From Microbacterium sp. Leaf288 (GTDB lineage Bacteria > Actinomycetota > Actinomycetes > Actinomycetales > Microbacteriaceae): a DNA stretch of 64,000 nucleotides. A program made the position numbers and the translations under genes. Under the pieces are notes generated by a model that saw nothing but the letters and a program-made list of their open reading frames with translations, had not been told where the DNA came from and did not search any database. Position 1 is the stretch's first letter, and each line of letters opens with the position of its first letter. The DNA lies in NCBI RefSeq assembly GCF_001422925.1, contig NZ_LMNI01000010.1, positions 248,001-312,000 on the forward strand. Reading direction: 5' to 3'. Below are positions 1 through 64,000 of the stretch, one piece after another.

Positions 1-1405
1 CCGGCACGCGCACCCCGAGACGGTCGAACGCGAAGCCCATCTCGCCAGGTTCGTCGTCGGCGACGGGGGGCGTCGCCGGGGGAGGCGGCACGTGGTCGTA
101 CGTCCCGCCGTGCTCGTCGAAGGTGATCAGCAGCATCGTGTTCATCGCGTTCGATCCGTCCGCCGTCGCGCTCGCCTTGATCGCGTCGTAGACGTCGGCC
201 ACGAGCTTCTCGCCCGCGCGCACGTCGGACACGGCGGAGTCGACGACCGTGGAGCCGTCGACATCGCTCTCGCGGAGAGCGCCGAACGGCGGATGGAAGT
301 CGTTGTGGTTGTAGACGAGCCGCGGCTCGATGAACGCGTACGCCGGCAGCTTCCCCGCCTTCGCGTCGTCGAAGAACTCCGACATGTGGCCGAATCGCCC
401 GGTGCGCCAGTGCTTCTCCAGCACCGGGGCGTGCAGGATGCCGGTGAGCGAGACGAGCTGCATCTCGTCGAAGTACACCTTCCAGGGGATTCCGGCTTCC
501 TCGAGCCGGTTGAAGATCGTCGGCGTCGTGGCGGCGTCGAGCCACTTGTCGTAGCCTCCGCCGTGCTTGTTGGTGACGAAGCCGTGCGACGTCGACGCGT
601 GGAAGAACGAGCGGTTGCAGTACGTCTGCGACGGCACCGCCGCGAACCACGCGTCGAAGACCGCGAAACCCTTCGCGAGGGTCGACAGCACCGGGAGCTG
701 CTCGGGGGAGAAGCCGCCCATGATGTGCGACGCCTCGTCGATCGTGGGCTCCTTGCCGTGGCGCAGCCGCGTCAGGTTGTTCCAGTAGTCGTGGAGGAAG
801 CCCTCCATCGTCGGCGCGGTGCCGGACGGCGGCGCGTTGAACGGGGCGGCCATGTCGCCCACCTGGCTCGCGGCGTTGTCCCGCGGGTCGACCACGCCGA
901 ACAGCTGCGTGTTGACGTGCGGGAACTCCTCGCCGGGATCCGGGTCGGGCCGAGCCATCACGTCGTCGGTGGGTCCCGAATAGGCGTGCACGGCGACGCG
1001 CTCGCCGGAGGGCGCGGTGTTGGCGTAGTCGCCGAACGCGAGCCCGTCGAAGGTGGCGCCCTCTGGCAGGTTCTCGGGCGTGTAGAGCCATCCCAGGAGG
1101 TTGTCGAACGACCGGTTCTCGCCCATCAGGACGACGACGTGATCGAAGCCCGGCTCTGATCGCGGCGGCACGGCGCCGAAGTCGACCGCCCCCTCGCGAT
1201 ACCCGATCGTGTGGCCGATGGAGGCGCCGGCCGCGGCGCCCACGGCGCCGCCCACGACCAGGCCCGCCGCGGCGACACCGCCGAGCTTCAGGAAGTCCCG
1301 CCGCGAGCTGGCGTCGCCCGACGCCGGCGCACGTGACTCCGCGGGCGTGTCGGTGGCGTCGACGTGCCTCGCCCCGGCGTCGTCGTGCTGGCCATGCCCC
1401 GTCAT
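1..1405 (-). CDS. Tat-exported phosphoesterase (phospholipase C / acid phosphatase family), 3' end outside the window
   Basis: The first 468 codons of a secreted hydrolase of the phosphoesterase family (PF04185 type), which cleaves phosphate esters such as phospholipids. The N-terminus carries a twin-arginine signal (SRRDFLK, Arg35-Arg36) followed by an Ala/Gly-rich hydrophobic stretch to about residue 65. The family hallmark MGENRSFDN sits at residues 94-102; HxxDFHPPFG and a later TFDEHGGTYDHVPPP segment match the metal-binding regions of the family. The ATG at 1405 is chosen because the Tat motif follows at normal distance. The gene stands alone, reading out of the window, and its C-terminus is not visible. 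The TatA and TatC genes needed for export lie at 25.2-26.2 kb. Substrate is unknown. Family assignment is firm, specificity is not. Confidence 0.85.
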   Translation of the reverse strand, partial: MTGHGQHDDAGARHVDATDTPAESRAPASGDASSRRDFLKLGGVAAAGLVVGGAVGAAAGASIGHTIGYREGAVDFGAVPPRSEPGFDHVVVLMGENRSFDNLLGWLYTPENLPEGATFDGLAFGDYANTAPSGERVAVHAYSGPTDDVMARPDPDPGEEFPHVNTQLFGVVDPRDNAASQVGDMAAPFNAPPSGTAPTMEGFLHDYWNNLTRLRHGKEPTIDEASHIMGGFSPEQLPVLSTLAKGFAVFDAWFAAVPSQTYCNRSFFHASTSHGFVTNKHGGGYDKWLDAATTPTIFNRLEEAGIPWKVYFDEMQLVSLTGILHAPVLEKHWRTGRFGHMSEFFDDAKAGKLPAYAFIEPRLVYNHNDFHPPFGALRESDVDGSTVVDSAVSDVRAGEKLVADVYDAIKASATADGSNAMNTMLLITFDEHGGTYDHVPPPPATPPVADDEPGEMGFAFDRLGVRVP

Positions 1406-1435
1406 GGTCCGTCCAGACTATGCCCCTCGGCGGCC

Positions 1436-2032
1436 TCAGGCGGTCAGTGAGGCGTGCGCCATCGTGCGCAGGATGCCGCGTACATCGCGCTCGCCGGGGC
1501 GCGACCGCGACGCGCGAACCGTGTGGGGCGTCGAGTTGATGAGGCCGAAGCAGGCGTGTGCGCGTACGCGCAGGTCGTCCTCGTCCCGGTCCGGGTGGAC
1601 GGTGGAGAGGATGCCGATCCACACCTCCACATACTCCCGCTGCAGACGGCGCACGGTGTGGCGGTCGTCGTCGCTGAGGCTCGCGAGATCGCGGTCCTGC
1701 ACGCGGATGACGTCGGCGTCGCGCAGCGCGAACTCCACGTGGAAGGCGATGATCGCGTCCAACTGGTCGGCGGCCTCGTGATGAGCCGAGATCACCGTGC
1801 GCCCGCCCGCCAGCAGCCGCTCGCTCACCTCGACGAGAATGGCGCCGAGCAGCGCCTGTTTGTTGGCGAAGTGGCGGTAGAGGGCGGGACCGCTGACGCC
1901 GACGGCTCCGCCGATGTCTTCGAGACTGACGCCGCTGAAGCCGCGTTCGGCGAAGAGGGCCGCCGCCTCGTGGAGGATCGCCGCGTGGCGGTCGGCCTTC
2001 GCGCGATCGCGATCGGTCACACCGTTCGTCAT
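1436..2032 (-). CDS. TetR-family repressor, likely regulator of the divergent leucine-catabolism operon
   Basis: A 198-residue TetR-type regulator. The N-terminal helix-turn-helix spans about residues 20-65, with the typical ILHEAAALFAERGF entry helix and the VSGPALYRHFANKQALL recognition region. The C-terminal ligand domain is of the kind often paired with acyl-CoA metabolism. It is transcribed away from the acyl-CoA carboxylase operon, and the 135-bp gap holds two copies of GTTA-N8-TAAC, so autoregulation and repression of the operon are expected. In mycobacteria a TetR gene also neighbours the orthologous accA1-accD1 cluster. The effector is probably an acyl-CoA (inference). Confidence 0.85.
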   Translation of the reverse strand: MTNGVTDRDRAKADRHAAILHEAAALFAERGFSGVSLEDIGGAVGVSGPALYRHFANKQALLGAILVEVSERLLAGGRTVISAHHEAADQLDAIIAFHVEFALRDADVIRVQDRDLASLSDDDRHTVRRLQREYVEVWIGILSTVHPDRDEDDLRVRAHACFGLINSTPHTVRASRSRPGERDVRGILRTMAHASLTA

Positions 2033-2055
2033 CTGCTGCTCCGCTTGTAAATCCA

Positions 2056-2097
2056 GTTAAGGCTCGCTAACCTGAACCTCAGTTAGTGAACACTAAC
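2056..2097. promoter_or_regulatory. Twin TetR operator-like inverted repeats
   Basis: Two 16-bp dyads in the divergent gap. 2082-2097 reads GTTAGTGAACACTAAC, a perfect 7-bp inverted repeat around AA. 2056-2071 reads GTTAAGGCTCGCTAAC and keeps only the GTTA...TAAC ends. The starts of the two sites are 26 bp apart. Their placement between the repressor and the operon start is that expected of TetR operators; binding is inferred. Confidence 0.6.
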
Positions 2098-2167
2098 CAA
2101 TCCGATCGCGTCCCGACAACGGACGTGATCCGATCGTGACGTCGAGGAAGATGCGCGGGAGATCCGG

Positions 2168-3772
2168 ATGAGCGTGCTGAGCACCACCGCGGTGCACGAC
2201 GAGGCCTTCGCGCGGACGCGCGACGCCCAGCGGGACCTGGCCCAGAAGCTGCGGGAGCGGCTGGCCGCAGCATCCGTCGGCGGACCCGCCGCGTCGCGCG
2301 AGCGGCATGTCGCGCGCGGCAAGCTGCTGCCGCGCGACCGTGTGACACGCCTGCTCGACGAGGGGAGCCCGTTCATCGAGGTCGCGCCGCTCGCCGCGGA
2401 GGGCCTCTACGACGGCGAAGCCCCTGCCGCTGGCGTGATCGCGGGGATCGGGCTGGTGCACGGGCGGCATGTGATGGTGGTGTGCAACGACGCGACGGTC
2501 AAGGGCGGGACGTACTACCCGCTCACCGTCAAGAAGCACCTGCGGGCGCAGGAGATCGCCCTCGAGAACCGCCTGCCCTGCGTCTACCTCGTCGATTCCG
2601 GCGGCGCTTTCCTGCCGATGCAGGACGAGGTGTTCCCCGACCGCGATCATTTCGGCCGCATCTTCTTCAACCAGGCACGCCTGTCGGCGGCGGGGATCCC
2701 GCAGATCGCCGCCGTGCTCGGCTCGTGCACCGCCGGCGGCGCCTACGTGCCCGCGATGAGCGACGAGACGGTGATCGTGCGCGGCCAGGGCACGATCTTC
2801 CTCGGTGGCCCGCCCCTGGTGAAGGCCGCGATCGGCGAGATCGTGACCGCCGAGGAGCTCGGCGGGGGAGAGCTGCACGCCCGCCGCTCCGGGGTCGTCG
2901 ACCACCTCGCCGAGGACGACGAGCACGCGCTCGAGATCGTGCGCGACATCGTCGCGACCCTGCCGGCGCCGGCGGAACCCGCGTGGGAGGTCGTTCCGGC
3001 GGTCGAGCCGGTGGCCGAGGCATCCGATCTGTACGGAGTCGTGCCGGTCGACGTGAACCTGCCCTACGACGTGCGCGAGGTGATCGCGCGGCTCGTCGAC
3101 GGCAGTGAGCTGCACGAGTTCAAGCGCGAGTACGGCGACACGCTCGTCACCGGCTTCGCGCGCATCCACGGGCACCCCGTCGGCATCGTCGCCAACAACG
3201 GCGTGCTGTTCGGCGAGTCCGCTCAGAAGGGCGCCCACTTCATCGAGCTGTGCGATCAGCGCGGGGTGCCGCTGCTGTTCCTGCAGAACATCTCGGGCTT
3301 CATGGTGGGACGCGACGCCGAGGCGGGCGGCATCGCGAAGGACGGCGCCAAGATGGTCACTGCCGTCGCGACCACACGGGTGCCGAAGCTCACGGTCGTC
3401 ATCGGCGGGTCGTTCGGCGCCGGCAACTACTCGATGTGCGGACGCGCGTACTCCCCCCGGTTCCTCTGGACGTGGCCGGCGAGCCGGATCTCCGTCATGG
3501 GCGGCCCCCAGGCCGCCTCCGTCCTCTCGACGGTCAAGCGCGACCAGCTCGAGGCGCGCGGCGAAGAGTGGTCCACGGCGGAGCAGGCGGACTTCGAGGC
3601 CCCGATCCGCGCCCGATACGAGGAGCAGGGCGACCCGTACTACGCGACCGCCCGGCTGTGGGACGACGGCGTGGTCGATCCGCTCGACACCCGGGACCTC
3701 CTGGGCCTCGCGCTCGACGTCGTCTCGCGCGCCCCGCTCCCCGAGCCGCGCTTCGGCGTCTTCCGGATGTGA
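2168..3772 (+). CDS. accD1: Acyl-CoA carboxylase carboxyltransferase (beta) subunit, methylcrotonyl-CoA type
   Basis: A 534-residue carboxyltransferase subunit, the usual length for methylcrotonyl-CoA carboxylase beta (about 535). It transfers CO2 from carboxybiotin to an acyl-CoA in leucine breakdown. Visible family blocks include [42 protein letters not shown], and the second-half oxyanion block [16 protein letters not shown] near residues 412-427. The ATG at 2168 follows GGAGATCCGG, a usable ribosome site. It is the first gene of the operon, and the biotin carboxylase gene follows within 6 bases. The order accD1-accA1-fadE19-maoC-citE matches the M. tuberculosis Rv2502c-Rv2498c cluster. 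Propionyl/acetyl-CoA use cannot be excluded from sequence, but the neighbours favour methylcrotonyl-CoA. Confidence 0.92.
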
Positions 3773-3777
3773 CTGTG

Positions 3778-5799
3778 ATGCTCTTCTCTCTGCCTGAGCC
3801 CGCCGAAGGGTTCGACACCGTCCTGGTGGCCAACCGCGGTGAGATCGCCCGTCGGGTGATCCGCACGCTCCGGCGCCTCGGCATCCGCTCGGTCGCCGTC
3901 TACAGCGATGCGGACGCCGACGCGCCGCACGTGAGCGAGGCCGACGAGGCCGTCCGCATCGGGCCCGCCGCGGCCGCGCAGTCGTACCTCGACATCGGCG
4001 CCGTGGTCGCCGCGGCGGTCGCGAGCGGCGCGCAGGCCGTCCACCCGGGCTACGGCTTCCTGTCGGAGAACGTCGCTTTCGCACGCGCCTGCGCCGAGGC
4101 GGGAATCGTCTTCATCGGGCCCGGCGAGCGTGCGCTCGAGGTGATGGGCGACAAGATCCGTGCGAAGGAGCACGTGTCGTCGTACGGCGTGCCGACGGTG
4201 CCCGGGTTCAGTGCGGCGGGGATGACGGATGCTGAGATCACGGCGTCCGCCGAGCGTGCGGGCTTCCCCCTCCTGGTGAAGCCGTCGGCGGGCGGCGGCG
4301 GCAAGGGGATGCAGGTGGTGCGCTCGGCCGCGGAGCTGCCGGACGCGCTCGCGACCGCGCGCCGCGTCGCGGCCGCCGCGTTCGGCGACGACACCCTCCT
4401 GCTCGAACGCCTCATCGAGCGCCCGCGCCACATCGAGGTGCAGGTGCTGGCCGACGCGCACGGGAGCGTCGTCCACCTCGGCGAGCGCGAGTGCACGCTG
4501 CAGCGCCGCCACCAGAAGGTGATCGAGGAGGCGCCGTCCCCGGCGGTCGACGCCGACACCCGCGCCCGCCTGGGCGCGGCGGCCTGCGCGGCCGCGGCAT
4601 CCGTCGACTATCGCGGGGCGGGCACGGTCGAGTTCCTCGTCGCAGCCTCCCGGCCCGACGAGTTCTTCTTCATCGAGATGAACACGCGCCTGCAGGTCGA
4701 GCACCCCGTCACCGAGCTCGTGACCGGCTTCGACCTGGTCGAGCAGCAGCTGCGGATCGCCGCGAGGGAGCCGCTCGCGTTCTCGCAGGACGACGTGCGC
4801 CTCGACGGCCATGCGATCGAGGCCCGTGTGTACGCGGAGACGCCGGAGCGCGGCTTCCTCCCGGCGACCGGCGATGTGCTGGTGTGGCGGCCCGCCGAGG
4901 GCGTCCGCACCGATTCGGCGGTCGAGACCGCGAGCACCGTGACGGCGGACTACGACCCGATGATCGCGAAGGTCATCGCGCACGGCGCCGACCGCGCGGA
5001 GGCGCTCCCGCGTCTGGACGCCGCGCTCGCCGAGACGATCGTGCTCGGGCTCGACACCAACATCGGCTTCCTCCGCGCCCTGCTCGCCGAGGAGGGCGTG
5101 CAGACCGGCGACATGGACACGGGCCTCATCGACCGCATGCCGACGTACACGGCGGGTGCGCCGGGCGCTGCAGCGCTGGATGTCGCGGCCGCCGCCGCCG
5201 AACCCACGGGCAGGACGGACTCCGGAGTGCAGCGGCGGGCGAGCCCGCTGTGGCGCGCGGGATCGGGCTGGCGCTCGGGCGAGACGCCTGCAGCGCGCAC
5301 GGTGTCGGTGGAGACCGCGGGAGGGGACGTGCTCGCGGTCCCCGTCCCCGCTGCGCCGGGCCTCGGCGACGGTGCGATCGACGCCCGCGACGCCGACGGA
5401 TGGGTCTGGGTTCACGCAGACGGCGCGACGCATCGCCTCCGCCCGCTCAGCCGCCGCGCCGCCATGGAGCGACGACTGGCGGCCCGCGAGCGTGCGGCCG
5501 CGGCATCCGATCCGCAACTGCGCGCGCCCATGCCGGGCGCGGTCGTCGCCGTGCACGTGGCAGACGGCGTGACCGTCGCCACCGGCGACCGGATCGTCAC
5601 GATCGAGGCGATGAAGATGGAGCACCCCGTCCTCGCCCCGCACGACGGCGTCGTGCGCGTCGACGTCGCCGTCGGCGAACAGGTGCGCCGCGACCAGGTG
5701 CTCGCGCATGTCTCGCTCGCGGATGCGGCGGCCGCAGCATCCGATTCTCCCGACGACCCCACCGCGGACGCCCACGAGGCGCCCGCGCCGACCTCCTGA
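3778..5799 (+). CDS. accA1: Acyl-CoA carboxylase biotin carboxylase/biotin carrier (alpha) subunit
   Basis: A 673-residue alpha subunit that carboxylates its own biotin with ATP and bicarbonate and passes CO2 to the beta subunit. Order of domains: biotin carboxylase N-domain ([13 protein letters not shown], residues 15-27), ATP-grasp with the glycine-rich loop [12 protein letters not shown] near 168, [10 protein letters not shown], then a linker domain and a C-terminal biotinyl domain. The biotin acceptor is Lys613 in AMKM, with an upstream MPGAVVAV segment. GTG codons at 3769 and 3775 are alternative starts; the ATG at 3778 was chosen, though no start has a strong ribosome site. Translational coupling with the beta gene is likely because the stop at 3772 is so close. 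Confidence 0.92.
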
Positions 5800-5815
5800 C
5801 ACCCGAGGAGCAGCA

Positions 5816-6976
5816 ATGGACAGCTACGACACCTACGACCTCTCGGAGGACGAGCGCGAGCTCGCCGCGCTGGTGCGGCAGTTCGCCGACGAGGTCGTCG
5901 CGCCCGTCTCGTACGAGGCCGACCGCACGCACACCCTGCCGATGGACGTCGTCGCGCAGATGGGGGAGCTGGGGCTCTTCGGCCTGCCGTTCCCCGAGGA
6001 GTACGGCGGTCAGGGCGGCGACTACTTCGCGCTGTGCCTCGCGATCGAGGCGCTCGGCCGCGTCGACCAGTCGCTCGCGATCACGCTCGAGGCGGGCGTG
6101 AGCCTCGGTGCCATGCCGGTGTTCCGCTTCGGCAGCGAGGCGCAGAAGCAGCAGCTCCTGCCCGATCTGCTCGCCGGCCGCGCGCTCGCCGCGTTCGGGC
6201 TCACCGAGCCGGAGGCGGGATCGGACGCCGGGGCCACCCGCACCACCGCGCGCCGCGACGGCGACGAGTGGGTCATCAACGGCTCGAAGCAGTTCATCAC
6301 CAACTCGGGCACCGACATCACACGGTTCGTCACGGTCACCGCGGTGACGGGCGAGACCGACGGCCGCAAGGAGATCTCGACCATCGTCGTGCCCCACGGC
6401 ACGCCGGGGTTCACCGTCGAACCCGGCTACGACAAGGTCGGCTGGCGCGCGTCCGACACGCACCCGCTGACCTTCCAGGACGTGCGCGTGCCCGTGGCGA
6501 ACCTGCTCGGCACCGAGGGGCGCGGCTTCGCGAACTTCCTCCACATCCTCGACGAGGGACGCATCGCGATCGCCGCGCTCGCCACGGGAGCGGCGGAGGG
6601 ATGCCTCGACGCGGCCGTCGACTACGCCAAGAAGCGGACCGTGTTCGGCGACGCGCTCTCGACGCGGCAGGGGATCCAGTTCCTCCTGGCCCGCATGCAG
6701 CAGCGCGTGCACGTCGCGCGGCTCGCGTGGCACCACGCGGCGCGACTGCGGGACGCCGGCAAGCCCTTCAAGACGCAGGCGGCCATGGCGAAGCTCACCG
6801 CGAGCGACGCCGCCATGGACAACGCCCGCGACGCGACCCAGATCTTCGGCGGCAACGGCTTCATGAACGAGTATCCGGTCGCGCGGCACTACCGCGACTC
6901 GAAGATCCTCGAGATCGGCGAAGGCACGAACGAGGTGCAGCTGCTGGTGATCGCGCGGGCGCTCGGCGTGGCGTGA
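5816..6976 (+). CDS. Acyl-CoA dehydrogenase, probably isovaleryl-CoA / branched-chain
   Basis: A 386-residue FAD-dependent acyl-CoA dehydrogenase that introduces the alpha-beta double bond. FAD/substrate blocks are clear: AFGLTEPEAGSDAG, WVINGSKQFITN, and QIFGGNGFMNEYPVARHYRDSKI. The catalytic-base region EIGEGTNEVQ retains Glu (residue 369) in the position used by short- and medium-chain enzymes. The ATG at 5816 follows GAGGAGCAGCA, a good ribosome site. In the operon it would supply methylcrotonyl-CoA from isovaleryl-CoA to the carboxylase; FadE19 holds this place in M. tuberculosis. Electron acceptor would be ETF, not encoded here. Confidence 0.9.
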   Translation: MDSYDTYDLSEDERELAALVRQFADEVVAPVSYEADRTHTLPMDVVAQMGELGLFGLPFPEEYGGQGGDYFALCLAIEALGRVDQSLAITLEAGVSLGAMPVFRFGSEAQKQQLLPDLLAGRALAAFGLTEPEAGSDAGATRTTARRDGDEWVINGSKQFITNSGTDITRFVTVTAVTGETDGRKEISTIVVPHGTPGFTVEPGYDKVGWRASDTHPLTFQDVRVPVANLLGTEGRGFANFLHILDEGRIAIAALATGAAEGCLDAAVDYAKKRTVFGDALSTRQGIQFLLARMQQRVHVARLAWHHAARLRDAGKPFKTQAAMAKLTASDAAMDNARDATQIFGGNGFMNEYPVARHYRDSKILEIGEGTNEVQLLVIARALGVA

Positions 6977-6983
6977 GGGTAGC

Positions 6984-7520
6984 GTGACAGACGTGACCCC
7001 CGACGCTTCCGACGACCACGCCCCGGCCGGGGCAGCGCGGGAGATCATCCAGCGCGGGCTCTACTACGACGAGCTCGAGGTCGGGGCGCGGTACCTGCAT
7101 CGCCCCGGCCGCACGGCGACCGAGGCCGACAACGTGGTGTTCTCGTCGATCACGATGAACACGCAGGCGCTGCACCTGGACGCCGCGTTCTCCGAGACGC
7201 AGCCGTTCGGCCGGCGCCTCATGAACTCGATGTGGACGCTCGCGACGATGGTCGGGGCATCCGTCTCGCAGATCACGCAGGGCACGCTCGTCGCCCAGCT
7301 CGGCCTCACGGACGTATCGTTCCCGGCGCCGCTGTTCCACGGCGACACCCTGTACACCGAGACCGACGTGCTCGACAAGCGGCTGTCGGCGTCGCGACCG
7401 GGACAGGGCATCGTGACGCTGCGGCACACCGGCCGCAACCAGCGGGGCGAGGTCGTCGCCCTCGCCACCCGGACCGCGCTGATGTGGTGCGCACCCGAGA
7501 CCCCGGAGGAGACCCGATGA
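6984..7520 (+). CDS. MaoC-like (R)-specific enoyl-CoA hydratase
   Basis: A 178-residue hot-dog-fold MaoC dehydratase. The N-terminal 25 residues are a disordered extension; the core begins at RGLYYDELEVG. Conserved pieces are VFSSITMNTQALHLD, where the hydratase Asp/His region lies, NSMWTLATMVG, and VSFPAPLFHGDTLYTETDV. It starts with GTG at 6984, seven bases after the dehydrogenase stop. In this operon it most probably hydrates methylglutaconyl-CoA, replacing a crotonase-type hydratase (inference from the equivalent M. tuberculosis gene order). The mesaconyl/itaconyl side of metabolism is an alternative. Confidence 0.85.
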   Translation: MTDVTPDASDDHAPAGAAREIIQRGLYYDELEVGARYLHRPGRTATEADNVVFSSITMNTQALHLDAAFSETQPFGRRLMNSMWTLATMVGASVSQITQGTLVAQLGLTDVSFPAPLFHGDTLYTETDVLDKRLSASRPGQGIVTLRHTGRNQRGEVVALATRTALMWCAPETPEETR

Positions 7521-8326
7521 GCTTCGACCTCGGCCCCGCGCTGCTGTTCTGCCCCGCCGACCGCCCCGAGCGGTACGAAAAGGCGTTCGACCGTGCCGAT
7601 GCCGTGATCCTCGACCTCGAGGACGCGGTCGCGCCCGCCGACAAGACCGCGGCGCGCGGACACCTCATCGAATCCGAACTCGACCCGGCACGGGTGATCG
7701 TGCGCGTGAACCCGCCCGAGACCGACGCGTTCGTCGCCGATCTCGCGACGCTGTCGCAGACGGACTACCGGCGCATCATGGTCGCGAAGTCCGAGTCGCC
7801 CAAGCGCATCGGGCGCATCGACGCGCGCTTCGAGGTGATCGCGCTGTGCGAGACGGCGAAGGGCGTCGCCCAGGCCGACCGCATCGCCGCGCTCGACAAC
7901 GTCGTGGCCATGATGTGGGGCGCCGAAGACCTCGTCGCGAGCATCGGCGGCACCTCCAGCCGCAAACCCAACGGCCGCTACCGCGACATCGCGCGCTACG
8001 CACGCTCCCGCGTGCTGCTCGCGGCCGCCGCGCGCGGCAAGGCGGCGATCGACGCCGTGCACCTGGACATCGAGGACGCGAAGCGCCTGGCCATCGAGGC
8101 GGCGGATGCTGCGGCATCCGGTTTCCGCGCCACCGCCTGCATCCACCCGAGCCAGGTGGCCGTCATCCGCGCCGCCTACCGCCCTGATGAGAAGACCGTG
8201 GCGTGGGCGCGCGCCGTCCTCACCGCCGCGGAGAGCGAGCGCGGTGTGTTCTCGTACGACGGGCGCATGGTCGACGAACCGGTGCTGCGCCACGCGCGCG
8301 GCGTGCTGGCTCGCGCGGACGCATGA
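7517..8326 (+). CDS. CitE-family CoA-ester lyase (HMG-CoA / citramalyl-CoA lyase type)
   Basis: A 269-residue HpcH/HpaI aldolase-fold lyase. Seen: LFCPADRPERY at the start, the metal/substrate segment LDLEDAVAP (residues 33-41), VRVNPPETD, ALCETAKG and MMWGAEDLVASIGGTSSR, then ACIHPSQVAVI. It overlaps the MaoC gene by ATGA, so the two are coupled. Its orthologue by position in M. tuberculosis, Rv2498c, is known to cleave (R)-HMG-CoA and citramalyl-CoA, linking leucine catabolism with itaconate dissimilation. I infer the same here. It is not the citrate lyase beta subunit proper: the alpha and gamma subunits are missing. Confidence 0.85.
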   Translation: MSFDLGPALLFCPADRPERYEKAFDRADAVILDLEDAVAPADKTAARGHLIESELDPARVIVRVNPPETDAFVADLATLSQTDYRRIMVAKSESPKRIGRIDARFEVIALCETAKGVAQADRIAALDNVVAMMWGAEDLVASIGGTSSRKPNGRYRDIARYARSRVLLAAAARGKAAIDAVHLDIEDAKRLAIEAADAAASGFRATACIHPSQVAVIRAAYRPDEKTVAWARAVLTAAESERGVFSYDGRMVDEPVLRHARGVLARADA

Positions 8327-8520
8327 GTACGCAGTCGGAGCTCACCACGCGGATCGGCACCGTCGCGCGGCGCGAACTCGCGGTGCACGGCATCACCCGC
8401 TACGACCAGCTGACCGAGCGCACGCGCAGCGATCTGCTGGCGATCCACGGCGTCGGGCCGAAGGCGGTCCGCATCCTCGACGAAGAGCTCGCCGCTCGAG
8501 GTCAGGCGTTCGGCGATTGA
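8323..8520 (+). CDS. Small helix-hairpin-helix protein
   Basis: A 65-residue protein starting at ATG 8323, overlapping the lyase stop by ATGA. The second half (LLAIHGVGPKAVRILDEEL, residues 38-56) is one helix-hairpin-helix, the motif that lets proteins hold DNA non-specifically, seen also at the C-terminus of RNA polymerase alpha and TfoX. The first half is a short helical region. No enzymatic residues are evident. Why a DNA-binding-like peptide closes a catabolic operon is unclear. Its 3' end overlaps the convergent DUF1801 gene by 19 bases. Confidence 0.7.
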   Translation: MSTQSELTTRIGTVARRELAVHGITRYDQLTERTRSDLLAIHGVGPKAVRILDEELAARGQAFGD

Positions 8521-8882
8521 CGGACGCGCTCGTCCGCGATCTCGCGCGCGACGCGTCCGACGAGCTCGTACGGCACGTCCTTCGAGTGCGGGAAGACGAC
8601 CGAGTCCTTCTCGGCGCGATAGGGCCCGATCTCGGACTCCAGCGGCTCGGGAAGAGTCGGCACCGGGTAGAGGCCGATGTGCTTCTTCCAACCGGCGAAG
8701 TGGAGTGCGTAGCGCCCGCCGAGCATGACGGCCGCGATGCCGTATCGCACCTTCTGCTCGGGCGGCGTCCCGGATGCGGCCGTGACGGCATCCACGATCT
8801 CGGCGCGGACGCGCGTGAGTCGCTCGGCGACCTCGGGAGGGAATCCCGCGATGTACTCGTCGACGGTGGCAGGCGCGGGCAT
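8502..8882 (-). CDS. DUF1801 / YdhG-like protein
   Basis: A 126-residue member of the DUF1801 (YdhG-like) family, a small alpha/beta fold of unknown biochemical role sometimes called iron-chaperone-like. Typical blocks are VDEYIAGFPPEVAERL at the N-terminus, VRYGIAAVML, HFAGWKKHIGLYP and PYRAEKDSVVFP. Length is normal for the family. It lies ten bases downstream of the histidine phosphatase gene and in the same direction, so the two are probably co-transcribed. No signal peptide. Function should be treated as unknown. Confidence 0.8.
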   Translation of the reverse strand: MPAPATVDEYIAGFPPEVAERLTRVRAEIVDAVTAASGTPPEQKVRYGIAAVMLGGRYALHFAGWKKHIGLYPVPTLPEPLESEIGPYRAEKDSVVFPHSKDVPYELVGRVAREIADERVRQSPNA

Positions 8883-8892
8883 GGCGCCGAGC

Positions 8893-9498
8893 CTAGGCCA
8901 CCAGTCCCGCGTACGTCACGAGCCGGAGGTGGTCGCGCTCGTAGACGAAGTCGTGGGTGGCGCCGTTGGCGAGCCGCTCGCCCTCCAGCGGCAGTTCGCC
9001 GGCGGTCGCGTGGCGCATCACCTCGCGGATGAGCGCGCCGTGGCTCACGACGATGAGCGAGGCCGCGGCGGGGGCGGTGGCGCGGCGGTGATCCCGCACG
9101 ACACCGCCGAGCGCCGTGATGGCGCGCGCGCGCAGATCGGCCCACGGCTCCGCGCCGGGCACCTCTGCGGTGTACCAGTCGCCCCAGCGGGTGCGGAACT
9201 CGTCGATGCCGACGCCCTCCGCCTCGCCGTAGGCGCGCTCGCGCAGGCCGGCATACGTCCGCGGTGCCGCAAGGCCCAGCTCGGCCGCGATGATCTCCGC
9301 GGTCTCGCGGGCGCGGGCCAGGTCGCTCGACACGACGGTCACGGGAACAGCGCCGTCGAGGCGTTCGCGCAGCACCTGCGCGGTCGCGCGGGCCTGTGCG
9401 CGACCGGTGTCGTTGAGGGGGATGTCCGTCGATCCCTGGATGCGCCGGTCGCGGTTCCAATCGGTCTCGCCGTGGCGGATCAGGGTGAGCGCGGTCAT
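8893..9498 (-). CDS. Histidine phosphatase (phosphoglycerate mutase-like) family protein
   Basis: A 201-residue enzyme of branch 1 of the histidine phosphatase superfamily. The catalytic phosphohistidine is in LIRHGETDWN (residues 5-14); SSDLARARETAEII and the second His in VVSHGALIREVM complete the active site. Such proteins act as broad phosphatases, phosphoglycerate mutases or RNase H-linked alpha-ribazole phosphatases, and the sequence alone does not decide. It probably heads a two-gene unit with the DUF1801 gene. Confidence 0.88.
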   Translation of the reverse strand: MTALTLIRHGETDWNRDRRIQGSTDIPLNDTGRAQARATAQVLRERLDGAVPVTVVSSDLARARETAEIIAAELGLAAPRTYAGLRERAYGEAEGVGIDEFRTRWGDWYTAEVPGAEPWADLRARAITALGGVVRDHRRATAPAAASLIVVSHGALIREVMRHATAGELPLEGERLANGATHDFVYERDHLRLVTYAGLVA

Positions 9499-9536
9499 GC
9501 TGTCGACCCTACCCGGGCCGCCTGGGCATCAGCCGC

Positions 9537-10391
9537 TCAGGCGAGCGAGGGCAGCCCGTCGGCGAGCGCGCGCAGTACCTCGCTGGTGCCGGCGTCGATC
9601 TTGACCGTCGCGCGGGCATCCGCGCGCGTCGCGCCGCGGTTCACGATGACGACGGGCAGGCGGCGGCGTCGCGCGCGCTCGAGCAGCCGGATGCCGGAGT
9701 TCACGACGAGTGAGGACCCCGCCACGATGAGCGCCTCGCTCGTGTGCACGAGCTGCTCCGCCTCGCGGAACTTCTCGGCGGGGATGAACTCGCCGAAGAA
9801 GACGACATCGGGCTTCAGCATCCCGCCGCACACACTGCATTCCGGGATGCGGAAGCCCTCGGTGCTCTCGGGGAGCACGTCGCCGTCGGGCCCGAGTGCG
9901 ACGTTCTCGGGCACACGGATCCACGGGTTGTCGTCCTCGACGCGGCGGGCGAGGTCGCGCCGGTCGAAGACCTGGCCGCAGTGGGTGCAGAAGATGCGGC
10001 GCATCGTGCCGTGGAGCTCCACGACGCGGCGGCTGCCGGCGCGCACGTGGAGTCCGTCCACGTTCTGGGTGACGACGCCGGTCGCGAGTCCTCGAGCTTC
10101 GAGGTCGGCGAGCGCGCGGTGCCCGGGGTTCGGCTCGGCGGACGCGAACGCCTGCCAGCCGAGGTGGCTGCCGACCCAGTAGCGACGTCGCGACGCATCG
10201 CTGGAGAGGAACTGCTCGACGGTCATCGGGGTCCGCACCGGAGCTCCTGCCCCGCGGTAGTCCGGGATGCCGGAATCCGTCGAGACGCCTGCCCCGGTCA
10301 GCACGGCGATCCGCCGGCCCGAGAGCGTGGCGATGGCCTGAGCCACGGCATCCGTCGTCCGGGCGTCCATTCCGCTCGCGATCGTCGTCAC
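9537..10391 (-). CDS. Sir2-family NAD-dependent protein deacetylase
   Basis: A 284-residue cytoplasmic sirtuin, which removes acyl groups from lysines using NAD. The NAD-binding loop GAGVSTDSGIPDYRG is at residues 33-47, TQNVDGLH follows, and the catalytic His is in ELHGTMRR. A structural zinc site is complete: FCTHCG and CSVCGG. The GTG at 10391 was preferred because GAAGGGGGTG lies seven bases upstream; ATG at 10370 is an alternative. It is divergent from the methyltransferase at 10473. Target proteins may include acyl-CoA synthetases, as in other actinobacteria (family knowledge). Confidence 0.92.
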   Translation of the reverse strand: MTTIASGMDARTTDAVAQAIATLSGRRIAVLTGAGVSTDSGIPDYRGAGAPVRTPMTVEQFLSSDASRRRYWVGSHLGWQAFASAEPNPGHRALADLEARGLATGVVTQNVDGLHVRAGSRRVVELHGTMRRIFCTHCGQVFDRRDLARRVEDDNPWIRVPENVALGPDGDVLPESTEGFRIPECSVCGGMLKPDVVFFGEFIPAEKFREAEQLVHTSEALIVAGSSLVVNSGIRLLERARRRRLPVVIVNRGATRADARATVKIDAGTSEVLRALADGLPSLA

Positions 10392-10472
10392 GGCGCACCC
10401 CCTTCGCGTCGAGTGTAGGCCCCGCGGTTTTCGGGGATGTTACGCAGCGGCACAGCGTGCCAGGATGAGCGC

Positions 10473-11246
10473 GTGGGCAGCTTCGGGGGCGTCAGCGCCG
10501 AGGAGTACGCGCGTTTCATGGGCCGTTTCTCGACCCCGCTGGCGGTCGAGTTCGCGACCGTCGGGCTCGAAGGCGTCGACGCGGACGCCCGGCTGCTGGA
10601 CGTCGGATGCGGGCCGGGGATGCTGACCCTCGAGCTCGTGAAGCGTCGCGGTCCTGAGGCGGTCAGCGCCGCCGACCCGGAACCCGCGTTCGTCGACGCG
10701 ACCGAGGAACTGTGCCCCGGCGTGGACGTCCGTGTCGCCGAAGCGGAGCATCTGCCGTTCGCCGACGGGGAGTTCGGGGCGACCCTGGCTCAGCTCGTCG
10801 TCCACTTCATGTCGGACCCGGTGCGCGGTGTGACGCAGATGGGCCGCGTGACGGCGCCGGGCGGCCGGGTCTCGGCCTGCGTGTGGGACCACGCGGGCGA
10901 TGGCGGACCGCTCTCGACGTTCTGGCGTGTGGCGCGCCGACTCGACGACGGCGTCCGCGGGGAGGCCGGTCTCAGCGGCGCCGCCCCTGGGCAGCTCGTC
11001 GACATCTTCCGGCGCGCGGGCCTCGCCGACGTCACCCAGACGGTGGTCGAGTGCACGGTGTCGTTCCCGGACTTCGCTGACTGGTGGGATCCGTTCCTCC
11101 TCGGTGTCGGGCCGGCCGGCCGGTACGTCGCCACCCTCGGCCGGGGCGAGGTCGCGCGACTGGAGCAGGCGCTGCGCGACGAGCTCGGCGACGGCGGGTT
11201 CACGGTGACGGCGCGAGCCTGGACGGCGGTCGGCACCCCGGCCTGA
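10473..11246 (+). CDS. Class I SAM-dependent methyltransferase
   Basis: A 257-residue methyltransferase of the UbiE/type-11 group. The SAM-binding loop LLDVGCGPGM is at residues 41-50, followed by an acidic post-motif (SAADPEP) and HLPFADGEFGATLAQLVVHFM. The GTG at 10473 is preferred over an in-frame ATG at 10437 because AGGA precedes it at about seven bases and the protein then begins with the usual YARFMGRFS segment. Substrate cannot be told from sequence. It is followed closely by an rRNA/tRNA methyltransferase gene, so both may be one transcript. Confidence 0.85.
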   Translation: MGSFGGVSAEEYARFMGRFSTPLAVEFATVGLEGVDADARLLDVGCGPGMLTLELVKRRGPEAVSAADPEPAFVDATEELCPGVDVRVAEAEHLPFADGEFGATLAQLVVHFMSDPVRGVTQMGRVTAPGGRVSACVWDHAGDGGPLSTFWRVARRLDDGVRGEAGLSGAAPGQLVDIFRRAGLADVTQTVVECTVSFPDFADWWDPFLLGVGPAGRYVATLGRGEVARLEQALRDELGDGGFTVTARAWTAVGTPA

Positions 11247-11269
11247 GCGCCGTGCGACGATGGGACGCG

Positions 11270-12073
11270 ATGCACGCGATCCAGATCACCGACGCCTCCG
11301 ACGAGCGCCTCGCGGACTACCGCGATCTCACCGATGTCGCGCTGAGGCGCGTGATCGAGCCCGAGGGCGGCTTGTACATCGCCGAGTCGGCGAAGGTGAT
11401 CGGTCGCGCGATCGCGGCCGGCCATCGGCCGCGCTCGGTGCTCGTGCAGGAGAAGTGGCTCCCCGACGTGGAGGAGCTGGTGACGGATGCCTCGACCCCG
11501 GTGTACGTCGTCGCCCCCGAGATCGCCGAGTCCCTGACCGGGTATGCGGTGCACCGCGGCGCGCTGGCGTCGATGCACCGGCCCGAGCTCCCGTCGGTGG
11601 CCGACGTCGTCGCGGGCGCGCGGCTCGTCGTCGTGCTCGAGGACATCGTCGACCACACCAATGTGGGCGCGATCTTCCGCGCGGCCGCCGGCCTCGGCGC
11701 CGACGCGGTGCTCGTGAGTCCGAGATGCGCCGACCCGCTCTACCGGCGGAGCGTCCGGGTGAGCATGGGCACCGTCTTCCAGGTGCCGTGGACGCGGCTG
11801 CCCGAGTGGGATGAGGCACGCGCGGTGCTGCACGATTCGGGCTTCGAACTCGCCGCGCTCGCCTTGTCGGACGCCGCTGTCTCGCTCGACGCCTTCCGCG
11901 CGCGCCGGCCGGAACGGGTCGCGCTCATGCTCGGCGCGGAGGGCGACGGGCTGTCGCGCCGGGCGCTCGAGGCGGCCGACACCGTCGTCACGATCCCCAT
12001 GGCGGGTGGCGTCGACTCCCTCAATGTCGCCGCGGCGAGCGCGGTGGCGCTGTGGGAGCTGCGGGCGCGCTGA
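11270..12073 (+). CDS. TrmH/SpoU-family RNA 2'-O-methyltransferase
   Basis: A 267-residue SPOUT methyltransferase modifying ribose 2'-OH in tRNA or rRNA. The three SPOUT motifs are visible: motif 1 DIVDHTNVGAIFRAAAGLGAD, motif 2 MLGAEGDGLS, and motif 3 with the trefoil-knot residues IPMAGGVDSLNVAAASAVAL. The N-terminal domain (residues 1-110) resembles the substrate-binding region of SpoU proteins. GTG at 11252 could add six residues; ATG 11270 was chosen. Which RNA position is modified is unknown. Confidence 0.88.
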   Translation: MHAIQITDASDERLADYRDLTDVALRRVIEPEGGLYIAESAKVIGRAIAAGHRPRSVLVQEKWLPDVEELVTDASTPVYVVAPEIAESLTGYAVHRGALASMHRPELPSVADVVAGARLVVVLEDIVDHTNVGAIFRAAAGLGADAVLVSPRCADPLYRRSVRVSMGTVFQVPWTRLPEWDEARAVLHDSGFELAALALSDAAVSLDAFRARRPERVALMLGAEGDGLSRRALEAADTVVTIPMAGGVDSLNVAAASAVALWELRAR

Positions 12074-12098
12074 CCTGCGGCGGGCAGCGTCGCCGAGG

Positions 12099-12788
12099 TC
12101 AGGCGCCCGGTCGCACCATCAGCTCGGTGAGGTCGGCGTCGCGGGGCAGGTCGAGGGCCGCCAGGATCGCCGTCGCGACGGATGCCGGGTCGATCCACTG
12201 CGACGCGTCGTAGTCCGCGCCCTCCTGCTGGTGGACCTTCTCCTGCATGGGCGTCGCCGTGCGCCCGGGGTACACGGTGGTCACGCGCACGCCGTTCGCG
12301 CGCTCCTCCTCGCGGAGGGCATCCGCGACGGCGCGCACCGCGAACTTGCTCGCGCCGTACGAACCCCACTTGGGGCTGACACGCAGGCCGGCGCCGGAGT
12401 TCACGAACACGACGCGTCCGCGGGCCGTGCGGAGGGCGGGGAGCATGAGGCGGGTGAGCTCCGCAGGGGCCACGGCGTTGACGTTGAGCTGGTGCTGCCA
12501 CGTCGCGACCGGCGTCTCGCCGATCGCCCCGAGCTCCACGACGCCGGCCACATGGATGAGCGAGTCGAGCTGCGGCGGCACGCTCTGGTGGCTGAACGCC
12601 CACGACAGGCGAGCGGGGTCGGCGAGGTCTCCGACGAGGGTCTGCGCGCCCGGGAAGCGCTGTCGCAGCTGCGCCGCACGGCCCGCGTCCCGTGCGAGCA
12701 GCCACAGGTCGTCGCCGCGGGCGGCGAGGCGCTCCGTCAGCGCGGCCCCGATGCCCGAACCGGCACCGGTGACGAGGTGCGTCGCCAT
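12099..12788 (-). CDS. Short-chain dehydrogenase/reductase
   Basis: A 229-residue classical SDR. It shows the cofactor motif TGAGSGIGAAL (residues 7-17), a conserved Ser in FVNSGAG, and the catalytic YGASK. It is a cytoplasmic NAD(P)-dependent oxidoreductase of unknown substrate. It is separated by one base from the end of the SGNH hydrolase gene upstream, so the two are probably co-expressed. Slightly short for an SDR but complete at both ends. Confidence 0.87.
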   Translation of the reverse strand: MATHLVTGAGSGIGAALTERLAARGDDLWLLARDAGRAAQLRQRFPGAQTLVGDLADPARLSWAFSHQSVPPQLDSLIHVAGVVELGAIGETPVATWQHQLNVNAVAPAELTRLMLPALRTARGRVVFVNSGAGLRVSPKWGSYGASKFAVRAVADALREEERANGVRVTTVYPGRTATPMQEKVHQQEGADYDASQWIDPASVATAILAALDLPRDADLTELMVRPGA

Positions 12789-12789
12789 G

Positions 12790-13650
12790 TCAGGCCTCCT
12801 CGCCGCGCGGCGCCGCGGGGTCCGGCCCCGGGACGATCGTGATCACCGGGAGCGGGTCGGGTCGCTTGGCCGTGACATGGTCGCCGGAAGACTGGTGGCG
12901 AAGGCGCCGCAGCACCCACGGCACGAGGTACTCGCGCGCCCACATGACGTCGACCGCCCGCGCTTCGCGCCACGTGCGCAGCGGAAGCGGGTCGGGCTGC
13001 ATCGGCTGCAGGTCGTTCGGCACGTTCAGAGCGCGCAGCACCATGCGCGCGACCTCGTGGTGGCCGAGCGCGTTGTAATGCAGGCGGTCATCGTCGAAGA
13101 AGCGCATGTCCTGCACCTCTTTGAGCGCCCACTGGTCGGCGACGATGCAGTCGTACTTGTCGGCGATCGCGCGGATGTTCTCGTTGTAGATGGCGACCTT
13201 GCCGCGGATGCCGCGGAACACGGGCGTGAACGCCGTGTCGATGCCGGTGAAGACCACGACGGTGGCGCCGTCGCGGGAGAGGCGCACGACGGCGTCCTCG
13301 AAGCGCTGTGCGACGTGGTCGGGGTCGCCGTTGGGCCGGATGACGTCGTTGCCGCCGGCCGAGAAGGTCACGAGGTCGGGCTTGAGGGCGATCGCCGGCG
13401 CCACCTGTTCGTCGACGATCTGGCCGATGAGGCGCCCGCGGATCGCGAGATTGGCGTAGGCGAAGTCGTCGACCTGCTCCGAGAGCACCTCGGCGACGCG
13501 GTCCGCCCAGCCGCGGAACCCGTTCGGGGCCGACGGCTCGGGGTCGCCCACGCCCTCTGTGAACGAGTCGCCGATCGCGACGTAGCGGCGCCACGGGTGC
13601 GGCTGGACGTTTGCGACGTACGGGCTTCGGGGATCTTCTCTCGTGGACAT
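12790..13650 (-). CDS. SGNH/GDSL hydrolase
   Basis: A 286-residue SGNH-fold esterase/lipase. All four blocks are present: block I AIGDSFTEGVGD with the catalytic Ser, block II ANLAIRGRLI with Gly, block III SAGGNDVIRP with Asn, and block V DDRLHYNALGH with Asp and His. No signal peptide is seen, so it should act in the cytoplasm, possibly as an acyl-esterase. A paralogue with the same blocks lies at 56737-57498. Start ATG at 13650 is the likely one. Confidence 0.9.
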   Translation of the reverse strand: MSTREDPRSPYVANVQPHPWRRYVAIGDSFTEGVGDPEPSAPNGFRGWADRVAEVLSEQVDDFAYANLAIRGRLIGQIVDEQVAPAIALKPDLVTFSAGGNDVIRPNGDPDHVAQRFEDAVVRLSRDGATVVVFTGIDTAFTPVFRGIRGKVAIYNENIRAIADKYDCIVADQWALKEVQDMRFFDDDRLHYNALGHHEVARMVLRALNVPNDLQPMQPDPLPLRTWREARAVDVMWAREYLVPWVLRRLRHQSSGDHVTAKRPDPLPVITIVPGPDPAAPRGEEA

Positions 13651-13774
13651 CGCTCTTCCGTTCCTCGGCTTGTGACCGACAGTCAGGCTATCGCGGCGGG
13701 GTGACGCACCGGCCCGCGATGTCGTGCGGGTCGTCTATCGTGGTGACTCGTTGTCTACGGGGGAGGTGTGATCG

Positions 13775-15685
13775 GTGACGGACGAAACGACGATCGAATC
13801 GCCGCCCGCCCTCCCCGAGCACCCCCTCACGGAATCGGCATCCGACGGCCGTCTCACCACCGGCCCGCACGGCGCCGAAGCGCACATCGGCAGCTTCGCC
13901 GCGGAGCACCTCTCACCGACCTACCCGCAGCGCGCCCCCTGGGGAACCGCGCAGCGGCTGCGGGCGTGGCAGGCAGAGGCGCTCGACCTCTACTTCGGAC
14001 TGGATGGCCCCGACGGCCCAGGCGGCGGACCCCGCGACTTCCTCGCGGCGGCCACCCCGGGCGCCGGCAAGACGACGTTCGCCCTCCGTCTCGCGAGCGA
14101 GCTGCTGCGGCGGCGTGTCGTCGACCGCATCATCGTCGTCGCTCCCACGGAGCACCTCAAGACGCAGTGGGCAGACGCGGCCGCGCGGGTGGGCATCCGC
14201 CTCGACCCCGCCTTCAGCAACCGCCATTTCGCGCCCGCCCGCCAGTACCACGGCGTCGCCGTGACGTACGCGCAGGTCGCGGTCAAGGCATCCGTCCATC
14301 AGCGGCTCACGATGGACGCGAAGACGCTCGTGATCCTCGACGAGGTGCACCACGGCGGCGACGCGCTGAGTTGGGGCGACGCCCTGCGCGAGGCCTACGC
14401 GCGGGCGACCCGCCGGCTGCTGCTCAGCGGAACCCCGTTCCGCAGCGACACCGCGCCCATCCCGTTCGTCGAGTACCACCCCGACGCCAAGGGCATCCGG
14501 GTCTCGCGCACCGACTACGCCTACGGCTACCGCCGTGCGCTCGAAGACGGCGTCGTGCGTCCCGTTCTGTTCATGGTCTACGCCGGGCAGATGCGCTGGC
14601 GCACCAAGACCGGCGAGGAGATGGAGGCGCAGCTCGGCCAGGACAACACCAAGGACATCACCTCGCAGGCCTGGCGCACCGCGCTCGACCCCGAAGGCGA
14701 CTGGATCCCCGCCGTGCTGCGGTCGGCCGACCGCCGGCTCACCGAAGTGCGCGAGCACGTTCCGGATGCCGGCGGCCTGGTGATCGCGACGGATCAGACG
14801 GCCGCGCGCGCCTACGCCGCGATCCTGCACGACATCAGCGGCGAGGCGCCGACCGTCGTGCTGTCGGACGAGGCCGAGGCGTCGAGCCGCATCGAAGAGT
14901 TCTCGACCTCGACGAGCCGCTGGATGGTCGCCGTGCGCATGGTGTCGGAGGGCGTCGACGTGCCGCGCCTCGCCGTCGGCGTGTACGCGACGAGCGCCTC
15001 GACGCCGCTGTTCTTCGCGCAGGCCATCGGGCGCTTCGTGCGCGCGCGCCGTCGCGGTGAGACCGCGAGCGTGTTCCTGCCGAACGTGCCGCAGCTGCTC
15101 GCCCTCGCGAACGAGATGGAGCGGCAGCGCGACCACGCGCTGGACCGCGACTCCGACGGCGAGGACGAGTGGAACGCCGAAGAAGACCTGATGAACGCCG
15201 CCGAGCGCGAGGACAAGGCTTCCGACGCGCTCGAGGAGGAGTTCTCGTATCAGGCCCTGGGTTCGCTCGCGCACTTCGACCGCGTGCTCTTCGACGGCCA
15301 GGAGTTCGGCCAGCTCGCCGTTCCGGGCACCCCCGAGGAGGAGGAGTTCCTGGGCATCCCGGGCCTGCTGGAACCCGACCAGGTGCACGACGTCCTGATG
15401 TCGCGGGTCTCACGCCAGTCGCGGCACCGCACCGCGCGCGAGGCGCAGGAGGCGACGGAGCCTGCGGAGGAGCCCGCGCTGCCCCAGGCGCTGCACCGCA
15501 CGCTCAAGGAGCAGCGCCAGCTCCTCAACAGCCTCGTCGGCCTCTACGCCCGCCAGACGGGCGAGGCCCACGGCCTCGTGCACGCCGAGCTGCGCCGGAT
15601 CTGCGGCGGCCCCGCCGTGTCGCACGCGACGGTGACCCAGCTGCAGTCGCGCATCGACGTGCTGCGCAAGCGCGTCCGCTCCTGA
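13775..15685 (+). CDS. DEAD/DEAH-type helicase with a long acidic C-terminal part
   Basis: A 636-residue superfamily 2 helicase-like ATPase. Walker A is ATPGAGKTTFALR (about residue 92), the Walker B box reads DEVHH, motif III SGTPFRSD, and the last helicase motif AIGRFVRARR. The region after residue 450 is acidic and alpha-helical. The fold resembles the helicase subunit of type III restriction or XPB-like enzymes, and close relatives are widespread single genes in Microbacteriaceae. GTG at 13775 follows GGGGGAGG at about eight bases. Cellular role not known. Confidence 0.88.
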   Translation: MTDETTIESPPALPEHPLTESASDGRLTTGPHGAEAHIGSFAAEHLSPTYPQRAPWGTAQRLRAWQAEALDLYFGLDGPDGPGGGPRDFLAAATPGAGKTTFALRLASELLRRRVVDRIIVVAPTEHLKTQWADAAARVGIRLDPAFSNRHFAPARQYHGVAVTYAQVAVKASVHQRLTMDAKTLVILDEVHHGGDALSWGDALREAYARATRRLLLSGTPFRSDTAPIPFVEYHPDAKGIRVSRTDYAYGYRRALEDGVVRPVLFMVYAGQMRWRTKTGEEMEAQLGQDNTKDITSQAWRTALDPEGDWIPAVLRSADRRLTEVREHVPDAGGLVIATDQTAARAYAAILHDISGEAPTVVLSDEAEASSRIEEFSTSTSRWMVAVRMVSEGVDVPRLAVGVYATSASTPLFFAQAIGRFVRARRRGETASVFLPNVPQLLALANEMERQRDHALDRDSDGEDEWNAEEDLMNAAEREDKASDALEEEFSYQALGSLAHFDRVLFDGQEFGQLAVPGTPEEEEFLGIPGLLEPDQVHDVLMSRVSRQSRHRTAREAQEATEPAEEPALPQALHRTLKEQRQLLNSLVGLYARQTGEAHGLVHAELRRICGGPAVSHATVTQLQSRIDVLRKRVRS

Positions 15686-15835
15686 CTCCTGGCGCTCGAG
15701 CTCGGGCTGCGCGGCGCCCTCGAGGGCCGGTGAGGTTCGGAACCCCGAAATGCTGGCAATCCTCGGTTCTGGGCCGGCGGTGCCCCGGGCGGTGGCTAGC
15801 GTTGACGGGTCCCGCACCCCTGACTGGAGGACCGA

Positions 15836-16924
15836 GTGAGCACGCCCGCCGCACCGACCGACCGCGATCGACGCCGCTGGGCGCGGTACCTCGTCAACGA
15901 GCGGGCGGAGGCGCACGTCTACCGCGAGCTCGCGGGGCGCCGCACGGGGGAGGAGCGCGAGATCCTGCTCGCGCTCGCCGAGGCCGAGGGGCGCCATGAG
16001 GCGCACTGGCTGCAGCTGCTGGGCAGTGAGCCGGCACGACTGCCGCAGGCCGACGTCCGCACCCGCATGCTCGGCTGGATGGCCAAGCGGTTCGGCTCGA
16101 TCTTCGTGCTGGCTCTCGCTCAGAACGCCGAGGCCCGCTCGCCCTACGACGACGAGCCGTTCGCGACCCCGACGATGGCGGCGGACGAGCGGATCCACCA
16201 CGAGGTCGTGCGCGGGCTCGCCGCCCGCGGACGCCGTCGCCTGTCGGGCACGTTCCGCGCGGCGGTCTTCGGCGCGAACGACGGCCTCGTCTCGAACCTC
16301 GCGCTCGTCATGGGCATCGGCGCCACCGGGGTGTCGAGCCAGTTCGTGCTCTTCAGCGGCATCGCGGGCCTGCTCGCCGGCGCGCTGTCGATGGGTGCGG
16401 GGGAGTTCGTGTCGGTCCGCTCCCAGCGGGAGCTGCTGGCGGCCACCGAGCCGAGCGACTACGCCGACGGCGCGATCCCGCACCTCGACATCGACGCCAA
16501 CGAGCTGGCGCTCGTCTACCGGACCCGCGGGATGCCGGAGGCCGAGGCGTCCGCGCGCGCCCGCCGCGTCGTCGAGGCCGCGCACGCGCTGGGTCAGGGA
16601 CGCACCGACACCGGCCCGATCTCGGTCGCCGACCACGAAGAGGTCGTGGGAAGCGCCTGGGCCGCCGCGCTGTCGAGCTTCCTGTTCTTCGCGTCCGGCG
16701 CGATCATCCCGGTGCTGCCGTGGATCTTCGGCCTGTCCGGCCTCACCGCCGTCGTCGTGGCGCTCGTGCTCGTCGGGATCGCGCTGATGTCGACCGGTGC
16801 CGCGGTGGGCCTGCTGTCGGGCGCACCGCCGCTCAAGCGCGCGCTCCGTCAGCTCGCGATCGGCTTCGGCGCCGCCGCGGTGACGTACGTCCTCGGCCTG
16901 CTGTTCGGCGTTTCGATGGGATGA
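15836..16924 (+). CDS. VIT1/CCC1-family transporter with N-terminal rubrerythrin-like domain
   Basis: A 362-residue two-part protein. The first 140 residues are helical and ferritin-like (EAHVYRELAGRRTGEEREILLALAEAEGRHEAHW contains spaced Glu/His typical of diiron or metal-binding helices). The second part is a VIT1/CCC1-type iron/manganese carrier of five predicted membrane helices, with the signature GANDGLVSNLALVMG and a cytosolic metal-binding segment rich in Glu. It would export or store Fe/Mn. GTG at 15836 follows TGGAGG at a five-base spacing. It stands alone, 150 bases after the helicase gene. Confidence 0.88.
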   Translation: MSTPAAPTDRDRRRWARYLVNERAEAHVYRELAGRRTGEEREILLALAEAEGRHEAHWLQLLGSEPARLPQADVRTRMLGWMAKRFGSIFVLALAQNAEARSPYDDEPFATPTMAADERIHHEVVRGLAARGRRRLSGTFRAAVFGANDGLVSNLALVMGIGATGVSSQFVLFSGIAGLLAGALSMGAGEFVSVRSQRELLAATEPSDYADGAIPHLDIDANELALVYRTRGMPEAEASARARRVVEAAHALGQGRTDTGPISVADHEEVVGSAWAAALSSFLFFASGAIIPVLPWIFGLSGLTAVVVALVLVGIALMSTGAAVGLLSGAPPLKRALRQLAIGFGAAAVTYVLGLLFGVSMG

Positions 16925-17005
16925 CGCGCCCGGGCGTCCGCCGATTCGTTGAACCTCCGGCGACGTGGTAATGTCATTCCTCGGTTGCGAAACCGAAAAC
17001 CACCT

Positions 17006-17090
17006 GCGCGGGTGGCGGAATAGGTAGACGCGCTAGCTTGAGGTGCTAGTGCCCGTATAGGGCGTGGGGGTTCAAGTCCCCCCTCGCGCA
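17006..17090 (+). tRNA. tRNA-Leu, anticodon GAG
   Basis: A complete 85-nt tRNA. The acceptor stem GCGCGGG pairs with CTCGCGC at the 3' end with discriminator A (17090). The anticodon stem CTAGC/GCTAG encloses TTGAGGT, giving anticodon GAG at 17040-17042, which reads CUC/CUU leucine codons. A long variable arm precedes the T arm (GGTTCAAGTCC), as expected for leucine. The 3' CCA is not encoded. Confidence 0.95.
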
Positions 17091-17095
17091 CAGTG

Positions 17096-17123
17096 AAGAA
17101 GGCCCCCGAAAGGGGGCCTTCTT
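17096..17123 (+). terminator. Rho-independent terminator of the tRNA-Leu gene
   Basis: A 12-bp perfect stem (AAGAAGGCCCCC, 17096-17107, with its complement 17112-17123) closes a GAAA tetraloop and starts six bases after the tRNA ends. The 3' arm itself ends in TTCTT, followed by TCG, so it can act in both directions. Confidence 0.85.
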
Positions 17124-17208
17124 TCGTCGTTGCGGACCCTGAGTCCTTCGGTGTCGCGCGCTCCTCGCGGAAACGGACGGGAAACGAGTGACCGGTAGGT
17201 TTGAGCCC

Positions 17209-18510
17209 ATGCCTTCATCCGATCCCGGACTTCCGGAGGTCGCCGCGCTCGCGCGGGATCTGATCCGCTTCGACACCACGAATCACGGCGGCGGCCGCGC
17301 CGCCGGTGAGCGGGAGGCCGCGGAGTACGTCGGCGCCTACCTCGAGACGCTGGGCCTGGAGCCGGAGTTCTACGAGCCCCTCCCGCGCCGCACCAACGTG
17401 ATGGCGAGGGTTCCCGGCCGCAACCGCGACAAGCCCGCGCTCGTGCTGCACGGCCACCTGGACGTGGTTCCGGCGATCGCCGACGACTGGAGCGTCGACC
17501 CCTTCGCGGGCATCGTGAAGGACGGGATGCTGTGGGGCCGCGGCGCCGTCGACATGAAGGACATGGACGCCATGATCCTGACGTCGGTCGCCGACATCCT
17601 CCGCGCCGGCGAGCAGCCTGAGCGCGACCTCGTCCTGGCGTTCTTCGCCGACGAGGAGAACGGCGGCGTCGAGGGGTCCGCTCTCGTGGTCCGCGATCGC
17701 CCCGAGTGGTTCGCCGGCGCCACCGAGGCGATCAGCGAGGTCGGCGGCTACTCGATCCCGATCGGCGACCGCCATGCGTACCTCCTGCAGGTGGGGGAGA
17801 AGGCCCTCATCTGGATCCGCCTCGTCGCACGCGGCCGCGCCGCGCACGGGTCCAAGCTGCACGACGAGAACGCCGTGACGAGGCTCGCCGAGGCCGTCGC
17901 GGCGCTCGGGCGCACCGCGTGGCCCGTGACGCTCACCGACACCTCGCGCGAGATGAGCGAGCGACTCGCGGAGCTCACCGGCCACTCCGCGGGCGACCCC
18001 GACGCCGTCGCGGCAGCCACCGGCGCAGCATCCGGATTCCTCCGCTCGACGCTGCGCACCACCACCAACCCGACCGGTCTCGTGGCCGGCTACAAGCACA
18101 ACGTGATCCCCGACCGGGCCGAGGCGCTCATCGACGTCCGGACGCTTCCCGGCACCGAGGACGCGACTCTCGCCGACATCCGCCGCATCGTCGGCGACGG
18201 CGTGGAGGTCGAGATCGTCCACCAGGACATCGGACTCGAGGTCCCGTTCTCGGGCGACCTCGTCGACGCCATGGTCGCGGCGCTCGGCCGTCACGATCCT
18301 GGCGCACCTGTCGTGCCGTACCTGATGGGCGGCGGGACCGACAACAAGGCGCTCGCGGCGCTCGGCATCGCCGGCTACGGCTTCGCGCCGCTGCGCCTGC
18401 CGTCGGACCTCGACTTCACGGGCATGTTCCACGGCGTCGACGAGCGCGTGCCCATCGACGCCCTGGTCTTCGGCCAGGCCGTCCTCACCGATCTGCTCCG
18501 CACCTACTGA
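17209..18510 (+). CDS. M20-family metallopeptidase (ArgE/DapE/ACY1 type)
   Basis: A 433-residue zinc amidohydrolase of the M20 family. Zinc ligands and the general base are visible in LHGHLDVVP, WGRGAVDMKD, and FFADEENGG; the dimerisation (lid) domain lies between about 190 and 310. ATG at 17209 was chosen over the upstream GTG at 17188. It hydrolyses N-acyl amino acids or peptides in the cytoplasm; the exact substrate is not decided. It is followed by uppP after 57 bases. Confidence 0.87.
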   Translation: MPSSDPGLPEVAALARDLIRFDTTNHGGGRAAGEREAAEYVGAYLETLGLEPEFYEPLPRRTNVMARVPGRNRDKPALVLHGHLDVVPAIADDWSVDPFAGIVKDGMLWGRGAVDMKDMDAMILTSVADILRAGEQPERDLVLAFFADEENGGVEGSALVVRDRPEWFAGATEAISEVGGYSIPIGDRHAYLLQVGEKALIWIRLVARGRAAHGSKLHDENAVTRLAEAVAALGRTAWPVTLTDTSREMSERLAELTGHSAGDPDAVAAATGAASGFLRSTLRTTTNPTGLVAGYKHNVIPDRAEALIDVRTLPGTEDATLADIRRIVGDGVEVEIVHQDIGLEVPFSGDLVDAMVAALGRHDPGAPVVPYLMGGGTDNKALAALGIAGYGFAPLRLPSDLDFTGMFHGVDERVPIDALVFGQAVLTDLLRTY

Positions 18511-18567
18511 TTCGTCGGCGGATGCCTCGCCCCCCGGCATCCGTCACCGCACGGCTGAAAGGCGCCC

Positions 18568-19389
18568 ATGCTTCTCGAAGCGATCATCCTCGGGTTCGTC
18601 CAGGGACTGACCGAATTCCTGCCGATCTCGTCGAGCGCGCACCTGCGCATCCTCGGCGAGTTCCTGCCGTCGGCAGAGGACCCGGGCGCCGCGTTCACCG
18701 CGATCACCCAGATCGGCACCGAGGCGGCCGTCGTGGTCTTCTTCTGGCGCGACATCGTGCGGATCATCGGGCACTGGTTCCGGGCGCTGTTCGGCCGCAT
18801 CCCGCGCAACGACCCCGACGCGAAGCTCGGCTGGCTCATCATCGTCGGCTCGATCCCGATCGTGGTGCTCGGCCTGCTGTTCCAGGACCAGATCGAGACC
18901 GTGCTGCGATCGCTCTGGATCACGGCCGGCATGCTGATCTTCTTCGGCGTGCTGCTCGGCATCGCCGACCACGTCGGCGCCAAGAAGCGCAAGCTGCAGG
19001 ACATCACGGTCGGCCACGGCGTGATCTACGGTTTCGCGCAGTCGCTCGCCCTGATCCCGGGCGTTTCGCGGTCCGGCGGAACCATCACCGCCGGCCTCTT
19101 CATGGGCTACGAGCGGGCGGCCGCGGCGCGCTACGCGTTCCTGCTCGCGATCCCGGCCGTCTTCGGCAGCGGGTTCTTCCAGCTGTTCAAGAGCCTCGGC
19201 GAGCCTGGCGTGTTCACCCTCGGCGAGACCGCGGTGGCGACGGCCGTCGCATTCGTCGTCGCGCTCGGCGTGATCGCGTTCTTCATGAGCTGGATCTCCA
19301 AGCACAGCTTCCTGCCGTTCGTGGTCTACCGCGTCGCGGTCGGCTCACTCCTGCTGGTGCTGCTGAGCATGGGCGTCATCAACCCCTGA
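18568..19389 (+). CDS. uppP: Undecaprenyl-diphosphatase
   Basis: A 273-residue integral membrane phosphatase that recycles undecaprenyl diphosphate for peptidoglycan and gives bacitracin resistance. Both BacA signatures are present: [15 protein letters not shown] (residues 12-26) and PGVSRSGGT near 167. About eight membrane helices are predictable. The ATG at 18568 follows GAAAGG. Length matches the family (265-280). Confidence 0.95.
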
Positions 19390-19408
19390 CGCGGGGGACG
19401 GATGCCGC

Positions 19409-20284
19409 TCAGCGGCGCGGGTCGTCGCGGCCGGGCTTGCTCGGCCCGTCGCCCGGCTTGCCGTCGGTGCGGCGCAGGTACCGCTCGAACTCCTGCGCGA
19501 TCGCATCACCCGAGGCCTCGGGGGAGTCCCACGTGTCGCGCGTGCGCTCGAGCTGGTGGATGTACTCCGTCATCTCCTCGTCGTCGGCCGCGGCCGCGTC
19601 GATGGATGCCTCCCATGCCGCTGCCTCCGTGGCGAGGTCGCCGCGGGGGACGGAGGCGCCGGTGAGGTCCTCGAGCCGGTCGAGGAGCGCCAGGGTCGCC
19701 TTCGGCGACGGCGTGTGCCCTGCGACGTAGTGCGGCACGCTCGCCCACAGGCTCGCGGTCGGGATCCCGGCGCGCTCGGCGGCGTCGCCGAGGACGCTGA
19801 GGATGCCGACGGGACCCTCGTAGGTGCTGCGCTCGAGCTCGAGCGCCGTGCGCAGGTTCTCGTTGTCGCTGCCGGAGAAGACCGAGATGGGCCGGGTGTG
19901 CGGCACGTCCGACATCATCGAGCCGATCGCGACGAACCCCGTGATGTCCTCGCGGAGGGCGATGTCGACGAACTCCGACGAGAACGCCTGCCACGCGCGG
20001 GCGGGCTCCACGCCGGTCAGCAGCCACAGCTGGGTGCCGCGCGTCGCCTGCGCCGGGCGCAGCAGCGTGGCCTCGGGCCAGCGGAGCGTGCGACGGCCGT
20101 CGCCGTCCGCAGCGATGTGCGGACGCGTGTACTGGTAGTCGAAGTAGAGCTCGGGATCGACCGAGAACACCGTCTCGTAGGAGCCGCCCTCGCGCAGCTG
20201 CGTGATCGCGGAAGACGCGGCTTCGCCCGCGTCGTTCCAGCCGTCGAACGCTGCGACGAGAACACGACGACCCAATCCGTCCAC
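19409..20284 (-). CDS. PAC2-family protein
   Basis: A 291-residue member of the PAC2 family, related to a proteasome-assembly chaperone fold; bacterial members have no settled function. It shows VLVAAFDGWNDAGEAASSAI near the N-terminus, the FVAIGSMMSDVPHTRP segment and a long charged C-terminal tail after residue 230. It converges on uppP and diverges from the HAD gene, with about 90 bases between starts. Interesting as a PAC2 relative in a genome segment where proteasome genes look absent. Confidence 0.85.
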   Translation of the reverse strand: MDGLGRRVLVAAFDGWNDAGEAASSAITQLREGGSYETVFSVDPELYFDYQYTRPHIAADGDGRRTLRWPEATLLRPAQATRGTQLWLLTGVEPARAWQAFSSEFVDIALREDITGFVAIGSMMSDVPHTRPISVFSGSDNENLRTALELERSTYEGPVGILSVLGDAAERAGIPTASLWASVPHYVAGHTPSPKATLALLDRLEDLTGASVPRGDLATEAAAWEASIDAAAADDEEMTEYIHQLERTRDTWDSPEASGDAIAQEFERYLRRTDGKPGDGPSKPGRDDPRR

Positions 20285-20376
20285 GAGACCCCCTTCACCC
20301 GCATCCGCTGCGGGTTCCTTCCAGGATATGCCCCCGCCCCCACGGAGGGCCGGAGACCCCTCGGTAGGATTGCACG

Positions 20377-21084
20377 GTGAATGCGCCCCGACTCGCCGCC
20401 GTCCTGTGGGACATGGACGGCACCCTCGTCGACACCGAGCCCTACTGGATGGCGGCGGAGACGCCCCTCATCGAGAGCTACGGCGGGACGTGGTCCCACG
20501 AGCAGGCGCTCGGACTGGTCGGCCTCGGCCTCGAGGACTCCGCCCGGATCCTGCAGGGCACCGGCGTGCGCATGAGCACCGACGCGATCATCGACCACCT
20601 CACCGAGGACGTCATGCGTCAGCTGTCCGCCACGGGCGTCCCCTTCCGCCCCGGCGCCCGCGAGCTGCTCGCGAGCCTGCGAGAGGCCGGCGTCAAGACG
20701 GGACTCGTGACGATGTCGATGCGCCGCATGGCGCAGACGGTCGTCGACCTCATCGACTTCGACGCGTTCGACGTCGTCGTCGCGGGCGATGACGCCACGA
20801 GGCCGAAGCCCTTCCCCGACCCCTATCTGCAGGCGTGCGAGGCGCTCGGCGTCACGCCCGACGAGGTCGTCGCCATCGAGGACTCGCCCAACGGGCTTCG
20901 CTCCGCCGTCGCCTCGGGCGCATCGGTCATCGGCGTGCCGCTCATGGTGTCGCTCACCGGCGCCGGCGCGCACACGCTCTGGGAGAGCCTCGAAGGACGC
21001 ACGGCCGTCGACGTCGCCGAGTTCCATGCCGCGCACCGCACCCGCGTCCACGCCCCGCACCCCGCCGAGGAGACCTCCCGATGA
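20377..21084 (+). CDS. HAD-IA family phosphatase
   Basis: A 235-residue HAD hydrolase with motif I DMDGTLVDTE (residues 12-21), motif II in VTMSMRRM and motif IV KPFPDPYLQAC...EDSPNGLRSA. It would dephosphorylate a small sugar phosphate or similar substrate. GTG start at 20377. It overlaps trmI by ATGA; this HAD-trmI pair is a common actinobacterial arrangement. Confidence 0.9.
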   Translation: MNAPRLAAVLWDMDGTLVDTEPYWMAAETPLIESYGGTWSHEQALGLVGLGLEDSARILQGTGVRMSTDAIIDHLTEDVMRQLSATGVPFRPGARELLASLREAGVKTGLVTMSMRRMAQTVVDLIDFDAFDVVVAGDDATRPKPFPDPYLQACEALGVTPDEVVAIEDSPNGLRSAVASGASVIGVPLMVSLTGAGAHTLWESLEGRTAVDVAEFHAAHRTRVHAPHPAEETSR

Positions 21085-22109
21085 CCGACGACCAGGAACT
21101 CGCCGGCGGGCGCCCGAGCGGCCCCTTCCGCCTCGGCGACCGCGTGCAGCTCACGGGGCCCAAGGGCCGCCTGCACACCATCACGCTGCGCGAGGGCGGC
21201 GAGCTGCACACCCACCACGGAGTGCTGCGCCACTCGCAGCTGGTGGGGCAGCCCGACGGGTCCGTCGTCGCGAACAGCGGCGGGCACGAGTACCTGGCGC
21301 TGCGCCCGCTGCTGCGGGACTTCGTGATGTCGATGCCGCGCGGCGCGGCCATCGTGTACCCGAAGGACGCCGCGCAGATCCTCGCCGAGGCCGACATCTT
21401 CCCCGGTGCCACGGTCGTCGAGGCCGGTGTTGGCTCGGGAGCGCTGTCGCTCTGGCTCCTCCGCGCGATCGGCAGCGAGGGGCGGCTCGTCTCCTTCGAG
21501 CGCCGCGACGACTTCGCCGCGGTCGCGCGGGCGAATGTCGAGACCTTCACCGGGCACGTGCCGGCGAACTGGGACGTGGTCGTGGGCGACCTCGCCGAGG
21601 AGCTCAACGACACGGTGGCCGAGGCATCCGTCGATCGTGTCGTGCTCGACATGCTCGCGCCCTGGGAGTGCATCGATGCCGTGGCCGAGGCGCTCACGCC
21701 GGGCGGCGTCGTGGTCTGCTACGTCGCGACGGCGACCCAGCTCAGCCGCGTCGCGGAGTACATCCGCGGGACCGGGCTGTTCACCGAGCCCGATGCGAAC
21801 GAGACCATGGTGCGCGGTTGGCACGTCGAGGGCCTCGCTGTGCGCCCCGACCACCGCATGATCGCGCACACCGGCTTCCTCGTGTGGGCGCGACGGCTCG
21901 CGCCCGGAGCCGTACCGCCCGAGGTGAAGCGCCGGGCGTCGAAGTCGAGCTACGGCGACGAGGACGTGGAGCTGTGGACACCCGGCGCCGTCGGCGACCG
22001 TCAGATCACCGACAAGAACCTGCGCAAGCGCGTCCGGGAGGCCGAGCGCGCCGCCGAGGGCGCGCGCCAGGCGGCCGGACGGTCCGACGCGCCCGACGAG
22101 TCCGCCTAA
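21081..22109 (+). CDS. trmI: tRNA (adenine(58)-N1)-methyltransferase
   Basis: A 342-residue TrmI-type enzyme that methylates N1 of A58 in the tRNA T loop. It has the N-terminal beta domain (residues 15-95), the SAM loop VVEAGVGSGALSLWLL near 112-127, and the downstream DMLAPWECIDAV block. The C-terminal 60 residues are a basic, charged extension beyond the usual catalytic fold. ATG at 21081. In mycobacteria trmI lies beside mpa and the Pup-proteasome genes. Confidence 0.92.
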   Translation: MTDDQELAGGRPSGPFRLGDRVQLTGPKGRLHTITLREGGELHTHHGVLRHSQLVGQPDGSVVANSGGHEYLALRPLLRDFVMSMPRGAAIVYPKDAAQILAEADIFPGATVVEAGVGSGALSLWLLRAIGSEGRLVSFERRDDFAAVARANVETFTGHVPANWDVVVGDLAEELNDTVAEASVDRVVLDMLAPWECIDAVAEALTPGGVVVCYVATATQLSRVAEYIRGTGLFTEPDANETMVRGWHVEGLAVRPDHRMIAHTGFLVWARRLAPGAVPPEVKRRASKSSYGDEDVELWTPGAVGDRQITDKNLRKRVREAERAAEGARQAAGRSDAPDESA

Positions 22110-22118
22110 ACTAGCCCG

Positions 22119-23084
22119 GTGCGCAAGATCCCCGTTGCCCTGGTTGTCCTGGGACTCGTGACCGTCGGCCTGGCCGGATGCTCGCTGCCCGGCGCGTCCG
22201 CGTCAGACTGCTCGCGTCCCGAGGTGTCGAACCCCGACGTGATGGACCTCATCACCGTCACGGGCGACACCGAGGACGAGCCGACGGTCGACCTGTACAC
22301 GCCCGTGAAGGCTCCGGAGCTCGCCTACGAGGACGTGGTGACGGGTGAGGGCACCGCCGTCACCTCCGTCAACCAGCCGCTCGTGCTCGATGTCGCACTG
22401 TTCAGCGGCACAACCGGTGAGAAGCTCGCCGCTACCCCGTACGACGGCGACATGTCGCGGGTGGGCTCGGTCGCGCAGTTCGCCAACTTCCCGGGCTTCG
22501 AGGACGCTCTGCACTGCGCCACCGAGGGGTCCCGCGTCGCTGTCGCGCTGTCGTCCGACGACCTCGCCGACGGCGTCGCCGAACAGGCCGGCCTCGACGA
22601 CGGAGACGCCCTCGTCGCGGTCATCGACCTCCGCAAGGTGTACCTCGCGGCCGCCGACGGCCAGAACCAGTTCAACAGCGGATTCGGGCTGCCCAGCGTC
22701 GTTCGTGCGCCCGATGGGCGCCCGGGCCTCATCATCCCCGACGGCGCCGCGCCGGACGACGTGACGATCCAGACGCTCAAGAAGGGCGACGGTGAGAAGG
22801 TCACCGGGGACCAGCCGGTGCGCGTCCACTACACCGGCGTGGTGTGGGGCGAGAACGAGCCCTTCGACACGACGTGGGACGGCGAGCCGGCATCGCTCAC
22901 CCTCGACGGCGTCGTGCCCGGGTTCGCGCAGGCGCTCGAGGGGCAGACCGTCGGCTCGCAGGTCATGGTCGTCGTGCCGCCCGACCAGGGCTACGGCGAC
23001 CAGGCGCAGGGCGGCATCCCGGCCGGCTCGACGCTGGTCTTCGTGGTCGACATCCTCGGCCTCGACGCGGTGCCGGCGCAGTAG
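22119..23084 (+). CDS. FKBP-type peptidyl-prolyl isomerase lipoprotein
   Basis: A 321-residue lipoprotein with a type II signal: MRKIPVALVV start and lipobox LAGC, Cys21. The C-terminal FKBP domain (about residues 220-320) has VRVHYTGVVWGENEPFDTTW and FAQALEGQTVGSQVMVVVP. The first half is a degenerate FKBP-like domain. It should speed prolyl isomerisation of exported proteins at the membrane. GTG start at 22119, nine bases after trmI. Followed by pafB after 44 bases. Confidence 0.9.
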   Translation: MRKIPVALVVLGLVTVGLAGCSLPGASASDCSRPEVSNPDVMDLITVTGDTEDEPTVDLYTPVKAPELAYEDVVTGEGTAVTSVNQPLVLDVALFSGTTGEKLAATPYDGDMSRVGSVAQFANFPGFEDALHCATEGSRVAVALSSDDLADGVAEQAGLDDGDALVAVIDLRKVYLAAADGQNQFNSGFGLPSVVRAPDGRPGLIIPDGAAPDDVTIQTLKKGDGEKVTGDQPVRVHYTGVVWGENEPFDTTWDGEPASLTLDGVVPGFAQALEGQTVGSQVMVVVPPDQGYGDQAQGGIPAGSTLVFVVDILGLDAVPAQ

Positions 23085-23128
23085 CGGGGGTTCGACGACC
23101 CCGACGCGGGCGGCCATAGGATAGGCGG

Positions 23129-24124
23129 GTGCCTGCCACTGCCGCCGCGAAGATCCCGCCCGAGGAGCGTCTCGTGAACCTCGTGGTGGCGCTCATCGCG
23201 ACCGATCAGGGTCTCACGAAGGACACCATCCTGACCTCGGTCGCAGGCTACCGCGAGCAGAGCGAGGCCGGCGCGTCGAAGGATGCGCTCGAGAAGATGT
23301 TCGAGCGCGACAAGGAGTCGCTGCGGGGCCTCGGGGTTCCGATCGAGACGATCGGCGACTGGGCAGACCCCGACGACCTCCGCGAGGCGCGGTACCGCGT
23401 GCCGAGCGCCGAGTACGAGCTGCCGGAGGACATCGAGTTCACGCCGGCCGAGCTGGCGCTGCTGACCCTCGCCGGCGGGGTGTGGAGCGAGAGCTCCCTG
23501 TCGGACGACGCCCGCAGCGGCCTGCGCAAGATCCGCGCCCTCGGCGACCTGGTCGACGAGCCGATCATCGGGTTCTCGCCGCGCCTGAGCCTGCGCGACC
23601 CCGCGTTCCCGGCGCTGCAGCAGGCGATCGAGTCGAGCCGCGTCGTCACCTTCCCCTATCTCAAGCCGGGGGAGGCCGCACCGCGCACCCGGCGGGTGCA
23701 GCCGCTCGCCCTCGTCGAGTACGAGGGCCGGTGGCACGTGTTCGGCATCGACCTCGACGTCCGCGAGGACCGCACGTTCCTCCTCGCCCGCATCGTCGGG
23801 CAGGTCGCCGTCACCCGGGCATCCTTCGACCCGGCGTTGCGCGAAGGTGCAGGCGACCGGGCGCTCGCGGGCCTCGACGAGGTCGCCGCGCGCAACTCGG
23901 CGCTGCTGGAGGTCAACCCCGGCACCGAGGCGGCGCTTCGCCTCGCACGCCGCGCGCAGCCGGCCGAGCAGGGGATCCGCGTGCCGTACGTCGACGTGCA
24001 CATCTTCGCCGACGAGCTCGCCTCCTACGGCCCCGAAGTGCGGGTCGTCGAGCCTGCGGACCTGCGCGATCGCGTCATCGACCGGCTCGCCGCGACCCGC
24101 GACCTCCACGGAGGGAACTCATGA
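23129..24124 (+). CDS. pafB: PafB, WYL-domain DNA-damage regulator
   Basis: A 331-residue transcriptional regulator with N-terminal winged HTH (residues 10-70) and a WYL/WCX C-terminal region (residues 160-330), including VVTFPYLKPGE and QPLALVEYEGRWHVFGIDLD. In mycobacteria PafB and PafC act together as the LexA-independent activator of the DNA-damage response. Starts with GTG at 23129 and overlaps pafC by ATGA. In mycobacteria the pafA ligase precedes it; here an FKBP gene does. Confidence 0.9.
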   Translation: MPATAAAKIPPEERLVNLVVALIATDQGLTKDTILTSVAGYREQSEAGASKDALEKMFERDKESLRGLGVPIETIGDWADPDDLREARYRVPSAEYELPEDIEFTPAELALLTLAGGVWSESSLSDDARSGLRKIRALGDLVDEPIIGFSPRLSLRDPAFPALQQAIESSRVVTFPYLKPGEAAPRTRRVQPLALVEYEGRWHVFGIDLDVREDRTFLLARIVGQVAVTRASFDPALREGAGDRALAGLDEVAARNSALLEVNPGTEAALRLARRAQPAEQGIRVPYVDVHIFADELASYGPEVRVVEPADLRDRVIDRLAATRDLHGGNS

Positions 24125-25083
24125 GCGTCCGCCGCCAGCTCGTCGCGACCGATCGCGCGGCCCTCATGCTTCAGCTCGTGCCGTACCTGATCGGCAAGGG
24201 CGAGGTCTCGCTCGCCGAGGCGGCCGACGAGTTCGACGTCTCGGCCGAGCAGATGCGCTCGATGGTCGAGAAGCTCACCGTGATCGGGCTGCCCGGCGAC
24301 CGCGGGTACTGGCAGATGGCGAACGACCTGTTCGACATCGACTGGGACCTGCTCGACGAGCGCGACCTCATCGTCATCACGAACTCCGTCGGGCTCGAGC
24401 GGGCGCCCAAGCTCACGGCGCGCGAGGCGGCCGCCCTCCTCGCGGGTCTGCAGCTGGCGCGGTCGATCCCCGGAGTGGGCGACACCGCCCTGTACGCCGG
24501 GCTGCTCGCGAAGCTCGCGCGGGGGGCCTCGGGGATCCCGGCCGAGGTGATCCTCGCGACGGAGCCCGTCGACGCCGTGCGCGACCTCGTGTCCGACGCG
24601 CTGCGGCGCGGAGTGGCCGTCTCGTTCACCTACAAGGCGCCGGACGCTGCGCCCACGACGCGTACCGTCGACCCGGTGAAGGTGCACATCGCGAGCGGGC
24701 AATGGTATCTGCAGGGCTGGTGCCACCTCCGTGAGGCGATGCGCACGTTCCACCTCGACCGCGTCAGCGACCTCGAGCTGACCGGCATCCCGAGCACGCA
24801 CGCGGGCGAACAGGCCCCTGACTGGTTCGACACCGACGCGGGCGACGTGGTCGCGCGCATCCGCTTCGCCGAAGACGTCGCGCCGCTCGTCGGCGACTAC
24901 CTCGACCGCGCGGCGCTCGAGACCGCCGACGGCGTCACGGTCGCGACCATGCGCGTCGCCGACGAGCTCAGCCTCCGACGCCTGGCGGCGCGCCGTGGCG
25001 GCCTCGTGGAGGTGTTCGAGCCCGCGGCAGCACGCCGCGCCGTCGCCGATTGGGCCGACGCGGGCTTGGCGCAATACCGGTGA
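24121..25083 (+). CDS. pafC: PafC, WYL-domain partner of PafB
   Basis: A 320-residue WYL protein with an N-terminal HTH (residues 12-75; LAEAADEFDVSAEQM is the recognition helix region) and the central WYL domain VSFTYKAPDAAPTTRTVDPVK. It is expected to bind PafB as a heterodimer-like activator. ATG at 24121 within the last codons of pafB. Close to tatA (70 bases), with which it forms the conserved pafBC-tatAC-helY order. Confidence 0.9.
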   Translation: MSVRRQLVATDRAALMLQLVPYLIGKGEVSLAEAADEFDVSAEQMRSMVEKLTVIGLPGDRGYWQMANDLFDIDWDLLDERDLIVITNSVGLERAPKLTAREAAALLAGLQLARSIPGVGDTALYAGLLAKLARGASGIPAEVILATEPVDAVRDLVSDALRRGVAVSFTYKAPDAAPTTRTVDPVKVHIASGQWYLQGWCHLREAMRTFHLDRVSDLELTGIPSTHAGEQAPDWFDTDAGDVVARIRFAEDVAPLVGDYLDRAALETADGVTVATMRVADELSLRRLAARRGGLVEVFEPAAARRAVADWADAGLAQYR

Positions 25084-25153
25084 CGACGGGCGACGGCCTC
25101 GCAGGCATATTAGACTTGCGGCATCCCCGCTGAAGCGAACGACGGAGCACCTC

Positions 25154-25417
25154 ATGTTCGGCAATCTGAACGGCTGGCACCTGATCATCCTGCTCGTCGT
25201 CATCCTTCTGCTGTTCGGCGCGGCGAAGCTGCCGGCACTCGCCAAGAGCATGGGCCAGTCGGCTCGCGTGTTCAAGGGCGAGATGAAGGCGATGAAGGAC
25301 GACGACAAGGCCGCGGAGGCATCGACCACCGCGAACGTGGCGGACGCACCCACCGCCGATACGACGACCCCCGCTGCCCCCGGCACCCCTGACGGCTCCC
25401 GCGATCAAAAGTCGTAG
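25154..25417 (+). CDS. tatA: Sec-independent protein translocase TatA
   Basis: An 87-residue TatA with one N-terminal membrane helix (WHLIILLVVILLLFGAAKLP, residues 8-27), the hinge, an amphipathic helix and an acidic Ala/Thr-rich tail. It forms the pore-like assembly of the Tat pathway for folded proteins such as the phosphoesterase at 1-1405. Start ATG 25154. Four bases from the tatC start. Confidence 0.95.
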   Translation: MFGNLNGWHLIILLVVILLLFGAAKLPALAKSMGQSARVFKGEMKAMKDDDKAAEASTTANVADAPTADTTTPAAPGTPDGSRDQKS

Positions 25418-25420
25418 CGG

Positions 25421-26245
25421 ATGGTGGCCGCAACCGGCTCCGCTTCCGTTGACGGACCGGAGCTGCCGAAGCGCGACAAACGAATGTCGCTCGGCGCGCA
25501 TCTCCTCGAGCTGCGCAGGCGTCTCGTCATCGCGGCGATCGGGCTGCTCGCAGGTATGGTGGTGGCTTTCTTCATCACCGACCCGATCATCCACTGGATC
25601 ACCGAACCGATCCGCGTCATCGCCGAACAGCGAGGCGATGATTTCTCGGCGCTGAACTTCGGCACCGTCACCTCCGCCTTCGACCTGCGCATGCGGATCG
25701 CGTTCTCGATCGGCTTGTTCCTGTCGGCGCCGGTCTGGCTGTGGCAGGTCTGGGCTTTCATCATGCCGGGGCTGACCCGCAAGGAGATCAAGTACACGGT
25801 CGGCTTCGTCGCCGCCGCGGTGCCGCTGTTCTTCATCGGCTGCTATGTCGGGCTGCTGATCGTGCCGCACGTCATCGAGCTGATGTGGGGATTCACCCCC
25901 GATGGCGCCGTGAACTTCTACGCGGCCGCGGAGTACTACGACTTCGTGTTCAAGTTGATGATCGTCATCGGCGTCTCGTTCGTGCTGCCCGTCTTCCTGG
26001 TCGCCCTCAACCTGGCGGGGATCATCTCGGGCCGGGCGATCCTCAAGGGCTGGAGAGTCGCGGTCATCGTCGCGACGGCGTTCGCCGCTCTCGCCACGCC
26101 GGCCGCCGATGTCGTGAGCATGCTGATGCTGGCGGGCATCCTGATCGTGCTCTTCATCGGGGCAGCCGGGCTGTCGATGCTGTTCGACCGCAGCAGGGCC
26201 AAGCGAGACCGCGCAGCCGGCCTGCTGCCGCCCGAGGTCCCGTGA
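25421..26245 (+). CDS. tatC: Sec-independent protein translocase TatC
   Basis: A 274-residue TatC with the conserved N-terminal HLLELRRRLVIA block, six predicted membrane helices and the FITDPIIHWITEP segment. It recognises the twin-arginine signal. It overlaps the helicase gene by GTGA. No tatB is present beside it, which is usual in actinobacteria, where tatB lies elsewhere. Confidence 0.95.
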   Translation: MVAATGSASVDGPELPKRDKRMSLGAHLLELRRRLVIAAIGLLAGMVVAFFITDPIIHWITEPIRVIAEQRGDDFSALNFGTVTSAFDLRMRIAFSIGLFLSAPVWLWQVWAFIMPGLTRKEIKYTVGFVAAAVPLFFIGCYVGLLIVPHVIELMWGFTPDGAVNFYAAAEYYDFVFKLMIVIGVSFVLPVFLVALNLAGIISGRAILKGWRVAVIVATAFAALATPAADVVSMLMLAGILIVLFIGAAGLSMLFDRSRAKRDRAAGLLPPEVP

Positions 26246-28740
26246 GCGAGCCCGCTCCCGCCGATCGCTACGCGCGAGCGAGCGCGTCGGCGCGCCTGGA
26301 TCGGACGCACCCGATCACGGCCGCCTTCGCCGCGTCTCAGAGATTCACGCTCGACCCCTTCCAGATCGAAGGATGCCGCGCCCTCGAAGAAGGCCGCAGC
26401 GTCCTGGTGGCCGCGCCCACCGGCGCCGGCAAGACGATCGTCGGCGAGTTCGCGGTGCATCTGGCGATGCGCGAGCCCGGCGACAAGGCGTTCTACACCA
26501 CGCCGATGAAGGCGCTGTCGAACCAGAAGTTCCGCGAGCTTCAGGAGGTCTACGGCGAGGGCGAGGTCGGACTCCTCACCGGAGACACCAACATCAACGG
26601 CAACGCGCGCATCGTCGTCATGACGACCGAGGTGCTGCGCAACATGCTGTACGCCGACTCCCCGGCGCTGCGGGGGCTGCGCTACGTGGTCATGGACGAG
26701 GTGCACTACCTCGCCGACCGCTTCCGCGGCGCGGTGTGGGAGGAGGTCATCATCCACCTCGCGCCCAGCGTGCGGCTGATCTCGCTGTCGGCCACCGTCT
26801 CGAACGCCGAGGAGTTCGGCGACTGGCTCGACACCGTGCGCGGGGACACCGAAGTCATCGTCTCCGAGACCCGGCCCGTACCCCTCGAGCAGCACGTGCT
26901 CGTGCGCGGCGACCTGCTGCCGCTCTTCGACGACCGCGCCGGCATCGCGACGGCCCAGGTCAACCAGGAGCTCATGCGCATCCGCTCCTTCAAGGGCCAG
27001 AACTTCGAGCGCAATCATCGGGTGCAGGCGGCGAACAGTGCCCGGCAGGCGGGGTACGAGGCATCCCGTCGCCGTCCGAACCGCGGGGGCAAGCGACCCG
27101 TGCGGTCCGCGAACGTGCAGCGGATCGAGCGCCTCGACCGCCCCGACGTCGTCGAGCTGCTCTCGCGCGCCAATCTGCTGCCCGCGATCTTCTTCATCTT
27201 CAGCCGGGCGGGCTGCGACGCCGCCGTGCAGCAGGTGCGCCGCGCCGGTGTGCGGCTGACCTCCCAGGACGAGCGTCGCGAGATCCGCGCGGTGATCGAG
27301 GAGCGCACGCGCACCCTGCTCGAAGAGGACCTTGCCGTACTGGGGTTCTGGGAGTGGCGCGACAACCTCGAACGCGGCGTCGCCTCGCACCACGCGGGGC
27401 TCCTGCCGGCGTTCAAGGAGGTCGTCGAGGAGCTCTTCCAGCGCAAGCTCGTGAAGGTGGTGTTCGCCACCGAGACGCTCGCACTCGGCATCAACATGCC
27501 TGCGCGCACCGTCGTGCTCGAGAAGCTCGAGAAGTTCAACGGCGAGGCCCGCGTCGCCATCACGTCGGGGGAGTACACACAGCTCACCGGCCGTGCCGGC
27601 CGTCGCGGCATCGACGTCGAGGGCCACGCGGTCATCCAATGGACCGAGGGCCTCGACCCGCAGGCTGTGGCCGCCCTCGCCTCGCGTCGCACGTACCCGC
27701 TCAACTCGAGCTTCCGGCCGACGTACAACATGGCGGTCAACCTCATCGACCAGTTCGGCCGGGCCAAGGCGCGCGAGATCCTCGAGTCGTCGTTCGCCCA
27801 GTTCCAGGCCGACCGTGCCGTCGTCGGGCTCGCACGGCAGGTCAAGGAGCAGGAGGAGTCGCTCGCCGGCTACGCGAAGGCGATGACGTGCGATCGTGGC
27901 GACTTCGCCGAGTATTCGCGCATCCGCCGTGAGCTGAGCGACGTCGAGAAGCTCAACCGCAAGGACGCCAACGCGTCGCGGCGCACCCGCGACGAGCGGC
28001 TGCGCCACATCGCGACGCTGCGCAAGCAGATGCAGCGGCATCCGTGTCATCAGTGCCCCGACCGCGAGCACCACGCGCGGTGGGCCGAGCGGTACTGGAA
28101 GCTCAAGCGCGAGATCGACAGGCTGCGTCGCCAGATCGAGACCCGCACCGGCACCGTCGCGCGCATCTTCGACCGCGTCGTCGACGTGCTCGGCGCGCTC
28201 GAGTACGTGTCGATCGACGAAGACGGCGCGACGGCGCTGACTCCCGCCGGCCGCACGATGCGCCGCATCTACGGCGAGCGGGACCTCCTCGTCGCGGAGT
28301 CGCTGCGGCGCGGCATCTGGAAGGACCTCGATGCCGCCTCCCTCGCGGCCCTGGCGTGCTCGCTCGTGTACGAGCCGAGGCGCGACGACGGCGGCCCGGG
28401 GGAGCGGGGGCTGCCACGCGGCGCGTTCCGTCCGGCGTTCGAGGCGACGCTGTCGCTGTGGCAGGAGCTCGACGACCTCGAGCAGGAGCACCGGCTGCCC
28501 GGCACCGAGCCGGTCTCGGCCGGGCTCGCGCAGGCCATGCACACGTGGGCGCGCGGCGGCATGCTCGACCGCGTGCTGATCGAAGCCGACATGGCCGCCG
28601 GCGACTTCGTGCGCTGGTCGAAGCAGACCATCGACCTGCTCGACCAGCTGTCGATCGTCGCCGATCAGCCGATCGCGGGGACGGCTCGCAAGGCGCTGGA
28701 TGCCGTGCGCCGCGGCATCGTCGCGTACTCGGGCGTCTAG
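26242..28740 (+). CDS. helY: HelY-like SKI2/Mtr4-family RNA helicase
   Basis: An 832-residue superfamily 2 helicase of the SKI2/Mtr4 type. Motifs: Walker A APTGAGKT (about 57-64), Walker B DEVHY, motif III SATVSN, and the C-terminal QLTGRAGRRGID. A DSHCT-type domain closes the protein. It is thought to act on RNA. GTG at 26242 overlaps tatC. The order pafB-pafC-tatA-tatC-helY is the same as M. tuberculosis Rv2096c-Rv2092c. Confidence 0.9.
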   Translation: MSEPAPADRYARASASARLDRTHPITAAFAASQRFTLDPFQIEGCRALEEGRSVLVAAPTGAGKTIVGEFAVHLAMREPGDKAFYTTPMKALSNQKFRELQEVYGEGEVGLLTGDTNINGNARIVVMTTEVLRNMLYADSPALRGLRYVVMDEVHYLADRFRGAVWEEVIIHLAPSVRLISLSATVSNAEEFGDWLDTVRGDTEVIVSETRPVPLEQHVLVRGDLLPLFDDRAGIATAQVNQELMRIRSFKGQNFERNHRVQAANSARQAGYEASRRRPNRGGKRPVRSANVQRIERLDRPDVVELLSRANLLPAIFFIFSRAGCDAAVQQVRRAGVRLTSQDERREIRAVIEERTRTLLEEDLAVLGFWEWRDNLERGVASHHAGLLPAFKEVVEELFQRKLVKVVFATETLALGINMPARTVVLEKLEKFNGEARVAITSGEYTQLTGRAGRRGIDVEGHAVIQWTEGLDPQAVAALASRRTYPLNSSFRPTYNMAVNLIDQFGRAKAREILESSFAQFQADRAVVGLARQVKEQEESLAGYAKAMTCDRGDFAEYSRIRRELSDVEKLNRKDANASRRTRDERLRHIATLRKQMQRHPCHQCPDREHHARWAERYWKLKREIDRLRRQIETRTGTVARIFDRVVDVLGALEYVSIDEDGATALTPAGRTMRRIYGERDLLVAESLRRGIWKDLDAASLAALACSLVYEPRRDDGGPGERGLPRGAFRPAFEATLSLWQELDDLEQEHRLPGTEPVSAGLAQAMHTWARGGMLDRVLIEADMAAGDFVRWSKQTIDLLDQLSIVADQPIAGTARKALDAVRRGIVAYSGV

Positions 28741-28790
28741 CGGCGCCGACGCGGCGAAGGATCGCCGTTCCGCTCGCTTAGGCTGATCCC

Positions 28791-30347
28791 GTGCCACCTC
28801 GCCCGATCTTCCCGCTGTGGGCGGCGGTCCCCCTCTCGGTGCTGGCCGGAGTGCTGTTCGACGTGGCTTTCCCCTCGGTCGCATGGTGGCCGATGGCCTT
28901 CGTGTCGGTCGCGCTGGCGCTCGTGACGCTCATCGGGCGCCGGGCGGGCGGAGCGTTCCTGACGGGGCTCGCCTACGGTCTCGCGTTCTATCTGCTCAAT
29001 GTCGACTTCACCGCAGAGTGGGTGGGGCCGCTTCCGTGGCTCGCACTCTCGGTCCTCGAATCGCTGTTCGTCGCGGGCGGAGCGGTGCTCATCTCGCTGG
29101 CCTATCGCTGGGTGCCGCAAGTCGGTCCCCGCCGCGGGCGGATTCTGCTGACTGCGGTGCTCGTCGCGGGGCTGTGGACCGCGAAAGAGGCGGTCATCGG
29201 CGGTTTCCCGTACGGCGGATTCCCGTGGGGGCGCGTCGGCACCTCCCAGGTGAACGGCCCGTTCGCCGAGGTCGTCTCGTGGACCGGCACCGCCGGGCTC
29301 ACCTTCCTCATCGTCGCGCTCGTCGCCGCCGCGGTGGAACTCGTCCGGTCTCCGCGGCGGGCGCGGGGTGGCGGCATCCGTCCCCTCCTCCCGGTCGGGG
29401 TGCTCGCCCTCGTCGCGACCGCGCTCGTGGTCGTCCCCGCGTGGGCGACGACCCCCGCGGGCTCGATGCGCGTCGCGAGCGTGCAGGGCAACGGCCCCGC
29501 CGGCTACTTCGACGAGCGGGAGGCCGGAGACATCCTCGAATCCCAGTACGAGGCCACGAGGCCGCTGTTCGGCGCCGAGGACGTCGACGTCGTGCTGTGG
29601 CCGGAGGGGAGCGTCGACGTCGATCCCGACGCGTCACCCGTCGTCGCGGCCGCCCTCGACCGCGTGGCCAGGCAGGTGGGCGCGCCGCTGATCGCGAACC
29701 GCATCGACAAGCGCGGCGAGGAGTACTTCAACATGTCGTTCCTCTGGCGCGAGGGCACCGGCATCGAGCAGACGTACGACAAGCGCAACCCTGTGCCGTT
29801 CGGGGAGTACGTGCCAGACCGGGAGTTCTACGCGTCGATCGCCCCCGACCTCATCGGGATGATCGGCCGTGACTACACACCCGGCACGACGCCTCCGGTG
29901 TTCGACGTCGACGGCACCGCCGTCGGGCTCGCCATCTGCTTCGACGTGATCTACGACGCGCTCGTGTGGGAGGGCGCCCGCGACGGCGCGCGCGTCTACC
30001 TCTTCCAGACCAACAACGCCGACTTCCGTGGCACCGACGAGAACCTGCAGCAGCTCGCGGTCGCGCGGCTGCGCGCGATCGAGACCGGGCGCTCCGTCGT
30101 CAACCTGTCGACGGTCGGCACGAGTCAGGTGATCGCGCCCGACGGATCCACCATCGACGGGCTCCCGGCCGATGAACCGGGACACATGCTCACCGACGTG
30201 CCCCTGCGGACGGGTCTCACGCCCGCGGTCGTCATCGGGTCGTGGCTGAACGCGCTCGTGTCATGGGGCAGCGTCATCGTGCTCGCCGGACTCGGCATCG
30301 TGGTGCGACGCCGCTCCGGCGGGCACGCGAAAACGCCGGCCCCGTAG
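28791..30347 (+). CDS. lnt: Apolipoprotein N-acyltransferase
   Basis: A 518-residue membrane enzyme that N-acylates the lipobox Cys of lipoproteins. The first 190 residues hold about six membrane helices; the nitrilase domain follows with the catalytic triad Glu in VVLWPEGS, Lys in YDKRNPVPFGEY, and Cys in AICFDV. GTG start 28791. No glycosyltransferase (Ppm1) fusion is seen, unlike the M. tuberculosis gene. Confidence 0.92.
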   Translation: MPPRPIFPLWAAVPLSVLAGVLFDVAFPSVAWWPMAFVSVALALVTLIGRRAGGAFLTGLAYGLAFYLLNVDFTAEWVGPLPWLALSVLESLFVAGGAVLISLAYRWVPQVGPRRGRILLTAVLVAGLWTAKEAVIGGFPYGGFPWGRVGTSQVNGPFAEVVSWTGTAGLTFLIVALVAAAVELVRSPRRARGGGIRPLLPVGVLALVATALVVVPAWATTPAGSMRVASVQGNGPAGYFDEREAGDILESQYEATRPLFGAEDVDVVLWPEGSVDVDPDASPVVAAALDRVARQVGAPLIANRIDKRGEEYFNMSFLWREGTGIEQTYDKRNPVPFGEYVPDREFYASIAPDLIGMIGRDYTPGTTPPVFDVDGTAVGLAICFDVIYDALVWEGARDGARVYLFQTNNADFRGTDENLQQLAVARLRAIETGRSVVNLSTVGTSQVIAPDGSTIDGLPADEPGHMLTDVPLRTGLTPAVVIGSWLNALVSWGSVIVLAGLGIVVRRRSGGHAKTPAP

Positions 30348-30356
30348 GGCCGGCGT
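30333..30356. terminator. Bidirectional terminator between lnt and rbpA
   Basis: A perfect 10-bp stem ACGCCGGCCC (30333-30342) with loop CGTA and its complement 30347-30356. It overlaps the lnt stop codon and lies 16 bases before the end of the convergent rbpA. No U run follows, so it is a hairpin-only terminator candidate. Confidence 0.6.
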
Positions 30357-30371
30357 CGCGCGGAGCGCGGG

Positions 30372-30755
30372 TCAGGCGCTGAGCTTGTCCACCGTCACGG
30401 CCTCGCCGGCGCCGCGGCGGGCACGGACGTAAGCGAGGCGCTCCTCGAGCAGCTCTTCGAGCTCGGGGATGGTACGGCGCTCCAGGAGCATGTCCCAGTG
30501 GCTGCGAGGCGTCTTGTCGCCGGAGTGGTCGACGGTCGCGGTGCCGTCACCCACCCGCAGCAGCGCCTCGGCACCGCACGTGCGGCACTCCCAAGCGGGC
30601 GGAACCTCGGCGTCGGCCGCGAAGGTCAAAGTCGTGTCACGTCCACACGACGTGCACGAGTAGATGTGCTGTGCGCGCTCATGGAACACGACGCCCTCTT
30701 CGCTCTGTAGGCTCTGGGCGCCGAGTCGGATGCCGCGCAGACTGCGGTCTGCCAT
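30372..30755 (-). CDS. rbpA: RNA polymerase-binding protein RbpA
   Basis: A 127-residue actinobacterial RbpA that stabilises the open promoter complex with the principal sigma factor. Visible: basic N-terminal RGIRLGAQSLQSEEGV, a zinc-binding core with Cys pairs CTSCG and CRTCG, the RSHWDMLLERR basic linker and the sigma-interaction tail. ATG at 30755 follows GAGAGGA; an upstream ATG 18 codons earlier is rejected because the conserved N-terminus begins here. Converges with lnt, as in mycobacteria. Confidence 0.93.
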   Translation of the reverse strand: MADRSLRGIRLGAQSLQSEEGVVFHERAQHIYSCTSCGRDTTLTFAADAEVPPAWECRTCGAEALLRVGDGTATVDHSGDKTPRSHWDMLLERRTIPELEELLEERLAYVRARRGAGEAVTVDKLSA

Positions 30756-30881
30756 TTTGTGGTCCTCTCGTCGCTGTACAGGTATAACGAAGTGACCTGA
30801 GCGGATCATCCGAAGGAGCCCTGTTCATCGACCTTTCACGGTGAATGCACAGGGGGAGATGCGGACCGTTACCACCCCATG

Positions 30882-31670
30882 TTAGGCGAGAGCGGCGAGT
30901 GCGACGTCCGCGCGGTCGGTGACGATGCCGTCGACACCCATCTCGACCAACCGCACCATGTCATCGGGGGTGTTCACCGTCCACACGTGCACCTCGACGC
31001 CATGCCGGTGCGCCGCCGCGATGAGCCGCGGTGTGACGATCCGCAGGCGGCCCTGCCGCTCGGGCAGCTGGAGCGCGTCCACACCGGCCAGAGCTCGCGC
31101 GACCAGCCGATCAGAGCGCGCCGACACGGCGGCCAGCACGCGTCCGATGGTGCCGCGACCACCGGAGGTGGCGGGACGGATGCTGCGCCCCGACGCCTCG
31201 CCCACGGCCCGAGCCGCGCCCAGCGCGGCGCGCCGCCGCTCGTCGGAGAAGCTCGTCACCAGCACGCGGTCGGCGAACGGCGCGATCGTGGTGCCGACGG
31301 CGGTCGCGGCATCCGCCGCCTTCACGTCGAGGTTGAACCTCACAGTCGGGAACGAGTGCAGGGCCTGTGCGAGCGTGATGAGCCCACCCCGCGCGGCCAT
31401 CAGATGCTCGAGCTCGCGCACCGTCACGTCGGCGATCTTGCGCGGGTCGCCGGTCACGCGCGACAGGTCGTCGTCGTGGAACAGGACGACGACACCGTCG
31501 GCGGTGCGGTGGCAGTCCGACTCGACGTAGTCCGCCCCGGCCGAGTGCGCCGCGGCGATCGCGGCGAAGGAGTTCTCGACGATGCCGCCGCGCTCGGCAT
31601 CGGGCGTCACAAGGCCCCGGTGGGCGAGGACGCGCGGCGTCGCGACTCCCTCGAACCAGGGGTGGGTCAC
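30882..31670 (-). CDS. Glycerophosphodiester phosphodiesterase
   Basis: A 262-residue GDPD. Active-site blocks: LAHRG, PENSFAA-like ENSFAAIAAAHSAGADYVESDCHRT and LFHDDDLSRVTG, then the TIM-barrel end GVEVHVWTVNTPDD. It hydrolyses glycerophosphodiesters to glycerol-3-phosphate and an alcohol. The GTG at 31670 overlaps the SPFH gene stop by GTGA. No signal peptide, so cytoplasmic. Confidence 0.88.
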   Translation of the reverse strand: MTHPWFEGVATPRVLAHRGLVTPDAERGGIVENSFAAIAAAHSAGADYVESDCHRTADGVVVLFHDDDLSRVTGDPRKIADVTVRELEHLMAARGGLITLAQALHSFPTVRFNLDVKAADAATAVGTTIAPFADRVLVTSFSDERRRAALGAARAVGEASGRSIRPATSGGRGTIGRVLAAVSARSDRLVARALAGVDALQLPERQGRLRIVTPRLIAAAHRHGVEVHVWTVNTPDDMVRLVEMGVDGIVTDRADVALAALA

Positions 31671-32668
31671 GGGGTGGGCGGGGTGACCGCGGGCGGCGTA
31701 CCGCCGATCGCGGGACCGCCGGTGGCCGGGCCGCCCGTGGCGGGCGCACGACCCTTGGCCGCAGCATCCGTCATCACACCGGCGAAGGAGCCCGTGAGAC
31801 CCTTCAGCGCCTCCGTGAACTCGCTCGGGATGATCCAGAGCTTGCTCGATGCGCTGTCGGCGATCTTCGGGAGCGTCTGCAGATACTGGTAGGCCAGCAG
31901 CTTGTCGTCGGGGTTGCCGGTGTGGATCGCGTCGAAGACGGTCTGGATCGCCTCGGCCTCGCCCTGTGCGCGCAGCACCGCCGCCTGCTTGTCGCCTTCG
32001 GCCTTGAGGATCTCGGCCTGCCGCCGGCCCTCGGCCTCGAGGATCTGCGACTGCTTCGAGCCCTCGGCGGTGAGGATCGTCGCTCGGCGCTCGCGCTCGG
32101 CGCGCATCTGCTTCTCCATCGAATCCTGGATCGAGTGAGGCGGATCGATGGCCTTCAGCTCGACGCGAGACACGCGGATGCCCCACTTGCCGGTCGCCTC
32201 GTCGAGGACCACACGGAGCTGGCCGTTGATGTTGTCGCGGCTCGTGAGCGCCTCTTCGAGGTTGAGGCCGCCGACGACGTTGCGGAGGGTGGTCGTCGTC
32301 AGCTGCTCCACGGCGCCCAGGTAGTTCGCGATCTCGTACGTGGCGGCGCGAGCGTCGGTCACCTGGAAGTACACGACCGTGTCGATGGAGACGACGAGGT
32401 TGTCCTCGGTGATCACCGGCTGCGGCGGGAACGACACGACCTGCTCGCGCATGTCGAGCAGCGGCCGCAGGCGGTCGATGAACGGGACGAGCAGATTCAG
32501 CCCGGGAGTCAGTGTCTTGTGATAGCGGCCCAGCCGCTCGACGATCCCCGCGCTGGCCTGCGGGATGATCCGGATGGAGCGGAAGATCACGACCAGCACG
32601 AAGATGAAGACGGCGATCGCGAGGATCCACCCGATCGCCGCCGGGATGGCCGAGGTGAAGTCGTTCAT
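31667..32668 (-). CDS. SPFH/Band 7 membrane protein
   Basis: A 333-residue SPFH (stomatin-like) protein. One N-terminal membrane helix (residues 10-30), then the SPFH domain with GIVERLGRYHKTL and PVITEDNLVVSIDTVVYF, a charged coiled coil at about 190-245 (repeated AEG-x-x-Q units) and a Pro/Gly-rich end. Such proteins form membrane scaffolds that control proteases. It overlaps the NfeD gene, its usual partner, by four bases. Confidence 0.9.
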   Translation of the reverse strand: MNDFTSAIPAAIGWILAIAVFIFVLVVIFRSIRIIPQASAGIVERLGRYHKTLTPGLNLLVPFIDRLRPLLDMREQVVSFPPQPVITEDNLVVSIDTVVYFQVTDARAATYEIANYLGAVEQLTTTTLRNVVGGLNLEEALTSRDNINGQLRVVLDEATGKWGIRVSRVELKAIDPPHSIQDSMEKQMRAERERRATILTAEGSKQSQILEAEGRRQAEILKAEGDKQAAVLRAQGEAEAIQTVFDAIHTGNPDDKLLAYQYLQTLPKIADSASSKLWIIPSEFTEALKGLTGSFAGVMTDAAAKGRAPATGGPATGGPAIGGTPPAVTPPTP

Positions 32669-33159
32669 GCGAGCGGGTCCTCCGGTGCGGGGGCGAGGGG
32701 GTCGGGGGAGTCGGAGCGCACGATCGCGGTCGCGCCGTCGATGCGGCTGACCCGCACCCGCATGCCCGGCTGCAGGTCGCCGGCTTCTGTGCGCGCGGTC
32801 CAGATGTCGCCGTTGGCGAGCTTGACCTGACCGCCGTGCGCGCCGACCGACGAGACGACGGTGCCGCCCAAGCCGATGAGGGCGTCGACGTTCGACGGCG
32901 TCGGGTCCTCTCCACGGCGCAATCGCCGCAGCAGGGGCGGACGCAGCAGGAGCACGAGGGCGGCGGCGACGCCGGCGGCGATGATCACCTGCAGCCAGAT
33001 CGGAGCGCCGAGCAGATCAGTGACGAGGCCCGCGAGGCCGCCGATGCTCAGCATCAGGAACGTGAAGTCGAGCGTCAGCATCTCGATCACGAGGAACACG
33101 AGAATCAGCACGAGCCAGCCGATCCATGCCCACTGTTCGACGACCTCGATGAGCTCCAC
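32665..33159 (-). CDS. NfeD-family membrane protein
   Basis: A 164-residue short NfeD protein: about three membrane helices in the first 100 residues, then a C-terminal OB-fold (LIGLGGTVVSSVGAHGGQVKLANGDIW). It lies upstream of the SPFH gene with overlap, so the two probably act together in membrane quality control. Divergent from the SDR at 33202, with only 42 bases between starts. Confidence 0.88.
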   Translation of the reverse strand: MELIEVVEQWAWIGWLVLILVFLVIEMLTLDFTFLMLSIGGLAGLVTDLLGAPIWLQVIIAAGVAAALVLLLRPPLLRRLRRGEDPTPSNVDALIGLGGTVVSSVGAHGGQVKLANGDIWTARTEAGDLQPGMRVRVSRIDGATAIVRSDSPDPLAPAPEDPLA

Positions 33160-33201
33160 GGTGCGCCTCCTCAGCTCGAACCTAGCAGGTAGGGTCTACA
33201 C

Positions 33202-33975
33202 GTGACTCAGACTCTGACCCCGCTTCCCGAGAGCTCGCTGAGCGGCAAGACCGCCCTCGTGACGGGCTCGTCCCGCGGCATCGGCGCCGACACGGCCCGC
33301 TACCTCGCACAGGCCGGGGCGAACGTCGTCATCAACTTCCGCAACAAGGCTCCGCGCGCCGAGAAGCTCGCCGGCGAGCTGCGCGGATTGGGTGTCCAGG
33401 TGCTCGTCGTCGGCGCCGACCTCACCGACCCCGCATCCGTCCAGGCGATGTTCGACGAGGTCGCCAACACGTTCGGCTCGCTCGACATCCTCGTGCTCAA
33501 CGCGTCGGGCGGCATGGAGTCGGGCATGGCCGAGGACTACGCGCTCCTGCTCAACCGTGACGCCCAGGTGAACGTGCTCGAGACCGCGCTGCCCCTCCTC
33601 GGCGACGGCTCGCGCGTCGTCTTCGTCACGAGCCACCAGGCGCACTTCATCCGCACCACCCCGACGATGCCCGAGTACGAGCCGGTCGCGCTCTCCAAGC
33701 GCGCTGGCGAGGACGCCCTGCGCGAGCGCATCCCCGCCCTCACCGAGCGCGGCGTCGAGTTCGTCGTCGTCTCGGGCGACATGATCGAGGGCACCATCAC
33801 GGCGACGCTGCTCGAGCGGGCCAACCCGGGCGCGATCGCCGCCCGCCGCGACGACGCGGGCAAGCTCTACAACGTGTCGGAGTTCGCCGCCGAGGTCGCG
33901 CAGGCCGCGCTCGACCCGGTGCCTGCGGACAACACCCGTCTCGTCGGCGACGTCTCGTCGTTCGGGACGGAGTGA
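33202..33975 (+). CDS. SDR-fold oxidoreductase with altered active site
   Basis: A 257-residue SDR. The cofactor motif TGSSRGIGAD is normal. The active-site region reads PEYEPVALSKRAGED: the Lys is present but Val stands at the Tyr position of YxxxK, and the only nearby Tyr is seven residues before the Lys. It may use a shifted Tyr or be a non-classical member. It begins with GTG 33202 and is followed after four bases by an S9 peptidase gene. Confidence 0.82.
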   Translation: MTQTLTPLPESSLSGKTALVTGSSRGIGADTARYLAQAGANVVINFRNKAPRAEKLAGELRGLGVQVLVVGADLTDPASVQAMFDEVANTFGSLDILVLNASGGMESGMAEDYALLLNRDAQVNVLETALPLLGDGSRVVFVTSHQAHFIRTTPTMPEYEPVALSKRAGEDALRERIPALTERGVEFVVVSGDMIEGTITATLLERANPGAIAARRDDAGKLYNVSEFAAEVAQAALDPVPADNTRLVGDVSSFGTE

Positions 33976-33979
33976 CCCG

Positions 33980-35959
33980 ATGAAGGCGAACGACATCGAG
34001 ACCCTCGTCTCGGTCGGGCGTCCTGAGATCGCCGCCGACGGCTCGTTCGCCGTCTTCGCGACCTCTCGCCCCGACATCGCCGCCAACCGCAATGTCGGAC
34101 AGGTGTGGCGCGTCGATCTGCCCGATGGCACGCCGCGCCGCCTCACACGCGGCACCGCCGACGGCGCCCCCCAGCTCTCTCCCGACGCCACGCGCATCGC
34201 GTTCGTGCGCGGCGACGCCAAGGGCAAGCCGCAGGTGCACGTGGCCGCCGCTGCCGGCGGCGAGCCGGTGCAGGCGACCGACGCGGTGCTGGGCGTCGAG
34301 GACTTCGCCTGGTCTCCGGACGGCGCGAGCATCGCGTTCGTCGCGCGCGTGCCCGAGAAGGGCCGCTACGGCAGCGTGGAGGGATTGGATGCTGCGGCCG
34401 AGGCGCCGCGGCACATCACCGGTGTGCGGTGGCACGCGAACGGCCTCGGCTACATCGGCGACCGGCCCGCCCACGTCTTCGTGATCGCCGCGCCCGCTGT
34501 GGACGCCGAGCCGTTCTACGAGCCTGCATCGGCGGTGCGCCCCGATGACGAGACGCCGCCCAAGAAGACGCTGGTCGCCGCGGAGGCGCGCCAGCTGACG
34601 GAGGGCACGGCATCGCACGGCGGGGTCGTCTTCACGTCCGACGGACGCGAGATCCTCACCGTTCCCGACGACATCGAGTCGGACCGCCGCGATCTGCGCG
34701 ACCGCCTCATCGCCCTCGCGGTGGACGGCTCCGGGCAGCGTGAGGTGCTGGGACCCGACACCGGCATCGCGATCTACGACGCGGTCGTCGCCCCCGACGG
34801 CACGATCGCCCTCCTCGCGCACGAGGTCGGCGACGGCGTGGACTTCATCGCCCCCGGCGTCGGACTGTGGCTCCTCGAGGGCCGCGGTGCGCGTCGCGTC
34901 ACCGACGCCGATGCGCTGAACTTCGGCGAGGGGCACCTGCGGGTGGACGGCGACGCCTTCCTCGTGCAGGATGCCGCGCGCGGCCGCGTGCGACTGCTGC
35001 GCGTCACGCGCGACGGTGCGGTCACCGAGGTCCTCGGCGGAGACGTCGAGGTGGGCGGCCACGCCACCGGCGGCGGCCGCGTCGTGGCAGCCGTGTCGCA
35101 GCCCGACTCGTTCGGCGAGCTCGTGCTCATCGAGGCTGGTGCCGCGCGGACGCTGACCTCGTTCGGGGCTCGGGCCGCAGCATCCGGAATCGTCCTCCCG
35201 CGGGAGCTGACGGTCACCGGGCGCGACGGCTACCCGGTGCACGGATGGGTCGCGACGCCGGAGGGCGAGGGACCGTTCCCGGTCATCCTGCAGATCCACG
35301 GCGGGCCTTTCGCCTCGTACGGGGTGCACCTGTTCGACGAGACGCAGGTGCTCGTCGATGCGGGATACGCCGTCGTGTACTCCAACCCCCGCGGATCCGC
35401 GGGGTACGGACGGGCGCACGGCCGCAGCATCCGTCAGCAGATGGGCACTGTCGACTTCGCCGACGTCATCGACTTCCTCGAGGGGGCGATCGCGGACGAC
35501 GCCCGTCTGGACGGAGAGCGGGTCGGCGTGCAGGGCGGGTCGTACGGCGGATACCTCACGGCGTGGGTCATCGCCCACGACCACCGGTTCGCGGGCGCGA
35601 TCGTGGAGCGCGGCTTCCTCGAGCCGCTCTCGTTCCAGGGCACGAGCGACATCGGCTCGTTCTTCGGCGACGAGTACGTCGGAGTCTCGGTGGAGGACAT
35701 CGCGCGCCAGAGCCCGATGGCCGTCGTCGGCCAGGTGACGACGCCCACACTGGTGATGCACTCGGAGCTGGACTTCCGCTGCCCGCTCGAGCAGGCGACG
35801 CGGTACTACTCGGCGCTCAAGCGCCAGGGGACCGAGGCCGAACTGCTGGTGTTCCCCGGCGAGAACCACGAGCTCACGCGCGCAGGTCAGCCGCGGCATC
35901 GCGTCCAGCGCTTCGACGCGGTGCTGGACTGGTGGGACCGCCACCTGCCGGTCGGCTGA
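33980..35959 (+). CDS. S9-family prolyl oligopeptidase-type peptidase
   Basis: A 659-residue S9 serine peptidase, cytoplasmic. A seven-bladed beta-propeller fills about residues 1-390; the alpha/beta hydrolase domain carries the nucleophile in GGSYGGYLTAW (Ser near 521), Asp in HSELDFRCP and His in ENHELTR. It would cleave short peptides or acylaminoacyl-peptides. Together with the preceding SDR it probably forms one transcript, ended by a strong terminator. Confidence 0.9.
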   Translation: MKANDIETLVSVGRPEIAADGSFAVFATSRPDIAANRNVGQVWRVDLPDGTPRRLTRGTADGAPQLSPDATRIAFVRGDAKGKPQVHVAAAAGGEPVQATDAVLGVEDFAWSPDGASIAFVARVPEKGRYGSVEGLDAAAEAPRHITGVRWHANGLGYIGDRPAHVFVIAAPAVDAEPFYEPASAVRPDDETPPKKTLVAAEARQLTEGTASHGGVVFTSDGREILTVPDDIESDRRDLRDRLIALAVDGSGQREVLGPDTGIAIYDAVVAPDGTIALLAHEVGDGVDFIAPGVGLWLLEGRGARRVTDADALNFGEGHLRVDGDAFLVQDAARGRVRLLRVTRDGAVTEVLGGDVEVGGHATGGGRVVAAVSQPDSFGELVLIEAGAARTLTSFGARAAASGIVLPRELTVTGRDGYPVHGWVATPEGEGPFPVILQIHGGPFASYGVHLFDETQVLVDAGYAVVYSNPRGSAGYGRAHGRSIRQQMGTVDFADVIDFLEGAIADDARLDGERVGVQGGSYGGYLTAWVIAHDHRFAGAIVERGFLEPLSFQGTSDIGSFFGDEYVGVSVEDIARQSPMAVVGQVTTPTLVMHSELDFRCPLEQATRYYSALKRQGTEAELLVFPGENHELTRAGQPRHRVQRFDAVLDWWDRHLPVG

Positions 35960-35972
35960 TCCGATCACAGAC

Positions 35973-36014
35973 ACGAGTCGGCCCCGGGAGCTTCCGCTCC
36001 CGGGGCCGACTCGT
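35973..36014. terminator. Strong bidirectional terminator
   Basis: A perfect 19-bp stem (35973-35991 and 35996-36014) closing a TTCC loop, between the S9 peptidase gene and the convergent HdeD-like gene. The 3' side continues with TTT. It serves both genes. Confidence 0.88.
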
Positions 36015-36026
36015 TTCAGGCGCGGA

Positions 36027-36584
36027 TCAGATGTCGCCCTTGAAGGTGAAGGCGCGGACGACGTTGATGATGCCGAGCACGACGAGCGAGATGCCGAGGA
36101 TCCACCAGAGGATCGCGACACCCCAGACCGGCGCGAAGAGCACGACGATACCGGCGATGATGCTCAGGATGGCGAAGAAGATCGACCAGCCCTTCGACGA
36201 CGCGTCGCCGAGCGTCGACAGCGCGACGATGCCTTCGACGATCCACATGATTCCGATGAGGATGCCGAGGAACAGCGCGAGCCACGCGGTGGTCTGCCCA
36301 AGGTTGAACAGGGCCACGACGCCGGCGATGATGAACAGGATGCCGAGCGCGATGTGGCCGACGCGGGCCCAGCCGCCCTTGGTCTTCGAGAAGATCCCGA
36401 GCCCGGCGTAGACGAGGCCGGCGGCGATCGCATAGATCGCGATGATCGCCGTGATGACCGCGGCGGTCTTGCCCGGCCAGACCAGGATCAGGATGCCGAC
36501 GATGATGGCGAGGACGCCGCCGACGCCGAGCGCCGTGCGGATTCCGTTGACGGCCGACTTCTCGGCTTCGGATGCAGTGGACAT
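36027..36584 (-). CDS. HdeD-like / DUF308 membrane protein
   Basis: A 185-residue integral membrane protein of the HdeD (DUF308) family with six predicted helices, each about 20 hydrophobic residues with short loops (for example LGVGGVLAIIVGILILVWPG). E. coli HdeD is linked to acid resistance; the actinobacterial proteins are uncharacterised. ATG 36584 follows AGAAAGG. Monocistronic. Confidence 0.85.
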   Translation of the reverse strand: MSTASEAEKSAVNGIRTALGVGGVLAIIVGILILVWPGKTAAVITAIIAIYAIAAGLVYAGLGIFSKTKGGWARVGHIALGILFIIAGVVALFNLGQTTAWLALFLGILIGIMWIVEGIVALSTLGDASSKGWSIFFAILSIIAGIVVLFAPVWGVAILWWILGISLVVLGIINVVRAFTFKGDI

Positions 36585-36710
36585 GAGGGGCCTTTCTGAG
36601 AGTTCCCTGTACGTGGTGCGGCTAAAGCTTAGACCCCACATCGAACTTGCAAGCGACCATGAACGTGTGTTGCCCGATGCCCATCGCCTCGGCGGGCCGC
36701 AGCGCGCTAG

Positions 36711-36738
36711 CGTGAGCGTGCGTGACCGTGAGCGTGCG
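36711..36738. repeat. 12-bp direct repeat upstream of the molybdopterin oxidoreductase gene
   Basis: CGTGAGCGTGCG occurs at 36711-36722 and again at 36727-36738, one and a half helical turns apart, 33 bases before the ATG at 36771. It may be a regulator site; it lies between a divergent pair of genes. Confidence 0.5.
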
Positions 36739-36770
36739 CGCCCGGCGCGGCGTGCAGGAGGAAGGTTTCG

Positions 36771-37364
36771 ATGGCCGTCGTATCGAGAGGGTTCGGAGCG
36801 CGTCGCCGCGAGAGCGATCCGCGGCTGCCACCCGGGCAGTACCTGACGGAGGATTTTCCCGTGCTGTCGGCCGGTCCGACGCCGCGGATCGAGCAGGACG
36901 ACTGGCGCTTCGGCATCCGCACCGAAGGCGGCGACGCGGTCTCGTGGACGTGGGACGAGTTCATGGCTCTGCCGATCGAGGACGTCGACACCGACATCCA
37001 CTGCGTGACGCGGTGGTCGAAGCTGGGCACGTCCTGGCGCGGCGTGTCGCTCGACACCCTGCTCGACACGGTCGAGACCGACGCCGAATTCGCCATGGCG
37101 CACTCCTACGGCGGCTACACGACGAACGTGCCCATGGAGGACCTGCTCGGCGGGAAGGCGTGGGTCGCGTTCGAGTTCGAGGGCGAGCCGCTCGACCCCG
37201 AGCACGGCGGGCCGGCGCGGCTGCTCGTGCCGCATCTGTACTTCTGGAAGAGCGCGAAATGGGTGCGCGGGCTCACCCTCATGCAGGACGACGAGCCCGG
37301 ATTCTGGGAGCAGAACGGGTACAACATGCACGGCGATCCTTGGACCGAGGAGCGGTATTGGTGA
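36771..37364 (+). CDS. Molybdopterin-dependent sulfite oxidase/YedY-type oxidoreductase
   Basis: A 197-residue oxidoreductase with the molybdenum-ligand Cys78 in DIHCVTRWSKLG, and SYGGYTTNVPMEDL and HLYFWKSAKWVRGL blocks of the sulfite oxidase fold. It is unusually short (E. coli MsrP is about 330) and has no Tat or Sec signal, so it should be cytoplasmic. ATG follows AGGAGG. It overlaps by GTGA a flavin reductase gene, the probable electron partner. Confidence 0.87.
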   Translation: MAVVSRGFGARRRESDPRLPPGQYLTEDFPVLSAGPTPRIEQDDWRFGIRTEGGDAVSWTWDEFMALPIEDVDTDIHCVTRWSKLGTSWRGVSLDTLLDTVETDAEFAMAHSYGGYTTNVPMEDLLGGKAWVAFEFEGEPLDPEHGGPARLLVPHLYFWKSAKWVRGLTLMQDDEPGFWEQNGYNMHGDPWTEERYW

Positions 37365-38086
37365 CGGTCGGCGGCTGGCGGCCCGGCCGCGTCCTCGAGG
37401 CGCTGCCCGCGACACCGTCGGCGCGCATCCTGCGACTCGAGGTGCCGGGCTGGCCGGGCAGCACGGCGGGTCAGCACGTCGACATCCGGCTCACCGCCGA
37501 GGACGGCTACCAGGCGGTGCGGTCGTATTCGCTCGGTTCGTACGGCCCCGGCGACACGATCGAACTGGCGGTCGACGAGATCCCCGAGGGCGAGGTGTCG
37601 CCGTACCTCGTGGAGGATGTGCTGCCGGGCGACGAGCTCGAGGTCAAGGGGCCCCTCGGGGGCTACTTCGTGTGGCGACCCGGGGGAGAGGGGCCCGTGC
37701 AGCTCATCGCCGGGGGGTCGGGAATCGTGCCGCTGATGGCGATGGTGCGGGCTGCGACGGATGCCGGGGCTGCAGCATCCGTCCGACTGCTCTATTCCGT
37801 CCGCACGGCGAGCGACGCGATATATCGCGATGAACTCGAGCGGCTGGCCGACGACGGGGGAGTGGGGCTCACGTGGCGGTACACCCGCGCGGCGCCAGAC
37901 GGCTGGACGGATCCGGTCGGGAGGCTGGACGAGGACGCACTGCGCGCGGCGACGTGGGAGCCGTCGCAGGAGCCGATCGTGTACGTGTGCGGACCCACGG
38001 GGTTCGTCGAGCACGTCGCCGACGCGCTCGTCGGGTGGGGCCATGAGCCCGCCCGGATCAGGACTGAACGCTTCGGAGGTGCATGA
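37361..38086 (+). CDS. FAD/NAD(P)-binding ferredoxin reductase-like protein
   Basis: A 241-residue flavin reductase of the FNR superfamily. FAD motif RSYSLGSYG, NAD motif GGSGIVPLMAMVR, and the C-terminal VYVCGPTGFVE are present. No 2Fe-2S ferredoxin domain follows. GTG at 37361 overlaps the molybdopterin gene and its end overlaps the DUF6510 gene (ATGA type). It likely passes electrons from NAD(P)H to, or from, the molybdoenzyme (inference from operon). Confidence 0.87.
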   Translation: MTVGGWRPGRVLEALPATPSARILRLEVPGWPGSTAGQHVDIRLTAEDGYQAVRSYSLGSYGPGDTIELAVDEIPEGEVSPYLVEDVLPGDELEVKGPLGGYFVWRPGGEGPVQLIAGGSGIVPLMAMVRAATDAGAAASVRLLYSVRTASDAIYRDELERLADDGGVGLTWRYTRAAPDGWTDPVGRLDEDALRAATWEPSQEPIVYVCGPTGFVEHVADALVGWGHEPARIRTERFGGA

Positions 38087-38355
38087 TGCGTGCCGAGAAC
38101 GCCGCGAGCGTCGTCGACGGCAACGCCGCGGCGGGGATGCTGTGGGATGTGTTCGGCACCGACGTCACCGCGCTGGTCGGCGTGTGCGGCGGATGCGGCG
38201 ATGCCGCGCCGCTTGCGGAGGCCGTCGTCGAGATCGACGAGACGGCGGCGATCGTCCGTTGCCGCTCCTGCACCCACACGCTCTTCACCGTGCTGCGCGA
38301 CGGGGACGAGATGCGGCTCGTGCTCGGGATGCTGCACGAGATCGTGCGGCCCTAG
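38083..38355 (+). CDS. DUF6510 zinc-ribbon-like protein
   Basis: A 90-residue protein with two Cys pairs, CGGCG and CRSC, spaced as a zinc ribbon. Homologous small genes are known as DUF6510. It overlaps the flavin reductase gene. Function is unknown; the tight coupling suggests an accessory or redox-metal-binding subunit of the molybdoenzyme/reductase pair (inference). Confidence 0.8.
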   Translation: MMRAENAASVVDGNAAAGMLWDVFGTDVTALVGVCGGCGDAAPLAEAVVEIDETAAIVRCRSCTHTLFTVLRDGDEMRLVLGMLHEIVRP

Positions 38356-38368
38356 CCCGGTGAGACAG

Positions 38369-38398
38369 GTCAGCCGAGCAGCAGTCAGCCGAGCAGCA
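38369..38398. repeat. 15-bp tandem duplication across the AEC gene stop codon
   Basis: GTCAGCCGAGCAGCA is repeated head-to-tail at 38369-38383 and 38384-38398. Each copy contains the TCA that, on the minus strand, is the TGA stop of the AEC carrier gene. Slippage would leave the protein end unchanged. Confidence 0.9.
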
Positions 38399-39305
38399 GG
38401 GTGACGAGGATCAGCACCGGGACACAGCCGATCGTCGTGAGGAACACGGTGTCGCGCGAGATCGTCTCGCCGACGTCGTAGCGCTGCGAGTAGTTGAAGA
38501 CGTTCTGCGCCGTGGGCAGCGCGGCGAGCACCGTGACGATGAGCACGTCGTGCGGCGAGAGGCCGAACACGAACTCGGCGACCGCCCATGCGATCACAGG
38601 CATCGCGACGAGCTTCAGGATCGTGGCGAGAACGATGTCGCGCCGGCGCCCCGACGCCCCCAGCACGCGCTGCCCGTGCAGCGAGATGCCGTACGCGATC
38701 AGGAGGATCGGCACGCACGCGTTCGCGATGAGCATCGCCGGCTCCATCACGACGGGCGGCAGCTCGATCCCGAGCACGGAGACGAGCGTGCCCAGTACCG
38801 AGCCGACCACGATCGGGTTGGTCGCCACCCGGGCCACCGCGCGCCAGAGCGATGCGCGGGCGGTGGTCACAGCATCCAGGATCGCCATCGTGATCGGGGT
38901 GAACACCAGCAGCTGCATGAGGATGACCGGCGCGGGATACGCTGCGCTGCCGAGGAGATACAGCGACAGCGGGATGCCGATGTTGTTCGAGTTGACCTGA
39001 CCCGCGCTGAGGGCGCCGATCACCGTCTCGCCGGCGGGGCGCCGCCAGATGAGACGGGCGATGACCGCGTAGACGAGGATGACGGCCACGGCCGCGATCG
39101 CCGACACCGGGAGGAGGGCCGAGAACAGTGTGTGGACGTCGGCCTGCGCGAGGACGACGAACAGCAGGAACGGGGAGAGCACGAAGAAGGTCAGGCGCGC
39201 GAGCACGGGCCGCGCGTGCTCGCCGAGCAGATCGATGCGCCCGAGGATCCAGCCCACGAGGATCGCCACGCCCACGACGACGAACCCGGTGAGCGACTCC
39301 AGCAT
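38385..39305 (-). CDS. AEC-family (auxin efflux carrier-like) transporter
   Basis: A 306-residue membrane carrier with about ten predicted helices in two halves, typical for the AEC family, which exports or imports organic acids and other small molecules. VNSNNIGIPLSLYLLG and GISLHGQRVLG are typical blocks. No neighbouring enzyme suggests the substrate. Its last codons are duplicated with the stop (38369-38398). Confidence 0.87.
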   Translation of the reverse strand: MLESLTGFVVVGVAILVGWILGRIDLLGEHARPVLARLTFFVLSPFLLFVVLAQADVHTLFSALLPVSAIAAVAVILVYAVIARLIWRRPAGETVIGALSAGQVNSNNIGIPLSLYLLGSAAYPAPVILMQLLVFTPITMAILDAVTTARASLWRAVARVATNPIVVGSVLGTLVSVLGIELPPVVMEPAMLIANACVPILLIAYGISLHGQRVLGASGRRRDIVLATILKLVAMPVIAWAVAEFVFGLSPHDVLIVTVLAALPTAQNVFNYSQRYDVGETISRDTVFLTTIGCVPVLILVTLLLG

Positions 39306-39393
39306 GCTTCGAGCCTAGGAAGTCGTTCTCTGCGGTGCGAATCGCGCGTCACCGTCTGACAGACTGACACCCGCCGAGACCAAGGAGCGACGG

Positions 39394-39843
39394 ATGCCTG
39401 AACCCCGTGACCGCGTGACCCGCAAGGCCGATCTGCTCACGGCGCTGACGGCTCCGGCGGCCGACGTCTGGGTGGCGACGGCATCCGCGGAGGCGGCGCC
39501 GCATCTCGTGCCGCTGTCGCTCGCGTGGATCGAGGACCGGGCGGTCATCGCGTTGGAGGGCGGATCGGTGACGGCGCGCAACCTCGGTGCGTCCGGGGTC
39601 GCGCGACTCGCGGTCGGTCCGACGCGTGACGTGGCGGTGATCGACGTCGTGCTCGAGCGGTCGGCGGGCGTGGACGACGACGCACCGCTGGGCGAGGCCT
39701 ATGCGGCGCAGGCCGACTGGGACCCGCGCGGGCTCGCCGGCTACGTGTTCCTCGTGCTGCGGCCGACCCGGATCCAGGCGTGGCGCGAATCGAACGAACT
39801 GGCGGGCCGCGTGCTCATGCGGGGCGGCCACTGGGTCGTGTGA
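39394..39843 (+). CDS. Pyridoxamine 5'-phosphate oxidase-like FMN/F420-binding protein
   Basis: A 149-residue split-barrel flavoprotein of the PNPOx-like group. The fold is read from DVWVATASAEAAPHLVPLSLAWIEDRAVIALEGGSVTARNL and a C-terminal WRESNELAGRVLMRGGHWVV. F420-dependent members in actinobacteria reduce quinones or biliverdin; the cofactor here cannot be told. Divergent from the AEC gene. Confidence 0.82.
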   Translation: MPEPRDRVTRKADLLTALTAPAADVWVATASAEAAPHLVPLSLAWIEDRAVIALEGGSVTARNLGASGVARLAVGPTRDVAVIDVVLERSAGVDDDAPLGEAYAAQADWDPRGLAGYVFLVLRPTRIQAWRESNELAGRVLMRGGHWVV

Positions 39844-39880
39844 CCGTCGCCGGCTCGTGTGGTTCCGCGGCGGGGCGGGA

Positions 39881-39898
39881 GTGACGGAAGTCACTTCC
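39881..39898. promoter_or_regulatory. Overlapping palindromes upstream of the Dcu carrier gene
   Basis: GTGAC-GGAA-GTCAC (39881-39894) overlaps GGAAGT-C-ACTTCC (39886-39898). Both are perfect dyads, 73 bases or more before the ATG at 39971, in the position of an operator. Confidence 0.45.
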
Positions 39899-39970
39899 TG
39901 CGACTCCCTCGACGCCGGAGCCGCGCGTCGCTATCGTCGGCGCTGAGGGGAAGTCGATTCGGGGGTTTCG

Positions 39971-41398
39971 ATGGAGACAGTGATCGTCATCCTGCAGGCC
40001 TGCGTGGTGATCGGCGCAATCGTCATGGGCGTGCGCACCGGCGGGATCGGACTCGGGCTCTGGGGTGTCGTCGGCACCGCGATCCTGGTGTTCGTCTTCC
40101 GACTCGAGCCGGGATCGCCTCCCGTGGACGCGTTCTTCATCATCATCGCGGTGATCACGGCGTCCTCGGCGATGCAGGCCGCCGGCGGCATCGACTACCT
40201 CGTGGCGATCGCCTCCAAGATCATCCAGCGCAATCCCGCCCGGCTGACCTTCGTCGCGCCGCTCGTCGCCTTCGTGTTCACCGTGCTGTCGGGCACGTCG
40301 AACATCTTCTTCGCGCTGATCCCGGTGATCTACGAGACCGCCTACCGCAACGGACAGCGTCCCGAGCGCGCGCTTGCGGCGTCGACCGTGACCTCGGGCC
40401 TCGGCATCACCGCGAGCCCCGTGTCGGCGGCGATGGCGGCCTATCTCGTGCTCATGGACGGCACCGGGTACGGCCTTCCGCAGATCCTGGCGGTGACAGT
40501 GCCGGCGGCGATCATCGCGTGCATCGCCACATCGTTCGTGCAGCAGCGCATCGGCAAGAACCTGCTCGACGACCCCGTGTTCCTCAAGCGCGTCGAGGAG
40601 GGGACCGTCGAGGTGCCGGCGCCGCTCAAGGCCGCGTACGCCGCGAAGATCGGCGGTGGTGCGGGTGCCGGAACCTCGAGCCTGGGCGCACCCGCCGGGG
40701 GAGAGGCCGTGAAGGTGCAGCCCGTGGAACACCCCGTGCCTCCGGGCGGCGCGACGGCGGCGTGGATCTTCATCGCCGGCACGCTCCTGGTCGTGACGCT
40801 CGGCCTGTTCCCCTCGCTGCGCCCGGCGTTCCCGAACGACGAGGGCGAGCTCGTGCCGATCGGGATGTCGCCGGTCATCGAGATGGTGATGTTCACCGTC
40901 GCCCTCGTGATCATCCTCGTGCGCAAGGTCAAGCCGTCGCTCGTGGTCGAGCAGCCGCTGCTGCGTGCCGGCTATGTCGCCGCTGTCGCCCTCTTCGGCA
41001 TCGCGTGGATGGCCGACACCTTCATCTCGGCGAACGAGGAGACGATCATCGAGCCGCTCGGCGCGATGATCGAGTCCAACCCGCTGCTGCTGGCCGTCGC
41101 GCTGTTCCTCGTCTGCGGCCTCACCACCAGCCAGTCCGCGACCACGAACACCCTCATCCCCATCGCGCTCGCCGCCGGGCTCGCGCCGGGAGTGATCACG
41201 GCGATGTGGCCGTCGCTCATCGGCGTCTGGCTGTTCCCCGCGAACGGCTCGCAGATCGCGTCGGTCGAGACCGACCAGACCGGCTCGACGAAGCTCACCC
41301 AAGTGCCCGTCTGGCACTCCTTCACGATCCCGATGCTGGTCTCGTGGGTGGCCGTCGTCGCCTCGGGTCTGCTGATCCAGCTCATCATCCCGGCCTGA
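39971..41398 (+). CDS. DcuA/DcuB-family C4-dicarboxylate carrier
   Basis: A 475-residue carrier of the anaerobic C4-dicarboxylate (Dcu) family with about twelve predicted helices, including VFTVLSGTSNIFFALIPVI and LVCGLTTSQSATTNTLIPIAL. It would exchange or take up fumarate, malate, succinate or aspartate. It is followed by an M20 dipeptidase gene after 55 bases, suggesting use of the peptide-derived aspartate (weak inference). Confidence 0.88.
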   Translation: METVIVILQACVVIGAIVMGVRTGGIGLGLWGVVGTAILVFVFRLEPGSPPVDAFFIIIAVITASSAMQAAGGIDYLVAIASKIIQRNPARLTFVAPLVAFVFTVLSGTSNIFFALIPVIYETAYRNGQRPERALAASTVTSGLGITASPVSAAMAAYLVLMDGTGYGLPQILAVTVPAAIIACIATSFVQQRIGKNLLDDPVFLKRVEEGTVEVPAPLKAAYAAKIGGGAGAGTSSLGAPAGGEAVKVQPVEHPVPPGGATAAWIFIAGTLLVVTLGLFPSLRPAFPNDEGELVPIGMSPVIEMVMFTVALVIILVRKVKPSLVVEQPLLRAGYVAAVALFGIAWMADTFISANEETIIEPLGAMIESNPLLLAVALFLVCGLTTSQSATTNTLIPIALAAGLAPGVITAMWPSLIGVWLFPANGSQIASVETDQTGSTKLTQVPVWHSFTIPMLVSWVAVVASGLLIQLIIPA

Positions 41399-41453
41399 AC
41401 CGGCCCGGATCCACGGCGTCTGAGCGCGCGCCCGCGTGCGGAGAGGAGCAAGC

Positions 41454-42797
41454 ATGTCCGACACGAACGAGGTCGCGGAGGGCGCCGCTGCGCTCATGCC
41501 CGAAGTGATCGAGCGCCTCGAGACCCTGGTGCGGATCCCGTCCGTGGCCTTCCCGGGCTTCGATCCCGCACCCGTCCACGAGATGGGTAGGGCCGTGGTG
41601 GAGCTGTTCGAGGCCGCCGGCGCGACCGGGGTGTCGCTCGTCGACGTCCCCGACGGGTATCCGTGTGTGTTCGCAGACCTCGCGGGACCCGAGGGGTCGC
41701 CGACGGTGCTGCTCTACGCCCACTACGACGTGCAGCCGGCGCCCGAGAGCCAGCGCTGGTCCACACCGCCGTTCGAACCGGTCACGAAGGAGGACGGGCG
41801 CATCTACGGCCGCGGCGCCGCCGACGACAAGTCCGGGCTCGTCATCCACTACGCGACCCTCAAGCTGCTCGGCGCCGACCGGCCGTGCCGCGTGAAGATC
41901 CTCGTCGAGGGGGAGGAGGAGACGATCTCGCACCTCGAGGCCTTCGTCGAGGCGAACCCCGAGAAGTTCGCGGCCGACGCGTATGTCATCGCCGACATCG
42001 GCCCTCAGGCGCCGGGCCGGCCGGGTCTCACGACGGCGCTCCGTGGCGATGTCGCCTGCACCGTCACAGTGCGGACGCTCGCGAACCCCGTGCACTCGGG
42101 AGAGTTCGGGGGAGCGGCACCCGACGCCCTCACCGCGATGATCCGCATCCTCGACACGCTGCACGATGACAACGGCGACACGGTGATCCCGGGTGTCGAC
42201 AGCGGCCACTGGGATGGCGCGGAGATGGACGAGGACGTGTACCGGGGCGGCTCGGCGATCCTTCCGGGCGTGGAGTTCCTCGGGACGGGCTCGCTGTCGG
42301 ACCGCATCTGGGCGAAGCCGTCCGTCACCGTCCTCGGCATGGATCTGCCGAACACGACCGAGGCGTCGAACGTGCTGCTGAACGAGGTGAAGGCGAAGCT
42401 GTCGATGCGCATCATCCCGGGCTCCGACGGCGACGCCCAGCTGGAGGCGCTGATGGCGCACCTGCGGTCACAGCGGCCCTGGAACGCCGAAGTGGTCGTC
42501 GAGAAGGTGAAGGTGGGGCATCCGTTCGCCGTCGATGAGTCGCACCCGGCGATCGTCGCCGCGGAGGACGCGCTGCGCGAGGCCTACGGTGCCGACGTGG
42601 AGTCCATCGGCAGCGGCGCATCGATCCCGCTCGTCGCGTCGTTCAAGAAGATCGCTCCCGATGCGGCCATCGTGCTGTGGGGCGCCGAGGACACGGCGCT
42701 CGCTCGCATCCACGCGTCCGATGAATCGGTCGACCCGAAGGAGATCGAGCGGATGATCGTCGCGCAGACGCTGTTCATCCGCGAATTCGCCGGATGA
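41454..42797 (+). CDS. M20-family dipeptidase
   Basis: A 447-residue zinc dipeptidase of the carnosinase-like M20 group. Ligand blocks: LYAHYDVQP, YGRGAADDKSGLV, and VEGEEE; the lid domain follows near 200-310. ATG at 41454 follows GAGAGGAGCAAGC. It ends the core chromosomal segment; the accessory region begins just after. Confidence 0.88.
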   Translation: MSDTNEVAEGAAALMPEVIERLETLVRIPSVAFPGFDPAPVHEMGRAVVELFEAAGATGVSLVDVPDGYPCVFADLAGPEGSPTVLLYAHYDVQPAPESQRWSTPPFEPVTKEDGRIYGRGAADDKSGLVIHYATLKLLGADRPCRVKILVEGEEETISHLEAFVEANPEKFAADAYVIADIGPQAPGRPGLTTALRGDVACTVTVRTLANPVHSGEFGGAAPDALTAMIRILDTLHDDNGDTVIPGVDSGHWDGAEMDEDVYRGGSAILPGVEFLGTGSLSDRIWAKPSVTVLGMDLPNTTEASNVLLNEVKAKLSMRIIPGSDGDAQLEALMAHLRSQRPWNAEVVVEKVKVGHPFAVDESHPAIVAAEDALREAYGADVESIGSGASIPLVASFKKIAPDAAIVLWGAEDTALARIHASDESVDPKEIERMIVAQTLFIREFAG

Positions 42798-42860
42798 CGA
42801 CGGATGCTGCGACCCGCGGTGTGCGACGGAACTACAGCGGTGTAACACGATCAGGGAAAG

Positions 42861-43238
42861 TCATCCGGTTGACACTGTCTCGTGTGCGTGGCGATTCAGC
42901 GCGTGGGCAGGAGCGCGTGGGCGAACTTCGGTGATGGAGCCCCTTCTGGGAACCCCTTCTGGCGCGGGGGTCTGGAAGGGGTTCCGTTCGCGCTCCTTCT
43001 CCGTCGCGCCGATAATGCACATTATGTCAACTCGTAATGACTCTATGGGCGAGATTCGCACATAGAGCGAAATCGGGTAACGCCCACCGGTCCCCTCGAA
43101 TCCATCCCTGGCCTGGCCTTCTTCGAGCCGCTTGTACTGTTGGGTAAACCAAGCGGCATAAGCGCGACCGTTCAGAAGCTTCACCTCTGCATCTAGCCTG
43201 ACCAGGCATTTGTCGCATCGCGGTAGCAAGAACTGCAT
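42861..43238 (-). CDS. Possible small hypothetical protein
   Basis: A 125-codon frame beginning at ATG 43238. The first half (MQFLLPRCDKCLVRL, then AYAAWFTQQYKRLEEGQ) reads like protein with a lone CxxC; the last 35 residues are low-complexity and run through the hairpin at 42949-42985. No clear ribosome site. It contains the 27-bp dyad at 43041-43067. It may be a real island gene, a remnant, or chance. Confidence 0.25.
   Translation of the reverse strand: MQFLLPRCDKCLVRLDAEVKLLNGRAYAAWFTQQYKRLEEGQARDGFEGTGGRYPISLYVRISPIESLRVDIMCIIGATEKERERNPFQTPAPEGVPRRGSITEVRPRAPAHALNRHAHETVSTG
42949..42985. repeat. Hairpin with 10-bp arms downstream of the dipeptidase gene
   Basis: GGAACCCCTT (42949-42958) pairs with AAGGGGTTCC (42976-42985) over a 17-base loop. 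The left arm is part of the tandem CCCCTTCTGG repeat. It could be the terminator of the dipeptidase gene or an end structure of the island. Confidence 0.6.
43012..43067. promoter_or_regulatory. Two dyads ahead of the recombinase operon
   Basis: ATAATG-CA-CATTAT (43012-43025) is perfect and AT-rich. 43041-43067 is a 27-bp nested dyad: CTCTATG at one end and CATAGAG at the other, with inner GCGA...TCGC around GAT. Arms of ten bases about a seven-base centre resemble tyrosine-recombinase core sites; operators for the HTH protein are the other reading. Neither is tested. Confidence 0.5.
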
Positions 43239-43282
43239 GCTGTGTGCGATTCTTGCAACCGGTTCAGGCGCGAGGAGGCAGT

Positions 43283-44392
43283 GTGGACGAGGACTCGAAC
43301 GTGGTGCTCTTCGCTCCGTTCGGCGGCTCCGTTCCAGACCCAGACTTCTTCCTCGAGAGCGTGCTGGACGGCTGGGAGCGTCAGCAGCGTGGCAAGGACT
43401 TCGCGTCGGGAACGATCGGCTCTCGCCGATCACTTGTAGTCCAGCTGGTCGACTTCAGTGGGCACTACCCGTGGCAGTGGACGCTCGCGGACGCCGATGA
43501 CTTCTTCTCCCATGCCCGCGGCATCCGCAATCTTGCCCACGCGACCGTGCGTTCCTATCAGACGGCGATCAAATTGTTCTGCGACTTCGCGTGCGATCCC
43601 CGCTACGACTGGAATGAGCAGTGCGCGCGCCTGTTCGGCGCCGGGTTCGCGCAGGTGATCACCGAGCTCAACCGGATCAGCCACGCTCAACCGACCGATG
43701 CGCGGCCGGCGAAGCGGCCGTTCACCCAGCGTGAGCTGCAGCAGCTGTTCGACCTGGCCGATCTCGAGGTGCAGCGCGTCATCAACTCCGGCCGACGCGC
43801 CCCGATCGCGGCCTGGCGCGACGCCGTCGCACTGAAGGCCGCATACAGCTGGGGCCTGCGCTCCAACGAGCTTCGCCACCTCCAGCTCGTCGACCTGTCC
43901 CGCAACCACAGGGCCCCCTACTTCGGCGACTATGGCGTAGTCCGGGTGCGGTGGGGCAAACCCCACCGAGGCTCGGCGAAGAAGGTGCGCTCGGTGCTCA
44001 CCGTCTGGGAGTGGAGCGTCGACGTCGTACGCGACTGGGTGACTAACGGTCTCCCCCACTACGGCGAACCCCTCACCGACCTGTTCCCCACCAGCAAGGG
44101 CAACGTGGTGGGCGAATCGCACCTGCTCGGCCGGCTGCGCGCCTTCATCGACGAGCTCGGTTTCCCGCCGGGGCTCGACATCCACTCCTTCCGGCGCTCG
44201 TACGCTACCCATCTCATCATCGGCGAAGGCTTCGACGTCGCGTTCGTGCAGATGCAGCTCGGACACGAGCACGCGTCCACGACATCCATCTACGCCCTCC
44301 CCTCCCCCGACTACCAGACCCGAGCTTTGCAGCAGATCCATGAACGGACCCTGGCGGCCGCGAAGCAACTCCCACGAAGGAGAGAACCATGA
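43283..44392 (+). CDS. Tyrosine recombinase/integrase, catalytically intact
   Basis: A 369-residue tyrosine recombinase that cuts and rejoins DNA through a 3'-phosphotyrosine. The SAM-like core-binding domain lies at about 20-135. The catalytic set is complete: Arg193 in GLRSNEL, His301 and Arg304 in DIHSFRRSYATH, His328 in LGHEHAS and nucleophile Tyr337 in SIYALP. GTG at 43283 is chosen since GAGGAGG ends four bases before; GTG 43244 is longer. It overlaps the HTH gene by ATGA. First gene of a three-gene unit. Confidence 0.88.
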   Translation: MDEDSNVVLFAPFGGSVPDPDFFLESVLDGWERQQRGKDFASGTIGSRRSLVVQLVDFSGHYPWQWTLADADDFFSHARGIRNLAHATVRSYQTAIKLFCDFACDPRYDWNEQCARLFGAGFAQVITELNRISHAQPTDARPAKRPFTQRELQQLFDLADLEVQRVINSGRRAPIAAWRDAVALKAAYSWGLRSNELRHLQLVDLSRNHRAPYFGDYGVVRVRWGKPHRGSAKKVRSVLTVWEWSVDVVRDWVTNGLPHYGEPLTDLFPTSKGNVVGESHLLGRLRAFIDELGFPPGLDIHSFRRSYATHLIIGEGFDVAFVQMQLGHEHASTTSIYALPSPDYQTRALQQIHERTLAAAKQLPRRREP

Positions 44393-44733
44393 CACGACGC
44401 GAGATCCACTACACCTGGCGCGTGAGGGAAATCATGGCGCGCCGCAACATCTACCTCGCCAAAGACCTTGCGCCGCTCCTCCATGAACGCGGCATCACGC
44501 TGACCGCCAACGCGATCTGGCGCATCGTCAAGGACGAGCCCGAGCGCATCTCGATCCAGATGCTTGTCGCTCTCGCCGACGCCCTTGACGTCTCCCTCGA
44601 CGAGCTCATCACCTACACCGCCCGCGATGCGCGCACCATCCGGGCCAAGCGCGCCGCCGGCGACCGGCTCCCCGACATCCGCGACTACCGCCCCACCCGG
44701 GCGCGCATCCTCGACGACGATGACGACGAGTAG
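44389..44733 (+). CDS. Cro/C1-type HTH protein
   Basis: A 114-residue DNA-binding protein with one Xre-like helix-turn-helix (residues 8-70: VREIMARRNIYLAKDLAPLL, then ISIQMLVALADALDVSLDELI). A charged tail follows, ending in a run of Asp. ATG 44389 overlaps the recombinase stop; its end overlaps the next gene by 14 bases. It may regulate the unit or direct the recombinase, as TnpC does in Tn554 (analogy only). Confidence 0.85.
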   Translation: MTRREIHYTWRVREIMARRNIYLAKDLAPLLHERGITLTANAIWRIVKDEPERISIQMLVALADALDVSLDELITYTARDARTIRAKRAAGDRLPDIRDYRPTRARILDDDDDE

Positions 44734-46279
44734 ACCGGGTCGGCCCAGCAGCGGCGGTAACGGCTCCGCCCGACCTCCCACCCTTCGCACCTTCACCGAT
44801 CCGATCCCTCGCGGGAGACCTCGCTCCACTGGCGATCTCCGCTGCGACCGCTGCCAGAACAAAGTCGCACGCATCCGGGTGCGATGGCCCGACGGCGCCA
44901 TCTGCGGCCCCTGCTTCACCACCGCCACCCACACCTACGGCACCTGCGCACACTGCCACACCCACCGGATGACGCCCGGCCGCTCCGCCACCGGTCAACC
45001 GATCTGCCGCGACTGCGCCGGCATCCGAACCAACCTCACCTGCAACCGCTGCGCACAGGAAGCCGAACGCCACCGCGGCGGACTCTGCGCGCGCTGCGCC
45101 CTCAACGACGACCTCAACGCCCTGCTCAAACCTGGAAACGACCGCCAGATCCTGCAACTCGTCGACGCCCTCGCCGCCGCCGACCGGCCGGAAAGCATCA
45201 TCAGCTACCTCCGAGGCGCTCGAGCGCACGAGCTACTCACGCGCATCGGCACCCGCGAACTGCCGCTCACCCACGAAGCACTCGACTCACTCCATCGATC
45301 CGCGGCCGCGGAACACATTCGCGCCCTGCTCACGCACCACGGCGCGCTCCCACGGAGAGGCAGTGAACCGGTGGCCCGTTTCAGACTCTGGCTCACGGCA
45401 CGTCTGGCGCAGCTTCCCGACGACGGCACCCGCAGCAACATCGAACAATTCGCTACATGGCGACACCTCCGCCGCATCCGCGAGAAGGAGAAGCACGCCG
45501 ATGCGGTCAACCTCGACACGGTCACCCACGCCGCCAAGCAGGAGATCACCGAAGCCAGCAAGTTCCTGGTCTGGCTCCGCACCGCCCACAACGTCGGCCC
45601 CGCCGGCATCCAGCAAGCCCACGTCGACGAATACCTCAGCGAAGGCGCGACGACCCGGACACACATCCGGAACTACATGCACTGGCTGCAGCGCGGAAAG
45701 AGCCGCCGCCAGCGAACCATGGACGCCCCACACCGCGTCGCAAAATCGCTGCCGATGGTCACCCAGGAGCAACGACTGGAGATGGTGCGCAACTGCATCG
45801 AGCTGGGACAAGTCGTTGCATCCACCCGGATCGCGGGCCTGATCTTCCTGCTCTGGGCGCAACCCCTCAACCGGATCGTGATGCTGCGGCAACGAGACGC
45901 CCTGCGGCGCGTCGACGGCCTCTACCTCCAGCTCGGAAGTACGCCCACCGTCGTGCCGAGCGAGCTCGCCGAAACCTTCGTAACCTACTTCGCGGCACCC
46001 GACAACCAACGCACCGGCAACACCGGCACGGACTGGCTCTTCCCCGGCCGACGAGCCGGAGGCCACCTTCACGAACGGACGCTGAGCCAGCAGCTCAAAG
46101 TCCTCGGAATCGACCCTCAACGCGCCCGCAACGCCACACTGCAGGACCTCACCCGGCAAGTCGACGCCCGCAGCCTCATCGACCTCCTCGGCTACAGCGG
46201 CCACACCATCACGCTCCACGCCGCGCGCGCCGCAGCACCAAAGGCTGATTACATAACTCTCCGACGAGAGCGTGATTGA
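44720..46279 (+). CDS. Zinc-ribbon protein with degenerate tyrosine-recombinase fold
   Basis: A 519-residue protein. The N-terminus carries three CxxC...CxxC zinc ribbons: Cys42/45 with 62/65, 76/79 with 96/99, and 108/111 with 123/126. A helical, SAM-like region (about 270-350) and a recombinase-like C-terminus follow. There the first Arg box reads AQPLNRIVMLRQRD (Arg lost), the HxxR box LQDLTRQ (His lost), LGH is LGYSG and the Tyr place is His (TITLHA). It should bind DNA but not cut it. ATG 44720 lies inside the HTH gene. Confidence 0.75.
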   Translation: MTTSRPGRPSSGGNGSARPPTLRTFTDPIPRGRPRSTGDLRCDRCQNKVARIRVRWPDGAICGPCFTTATHTYGTCAHCHTHRMTPGRSATGQPICRDCAGIRTNLTCNRCAQEAERHRGGLCARCALNDDLNALLKPGNDRQILQLVDALAAADRPESIISYLRGARAHELLTRIGTRELPLTHEALDSLHRSAAAEHIRALLTHHGALPRRGSEPVARFRLWLTARLAQLPDDGTRSNIEQFATWRHLRRIREKEKHADAVNLDTVTHAAKQEITEASKFLVWLRTAHNVGPAGIQQAHVDEYLSEGATTRTHIRNYMHWLQRGKSRRQRTMDAPHRVAKSLPMVTQEQRLEMVRNCIELGQVVASTRIAGLIFLLWAQPLNRIVMLRQRDALRRVDGLYLQLGSTPTVVPSELAETFVTYFAAPDNQRTGNTGTDWLFPGRRAGGHLHERTLSQQLKVLGIDPQRARNATLQDLTRQVDARSLIDLLGYSGHTITLHAARAAAPKADYITLRRERD

Positions 46280-46316
46280 TCCCGGCAGGACTGGGGAGGC
46301 GCTTCCACTTGTGTAG

Positions 46317-46631
46317 TCACCCGTTCAGATCCACCTCGTCTCCGAAAGGCTCCGAACCGGAACCAATCGGATCGAGCACCACCTCGAAGTCGGGTCCGAG
46401 TTCCGCCTGGAGAATCGCGCGCAGCTCATGAGCCTCTGAAAGATGGCCGAGTCGTACTTTGCGCGACCTCCATCCATGGACTTCGTCGACGTTCTCGCTG
46501 AACTCGCGTGACCATGCCGCGAGGCGTTCGACAAGATGCTCGTTCAGCACCTCCGCGCCGAACCCGTAGTCGTTGCCGCAGCGGATAGGCCACCCAACCC
46601 ACGGCAACCCAAGTTCTACTCGTACCACCAT
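46317..46631 (-). CDS. Putative immunity protein of the adjacent toxin
   Basis: A 104-residue cytoplasmic protein rich in Trp and acidic residues (VELGLPWVGWPI, then LVERLAAWSREF and LRAILQAELGPDFEVVLD). It has the look of small acidic actinobacterial proteins found next to secreted toxins. ATG at 46631 overlaps the toxin end by 16 bases, so both are translationally coupled. No family could be named with certainty; the immunity role is inferred from position and size. Confidence 0.55.
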   Translation of the reverse strand: MVVRVELGLPWVGWPIRCGNDYGFGAEVLNEHLVERLAAWSREFSENVDEVHGWRSRKVRLGHLSEAHELRAILQAELGPDFEVVLDPIGSGSEPFGDEVDLNG

Positions 46632-47281
46632 TGTGCAAACCGGCGGCAATCCGTGGTGTCAGGGGCGTAGCTCGTGATCACACGATTGTTGGTCATCGAG
46701 ACGACGACAGAAGGGTTGAAGGTATAGAGGAGGGTTCCGCTCGTCGTCCAGATCTGGATCATCGACGTGTAGCAGCGCTTACCGCCGTACTCTTTCGTGT
46801 AGTTGTCCGGCCAATCGAGCACCTGGCGAGTGATTCCCTCCATGAAGTCGTCCCAGGCGACCGAACTCGGTATCGCGTTCACCCGAGCCTGCCACTGGTT
46901 CTGGTGGCGGTCCTGGATGTGATGCCAGCCATACGTCTTGGTGCTGATCGGACCGCACTGGAGGTAGACGGTCCCAGTGGCCTGGGGTACCCAGCCGTAG
47001 GACCGGAGCGGAAAATCGGGAAACTGAGGAGTCCCCACCCCGAAGCACGCGGCGTATGCCGTGGGGGTGTCGATAAGCATCGGCGTGATCGTACCGGGGG
47101 ATTGAGTCTGCTCGCTCGGGATTAGATCGGTCAGATCGGATAAGTAGGTCCGTTCACCCGACTCGGGATGGTAAATGTACACCTCCGGCTCCGGCGGCGC
47201 CTCGGCCGCTCCCATCAGCAGTGGAGTCAGTAGGGTGACGCAGGCGCCCATAATGAGTGTTCTCAGAGCCACGTTGCTCAT
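46616..47281 (-). CDS. Secreted protein, putative BECR-fold RNase toxin
   Basis: A 221-residue protein with a Sec signal (hydrophobic 9-25, cleavage likely after AEA at 28). The mature N-terminus is Pro/Thr-rich. The C-terminal 105 residues show the layout of barnase/EndoU/colicin/RelE (BECR) nucleases: GWHHIQDRHQNQW (His120-His121, Arg125-His126, Trp130), a helix with WDDFMEGITRQVLDWP, and a last strand VITSYAP (201-207). Local GC is lower than around. The overlapping downstream gene would give immunity. Fold assigned by eye only. Confidence 0.55.
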   Translation of the reverse strand: MSNVALRTLIMGACVTLLTPLLMGAAEAPPEPEVYIYHPESGERTYLSDLTDLIPSEQTQSPGTITPMLIDTPTAYAACFGVGTPQFPDFPLRSYGWVPQATGTVYLQCGPISTKTYGWHHIQDRHQNQWQARVNAIPSSVAWDDFMEGITRQVLDWPDNYTKEYGGKRCYTSMIQIWTTSGTLLYTFNPSVVVSMTNNRVITSYAPDTTDCRRFAQWWYE

Positions 47282-47821
47282 CTGCTATTCCTTCTCTTTA
47301 GCCGGACCCAGGCTGGGTCTTTGAGGATTGGGCCGAGCGTATCGACTTGTCTCGGAATACGCTGTCCCCCATTGGGTGGACAAGGTGGCATGGTGAGGAA
47401 ACGGGTAACGCGGTTTCCCAGCATGCGTGAAGCTGTGAGGTGGAGGAATCTCACGACGCTCCCCTGAAATCGACGCCGACCTGCGGTTTGTGGGGTCAGC
47501 GTCGTCGGCGTTGAGCTTGCTCTGTCGTCTGCGAGCGTTGGAGGCAGACGACGCGGCGACTGTCACGGGCTCCGTCGACCGCACGTTGGAAGCTCCCGAC
47601 GTCGCGCAGAGTCTCCCGGCGGTCAGTTCGACGGGATCGACAAGTGGTTCGGCCTGGAAGGCGTATGAGCTTCTCCCCCGCCGAGAGGTTTTCGAGCGGC
47701 GGATCCACCGTAGCGGCGCGGTCGGCGTAAGGATCGCTGGAGGCGCGATCAGACGTCTTATCTTCGATCAACCTTCACGTCAGATCTATGCAGGATCGAA
47801 GATAAGTACTAAACTCGACTC
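47282..47821. other. 540-base gap without a supported gene
   Basis: Between the toxin gene start and the DUF222/HNH gene. It holds a short hairpin GACCCA-GGC-TGGGTC (47305-47319) in the toxin 5' region and a 13-bp inverted repeat next to the HNH gene (separate entry). Frames found here have no protein character. Confidence 0.6.
47757..47806. repeat. 13-bp inverted repeat upstream of the DUF222/HNH gene
   Basis: CTTATCTTCGATC (47757-47769) and GATCGAAGATAAG (47794-47806) are perfect complements over a 24-base spacer, ending 15 bases before the ATG at 47822. It overlaps any promoter of this gene. Operator or mobile-element end are both possible. Confidence 0.7.
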
Positions 47822-49186
47822 ATGGAAGCCCTCTCGCCGACCGTTGAACATGTGGGCCATGCGTTCGTGCTCAGGGAGTTGTTCGGGGACGCGGAGTCAG
47901 CGCAGTTCGAGATGAACCGGCGTGCGTCGCGGCAGAGCGAGCATCTCGCCGAGGTGCTCGACTTCGCGCGCGCACATCCTGAGCTGTACGTGAACGTGGA
48001 CTTCGATCCACGCCTCGCCGGAAGGTTTCCATCGCTCGGCGGCGATGCCACGCTGGCGGAGCGGTGCGCAGCTCTCGAGGCGTCTTCGCGGCTGCGGCTC
48101 ACGGAGGGCGAAGTGCGGTCGTCGGCGGCCGTGGCGCAACGGGCGCTCGCGCAACTCCCCCGCGTTTGGCAGGCCGCGCGCGATGGGCTGATATCGATCG
48201 CGCACGTGAAGGCCGTACTCGCCCAGTTGCCGCTCATCGAGAGTGTCCCCGATGCGAGCGGCGGGTTCGATGAGCTGATGCGCGATATTGCCGTGTCGTC
48301 CACTGTCAGCGGCACCCGCCGGCAAGCTCGCCTGGTCGCCGACCGGCTGACGGCGTGCACCCGCACGCAGCGGCACGTAGCCGCCTTCGCTCGACGCACG
48401 GTGTACGTCGAGGACGTCGCCGACGGCATGTCGTGGGTATACGCGATGGTCACAACAGATCGTGCACACGCTTTCGACCGCGAACTCTCGCTGACGGCGA
48501 AGCAGATGCCTGCGGTCCAGCGCGACGGTCGCACGACAGGGCAGATCCGTGCGGATCTGTTCGCTGACATGTTGATCGGCGGCGACGTCACTCGAGTGAA
48601 GTCGAAGGTGCTCGTGACCGTTCCTCTCGACCGGCTCGTTCCCGCGGCGAGGGCGAGCGTGCGCCTCCCGGCGATCTCCACCGAGGTGGCGGGTCTGGAT
48701 CTGAACAGTGACTGCCTGATCCCCGGAATCGGAGCGATCGACGATGCCACCGCCCGGCAGATGCTGCTCGACGCCGGCGCATTCACAAGGGTGATCACCG
48801 ACCCGGTCACCGGCGTCATCCTCGACATGGACCGGCGAGCCCGCAAGGCCACCCGTGCGCAACGAGAGTGGCTGGCTCTGGTGCATGGCACGTGCGCACG
48901 CGACGGCTGCGACCGCCTCGCGATCGACGGAGACATCGATCACCACTGCGCTTATCACGGTCCTGATCGCGGCGAAACCGACATCGCGAACCTCGATCCG
49001 CTGTGCGACCCCGACCACGCGCTGAAAGACACCACGCTGCTGCGACATCAGAGGCGGGAGGACGGCAGCATCGAGGTCGAGTTCCCCAGCGGGCATCACA
49101 CCACCAACCCGTTCGCCGGCCTGCGAGAACGCGTCCGCGCGTTGCTCGACCGGATCGCAGAACCGCCGGAGAACCCGCCCTTCTGA
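47822..49186 (+). CDS. DUF222 / HNH endonuclease (13E12-repeat type)
   Basis: A 454-residue protein with an N-terminal DUF222 domain (residues 10-300) and a C-terminal HNH nuclease near 350-410: CARDGC, DGDIDHHCAYH with the metal-binding His, NLDPLC and a final DH. All HNH residues are present. The family is abundant and multicopy in actinobacteria (REP13E12-like in mycobacteria) and thought mobile. ATG 47822. Part of, or bordering, the accessory island. Confidence 0.85.
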   Translation: MEALSPTVEHVGHAFVLRELFGDAESAQFEMNRRASRQSEHLAEVLDFARAHPELYVNVDFDPRLAGRFPSLGGDATLAERCAALEASSRLRLTEGEVRSSAAVAQRALAQLPRVWQAARDGLISIAHVKAVLAQLPLIESVPDASGGFDELMRDIAVSSTVSGTRRQARLVADRLTACTRTQRHVAAFARRTVYVEDVADGMSWVYAMVTTDRAHAFDRELSLTAKQMPAVQRDGRTTGQIRADLFADMLIGGDVTRVKSKVLVTVPLDRLVPAARASVRLPAISTEVAGLDLNSDCLIPGIGAIDDATARQMLLDAGAFTRVITDPVTGVILDMDRRARKATRAQREWLALVHGTCARDGCDRLAIDGDIDHHCAYHGPDRGETDIANLDPLCDPDHALKDTTLLRHQRREDGSIEVEFPSGHHTTNPFAGLRERVRALLDRIAEPPENPPF

Positions 49187-49271
49187 CATCCCATGCGGCA
49201 CGATCGAATCGAACCGCGATAGTCGGGCGCGTCCCTGCGTGCCCGACGAGGCTGGTGTGGAAGGAGGAACC

Positions 49272-50141
49272 GTGATCGCGATTCTCAACCGGGTGATCGA
49301 GCTCGTCGAAGCCGACCTGTCGGTCGACGTCGACGTCGCCGGGCTCGCCGCCGGCCTCGGCACCACCGAGTACCACGCACGCCGCATGTTCTCATCGCTC
49401 GCGGGGATGCCGCTGTCGGAGTACATCCGCCGCCGGCGGATGACCGTCGCTGCCGCTGAGGTGCTCGGCGACGGCGAGATGCTCGACATCGCGGTGCGCC
49501 ATGGCTACGGCTCCACCGAGGCGTTCGGTCGTGCGTTCCGTGCGGTGCACGGTGCGAGCCCCGCTGATGTGCGCCGCGACGGCGGTCCCCTTCGATCGCA
49601 ACCGCAGCTCAGGTTCCGCCTGACCGTAGAAGGGAACACACCCATGGACACCCGTATCGCCGACCGACCGGCCTTCCTGCTGATCGGTCATGCCGCACGC
49701 GTGCCCCTCATCCACCAGGGGGTCAATCCGCACATCCAGGCCCACGTCGCCGCTCTGCCCGTCGCCGAGCACGCGCGGCTCAAGGACCTCAGCAGCACCG
49801 AGCCCGCGGGGCTTCTGCAGGTGAGTGCCGACATCGACCCCGACTACATCGAGGGCAGCGAGCTGACCTACCTCCACGGTGTCGCGGTCGGTGAGGACGT
49901 CTCCCCGCCCGATGATCTCGATGTGATCGAGGTTCCGGCCGGCGCGTGGGCGGTCTTCCGCACGGAAGGCCCATACCCCGCCGCGCTTCAATCGACCTGG
50001 GCCGCGACGGCGAGCGACTGGTTCCCGTCCAACCCCTGGCGACTGCGGCCGGGTCCGTCCATCGTGGCGGTGCTCGACCGCTCCCCTGACTTCAGCACGG
50101 CGACGTGCGAACTGTGGTTGCCGGTCGAGCGCGACGAGTGA
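49272..50141 (+). CDS. AraC-type regulator with GyrI-like effector domain
   Basis: A 289-residue regulator. The N-terminal AraC HTH pair is at about 1-100 (LAAGLGTTEYHARRMFSSLAG, then IAVRHGYGSTEAFGRAFRAVHG). The C-terminal GyrI-like/effector-binding domain (residues 125-285) binds drugs or other hydrophobic ligands in relatives such as Rob and BmrR. GTG at 49272 follows AAGGAGGA at six bases. No clear target gene adjacent. Confidence 0.88.
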   Translation: MIAILNRVIELVEADLSVDVDVAGLAAGLGTTEYHARRMFSSLAGMPLSEYIRRRRMTVAAAEVLGDGEMLDIAVRHGYGSTEAFGRAFRAVHGASPADVRRDGGPLRSQPQLRFRLTVEGNTPMDTRIADRPAFLLIGHAARVPLIHQGVNPHIQAHVAALPVAEHARLKDLSSTEPAGLLQVSADIDPDYIEGSELTYLHGVAVGEDVSPPDDLDVIEVPAGAWAVFRTEGPYPAALQSTWAATASDWFPSNPWRLRPGPSIVAVLDRSPDFSTATCELWLPVERDE

Positions 50142-50163
50142 TCGGGTCGGTCTTCCGGCGGGT

Positions 50164-50730
50164 TCAGAGGGACGCCGCGAAGATCGACTCGACGACCTCT
50201 GTCACGGCGTCGTGATCCGGGAGGGCGCCCGACGCTCCCGCCGACAGGAGGTAGGCGCTGCCCGCGAGCGCCAATGCCAGAACGGGGACGTCGGCGTCCT
50301 TGCGGATCCACCCGACCTCGCGTCCCGCGGCCAGGACGTCCGCGACCGCGGTCGTCGCATCTCCGAGCAGCGGAATGCCGGGCGAACCATCGCCGACACG
50401 CCGCCGCACACCGTCGCGGCCGATGACGAGGCTCACGAGCCCGAGCATCGTCGGTGTGAAGGTCTGCTCGATCACATCCGTGGTCGCGGCCGCGGCGGAG
50501 TCCGCCACACGCGGCTCGATCGCCTGGATGCGGACGGCCTCGTCTGCCACGAGGGCTGCGACGTAGGCGTCGAAGTCCTCGAAGTGGCGATGCAGCACAC
50601 CCTTCGCGACGCCGGACGCCTCGGTCACCGACCTGCTGGTGAGCGCGTCGGCTCCGTGTGCCGCGAGAACTTCTCGTCCCGCATCCAGCAAGACGCGGCG
50701 AGGATCCTGAAGCGCGTGACCGGTGGGCAT
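50164..50730 (-). CDS. TetR-family regulator
   Basis: A 188-residue TetR repressor with HTH at residues 15-60 (SRSVTEASGVAKGVLHRHFEDFDAYV). The start ATG 50730 is preferred because an 18-bp operator-like palindrome (50740-50757) would otherwise lie inside the gene. It is divergent from a broken GNAT gene, which it presumably regulated. Confidence 0.87.
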   Translation of the reverse strand: MPTGHALQDPRRVLLDAGREVLAAHGADALTSRSVTEASGVAKGVLHRHFEDFDAYVAALVADEAVRIQAIEPRVADSAAAATTDVIEQTFTPTMLGLVSLVIGRDGVRRRVGDGSPGIPLLGDATTAVADVLAAGREVGWIRKDADVPVLALALAGSAYLLSAGASGALPDHDAVTEVVESIFAASL

Positions 50731-50739
50731 CCAACTCCT

Positions 50740-50757
50740 AATGGGCGAGCGCCCATT
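50740..50757. promoter_or_regulatory. TetR operator-like perfect palindrome
   Basis: AATGGGCG-AG-CGCCCATT, two perfect 8-bp arms, ten bases upstream of the TetR start and before the GNAT start. A further GGGCGCAT lies at 50764. Placement suggests autoregulation. Confidence 0.65.
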
Positions 50758-50814
50758 CAAAGTGGGCGCATGGTCACTCTACCTCCGGAACGCGTCGTCT
50801 GGCAGACTTCCGGG

Positions 50815-51530
50815 ATGCCGCACACCGACGCGCTCGCCCGCCTCTGGCCCGCTTCGGCGGTGTCGGTGCGCGCGGGCGACCTCGAGCTCCGCTGGATCGA
50901 TGACGCTCTCCTCGTGCAACTCGCGGAACTGGCGGGTCGAGGCATCCATGATCCTGAGATGATGCCGTTCGAGCACCCCTGGTCGCGCGGCACGGCGGAG
51001 GAGGTCGCGCGGAGCGTTCTCACATTCCAGTGGGGCATCCGAGGCCGCGTCTGCGCCGACGCGTTCGTGCTCGAGTTCGCGGTTCTGCACGACGGCATCC
51101 CCGCCGGCGTTCAGGGGCTGACGGCGAATGAGTGGCCGGTGCTGCGCCGTGTGACGACAGGATCGTGGCTGGGGCACGCTCACCAGGGGCGCGGCATCGG
51201 CACCCGCATGCGGATGCTTGCGCTCCACCTCGCGTTCGAGGGCCTCGGGGCGCGGGAGGCGACGTCGGGCGCCTTCGTCACAACGGTCCGTCGAATGCCG
51301 TGTCACGGCGCGTGGGCTACGAGTCCGATGGCGCCGTCCATGTCGCTCGCGAAGGCGTCGCGGTGCTGCACAACCGCTTCGTCATGTCGCGCGAGCGCTG
51401 GGAGTCTCTCCGCGGCGATCATGCCGCAGCACTTGGCACGCCGATCGAGATGCGAGGGGTCGAGGCGTTCCGATCGTCGATCGAGACCTCCTCCGAGCAC
51501 CTGCGCACATTACTCCGGCTGCGGGCACCG
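50815..51530 (+). pseudogene. GNAT-family acetyltransferase, frameshifted
   Basis: Residues 1-155 read as a normal GNAT protein with the acetyl-CoA loop region GHAHQGRGIGTRMRM. Near 51277-51279 the frame breaks: the expected HNGPSNAVSRRVGYES segment continues one frame over, as if one base were missing. The downstream frame then runs antisense to the next gene without a stop of its own. Start ATG 50815 or 50770. A sequencing error is possible, but the lack of a proper end suggests true decay. The end given is approximate. Confidence 0.65.
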
Positions 51531-51546
51531 CAGCGCCCGCAGCCGG
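51515..51546 (-). terminator. Terminator hairpin of the DUF6458 gene
   Basis: A perfect 12-bp stem CCGGCTGCGGGC (51515-51526) with its complement 51535-51546 and an eight-base loop. It lies just after the stop of the minus-strand gene ending at 51555. Confidence 0.65.
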
Positions 51547-51554
51547 AAAGTCGT

Positions 51555-51818
51555 TCAGAGTCCGGCGGTGTCGTCCGTCGTGCTCGTGCTCCGGCGTGTG
51601 ACCTGCTCGTTGACGTTGGGGTCGACCGCGGTGCGCGTGACGGACTCCGTGCGGCGGCGACGCGCCAGGAGCACGATGCCGATCAGGAAGATGACGGCTC
51701 CGGCACCCATGAGGATGTAGCCGATCATGTCGAGATTCACCCACTCGACCTCCACGTTCACCGCGAACGCGAGGATCGCTCCGATGGCGAAGAGGGCGAT
51801 GCCTGCTCCGATACTCAT
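51555..51818 (-). CDS. DUF6458 small membrane protein
   Basis: An 87-residue membrane protein with two helices (IGAGIALFAIGAILAFAV and MIGYILMGAGAVIFLIGIVLLA) followed by a basic stretch and a Thr/Ser-rich cytoplasmic tail. It matches the actinobacterial DUF6458 type; function unknown. Its own terminator lies downstream, so monocistronic. Confidence 0.83.
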   Translation of the reverse strand: MSIGAGIALFAIGAILAFAVNVEVEWVNLDMIGYILMGAGAVIFLIGIVLLARRRRTESVTRTAVDPNVNEQVTRRSTSTTDDTAGL

Positions 51819-52033
51819 GCGAGGTGTCCTTTCCGGGGCACGGCGAGCGGCCCTCCCCTGTATCGGGACGAGTAGTCCCTCGCCTACGCTCCCGCATCCC
51901 CACCTGTATCAGGGAGGGGGTTGACAGGCGACGGATGCTGCCGCAAGGCGCAGCTCGGCTCAACCCCGCAGGACGGCCCGGTGAGTGGGCGGGCGCGGGC
52001 GGCAGCATCCGTCGCGGTGACTACTGTGGAAGG

Positions 52034-53374
52034 GTGCACAGTCTGTCCCGTCCTCGCGCGACGGGGCCGGGAGCATATGCCTGGGTGATCTGGGCGGTCG
52101 GCGTCGCCGCGTACGTCCTCGCGATCACGAACCGCTCGTCGCTGAGCGCCGTCGGCGTGGATGCCGCAGCGCGCTTCGACGCGGATGCCGCGACGCTGTC
52201 GATGTTCGCGGTGGTGCAGCTCGCGGTGTACGGCGGGATGCAGATCCCGATCGGCGTCCTTCTCGACCGGTACGGCGCGCGGCCGATCATGACGGTCGGG
52301 ATGCTGCTGATGGCGGTGGGACAGCTGACCATGGCGATCTCCCCCAGCGTCGGCGTGGCGATCCTCGCGCGCATGCTGCTGGGCGCCGGAGATGCGGCGA
52401 TCTTCCCGGGCGTGCTGCGCCTGATCGCGACGTGGTTTCCCGCGCAGCGCGGCCCGATCATGGTGCAGCTCACCGGCATCGTGGGTCAGTCGGGGCAGTT
52501 GGTGGCGCTGATCCCGCTCGCGGCGCTGCTGCACGCCACCAGCTGGACCATCACCTTCGGCAGCATCGCCGGGCTCGGCGTGCTGTTCGCGATCCTCGTC
52601 TTCCTGCTCATCCGCAACCACCCGCCCGACCGCGACGAGGACGTGTCGGTCGACACCGACACGGGCGCGATCCGGGTCGTGACGTCGTCGGTGGACACCG
52701 GGGTCGGCATCCGCGCGGCCTGGGCGCATCCGGGGACACGTCTGGCCTTCTGGTCGCACTTCACCACGCCGTTCGCGGGAACCGCGTTCGTGCTGCTGTG
52801 GGGCATGCCGTTCCTCACCGCGGGCGAGGGGCGCACGACGGCCGAGGCCGCGTCGATCATGTCGCTGTACGTCGTGGTGGGCATGGCGCTCGGACCCATC
52901 ATGGGCGAGCTGTCGCGCCGCATCCCGCACCTGCGTTCGCGGGCGCTCGTGCTGCCCACCGTCGCCGTGCAGGCGGTCGCCTGGCTCGTCGTGATCGCCT
53001 ATCCGGGACCGGCGCCGCTGTGGCTCCTGCTCGCGCTCGCCGTGGCCCTCGCGACCGGCGGGCCCGCGTCGATGATCGCGTTCGACCACGCCCGCACGCA
53101 CAATCCGTCGCACCGCCTCAGCACCGCTACCGGGGTGACGAACGCGGGCGGATTCCTCGCGGCACTCCTCGCGATCCTCCTCATCGGCCTCGCGCTCGAC
53201 CTGCAGGGGGCGGGAACGCCCGAGACGTACAACCTGGATGCCTTCCGTCTCGCGTTCCTGATGCAGGTGCCGCTGTGGGCGCTCGGCAGCATCTTCATCG
53301 TCATCGAGCGCAAGCGCACGCGCATCCGCCTCGGAATGGATCCGCCCCGCGCGCGGCGCCGCCGGCGCGGCTGA
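52034..53374 (+). CDS. MFS transporter (nitrate/sugar-phosphate-like 12-helix)
   Basis: A 446-residue major facilitator with twelve predicted helices. The motif between helices 2 and 3 is VLLDRYGARPIM. GTG at 52034 is chosen because the first membrane helix (YAWVIWAVGVAAYVLAI) follows at normal distance; longer frames upstream lack protein character. Eighty bases before psuG, so pseudouridine or a nucleoside might be its cargo (inference). Its stop region is tandemly duplicated. Confidence 0.85.
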   Translation: MHSLSRPRATGPGAYAWVIWAVGVAAYVLAITNRSSLSAVGVDAAARFDADAATLSMFAVVQLAVYGGMQIPIGVLLDRYGARPIMTVGMLLMAVGQLTMAISPSVGVAILARMLLGAGDAAIFPGVLRLIATWFPAQRGPIMVQLTGIVGQSGQLVALIPLAALLHATSWTITFGSIAGLGVLFAILVFLLIRNHPPDRDEDVSVDTDTGAIRVVTSSVDTGVGIRAAWAHPGTRLAFWSHFTTPFAGTAFVLLWGMPFLTAGEGRTTAEAASIMSLYVVVGMALGPIMGELSRRIPHLRSRALVLPTVAVQAVAWLVVIAYPGPAPLWLLLALAVALATGGPASMIAFDHARTHNPSHRLSTATGVTNAGGFLAALLAILLIGLALDLQGAGTPETYNLDAFRLAFLMQVPLWALGSIFIVIERKRTRIRLGMDPPRARRRRRG

Positions 53375-53384
53375 GCGCGGCTGA
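53365..53384. repeat. 10-bp tandem duplication across the MFS gene stop codon
   Basis: GCGCGGCTGA at 53365-53374 is followed at once by the same ten bases, 53375-53384. The stop TGA of the MFS gene is 53372-53374. Similar stop-spanning duplications occur at 38369 and 56720. Confidence 0.9.
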
Positions 53385-53454
53385 GCGCCCGGGTGGCGGC
53401 ATCCGCTCGATACTGTGTCCCTGTCCGGGTCGGATGAACTGCCGGATCGAAAGG

Positions 53455-54375
53455 ATGCCCGTGTCCGATCCCCTCGTCATCGCGCCGGAGGTGCGGGACG
53501 CCGTCGCCTCGGGCGATCCCGTGCTCGCGCTCGAGTCCACGATCTTCACGCACGGCCTGCCGCGCCCGCGCAATCTCACGGTCGCCCTCGAAGCCGAGGC
53601 CCGCGTCCGGGCGCTCGGCGTCGTGCCGGCGACGATCGGCCTCGTCGACGGACGCCCCACCGTGGGCCTGTCGCCCGACGAGATCGAGCGCCTCTCGACC
53701 GCCGACGGTGTCGTGAAGGCGAGTGTGCGGGACGTGCCCGTCGCCGTGGTCAAGGGGCTCAGCGCGGGGACGACCGTGGCCGCCACCGCGCACCTCGCGG
53801 CACGGGCCGGCGTGCGGGTATTCTCGACCGGCGGGCTCGGCGGCGTGCACCGCGGAGCCGCGCGGACCTTCGACGAGTCCGCCGACCTGCCGACCCTGGC
53901 GGGGCTTCCGCTCGTGGTGGTGAGTGCCGGCGTCAAGTCGATCCTCGACATCGCGCTCACTCTCGAGCGGCTCGAGACGCTGAACCTCGCCGTCGTCGGT
54001 TACCGCACCACGGACTACCCCGGCTTCTACGTCGGCGACTCGGGCTACGACGTCGAATACTCGGTGGACTCCCCCGCCGAGATCGCCGCGATCGCACGCA
54101 CCCGCGACGCGCTGGGCATCTCGTCGACCCTGTTGGTCGCCAACCCCGTCGGCGCCGATCGCGAGCTCGACCCGGCGCTGCACGACGACGTGCTGACGCG
54201 GGCGCTCGCCGCGGCTGACGCGCAGGGCGTGACGGGACACGACACGACTCCGTTCCTGCTGGACTTCTTCCAGCGTGAGACGGCAGGACGGAGCCTGGAC
54301 GTGAACGTCGCGGTGTACCGGGGCAACGTCGACCTCGGCGCCCGCATCGCGCGGGCGCTCGCCGGCGACGCCTGA
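53455..54375 (+). CDS. psuG: Pseudouridine-5'-phosphate glycosidase
   Basis: A 306-residue PsuG that splits pseudouridine 5'-phosphate to uracil and ribose 5-phosphate. The family start LALESTIFTHGLPRP, FSTGGLGGVHRGA, the Lys in SAGVKSILD, and HDTTPFLLDFFQRETAGRSL are all present. ATG follows GAAAGG. It overlaps the kinase gene by TGATG. The pair makes a pseudouridine degradation route. Confidence 0.92.
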   Translation: MPVSDPLVIAPEVRDAVASGDPVLALESTIFTHGLPRPRNLTVALEAEARVRALGVVPATIGLVDGRPTVGLSPDEIERLSTADGVVKASVRDVPVAVVKGLSAGTTVAATAHLAARAGVRVFSTGGLGGVHRGAARTFDESADLPTLAGLPLVVVSAGVKSILDIALTLERLETLNLAVVGYRTTDYPGFYVGDSGYDVEYSVDSPAEIAAIARTRDALGISSTLLVANPVGADRELDPALHDDVLTRALAAADAQGVTGHDTTPFLLDFFQRETAGRSLDVNVAVYRGNVDLGARIARALAGDA

Positions 54376-55211
54376 TGCTCGTCGTCATCGGCGACCTCGT
54401 CGCCGACCTCATCGTCCTCGGCGGCGCGACGCTCGAGCGCGGCACCGACAATCCTGCCGAGGTGCGTCTCACACGGGGCGGAAGCGCCGCGAACGTCGCA
54501 GTGGCGGCTGCGGCGCAGCATCCGTCCCGCTTCATCGGCCGTGTCGGCGACGACACACTCGCCGTCGCGCTCGTGGGCGAGCTCGAGGCCGCCGGCGTCG
54601 ACGCCCAGGTGCAGCGGCACGGTCGCACCGGCTCGATCGTCGTGCTCGTCGACGCCGTGGGCGAACGCACCATGATCACCGACCGCGGCGCGGCAGCCGA
54701 GCTCGACCGCATCGATCCGGAGTGGATCTCCGACGCCGACTGGGTGCATCTGCCGCTGTACGGCTTCGCGGCGCCCCGCTCGGCGCGGGCGGTGACGGAT
54801 GCTGCGATCCACGCGGCAGCGCGGGGCGCCCGCGTGAGCCTCGACCTGTCGAGTGTCGCGACGATGCGCGCGCTGGGCGGCGAACGGCTGTGTCGCCTGC
54901 TGGAGGATCTCGAGCCCGATGTCGTCTTCGCGAACGCGGACGAAGCGGCCACAGCGGACGAGCTCGGGGTCGCGCCGGCGGGCGTGTACGTCGTCAAACG
55001 CGGCGCGGAGCCCGTGCTCGTCTCCGAGGGCGGCGAGACGACCGCGGTGCCCGTCGACAGAGTCGACGACGTGCTCGACTCGACGGGTGCGGGCGACGCC
55101 TTCGCCGCGGGGTACATCGTGGCGGCGCTGGCCGGCGCCGGCCCACGTGAGAGCGCCCGGGCGGGCAGCGTGCTCGCGATGAGCGCGCTGCGCCGCCCGG
55201 GCGCGCTGTGA
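54375..55211 (+). CDS. psuK: PfkB-family kinase, probable pseudouridine kinase
   Basis: A 278-residue ribokinase-fold kinase with the RLTRGGSAANVAVAAAAQ substrate loop and the C-terminal signature DSTGAGDAFAAGYI (catalytic Asp near 240). Slightly short for the family. Coupled to psuG, so phosphorylation of pseudouridine is likely; adenosine or ribose kinase activity is an alternative. Gene symbol given by context. Confidence 0.8.
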   Translation: MLVVIGDLVADLIVLGGATLERGTDNPAEVRLTRGGSAANVAVAAAAQHPSRFIGRVGDDTLAVALVGELEAAGVDAQVQRHGRTGSIVVLVDAVGERTMITDRGAAAELDRIDPEWISDADWVHLPLYGFAAPRSARAVTDAAIHAAARGARVSLDLSSVATMRALGGERLCRLLEDLEPDVVFANADEAATADELGVAPAGVYVVKRGAEPVLVSEGGETTAVPVDRVDDVLDSTGAGDAFAAGYIVAALAGAGPRESARAGSVLAMSALRRPGAL

Positions 55212-55217
55212 CGGCGC

Positions 55218-55664
55218 TCAGGCGCTCTGGAGGCGCTCCAGCACGTGCTCGATGTCGTCGATGAATGAGTTGTAACCGGCGATCGTCGCGGCGACCTGCT
55301 CGTCGGAGAAGTCGCTGCGGTCCTGGCGGATGGTGAGCACGGTGCCGTCGCCGGCCTCTTCCAGGTCGAAGAGCACGGGCAGCCCCGCGTCGTCGCCGGG
55401 CTGGTCGGTGAGCGTCATCGCGAGGTGCGAGGGCGGCTCGACCACCTTGTACTCCCCCGCCCAGTCGATGCGGTTGCCGTCGGGCAGCAGCATCACGGCC
55501 CGGAAGGCGCCGCCGGGACGCACGTCCATCGTGAGGCTGTCCTGCGGCACCTCCACGGCTGCGGTGCCGAACCACACGGCGAAGTGCTCGGGCTTGGTCA
55601 ACGTCTCGAACACCAGCTCCCGCGGAGCCTGCAGGGTGCGGGTGACGGTGAAGTACTCAGTCAT
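55218..55664 (-). CDS. SRPBCC (AHSA1-like) protein
   Basis: A 148-residue START/AHSA1-fold protein with VTRTLQAPRELVFETLTKPEHFAVWF and GGAFRAVMLLPDG. It binds hydrophobic ligands in relatives; here role unknown. ATG 55664 overlaps the ArsR gene by eight bases, after GAAGGAGAACGACC. ArsR plus SRPBCC is a standing pair in actinobacteria. Confidence 0.87.
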   Translation of the reverse strand: MTEYFTVTRTLQAPRELVFETLTKPEHFAVWFGTAAVEVPQDSLTMDVRPGGAFRAVMLLPDGNRIDWAGEYKVVEPPSHLAMTLTDQPGDDAGLPVLFDLEEAGDGTVLTIRQDRSDFSDEQVAATIAGYNSFIDDIEHVLERLQSA

Positions 55665-56046
55665 GGTCGTTCTCCTTCTCTGTGGGTGCGGCGGGGCCGC
55701 CGGTCGGTGTCGTGCGGGCAGCGCCGAGCTGCTGCAGCGCGTTGAGGTACTGATCGAGGGCGCCGAGACTGTCTTCCCAGAACTGCGCATAGTCGCCGAT
55801 CCAGACGGATGCCGCCGCCAGGGGTCGCGCGTCGAGCCGGGCCGGCCGGTACTGGGCGTTGCGGCCCCGCGTGACGAGCCCCGCTCCCTCGAGGACGCGG
55901 AGGTGCTTCGACACGGCGGCGAAGGTCATGTCGAACGGCTCGGCGAGCTCCCCCACGGTCGCCTCGCCCTGGCTCAGCCGCGCGAGCATCGCGCGCCGAG
56001 TGGGGTCGGCGAGTGCCGCGAAGGTGCGGCTCAGCGCATCGGTCAT
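55657..56046 (-). CDS. ArsR-family HTH regulator
   Basis: A 129-residue winged-helix repressor: LADPTRRAMLARLSQGEATVGELAEPFDMTFAAVSKHLRVLEGAGLV is the full HTH. No Cys metal ligands are seen, so it senses something else than metal. It heads the operon with the SRPBCC gene; dyads at 56057-56093 lie in the divergent promoter. Confidence 0.9.
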   Translation of the reverse strand: MTDALSRTFAALADPTRRAMLARLSQGEATVGELAEPFDMTFAAVSKHLRVLEGAGLVTRGRNAQYRPARLDARPLAAASVWIGDYAQFWEDSLGALDQYLNALQQLGAARTTPTGGPAAPTEKENDHD

Positions 56047-56056
56047 CTCGCCTCCT

Positions 56057-56093
56057 TATTCAACTGATCAGTACAGTACTACTTGGTTGAATA
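56057..56093. promoter_or_regulatory. ArsR operator-like dyads
   Basis: TATTCAAC (56057-56064) and GTTGAATA (56086-56093) form an 8-bp inverted repeat, with AGTAC-A-GTACT (56070-56080) in between. They lie ten bases upstream of the ArsR gene and 43 before the DHFR-like gene. Confidence 0.6.
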
Positions 56094-56135
56094 GAAGGTC
56101 AAGCCTTTGTCGGAGATGCGCGCTACGGTGACCGC

Positions 56136-56714
56136 ATGCCTCGGGTCGTCTTCTACACCGCCACCACGCTCAACGGCTTCCTCGCCGACGACCATGACTC
56201 GCTGGAGTGGCTCTTCGCCGCACCGGGCGGCGAAGGCGGCGATGAGGACTTCCAGCGGTTCCTGGCGGGCATCGGCGTGCTGGTGCAGGGGTCATCGACG
56301 TACCGGTGGGTGCTCGAGCACGAGGACCTGGTGGCTCACCCCGAGAAATGGCCGTCGTACTACGGCGACCGCCCCACATGGGTGTTCACGAGCAAGGAGC
56401 AGCCCGTAGTTCCGGGCGTCGACATCCGGTTCGCCTCGGGCGACGTGCGCGAGGCGTGGCCGCAGATCCGCGATGCGGCAGGCGACCGTGGCGTGTGGAT
56501 CGTCGGCGGCGGCGACCTCGCGGGCCAGTTCGCCGATGCCGGCCTCCTCGACGAGATCCGCGTATCGATCGCGCCCGCGACGCTGCCGTCGGGCAAGCCC
56601 CTCCTCCCCCGAAGCCTCGGTGCCGACCGGCTGCAGCTCACCGCCGTGCGGCAGGCAGGTGCCTTCGCCGAGCTCACCTACGCGGTGACGCGCGTCGATC
56701 CGGCTGCGCCGTGA
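56136..56714 (+). CDS. Dihydrofolate reductase-like (RibD C-terminal type) protein
   Basis: A 192-residue protein of the DHFR/RibD-C superfamily, with YTATTLNGFLADDHDSLEWL, VFTSKEQPVVPG, and VWIVGGGDLAGQFADAGLLDEIRVSIAP. Stand-alone members are NADPH reductases of unknown substrate. Divergent from the ArsR gene and so probably under its control. Confidence 0.86.
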   Translation: MPRVVFYTATTLNGFLADDHDSLEWLFAAPGGEGGDEDFQRFLAGIGVLVQGSSTYRWVLEHEDLVAHPEKWPSYYGDRPTWVFTSKEQPVVPGVDIRFASGDVREAWPQIRDAAGDRGVWIVGGGDLAGQFADAGLLDEIRVSIAPATLPSGKPLLPRSLGADRLQLTAVRQAGAFAELTYAVTRVDPAAP

Positions 56715-56719
56715 CGGTC

Positions 56720-56749
56720 GCTCAGCGGGCGGTGGCTCAGCGGGCGGTC
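56720..56749. repeat. 15-bp tandem duplication across the SGNH gene stop codon
   Basis: GCTCAGCGGGCGGTG (56720-56734) is followed by GCTCAGCGGGCGGTC (56735-56749), 14 of 15 identical. TCA at 56737-56739 is the minus-strand stop of the hydrolase gene, and the other copy has it too. Confidence 0.88.
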
Positions 56750-57498
56750 GGGGCGATCTCGGTCCACTGACCGTACTTCGGTTCGCGGCCGTCACCGGAC
56801 GACGTGCCGGCCAGACGCCGCCGCACCCACGGGCCGACGTGCTCGCGGTAGTAGGCGGCGCCACGGGGGCCCATCGGGGGCAGTGGCGGCTGCGACCACC
56901 ACTCCGGCACCGGCTCGACGCCGAGTGAGCTCAGCACGCGCGCGGCGACGCGGTGGTGTCCGCGTGCATTCATGTGCAGGCGGTCCTCGGACCAGTACGG
57001 CGGCGTCGCCAGCTCCTCGTCGAACCAGTTGTACGCCTGCACGACATCGGTGCGCGCGGCCAGACGCGCCTCGACGGCGTACGACAGGAGGTCGCCGCGT
57101 CGCTGGATCACGCGCTTGAGCGGCAGCTGCGCCGTCGGATTCGCCCCCGAGAGCACGATGAGCTGGACACCCTCCTCGTCGCAGCGGCGCAGCACCGTCT
57201 CGAAGGCGGCGAGGACGTGGGCGACGCTGGTGCGGGGGCGCAGCATGTCGTTGCCGCCGCCGTTGAACGACAGGTGCGTCGGCTTGAGCGCAAGCGCCGG
57301 CTCGAGCTGCTGCTCGATGATCGGCCAGACGAGCTTGCCGCGGATCGCGAGGTTGGCGTACTCGACGCTCTCGCCGGTGGTGTTCGCCCACCCCTGTGCC
57401 ACGAGGTCGGCCCAGCCGCGCACGTGTCCGTCGGGGAGCTCGTCGCCCACGCCCTCGGTGAAGGAGTCGCCGATCGCGACGTATCGAACGGATGCCAC
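56737..57498 (-). CDS. SGNH/GDSL hydrolase (paralogue)
   Basis: A 253-residue SGNH hydrolase: block I AIGDSFTEGVGD, block II ANLAIRGKLVW, block III FNGGGNDMLRP, block V EDRLHMNARGHH. It is closely similar in order and motifs to the hydrolase at 12790-13650, but shorter at both ends. No signal peptide. Substrate unknown. Confidence 0.9.
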   Translation of the reverse strand: MASVRYVAIGDSFTEGVGDELPDGHVRGWADLVAQGWANTTGESVEYANLAIRGKLVWPIIEQQLEPALALKPTHLSFNGGGNDMLRPRTSVAHVLAAFETVLRRCDEEGVQLIVLSGANPTAQLPLKRVIQRRGDLLSYAVEARLAARTDVVQAYNWFDEELATPPYWSEDRLHMNARGHHRVAARVLSSLGVEPVPEWWSQPPLPPMGPRGAAYYREHVGPWVRRRLAGTSSGDGREPKYGQWTEIAPTAR

Positions 57499-57540
57499 GG
57501 CCTCAAGCCTACGTCCGGCTCAGCGCAGGACCGGCCACCG

Positions 57541-58893
57541 TCAGCGGTCGTCGAGCGCGACGCCGCGCCGGTCCACGAGCCCCCACGCCGCCGCGGCGGC
57601 CACCGCGAAGAAGACCGCGAACACGACGAACAGCACGGGGGCACCGCCCGCGACGAGCAGCGGGGGCACGACCAGCGGGGCCACGATCGACGCGATGCGC
57701 CCGACGCCGGCCGCCCAGCCCGAGCCGGTCGCGCGCAGCGACGTCGGGTACATCTCGGGGGTCACCGCGTACAGGGCCCCCCACGCACCGAGGTTGAAGA
57801 ACGACAGGGCCATGCCGGCCGCGATGACCCCGCCCGCTCCGGTGGCGGTGCCGAAGAAGATCGCCGACACCGCGGAACCCACGAGGAAGACCGAGAGCGT
57901 CGCGCGGCGCCCCCACACCTCGATGAGCCACGCGGCCACCGCGTAACCGGGCAGCTGTGCGAGCGTGATGATCAGGGTGAAGCCGAACGACCGCACGAGG
58001 TCGTACCCCTGCGCCACGAGGATCGACGGGATCCAGATGAACGCGCCGTAGTACGAGAAGTTGACGCAGAACCACACCAGCCACAGGCAGGCCGTGCGGA
58101 CCCGGAACTCGGCCGACCACAGCGTGCCGAGTCGCTGGCCCAGCGAGGTCGCCGCGGCGGGAGGAACCAGGGGCCGCCCTGACGCGGGCACGGGCGCGGC
58201 GCCGGCGGCATCCTCGAACGAGCGCACGACGGACTCCGCCTGGCTGAAGCGGCCGCGCCGTTCGAGCCAGCGCGCCGACTCGGGCAGGCCCCAGCGCACG
58301 ATGAGCGCGTACGCCGCGGGGATCGCGCCCAGCGCGAACGCCCAGCGCCAGCCGTTCGCCGATGCGGGGATCACGAAATAGCCGATGAGCGCGGCCAGCG
58401 TCCACCCCACGGCCCAGAAGGCCTCGAGGATCACGATCAGGCGCCCCCGCATGCGCGCGGGAGCGAACTCGCTCACGTACGTGCTCGCCACCGGCAGCTC
58501 GGCGCCGAGCCCCAGACCCACGAGGAACCGCAGCACGAGGAGTGCGGCGAGGCCGCCGACGAGCGCGCTCGCACCCGTCGCGACCCCGTACACGAGGAGG
58601 GTCAGCGCGAACACCTGACGGCGCCCGAACCGGTCCGCGAGGAGGCCGCCGACGCTCGCACCGATCGCCATGCCCACGAACCCGACCGAGGCGATCCAGC
58701 CCGCCTCGGTCGGCGTCAGACTCCACTGGGCCGCGAGCGCCGCGATGATGAAGGAGATGAGCCCGACGTCCATCGCGTCCAGCGCCCACCCGATGCCCGA
58801 TCCGGTGAGCACGCGCAGGTGCTTGCGGGTGAACGGCAGGCGGTCGAGGCGCTCCGAGAGCGTCGACGACGCGCGGGTTGCAGCATCCGTCAT
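57541..58893 (-). CDS. MFS transporter, sugar/metabolite:H+ symporter type
   Basis: A 450-residue carrier with twelve predicted helices, motif A GGLLADRFGRRQVF between helices 2 and 3, the repeated AAWLIEVWGRR in the second half, and PESARWLERRGR before the central loop, as in sugar porters and aromatic-acid carriers. ATG at 58893. Followed by the SGNH gene, and preceded 36 bases on by the LLM gene, so they may be co-transcribed. Confidence 0.88.
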   Translation of the reverse strand: MTDAATRASSTLSERLDRLPFTRKHLRVLTGSGIGWALDAMDVGLISFIIAALAAQWSLTPTEAGWIASVGFVGMAIGASVGGLLADRFGRRQVFALTLLVYGVATGASALVGGLAALLVLRFLVGLGLGAELPVASTYVSEFAPARMRGRLIVILEAFWAVGWTLAALIGYFVIPASANGWRWAFALGAIPAAYALIVRWGLPESARWLERRGRFSQAESVVRSFEDAAGAAPVPASGRPLVPPAAATSLGQRLGTLWSAEFRVRTACLWLVWFCVNFSYYGAFIWIPSILVAQGYDLVRSFGFTLIITLAQLPGYAVAAWLIEVWGRRATLSVFLVGSAVSAIFFGTATGAGGVIAAGMALSFFNLGAWGALYAVTPEMYPTSLRATGSGWAAGVGRIASIVAPLVVPPLLVAGGAPVLFVVFAVFFAVAAAAAWGLVDRRGVALDDR

Positions 58894-58929
58894 AGCGTCA
58901 TGCTACGGATGCCGGAACCCGGGCGGGGC

Positions 58930-59973
58930 TCACGACAGCATGTCGCGCACGCGAGGCACGACCTCGGTGCCGAACAGCTCGATCGAGCGCATCATCTTCT
59001 CGTGCGACAGCGTGCCCGTCGAGAACTTCATGTCGAAGCGGGACGCACCGAGCGTCTGCACCGTGTCGGCGATCTTGCGGGCGACGGTCTCGGGCGAGCC
59101 CACGTAGAGCGCTCCCTCGGGTCCGACGTCGTGCTGGAAGCGCAGGCGGTTGTACGTCGGCCAGCCCCGTTCGCGCCCGATGGAGTTGTTCATCGCCTCG
59201 AAGCCCTCGTACGCCTCGTCCCACGCCTGCTGATCCGTCTCGGCGACGTGGCCCGGCGAGTGCACCCCGACCGGCAGCTGCGGCTGGTCGAAGGTGTCGA
59301 GGGACCGGCGGTACAGCTCGGCGAAGGGCGCGAAGCGCCCGGCGGGCCCACCGATGATCGCGAGCATGAGGCCGTACCCGTAGCGGGCGGCGCGCACCGC
59401 CGACTCCGGGGTGCCGCCCACGCCGACCCACGCGCGCAGGCCGTTCTCGGTCTTGGGGAACACATCGGCGGCATCGAGGGATGCCCGCAGCGTGCCGTCC
59501 CAGGTGACGGGCTTCTCGGTCAGCAGATGCGAGAAGAGGTCGAGCTTCTCGTCGAACAGCGTCTCGTAGTCGCGCAGGTCGTAGCCGAACAGCGGGAACG
59601 ACTCGATGAACGATCCGCGGCCGAGGATGACCTCGGCGCGGCCGTTCGAGACCGCGTCCAGGGTCGCGAACCGCTCGAAGACGCGCACCGGGTCATCGCT
59701 CGAGAGCACGGTGACGGCGGTTCCGAGGTGGATGCGCTCCGTGCGCGCCGCCGCGGCCGCGAGCACGATCTCGGGACTGGACACGGCGAACTCGCGGCGG
59801 TGGTGCTCCCCCACCCCGAAGAACGACAGCCCGACGCGATCGGCGAGCACCGCCTGTTCGACGACATTGCGGATCGTCTGCGCGCCGCTGATCAGCTCGC
59901 CGGAGAGGTCGCGGGTCACGTCGCCGAAGGTGTCGAGTCCGAGCTCGATCGTGGCGGGATCGACAGAGGTCAT
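58930..59973 (-). CDS. LLM-class flavin-dependent oxidoreductase
   Basis: A 347-residue luciferase-like monooxygenase using FMN or F420. The TIM-barrel start IELGLDTFGD, FFGVGEHHRREFAVSSPEIVLAAAAARTERI and VILGRGSFIESFPLFG are typical. ATG 59973 follows AGAAGGAGAAGC. Substrate unknown. An in-frame upstream extension lacks protein character and was dropped. Confidence 0.88.
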   Translation of the reverse strand: MTSVDPATIELGLDTFGDVTRDLSGELISGAQTIRNVVEQAVLADRVGLSFFGVGEHHRREFAVSSPEIVLAAAAARTERIHLGTAVTVLSSDDPVRVFERFATLDAVSNGRAEVILGRGSFIESFPLFGYDLRDYETLFDEKLDLFSHLLTEKPVTWDGTLRASLDAADVFPKTENGLRAWVGVGGTPESAVRAARYGYGLMLAIIGGPAGRFAPFAELYRRSLDTFDQPQLPVGVHSPGHVAETDQQAWDEAYEGFEAMNNSIGRERGWPTYNRLRFQHDVGPEGALYVGSPETVARKIADTVQTLGASRFDMKFSTGTLSHEKMMRSIELFGTEVVPRVRDMLS

Positions 59974-60064
59974 GTGTGCTTCTCCTTCTATGCGCTTGCA
60001 TGAACCGGCGGCGCGGCCGTGGCATTCCCGAGACGCCCGGACCCCGCGAGCGTAGCGTGGAGGG

Positions 60065-60694
60065 ATGATCCCCTTCGCGGATCGCCGGTCCGCCGGGCGC
60101 GAGCTCGCCGCAGAGCTCGAACGATGGCGGGGAACGGATGCCGTGGTCCTCGGCATCCCGCGGGGCGGCGTGGTCGTCGCCGCAGTGGTCGCCGAGGCGC
60201 TCGGACTCGACCTCGACGCGGTCGTCGTGCGCAAGCTCGGCGCCGCGGGCCATGAGGAATACGCCGTGGGCGCGATCGCCGACGGCGTGCGCATCGTCAC
60301 GCCCGGCGCGATGCGGTGGGCGGGGATGTCGCCGGAAGACCTCGAGCGCGTGGAGGCTGCGGAGCGTGACGAACTGGCACGGCGGACGGATGCCTTCGGC
60401 TCGGCGTCCGTCGAACTGTCGGGGCGGACCGCGATCGTCGTCGACGACGGCGTGGCCACCGGCGCGACCGCCCTCGCTGCGTGCCGCGCGCTGCGCGCCC
60501 GCGACCCAGAGCGGATCGTGCTGGCCGTCCCCGTCGCGCCGGAGCAGTGGGAGCCGCCGGCGGACGCCGTGGACGGGTTCGTGTGCCCGCATCGTGAAGC
60601 AGACTTCTGGGCCGTGGGCCAGTACTACGACGACTTCCGCCAGACGACGGACGCCGAGGTCGTGGCGCTGCTGCGCCACGACCCCGGCGACTGA
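60065..60694 (+). CDS. Phosphoribosyltransferase-fold protein
   Basis: A 209-residue PRTase-like protein. The PRPP loop is VVDDGVATGATALAAC, the hood start VVLGIPRGGVVVAAVVAEAL. Similar genes accompany dienelactone hydrolases or erythromycin-esterase domains, with the nucleobase unknown. ATG 60065. Converges to the DUF885 gene with stop codons touching. Confidence 0.87.
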   Translation: MIPFADRRSAGRELAAELERWRGTDAVVLGIPRGGVVVAAVVAEALGLDLDAVVVRKLGAAGHEEYAVGAIADGVRIVTPGAMRWAGMSPEDLERVEAAERDELARRTDAFGSASVELSGRTAIVVDDGVATGATALAACRALRARDPERIVLAVPVAPEQWEPPADAVDGFVCPHREADFWAVGQYYDDFRQTTDAEVVALLRHDPGD

Positions 60695-62368
60695 TCAGCG
60701 CGAGAGCGCGGACCGCAGGGTGTCGAGTCCGACACCGCCGAGGTCGAGGGCGCGCTTGTGGAACTGCTTGATCGAGAAGGCGTCGCCCTCGCGCTCGGCG
60801 ACCTCGTCGCGCAGCTGCTCCCAGATGCGCTGGCCGACCTTGTACGACGGCGCCTGGCCCGGCCAGCCGAGGTAGCGGTTGACCTCGAACTTCACGAACT
60901 CGTCGGGCATGTTGACGTTGCGCAGCATGAACTCGAGCGCGAAGTCGGCGTCCCACGGACCCTGGCCGTCGGGACGCGGCTTCTCGAGGTGCACGCCGAT
61001 GTCGAGCACGACGCGGGCGGCGCGCATGCGCTGGCCGTCGAGCATGCCGAGGCGGTCGGCGGGGTCCGACAGGTAGCCCAGCTGCTCCATGAGGCGCTCG
61101 GCGTAGAGCGCCCAGCCCTCGGCGTGTCCCGACGTGCCGCCGAGGAGCCGGCGATAGGTGTTGAGCTGCGCGCGGTTGTACACCGCCTGCGCGATCTGGA
61201 GGTGATGGCCGGGGACGCCCTCGTGGTAGACCGTCGTGAGCTCGCGCCAGGTGTCGAAGTCCTCGACGCCCTCGGGCACCGACCACCACATGCGGCCGGG
61301 ACGCGAGAAGTCGTCGGTCGGGCCGGTGTAGTAGATCCCGCCTTCCTTGGTGGGCGCGATCATGCACTCGAGCTTGCGGATCGGCTCGGCGATGTCGAAA
61401 TGGGTCTTGCCGAGCTCGGCGACGGCGCGGTCGCTGGTCTCCTGCATCCACTTCTGCAGCGCGTCGGTGCCGTAGAGCTTGCGGCTCGTGTCCTGCTCGA
61501 GGAGCGCGACGGCCTCCTCGACGGTCGCGCCGGTCTTGATCTCGTTCGCGATCGCCTCCTGCTCGGCGACCATGCGCGCGAGCTCCTCGACGCCCCACTC
61601 GTAGGTCTCGTCGAGGTCGATCGTGGCGCCGAGGAAGCGCCGCGAGTGCAGCGCGTACAGCTCGCGGCCCACAGCGTCCTTCTCCGTGGCGGCCGGGGCG
61701 AGCTCGTTCGTGAGGAACGCCGCGAGCTCGTCGTACGCCACGCGCGCGGCGTTGGCGTTGTCGGCGAGATCGCGCGCGAGCGAGGCGGGCAGCTGTCCCT
61801 CTTCGGGAGCGGCTTCGGCGGCGAAGCTCGCGAAGAAGCCGTTCTCCGCGGTGTAGCGGGCGATCTGCGTCGCCACCTCGGTGACCTGCCGGCGGGCGGG
61901 CACCACGCCCTGCGCGATGCCCTCGCGAAGAGTCGCGACGTAGCCGTCGACGGCACCCGAGACGGCGCCGAGGCGCTTCGCGATGACCGACCAGTCGTCG
62001 CTCGTCGCGGTGGGCATGAGGTCGAAGGCGGAACGGATGTTCTGCGCGTGCGAGGCGATCACGTTGAGATCGCGCAGGTGCCACTGGGCATCGTGCAGGT
62101 CGAGCTCCAGCTGGAGCTCGCGAGAGAGATCCTCCTTCGTCACGACGTCGACGTCGTCGTCGGCGGTCGCGGCATCGAGCGCGGCGAGGGTCTTGCGACC
62201 CTCCTCCACGAGCCTCTCCTGGCCGGCGGGGCTGTAGTCGCCGAACCGGTCGTTGTACTCGGAACGACCGATGTAGGTCGCGAGCGTCGGCTCGAGTTCG
62301 GCGAGGGTGTCGACCCACGCATCAGCGATCTTGTCGATCTGCGTGGGCGTGCGGGTTTCGTCTGTCAT
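60695..62368 (-). CDS. DUF885 protein, putative zinc metallopeptidase
   Basis: A 557-residue DUF885 protein with the zinc-binding motif TVYHEGVPGHHLQ (HEGxPGHH), GHAEGWALYAERLM as the third-ligand Glu block and the C-terminal GWPGQAPSYKVGQRIWEQLRDE. Such proteins are cytoplasmic M32-like carboxypeptidase relatives. ATG at 62368. Downstream of polA by 77 bases and in the same direction. Confidence 0.88.
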   Translation of the reverse strand: MTDETRTPTQIDKIADAWVDTLAELEPTLATYIGRSEYNDRFGDYSPAGQERLVEEGRKTLAALDAATADDDVDVVTKEDLSRELQLELDLHDAQWHLRDLNVIASHAQNIRSAFDLMPTATSDDWSVIAKRLGAVSGAVDGYVATLREGIAQGVVPARRQVTEVATQIARYTAENGFFASFAAEAAPEEGQLPASLARDLADNANAARVAYDELAAFLTNELAPAATEKDAVGRELYALHSRRFLGATIDLDETYEWGVEELARMVAEQEAIANEIKTGATVEEAVALLEQDTSRKLYGTDALQKWMQETSDRAVAELGKTHFDIAEPIRKLECMIAPTKEGGIYYTGPTDDFSRPGRMWWSVPEGVEDFDTWRELTTVYHEGVPGHHLQIAQAVYNRAQLNTYRRLLGGTSGHAEGWALYAERLMEQLGYLSDPADRLGMLDGQRMRAARVVLDIGVHLEKPRPDGQGPWDADFALEFMLRNVNMPDEFVKFEVNRYLGWPGQAPSYKVGQRIWEQLRDEVAEREGDAFSIKQFHKRALDLGGVGLDTLRSALSR

Positions 62369-62445
62369 AGCACCGAGCCTAGGCATGGGACGCGGTGCCG
62401 ACAAACGAGGATCCCGGTGCCGGCAGGTGCCTTCGGGGGCTCCGA

Positions 62446-64000
62446 TCAGTGACCGGCGACGTCCCAGTTGTCGCCGCGGCCGATCTGCACGTCGAGTGGC
62501 ACCGACAGCTGCGCGGCATCGCCCATCCGGCTGCGCACGATCTGCTCGGCGGCGTCCCACTCCCCCGGAGCGACTTCGATCACGAGCTCGTCGTGGATCT
62601 GCAGCAGCACGCGCGAGCCGAGCTGCTGGGCGGCGAAGTCGTCGTGGATGTGGAAGAGCGCGATCTTCATGATGTCGGCGGCGCTGCCTTGGATCGGCGC
62701 ATTGAGCGCTGCGCGCTCGGCGTTCTCTCGCAGCACGCGGTTGGGGCTCGCGAGGTCGGGGAACGGGCGCCGGCGGCCGAAGATCGTCTCGGTGTACCCG
62801 TCGATGCGCGCCTGCTCGACCGAGGAGCGCAGGTAGTCGCGCACCGCGCCGAAACGGGCGAAGTACTCCATCATGAGCTGCTTCGCCTCGGCCTGCTCGA
62901 TGCGCAGCTGCTTCGACAAGCCGAAGGCCGACAGCCCGTACACGAGACCGTACGACATCGCCTTGACCTTGGTGCGCATCGCGGGTGTCACGTCCTCGGG
63001 AGCGACGCCGAAGACGCGCGAACCCACGAAGCGGTGCGTGTCTTCTCCGGAGTTGAACGCCTCGATGAGGCCCGGGTCCTCCGAGAGGTGTGCCATGATG
63101 CGCATCTCGATCTGCGAGTAGTCGGCGGTGAGCAGCGTCTCGTAGCCCTCGCCGACGGTGAACGCCGAACGGATGCGGCGGCTCTCCTCCGTGCGGATCG
63201 GGATGTTCTGCAGGTTGGGGTCGGTGCTCGACAGGCGGCCGGTCTGGCTGCCCGTCTGCACATAGGTCGTGTGGATGCGGCCGTCGGCGCCGCTCGTGCG
63301 GTCGCCGCCGATGGCGCTGTCGAGGGACTCGATGATCTGGCGCAGCTTCGTCGCCTCGCGGTGCTGGAGCAGCAGGTCGAGGAACGGATGAGGGTTGGTC
63401 TCCTGCAGATCGGCGAGGACCGCGGCATCCGTCGAGTAGCCGGTCTTGGTCTTGCGGGTCTTCGGCAGCTGCAGCTCTTCGAACAGCACCTCCTGCAGCT
63501 GCTTGGGCGAGCCGAGGTTCACCTCGCGGCCGATCGCCGCGTACGCCTCCTGGGCGAGCGCGTCGGCGCGGGTGCCGAGCTCGCCGGAGAACTGCGACAG
63601 CGTCGCGTGCGACACGGCGACGCCCGCGAGCTCCATGTCGGCGAGGGTGTGCAGTGTCGGCAGCTCGATGTCGGTGAGGACGGCTGCCACGCTCTCGGGA
63701 AGCTCTGCGCGCACCGCGGCCGCCACGCGCATCAGGTACCAGGACAGCTGGCCGGTCGTCGCGCCCTCGGTCTCGGGCACGAGCTGCGACGGGTCGGACT
63801 CGGGCAGCTTCTCGTCCAGGTAGCGGTCGACGAGGTCGGCGAGCGTCTTGTCGGGGAAGCTCGGGCGCAGCAGCCACCCGGCGAGGATCACGTCGAACGC
63901 GAGCCCGCCGAGGCGGAGGCCGGCACGCCGCAGCGCCTTCACCTGCGGCTTCGCGTCGGCGAAGACCTTGGGGGCGTCGGAGGTGAGCCACGGTGCGAGG
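62446..64000 (-). CDS. polA: DNA polymerase I, C-terminal part
   Basis: The last 518 codons, running past the right edge. The 3'-5' exonuclease-like domain (first 120 residues visible) keeps LRLGGLAFDVILAGWLL but lacks the DxE active site, so it is inactive as in mycobacteria. Polymerase motif A is LLTADYSQIEMRI, motif B RTKVKAMSYGLVYG, motif C LQIHDELVIE. Tyr occupies the position of Taq Phe667. DNA repair and Okazaki processing. Confidence 0.95.
   Translation of the reverse strand, partial: LAPWLTSDAPKVFADAKPQVKALRRAGLRLGGLAFDVILAGWLLRPSFPDKTLADLVDRYLDEKLPESDPSQLVPETEGATTGQLSWYLMRVAAAVRAELPESVAAVLTDIELPTLHTLADMELAGVAVSHATLSQFSGELGTRADALAQEAYAAIGREVNLGSPKQLQEVLFEELQLPKTRKTKTGYSTDAAVLADLQETNPHPFLDLLLQHREATKLRQIIESLDSAIGGDRTSGADGRIHTTYVQTGSQTGRLSSTDPNLQNIPIRTEESRRIRSAFTVGEGYETLLTADYSQIEMRIMAHLSEDPGLIEAFNSGEDTHRFVGSRVFGVAPEDVTPAMRTKVKAMSYGLVYGLSAFGLSKQLRIEQAEAKQLMMEYFARFGAVRDYLRSSVEQARIDGYTETIFGRRRPFPDLASPNRVLRENAERAALNAPIQGSAADIMKIALFHIHDDFAAQQLGSRVLLQIHDELVIEVAPGEWDAAEQIVRSRMGDAAQLSVPLDVQIGRGDNWDVAGH

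Follow-up and report, generated by a model that had tools for sequence, protein, structure and literature searches.

A recombinase, an HTH protein and a degenerate zinc-ribbon partner as the probable mobility module of an actinobacterial element settled beside dif

Three overlapping genes in the window (the whole 64,000-nucleotide stretch of Microbacterium sp. Leaf288 DNA analysed here) probably form the mobility module of an integrative element, one that brings its own recombinase, uses a non-catalytic partner as a site-binding subunit, and inserts beside Xer sites while preserving them. By its sequence, the element is one of an actinobacterial family whose members often settle right beside dif, the site at which dimeric chromosomes or plasmids are resolved, and leave it undamaged. 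The original prediction had described a unit of recombinase, HTH protein and zinc-ribbon protein; that trio is real and recurs in other genomes, but the unit is larger than was said, running to about 47423, and the prediction missed that the trio is the mobility module of an element which, in this group, targets dif and plasmid Xer sites.

The element and its insertion site

The dif site, the element, its ends and its cargo lie as follows.

43005-43032, + strand: chromosomal dif (Xer) site, host sequence, intact; 26 of 28 bases as in the published Frankia alni dif
43033-43034, + strand: two more bases common to the empty site, by comparison with genome G062; junction ..TTATGTCAACTCG
43035-47423, + strand: mobile element of about 4389 bp, absent from G062; left end TAATGACTC, right end CCCAGCA (within about 2 bp)
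43043-43065, + strand: subterminal dyad CTATGGGCGAGATTCGCACATAG, a candidate binding site judged from sequence
43074-43083, + strand: left copy of the subterminal repeat CGGGTAACGC, likewise from sequence
46317-46649, - strand: cargo ORF, 110 aa, TTG start; no Pfam or PADLOC match
46616-47281, - strand: cargo ORF, 221 aa; no Pfam, NCBIfam or PADLOC match
47399-47423, + strand: right end AAACGGGTAACGCGGTTTCCCAGCA, containing the right copy of CGGGTAACGC at 47402-47411

The element is inserted directly against dif, which is left complete. The site has the 6-bp centre TGCACA and turns towards the element what we take, by analogy with E. coli dif, to be its XerD arm, the other being presumably the XerC arm. 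The dif pattern has a single match in the host genome, and one in the window with up to three mismatches allowed; it is present in 85 of the 118 genomes searched (the host's included), exactly once in 84 of those 85, and a reversed-pattern control gave 0 matches in all 118. GC skew across the window is noisy and does not locate the terminus.

Comparison of insertion sites between related strains with and without the unit, which the original prediction had proposed, fixes the left boundary. In G062 the surroundings are about 93% identical, the same dif is intact and empty, and the site (locus L082) reads TTATGTCAACTCG before the sequence diverges from that of the occupied site. The right-end sequence is common to copies in Kocuria, on Arthrobacter p2MP and in the Agromyces/G487 pair, and some other copies have, by eye, a dyad similar to that of the window in the corresponding position. 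Cargo differs among copies. Here the 221-aa ORF has, by eye, a hydrophobic N-terminus and is possibly exported; PADLOC returned nothing for either cargo ORF, nor for the first and third genes of the trio (A and C below).

The three genes of the module

43283-44392, + strand: gene A, GTG start, 369 aa, catalytically complete tyrosine recombinase
44389-44733, + strand: gene B, 114 aa, Cro/C1-type HTH protein
44720-46279, + strand: gene C, ATG start, 519 aa; three zinc ribbons followed by helical core-binding-like and degenerate recombinase-like domains

As had been described, the genes are co-directional and overlap, A and B by 4 bp and B and C by 14 bp, and their coordinates stand. Protein A matches Phage_integrase (E 9e-15), and the full Arg/His/Arg/His/Tyr set first read from its sequence at 193, 301, 304, 328 and 337 does not vary, nor does K226, in any of the 23 homologues aligned, those with an interrupted A having been left out. 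With this R-K-H-R-H-Y active site (R193/K226/H301/R304/H328/Y337) and the integrase domain, A is a tyrosine recombinase. It resembles XerC and XerD, scoring to the XerC/XerD models at E about 8e-19, far under their curated cut-offs; it differs from them in sitting in a mobile element and in sharing 22-27% identity with two further Xer-like recombinases of the host (L002 1036-2016 and L003 1516-2421, for which the names XerC/XerD are assigned here). The small protein between A and C is indeed an HTH protein, matching HTH_26 (E 3.5e-10); its PADLOC matches are only weak (capH E 0.003, Cmr5 E 0.006), as is usual for HTH proteins.

Protein C contains six CxxC pairs (C42/45, 62/65, 76/79, 96/99, 108/111, 123/126), enough for the three zinc ribbons that had been predicted; all six are invariant in the 6 closest proteins, and across a set of 19 the last four do not vary and C62/C65 hardly does. 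The reported loss of catalytic residues extends to these relatives as well. In an alignment of 19 read by eye, the LGH His is replaced in every one, the catalytic Tyr position holds H, W, I or R and in no case Tyr (19/19), 18 have another residue in place of the first Arg, which L012 seems to retain, and most keep a basic residue near HxxR. Since the replacements recur across these relatives, the degeneracy is a family trait and not a misalignment in one protein beside intact homologues. C is very likely catalytically dead, judging from these residues, but the invariant Tyr511 that it retains, 19 residues past LGY, leaves this short of proof. Some plasmid genes annotated as "recombinase XerD" are in fact C, not XerD.

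The kinship of C to recombinases is suggested by its relatives and by low-confidence fold matches to Xer proteins. The window's own C has no significant Pfam or NCBIfam match, and 2 of the 19 relatives pass the Pfam cut-off for Phage_integrase. Two structure models of C are both poor (mean pLDDT 58), so that the Foldseek matches, in which tyrosine recombinases come first, led by XerH, are of low confidence. A C-family profile matches the host XerD weakly (E 0.0094, probability 4%) and A hardly at all (E 0.21), an HMM profile of A finds no match in C, and against PDB the C profile gives chance-level hits only, the best (E 0.02) being ribosomal zinc proteins, with Cre at E 0.2. Viral contigs searched to deepen the alignment yielded no C relatives.

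Weak kinship in direct tests and the completeness of A both favor a reading in which A alone is an ordinary homotetrameric integrase and C is a regulator or targeting adaptor outside the synapse; the exact roles of the partner proteins Tfp and GinC are likewise unsettled in the accounts given in PMC10214605 and PMC5385486. We regard this as possible, with the odds against it: core-binding and catalytic-like domains persist in the relatives of C (tyrosine recombinases being the top Foldseek matches, from poor models), and gene C overlaps gene B, which in turn overlaps gene A.

The order of the three genes is that of a recurring unit. In a neighborhood survey A, B and C occur together at 22 of 30 C loci, the remaining 8 being short fragments, loci cut by the fetched flank or a contig end, or loci without a detected A. 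A role for C as a DNA-targeting or assembly subunit, as originally proposed, is plausible. Occurrence is patchy (27 of 148 genomes, the host's own included). At E <= 1e-5, C is matched by 229 of 72,556 plasmid records and by none of the phage records.

Target choice across the family

A dif/Xer site lies upstream of A, at a distance of 253-310 bp, in 26 of the 30 nearest trios whose flank could be used; "nearest" means E <= 1e-60, a limit chosen once the first survey was done, and several copies nearly duplicate one another. The first survey found the site at this distance in 19 of 21 loci, and it was present in 7 of 9 loci fetched before looking; without three copies whose A is interrupted, the counts are 18 of 18 and 7 of 9. 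The four lacking a full Xer site are L092 (XerD arm only), L107, G534 and G236.

A second type of trio has the Xer site on the reverse side (4/4) and forms a clade on the XerC arm, facing away. In this XerC-side clade the site of G430 lies at 473 bp, the second trio of G633 has none within 600 bp, and G236, a related case, lacks it. The more diverged trios have an Xer site in 0 of 14 cases, so Xer targeting is a trait of clades and not of the whole family. Target choice follows the tree of A: over 48 rows the target label requires 5 changes, against a mean of 19.8 when labels are shuffled, and none of 200 shuffles gave a value as low.

Signs of mobility

Several copies occur in more than one place. 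A. agilis carries an identical 3260-bp element on two plasmids, and Paenarthrobacter YJN-5 an identical 4720-bp element on two plasmids; in both cases each copy abuts an Xer site and the centres of the sites differ. P. ureafaciens AT has a tandem pair of elements on pA, and the same unit also makes up a circular record of 4712 bp, pD. Two base pairs of the tandem junction are missing from that of pD, which may therefore be a product of assembly. The elements at dif in Agromyces mediolanus and G487 are 99.2% identical over 5044 bp, and their flanks have no mutual match at E <= 1e-3. These flanks cannot be taken as unrelated, since the Agromyces left flank matches 14 of 20 dif loci of the window's genus (the window itself at 67%); they are the same neighborhood, diverged.

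Other candidate traces proved less clear. Flank searches with one YJN-5 copy and one A. agilis copy found no empty plasmid site, and Rhodococcus plasmid pBD2, whose sequence matches the right flank of L126, lacks an Xer site at that point and does not qualify as a cleanly empty one. In a shuffle test of 20 dif loci, left-end remnants were supported at G052 (z 26) and unexpectedly at G049 (z 15); those suspected at G065, G013 and G001 are unremarkable in it. Its power is low: G051, a genuine copy that has diverged, reaches only z 2. The two loci in Pseudolysinimonas are duplicates of a single 11-kb stretch (99.8%) and were counted once.

Could the trio instead be a domesticated accessory module for dif or plasmid dimer resolution, and not mobile at all? 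Its tight link with Xer sites on both chromosomes and plasmids is what such a module would show, but the patchy occurrence, the tandem copies and circular record, the identical copies on paired plasmids, the near-identity of two elements between diverged flanks and the variable cargo make this most unlikely.

The position at dif, in a host with two further Xer-like recombinases, also recalls the IMEX elements (CTXphi, VGJphi, TLCphi and GGI; LME-1), which integrate at dif, and would allow host XerC/XerD to perform the integration with the trio merely accessory. IMEX use the host recombinases through a dif mimic, and IMEX phages carry a dif-like attP by the account in PMC5357621, whereas here the element has its own recombinase and lies beside dif. 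Neither a dif-like attP nor Xer sites at both ends are present: the P. ureafaciens tandem and circle junctions lack the Xer core (GATAA-N6-TTAT), and the window holds one dif. With the crossover outside the XerD arm and the active site of A complete in all aligned homologues, host-driven integration is very unlikely.

Comparison with known systems

A search of open-access articles found no description of the trio or of actinobacterial elements beside dif. The original statement that the arrangement has no named description may hold for the exact arrangement, but recombinase-like partners lacking some or all of the catalytic set are known, namely Tfp (PMC10214605) and GinC (PMC5385486). C appears to resemble these in role, while gene set, hosts and target differ; the three are set side by side by their descriptions.

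The strand-biased circularizing integrative elements (SEs) carry intA-tfp-intB-srap, in which Tfp is recombinase-like without RHRY (PMC10214605). Shared with the present element are a multi-protein tyrosine-recombinase operon, a Tfp-like partner (here C, with the kinship caveats above), a small protein, circles, few target sites and a spacer of about 6 bp at the ends. SEs differ in having two RHRY recombinases, IntA and IntB, where here only A is complete and C lacks the catalytic set in 19 aligned relatives; their authors found them only in Gammaproteobacteria, and these are actinobacteria. The target here is dif/Xer, whereas a dif-like motif was not detected in SE-6945 attB according to PMC9345347. 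SEs are also described as carrying along 6 bp of left flank, and no such carry-over is seen in the tandem junction, the tandem right end or the two plasmid copy pairs, this being a comparison among the copies themselves, in which the donors may not figure.

GInts (ginABCD) likewise combine recombinase-type genes and a small protein in an operon, with GinC lacking the first Arg, and none of the four genes was dispensable when the authors tested them (PMC5385486). They differ in having three recombinase-type genes and a small protein, as against two and one HTH gene here, and are described with imperfect direct repeats 10-17 nt long, an ABC-transporter gene and ssb among their targets, and cargo of 2.5 to 70 kb. 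An operon of a recombinase, an incomplete recombinase-like protein and a small protein, site specificity and circles would all fit an actinobacterial branch of SEs or GInts; with one complete recombinase and not two, another number of genes, and no 6 bp of left flank seen to reappear at the right end (YJN-5 and A. agilis pairs, P. ureafaciens tandem), we think that descent unlikely. Tn554 (tnpA, tnpB, tnpC), too, is site-specific, with a small accessory protein beside its recombinases and a 6-bp footprint, but TnpA and TnpB both carry RHRY and have no Tfp counterpart in the description of PMC10214605, whereas here A alone is complete. RIT elements group three recombinase-related genes, with the catalytic tyrosine in all three of the archetype (PMC10214605), which is not the case here.

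A model for insertion

In the reading that we prefer, that of an element with its own recombinase, A would supply the chemistry, C would most likely bind one side of the recombination site or an Xer arm, recognising the target and holding the complex together, and B would regulate or assist. Targets would be dif on chromosomes and dif-like sites on plasmids, with the Xer site left whole. By sequence the crossover falls just outside the XerD arm (TTATGTC, then about 6 bp of target), conservation seeming limited to that target side, and the sister clade behaves likewise at the XerC arm. This division of labor, the mode of strand exchange and the function of C are what we infer. A more speculative version, which we consider possible but less likely than not, makes A and C a half-active pair: A would exchange one strand on one arm while C, as a dead zinc-ribbon Xer-like subunit, holds the other and reads the Xer site, replication would finish the reaction, and dif/Xer sites, which a replicon cannot afford to lose, would serve as safe harbours, with clades split between XerD and XerC sides.

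Significance

Because most circular replicons depend on a site for resolving dimers, an element that lands beside it gains a safe and conserved position, available on chromosome and plasmids alike. Such a position could account for the spread of the element over actinobacterial replicons. The family also offers a natural system for probing the job of a non-catalytic recombinase partner, a question likewise posed by SEs and GInts as described, and its members are a means of locating plasmid Xer sites in actinobacteria.

Insertion beside dif

An earlier suggestion was to compare insertion sites between strains with and without the recombinase unit. The relative G062 (locus L082) has an empty dif where the window's is occupied, dif being intact in both, and the comparison marks 43035 to about 47424 as an insertion.

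43005-43032: dif, the chromosomal Xer site, its XerC and XerD arms lying round a 6-bp centre
43035 to about 47423: the inserted element
43283-44392: gene A, tyrosine recombinase
44389-44733: gene B, HTH protein, same strand as A
44720-46279: gene C, zinc-ribbon recombinase-like protein, same strand as A

Identity with G062 is 93% in the wider surroundings, and 81% (left, dif included) and 76% (right) in the junction stretches. The right end, at about 47423, was set by an end sequence common to several copies.

Right ends of the element
Window: AAACGGGTAACGCGGTTTCCCAGCA
Kocuria: AAACGGATAACGCACTTTCCCATCA
Agromyces/G487 pair: divergence starts immediately after ..CACCATCA

Besides the trio of A, B and C, the window's element carries two cargo ORFs on the minus strand, for which no family match was found. 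Cargo varies by copy: an Agromyces copy has an MFS transporter and an ArsR-type regulator, and a 3260-bp A. agilis element has hardly any cargo besides the trio. There is a second indel to the left of dif, away from the element: G062 lacks the genes for a transporter and an M20 peptidase at 39971-42797, its alignment passing straight from 39843 to 42818. Immediately right of the element lies a DUF222-domain protein (47822-49186), a stretch that also aligns right of dif in G062 and at L086 (genome G028).

The sequence directly left of the element, CGCGCCGATAATGCACATTATGTCAACT, is identical at 26 of 28 positions to the dif suggested for Frankia alni (passages of PMC3025954). With up to 2 mismatches allowed, the dif pattern matched 85 of 118 genomes, the window's own included (a single match in 84, two in genome G111), and was without a match in the other 33; the reversed pattern, used as control, had zero matches in all 118.

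Xer sites were scored in the 600 bp upstream of A, on both strands, by their arms only, the centre being ignored. Among near copies (distinct trios with C at E <= 1e-60 and a flank present), an XerD-side site like the window's was found in 19/21 (misses: L092, with the XerD arm only, and L107) and, in a further set of 18 loci fetched before looking, in 7/9 usable copies (misses: G534 and G236); since the cut was picked once the first survey was in, and several of the copies nearly duplicate one another, these 30 are not 30 independent events. Left out were L094 and L104 (no flank), L126 and L096 (duplicates), L034 (circle), the second tandem copy in L040 and the minus-strand trio of L037 (second type, below), and from the further set G188 (no flank), G510, G627 and G497 (no A detected) and the minus-strand trio of G633 (second type). 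The frame of A is interrupted in three of the 21 (L092, L105 and L107), without which the counts are 18/18 and 7/9. The site lies 253-310 bp from A. Its centre is TGCACA or nearly so in chromosomal copies of the window's genus, with the exception of L106 (ATATCT). Plasmid copies have various centres, among them CAGAGC, TTGTGA, CCGCGA and TTTATA, which is what one would expect were the Xer site contributed by the replicon. Judged from these sequence comparisons, insertion beside Xer sites is a habit of the element and no accident.

Some loci stand apart. The stretch from P. ureafaciens pA (L035) has another Xer-like site at a different place, a weaker one with a score of 20.7. At L088 (G052) and L074 (G049), about 100 bp like the left end of the window's element lie just right of dif, and the trio was not detected in the fetched stretches; these may be scars of lost elements. 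L164 (G510) and L168 (G497) are possibly decayed elements: each has a C relative, no detected A or B and, 2.2-3.5 kb upstream of C, still a dif-like site.

The trio and its distribution

As originally predicted, A, B and C are genuine, overlapping genes on one strand, and A is a complete tyrosine recombinase (active-site residues invariant in 23/23 aligned homologues). B belongs to the Cro/C1-type HTH class. In C, helical and recombinase-like domains come after three zinc ribbons. Three of the losses claimed for it recur in its relatives: in alignments judged by eye, the LGH His and catalytic Tyr are absent from 19/19 and the first Arg from 18/19, and Tyr511 is still present and invariant. The Phage_integrase cut-off is passed by 2/19 relatives. 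Structure prediction had been proposed as a check. With the full, low-confidence model of C, tyrosine recombinases take Foldseek ranks 1 to 11 (E 0.03-0.85), and with the C-terminal part XerH-difH (E 0.001) and XerA (E 0.02) precede a next match at E 3, but the TM-score is about 0.2 in both searches. A recombinase fold in C is modestly supported by these results; direct profile comparisons with recombinases, weak or nil, count against it, and the invariant Tyr511 remains.

The proposed neighbourhood search found A, B and C together at 22 of 30 C loci (at one, L010, the A match comes from a second trio); the remaining 8 are short or cut-off stretches that yielded C with or without B. Relatives of C (E <= 0.001) occur in 27/148 related genomes and in 16/296 sampled across the phylum, the window's own included in each, and (E <= 1e-5) in 229 of 72,556 plasmid records; they are absent from 50,697 phage records. 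The ten genera among the plasmid matches listed are all actinobacterial, with 17 further genera beyond these. Close relatives that carry a name belong to genera of the Microbacteriaceae. Public labels of C homologues (plasmid records and L036, L037 and L126) include 'recombinase XerD', 'site-specific recombinase', 'Fis family transcriptional regulator', 'tyrosine-type recombinase/integrase' and 'hypothetical protein', and can mislead.

Signs of movement

In each of two strains, two plasmids carry the same element unchanged (4720 bp in one strain, 3260 bp in the other), with a different Xer site beside each copy. The unit that forms a tandem pair on pA of P. ureafaciens AT is also found in that strain as a 4712-bp circular record, pD. 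Deposited as a 'plasmid' (L034, NZ_CP094493.1), pD is the element alone. Compared with the tandem junction, that of pD lacks 2 bp, so that pD is probably either an assembly product or a true circular form of the element. At dif, 5044 bp are common to Agromyces mediolanus (L095) and G487, which bears the window's genus label, at 99.2% identity. Between these two, the flanks give no match at E <= 1e-3; on the left, the Agromyces flank and the window's share 67% identity. We take this sharing as recent transfer, and the comparisons argue that the element is mobile.

Target choice and mechanism

In a second type the trio lies on the XerC side of the site and points away from it, at 207-220 bp in 4/4 copies (two Kocuria and two Rhodococcus plasmids, pairwise near-duplicates, with A interrupted in L126). 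One Xer site is flanked by both types, divergent, with one trio per arm, on Kocuria rosea plasmids L036 and L037 and in Rhodococcus qingshengii L126. At L161 (G633), too, one Xer site lies between two divergent trios, one per arm; the second, in the clade of the second type, has no site within 600 bp and, as read from coordinates, lies on the opposite side of its dif, roughly 0.6-0.7 kb off. G430, in that clade as well, has a reverse site at 473 bp. The 600 bp upstream of A held a site in 0/14 more diverged trios (L108-L121), from the same genus and order, and likewise none in G148, G219 and G310. In a tree of A (48 rows), XerD-side copies form two groups, and XerC-side and siteless trios mostly one group each; target labels change 5 times, against a shuffled mean of 19.8, a count as low being reached in 0/200 shuffles. 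Target choice thus appears to be passed on with the recombinase module.

Paired copies place the crossover just outside the XerD arm, past TTATGTC or TTATGTA and about 6 bp of target; the far-side target bases have no common motif by eye. At the tandem junction the bases are those of the element's right end and do not come from the left flank. Such one-sidedness fits a recombination complex of two unlike subunits, in which A would be catalytic and C would only bind. A tetramer of A alone, with C as adaptor, is also possible. The original prediction was right in its observations and partly so in how it read them; it missed the family of elements beside Xer sites.

Relation to known systems

C has precedents: Tfp in SEs and GinC in GInts were described earlier as recombinase-like proteins that stand next to active recombinases and lack some or all of the catalytic residues (passages of PMC10214605 and PMC5385486). 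As described in those passages, SEs and GInts differ from the trio, which has a single complete recombinase, zinc ribbons, an HTH protein, other hosts and another target. Passages on SE-6945 report no dif-like motif in its attB (PMC9345347), those on IMEX describe use of host Xer proteins and a dif mimic (PMC5357621; PMC9765430), and those of a tyrosine recombinase survey do not mention the trio (PMC8138268). No account of the trio, or of elements of this sort in actinobacteria, turned up in the open-access literature searched, which is no proof of absence. The larger finding, as the sequence comparisons present it, is a family of elements that inserts beside Xer sites in several clades.
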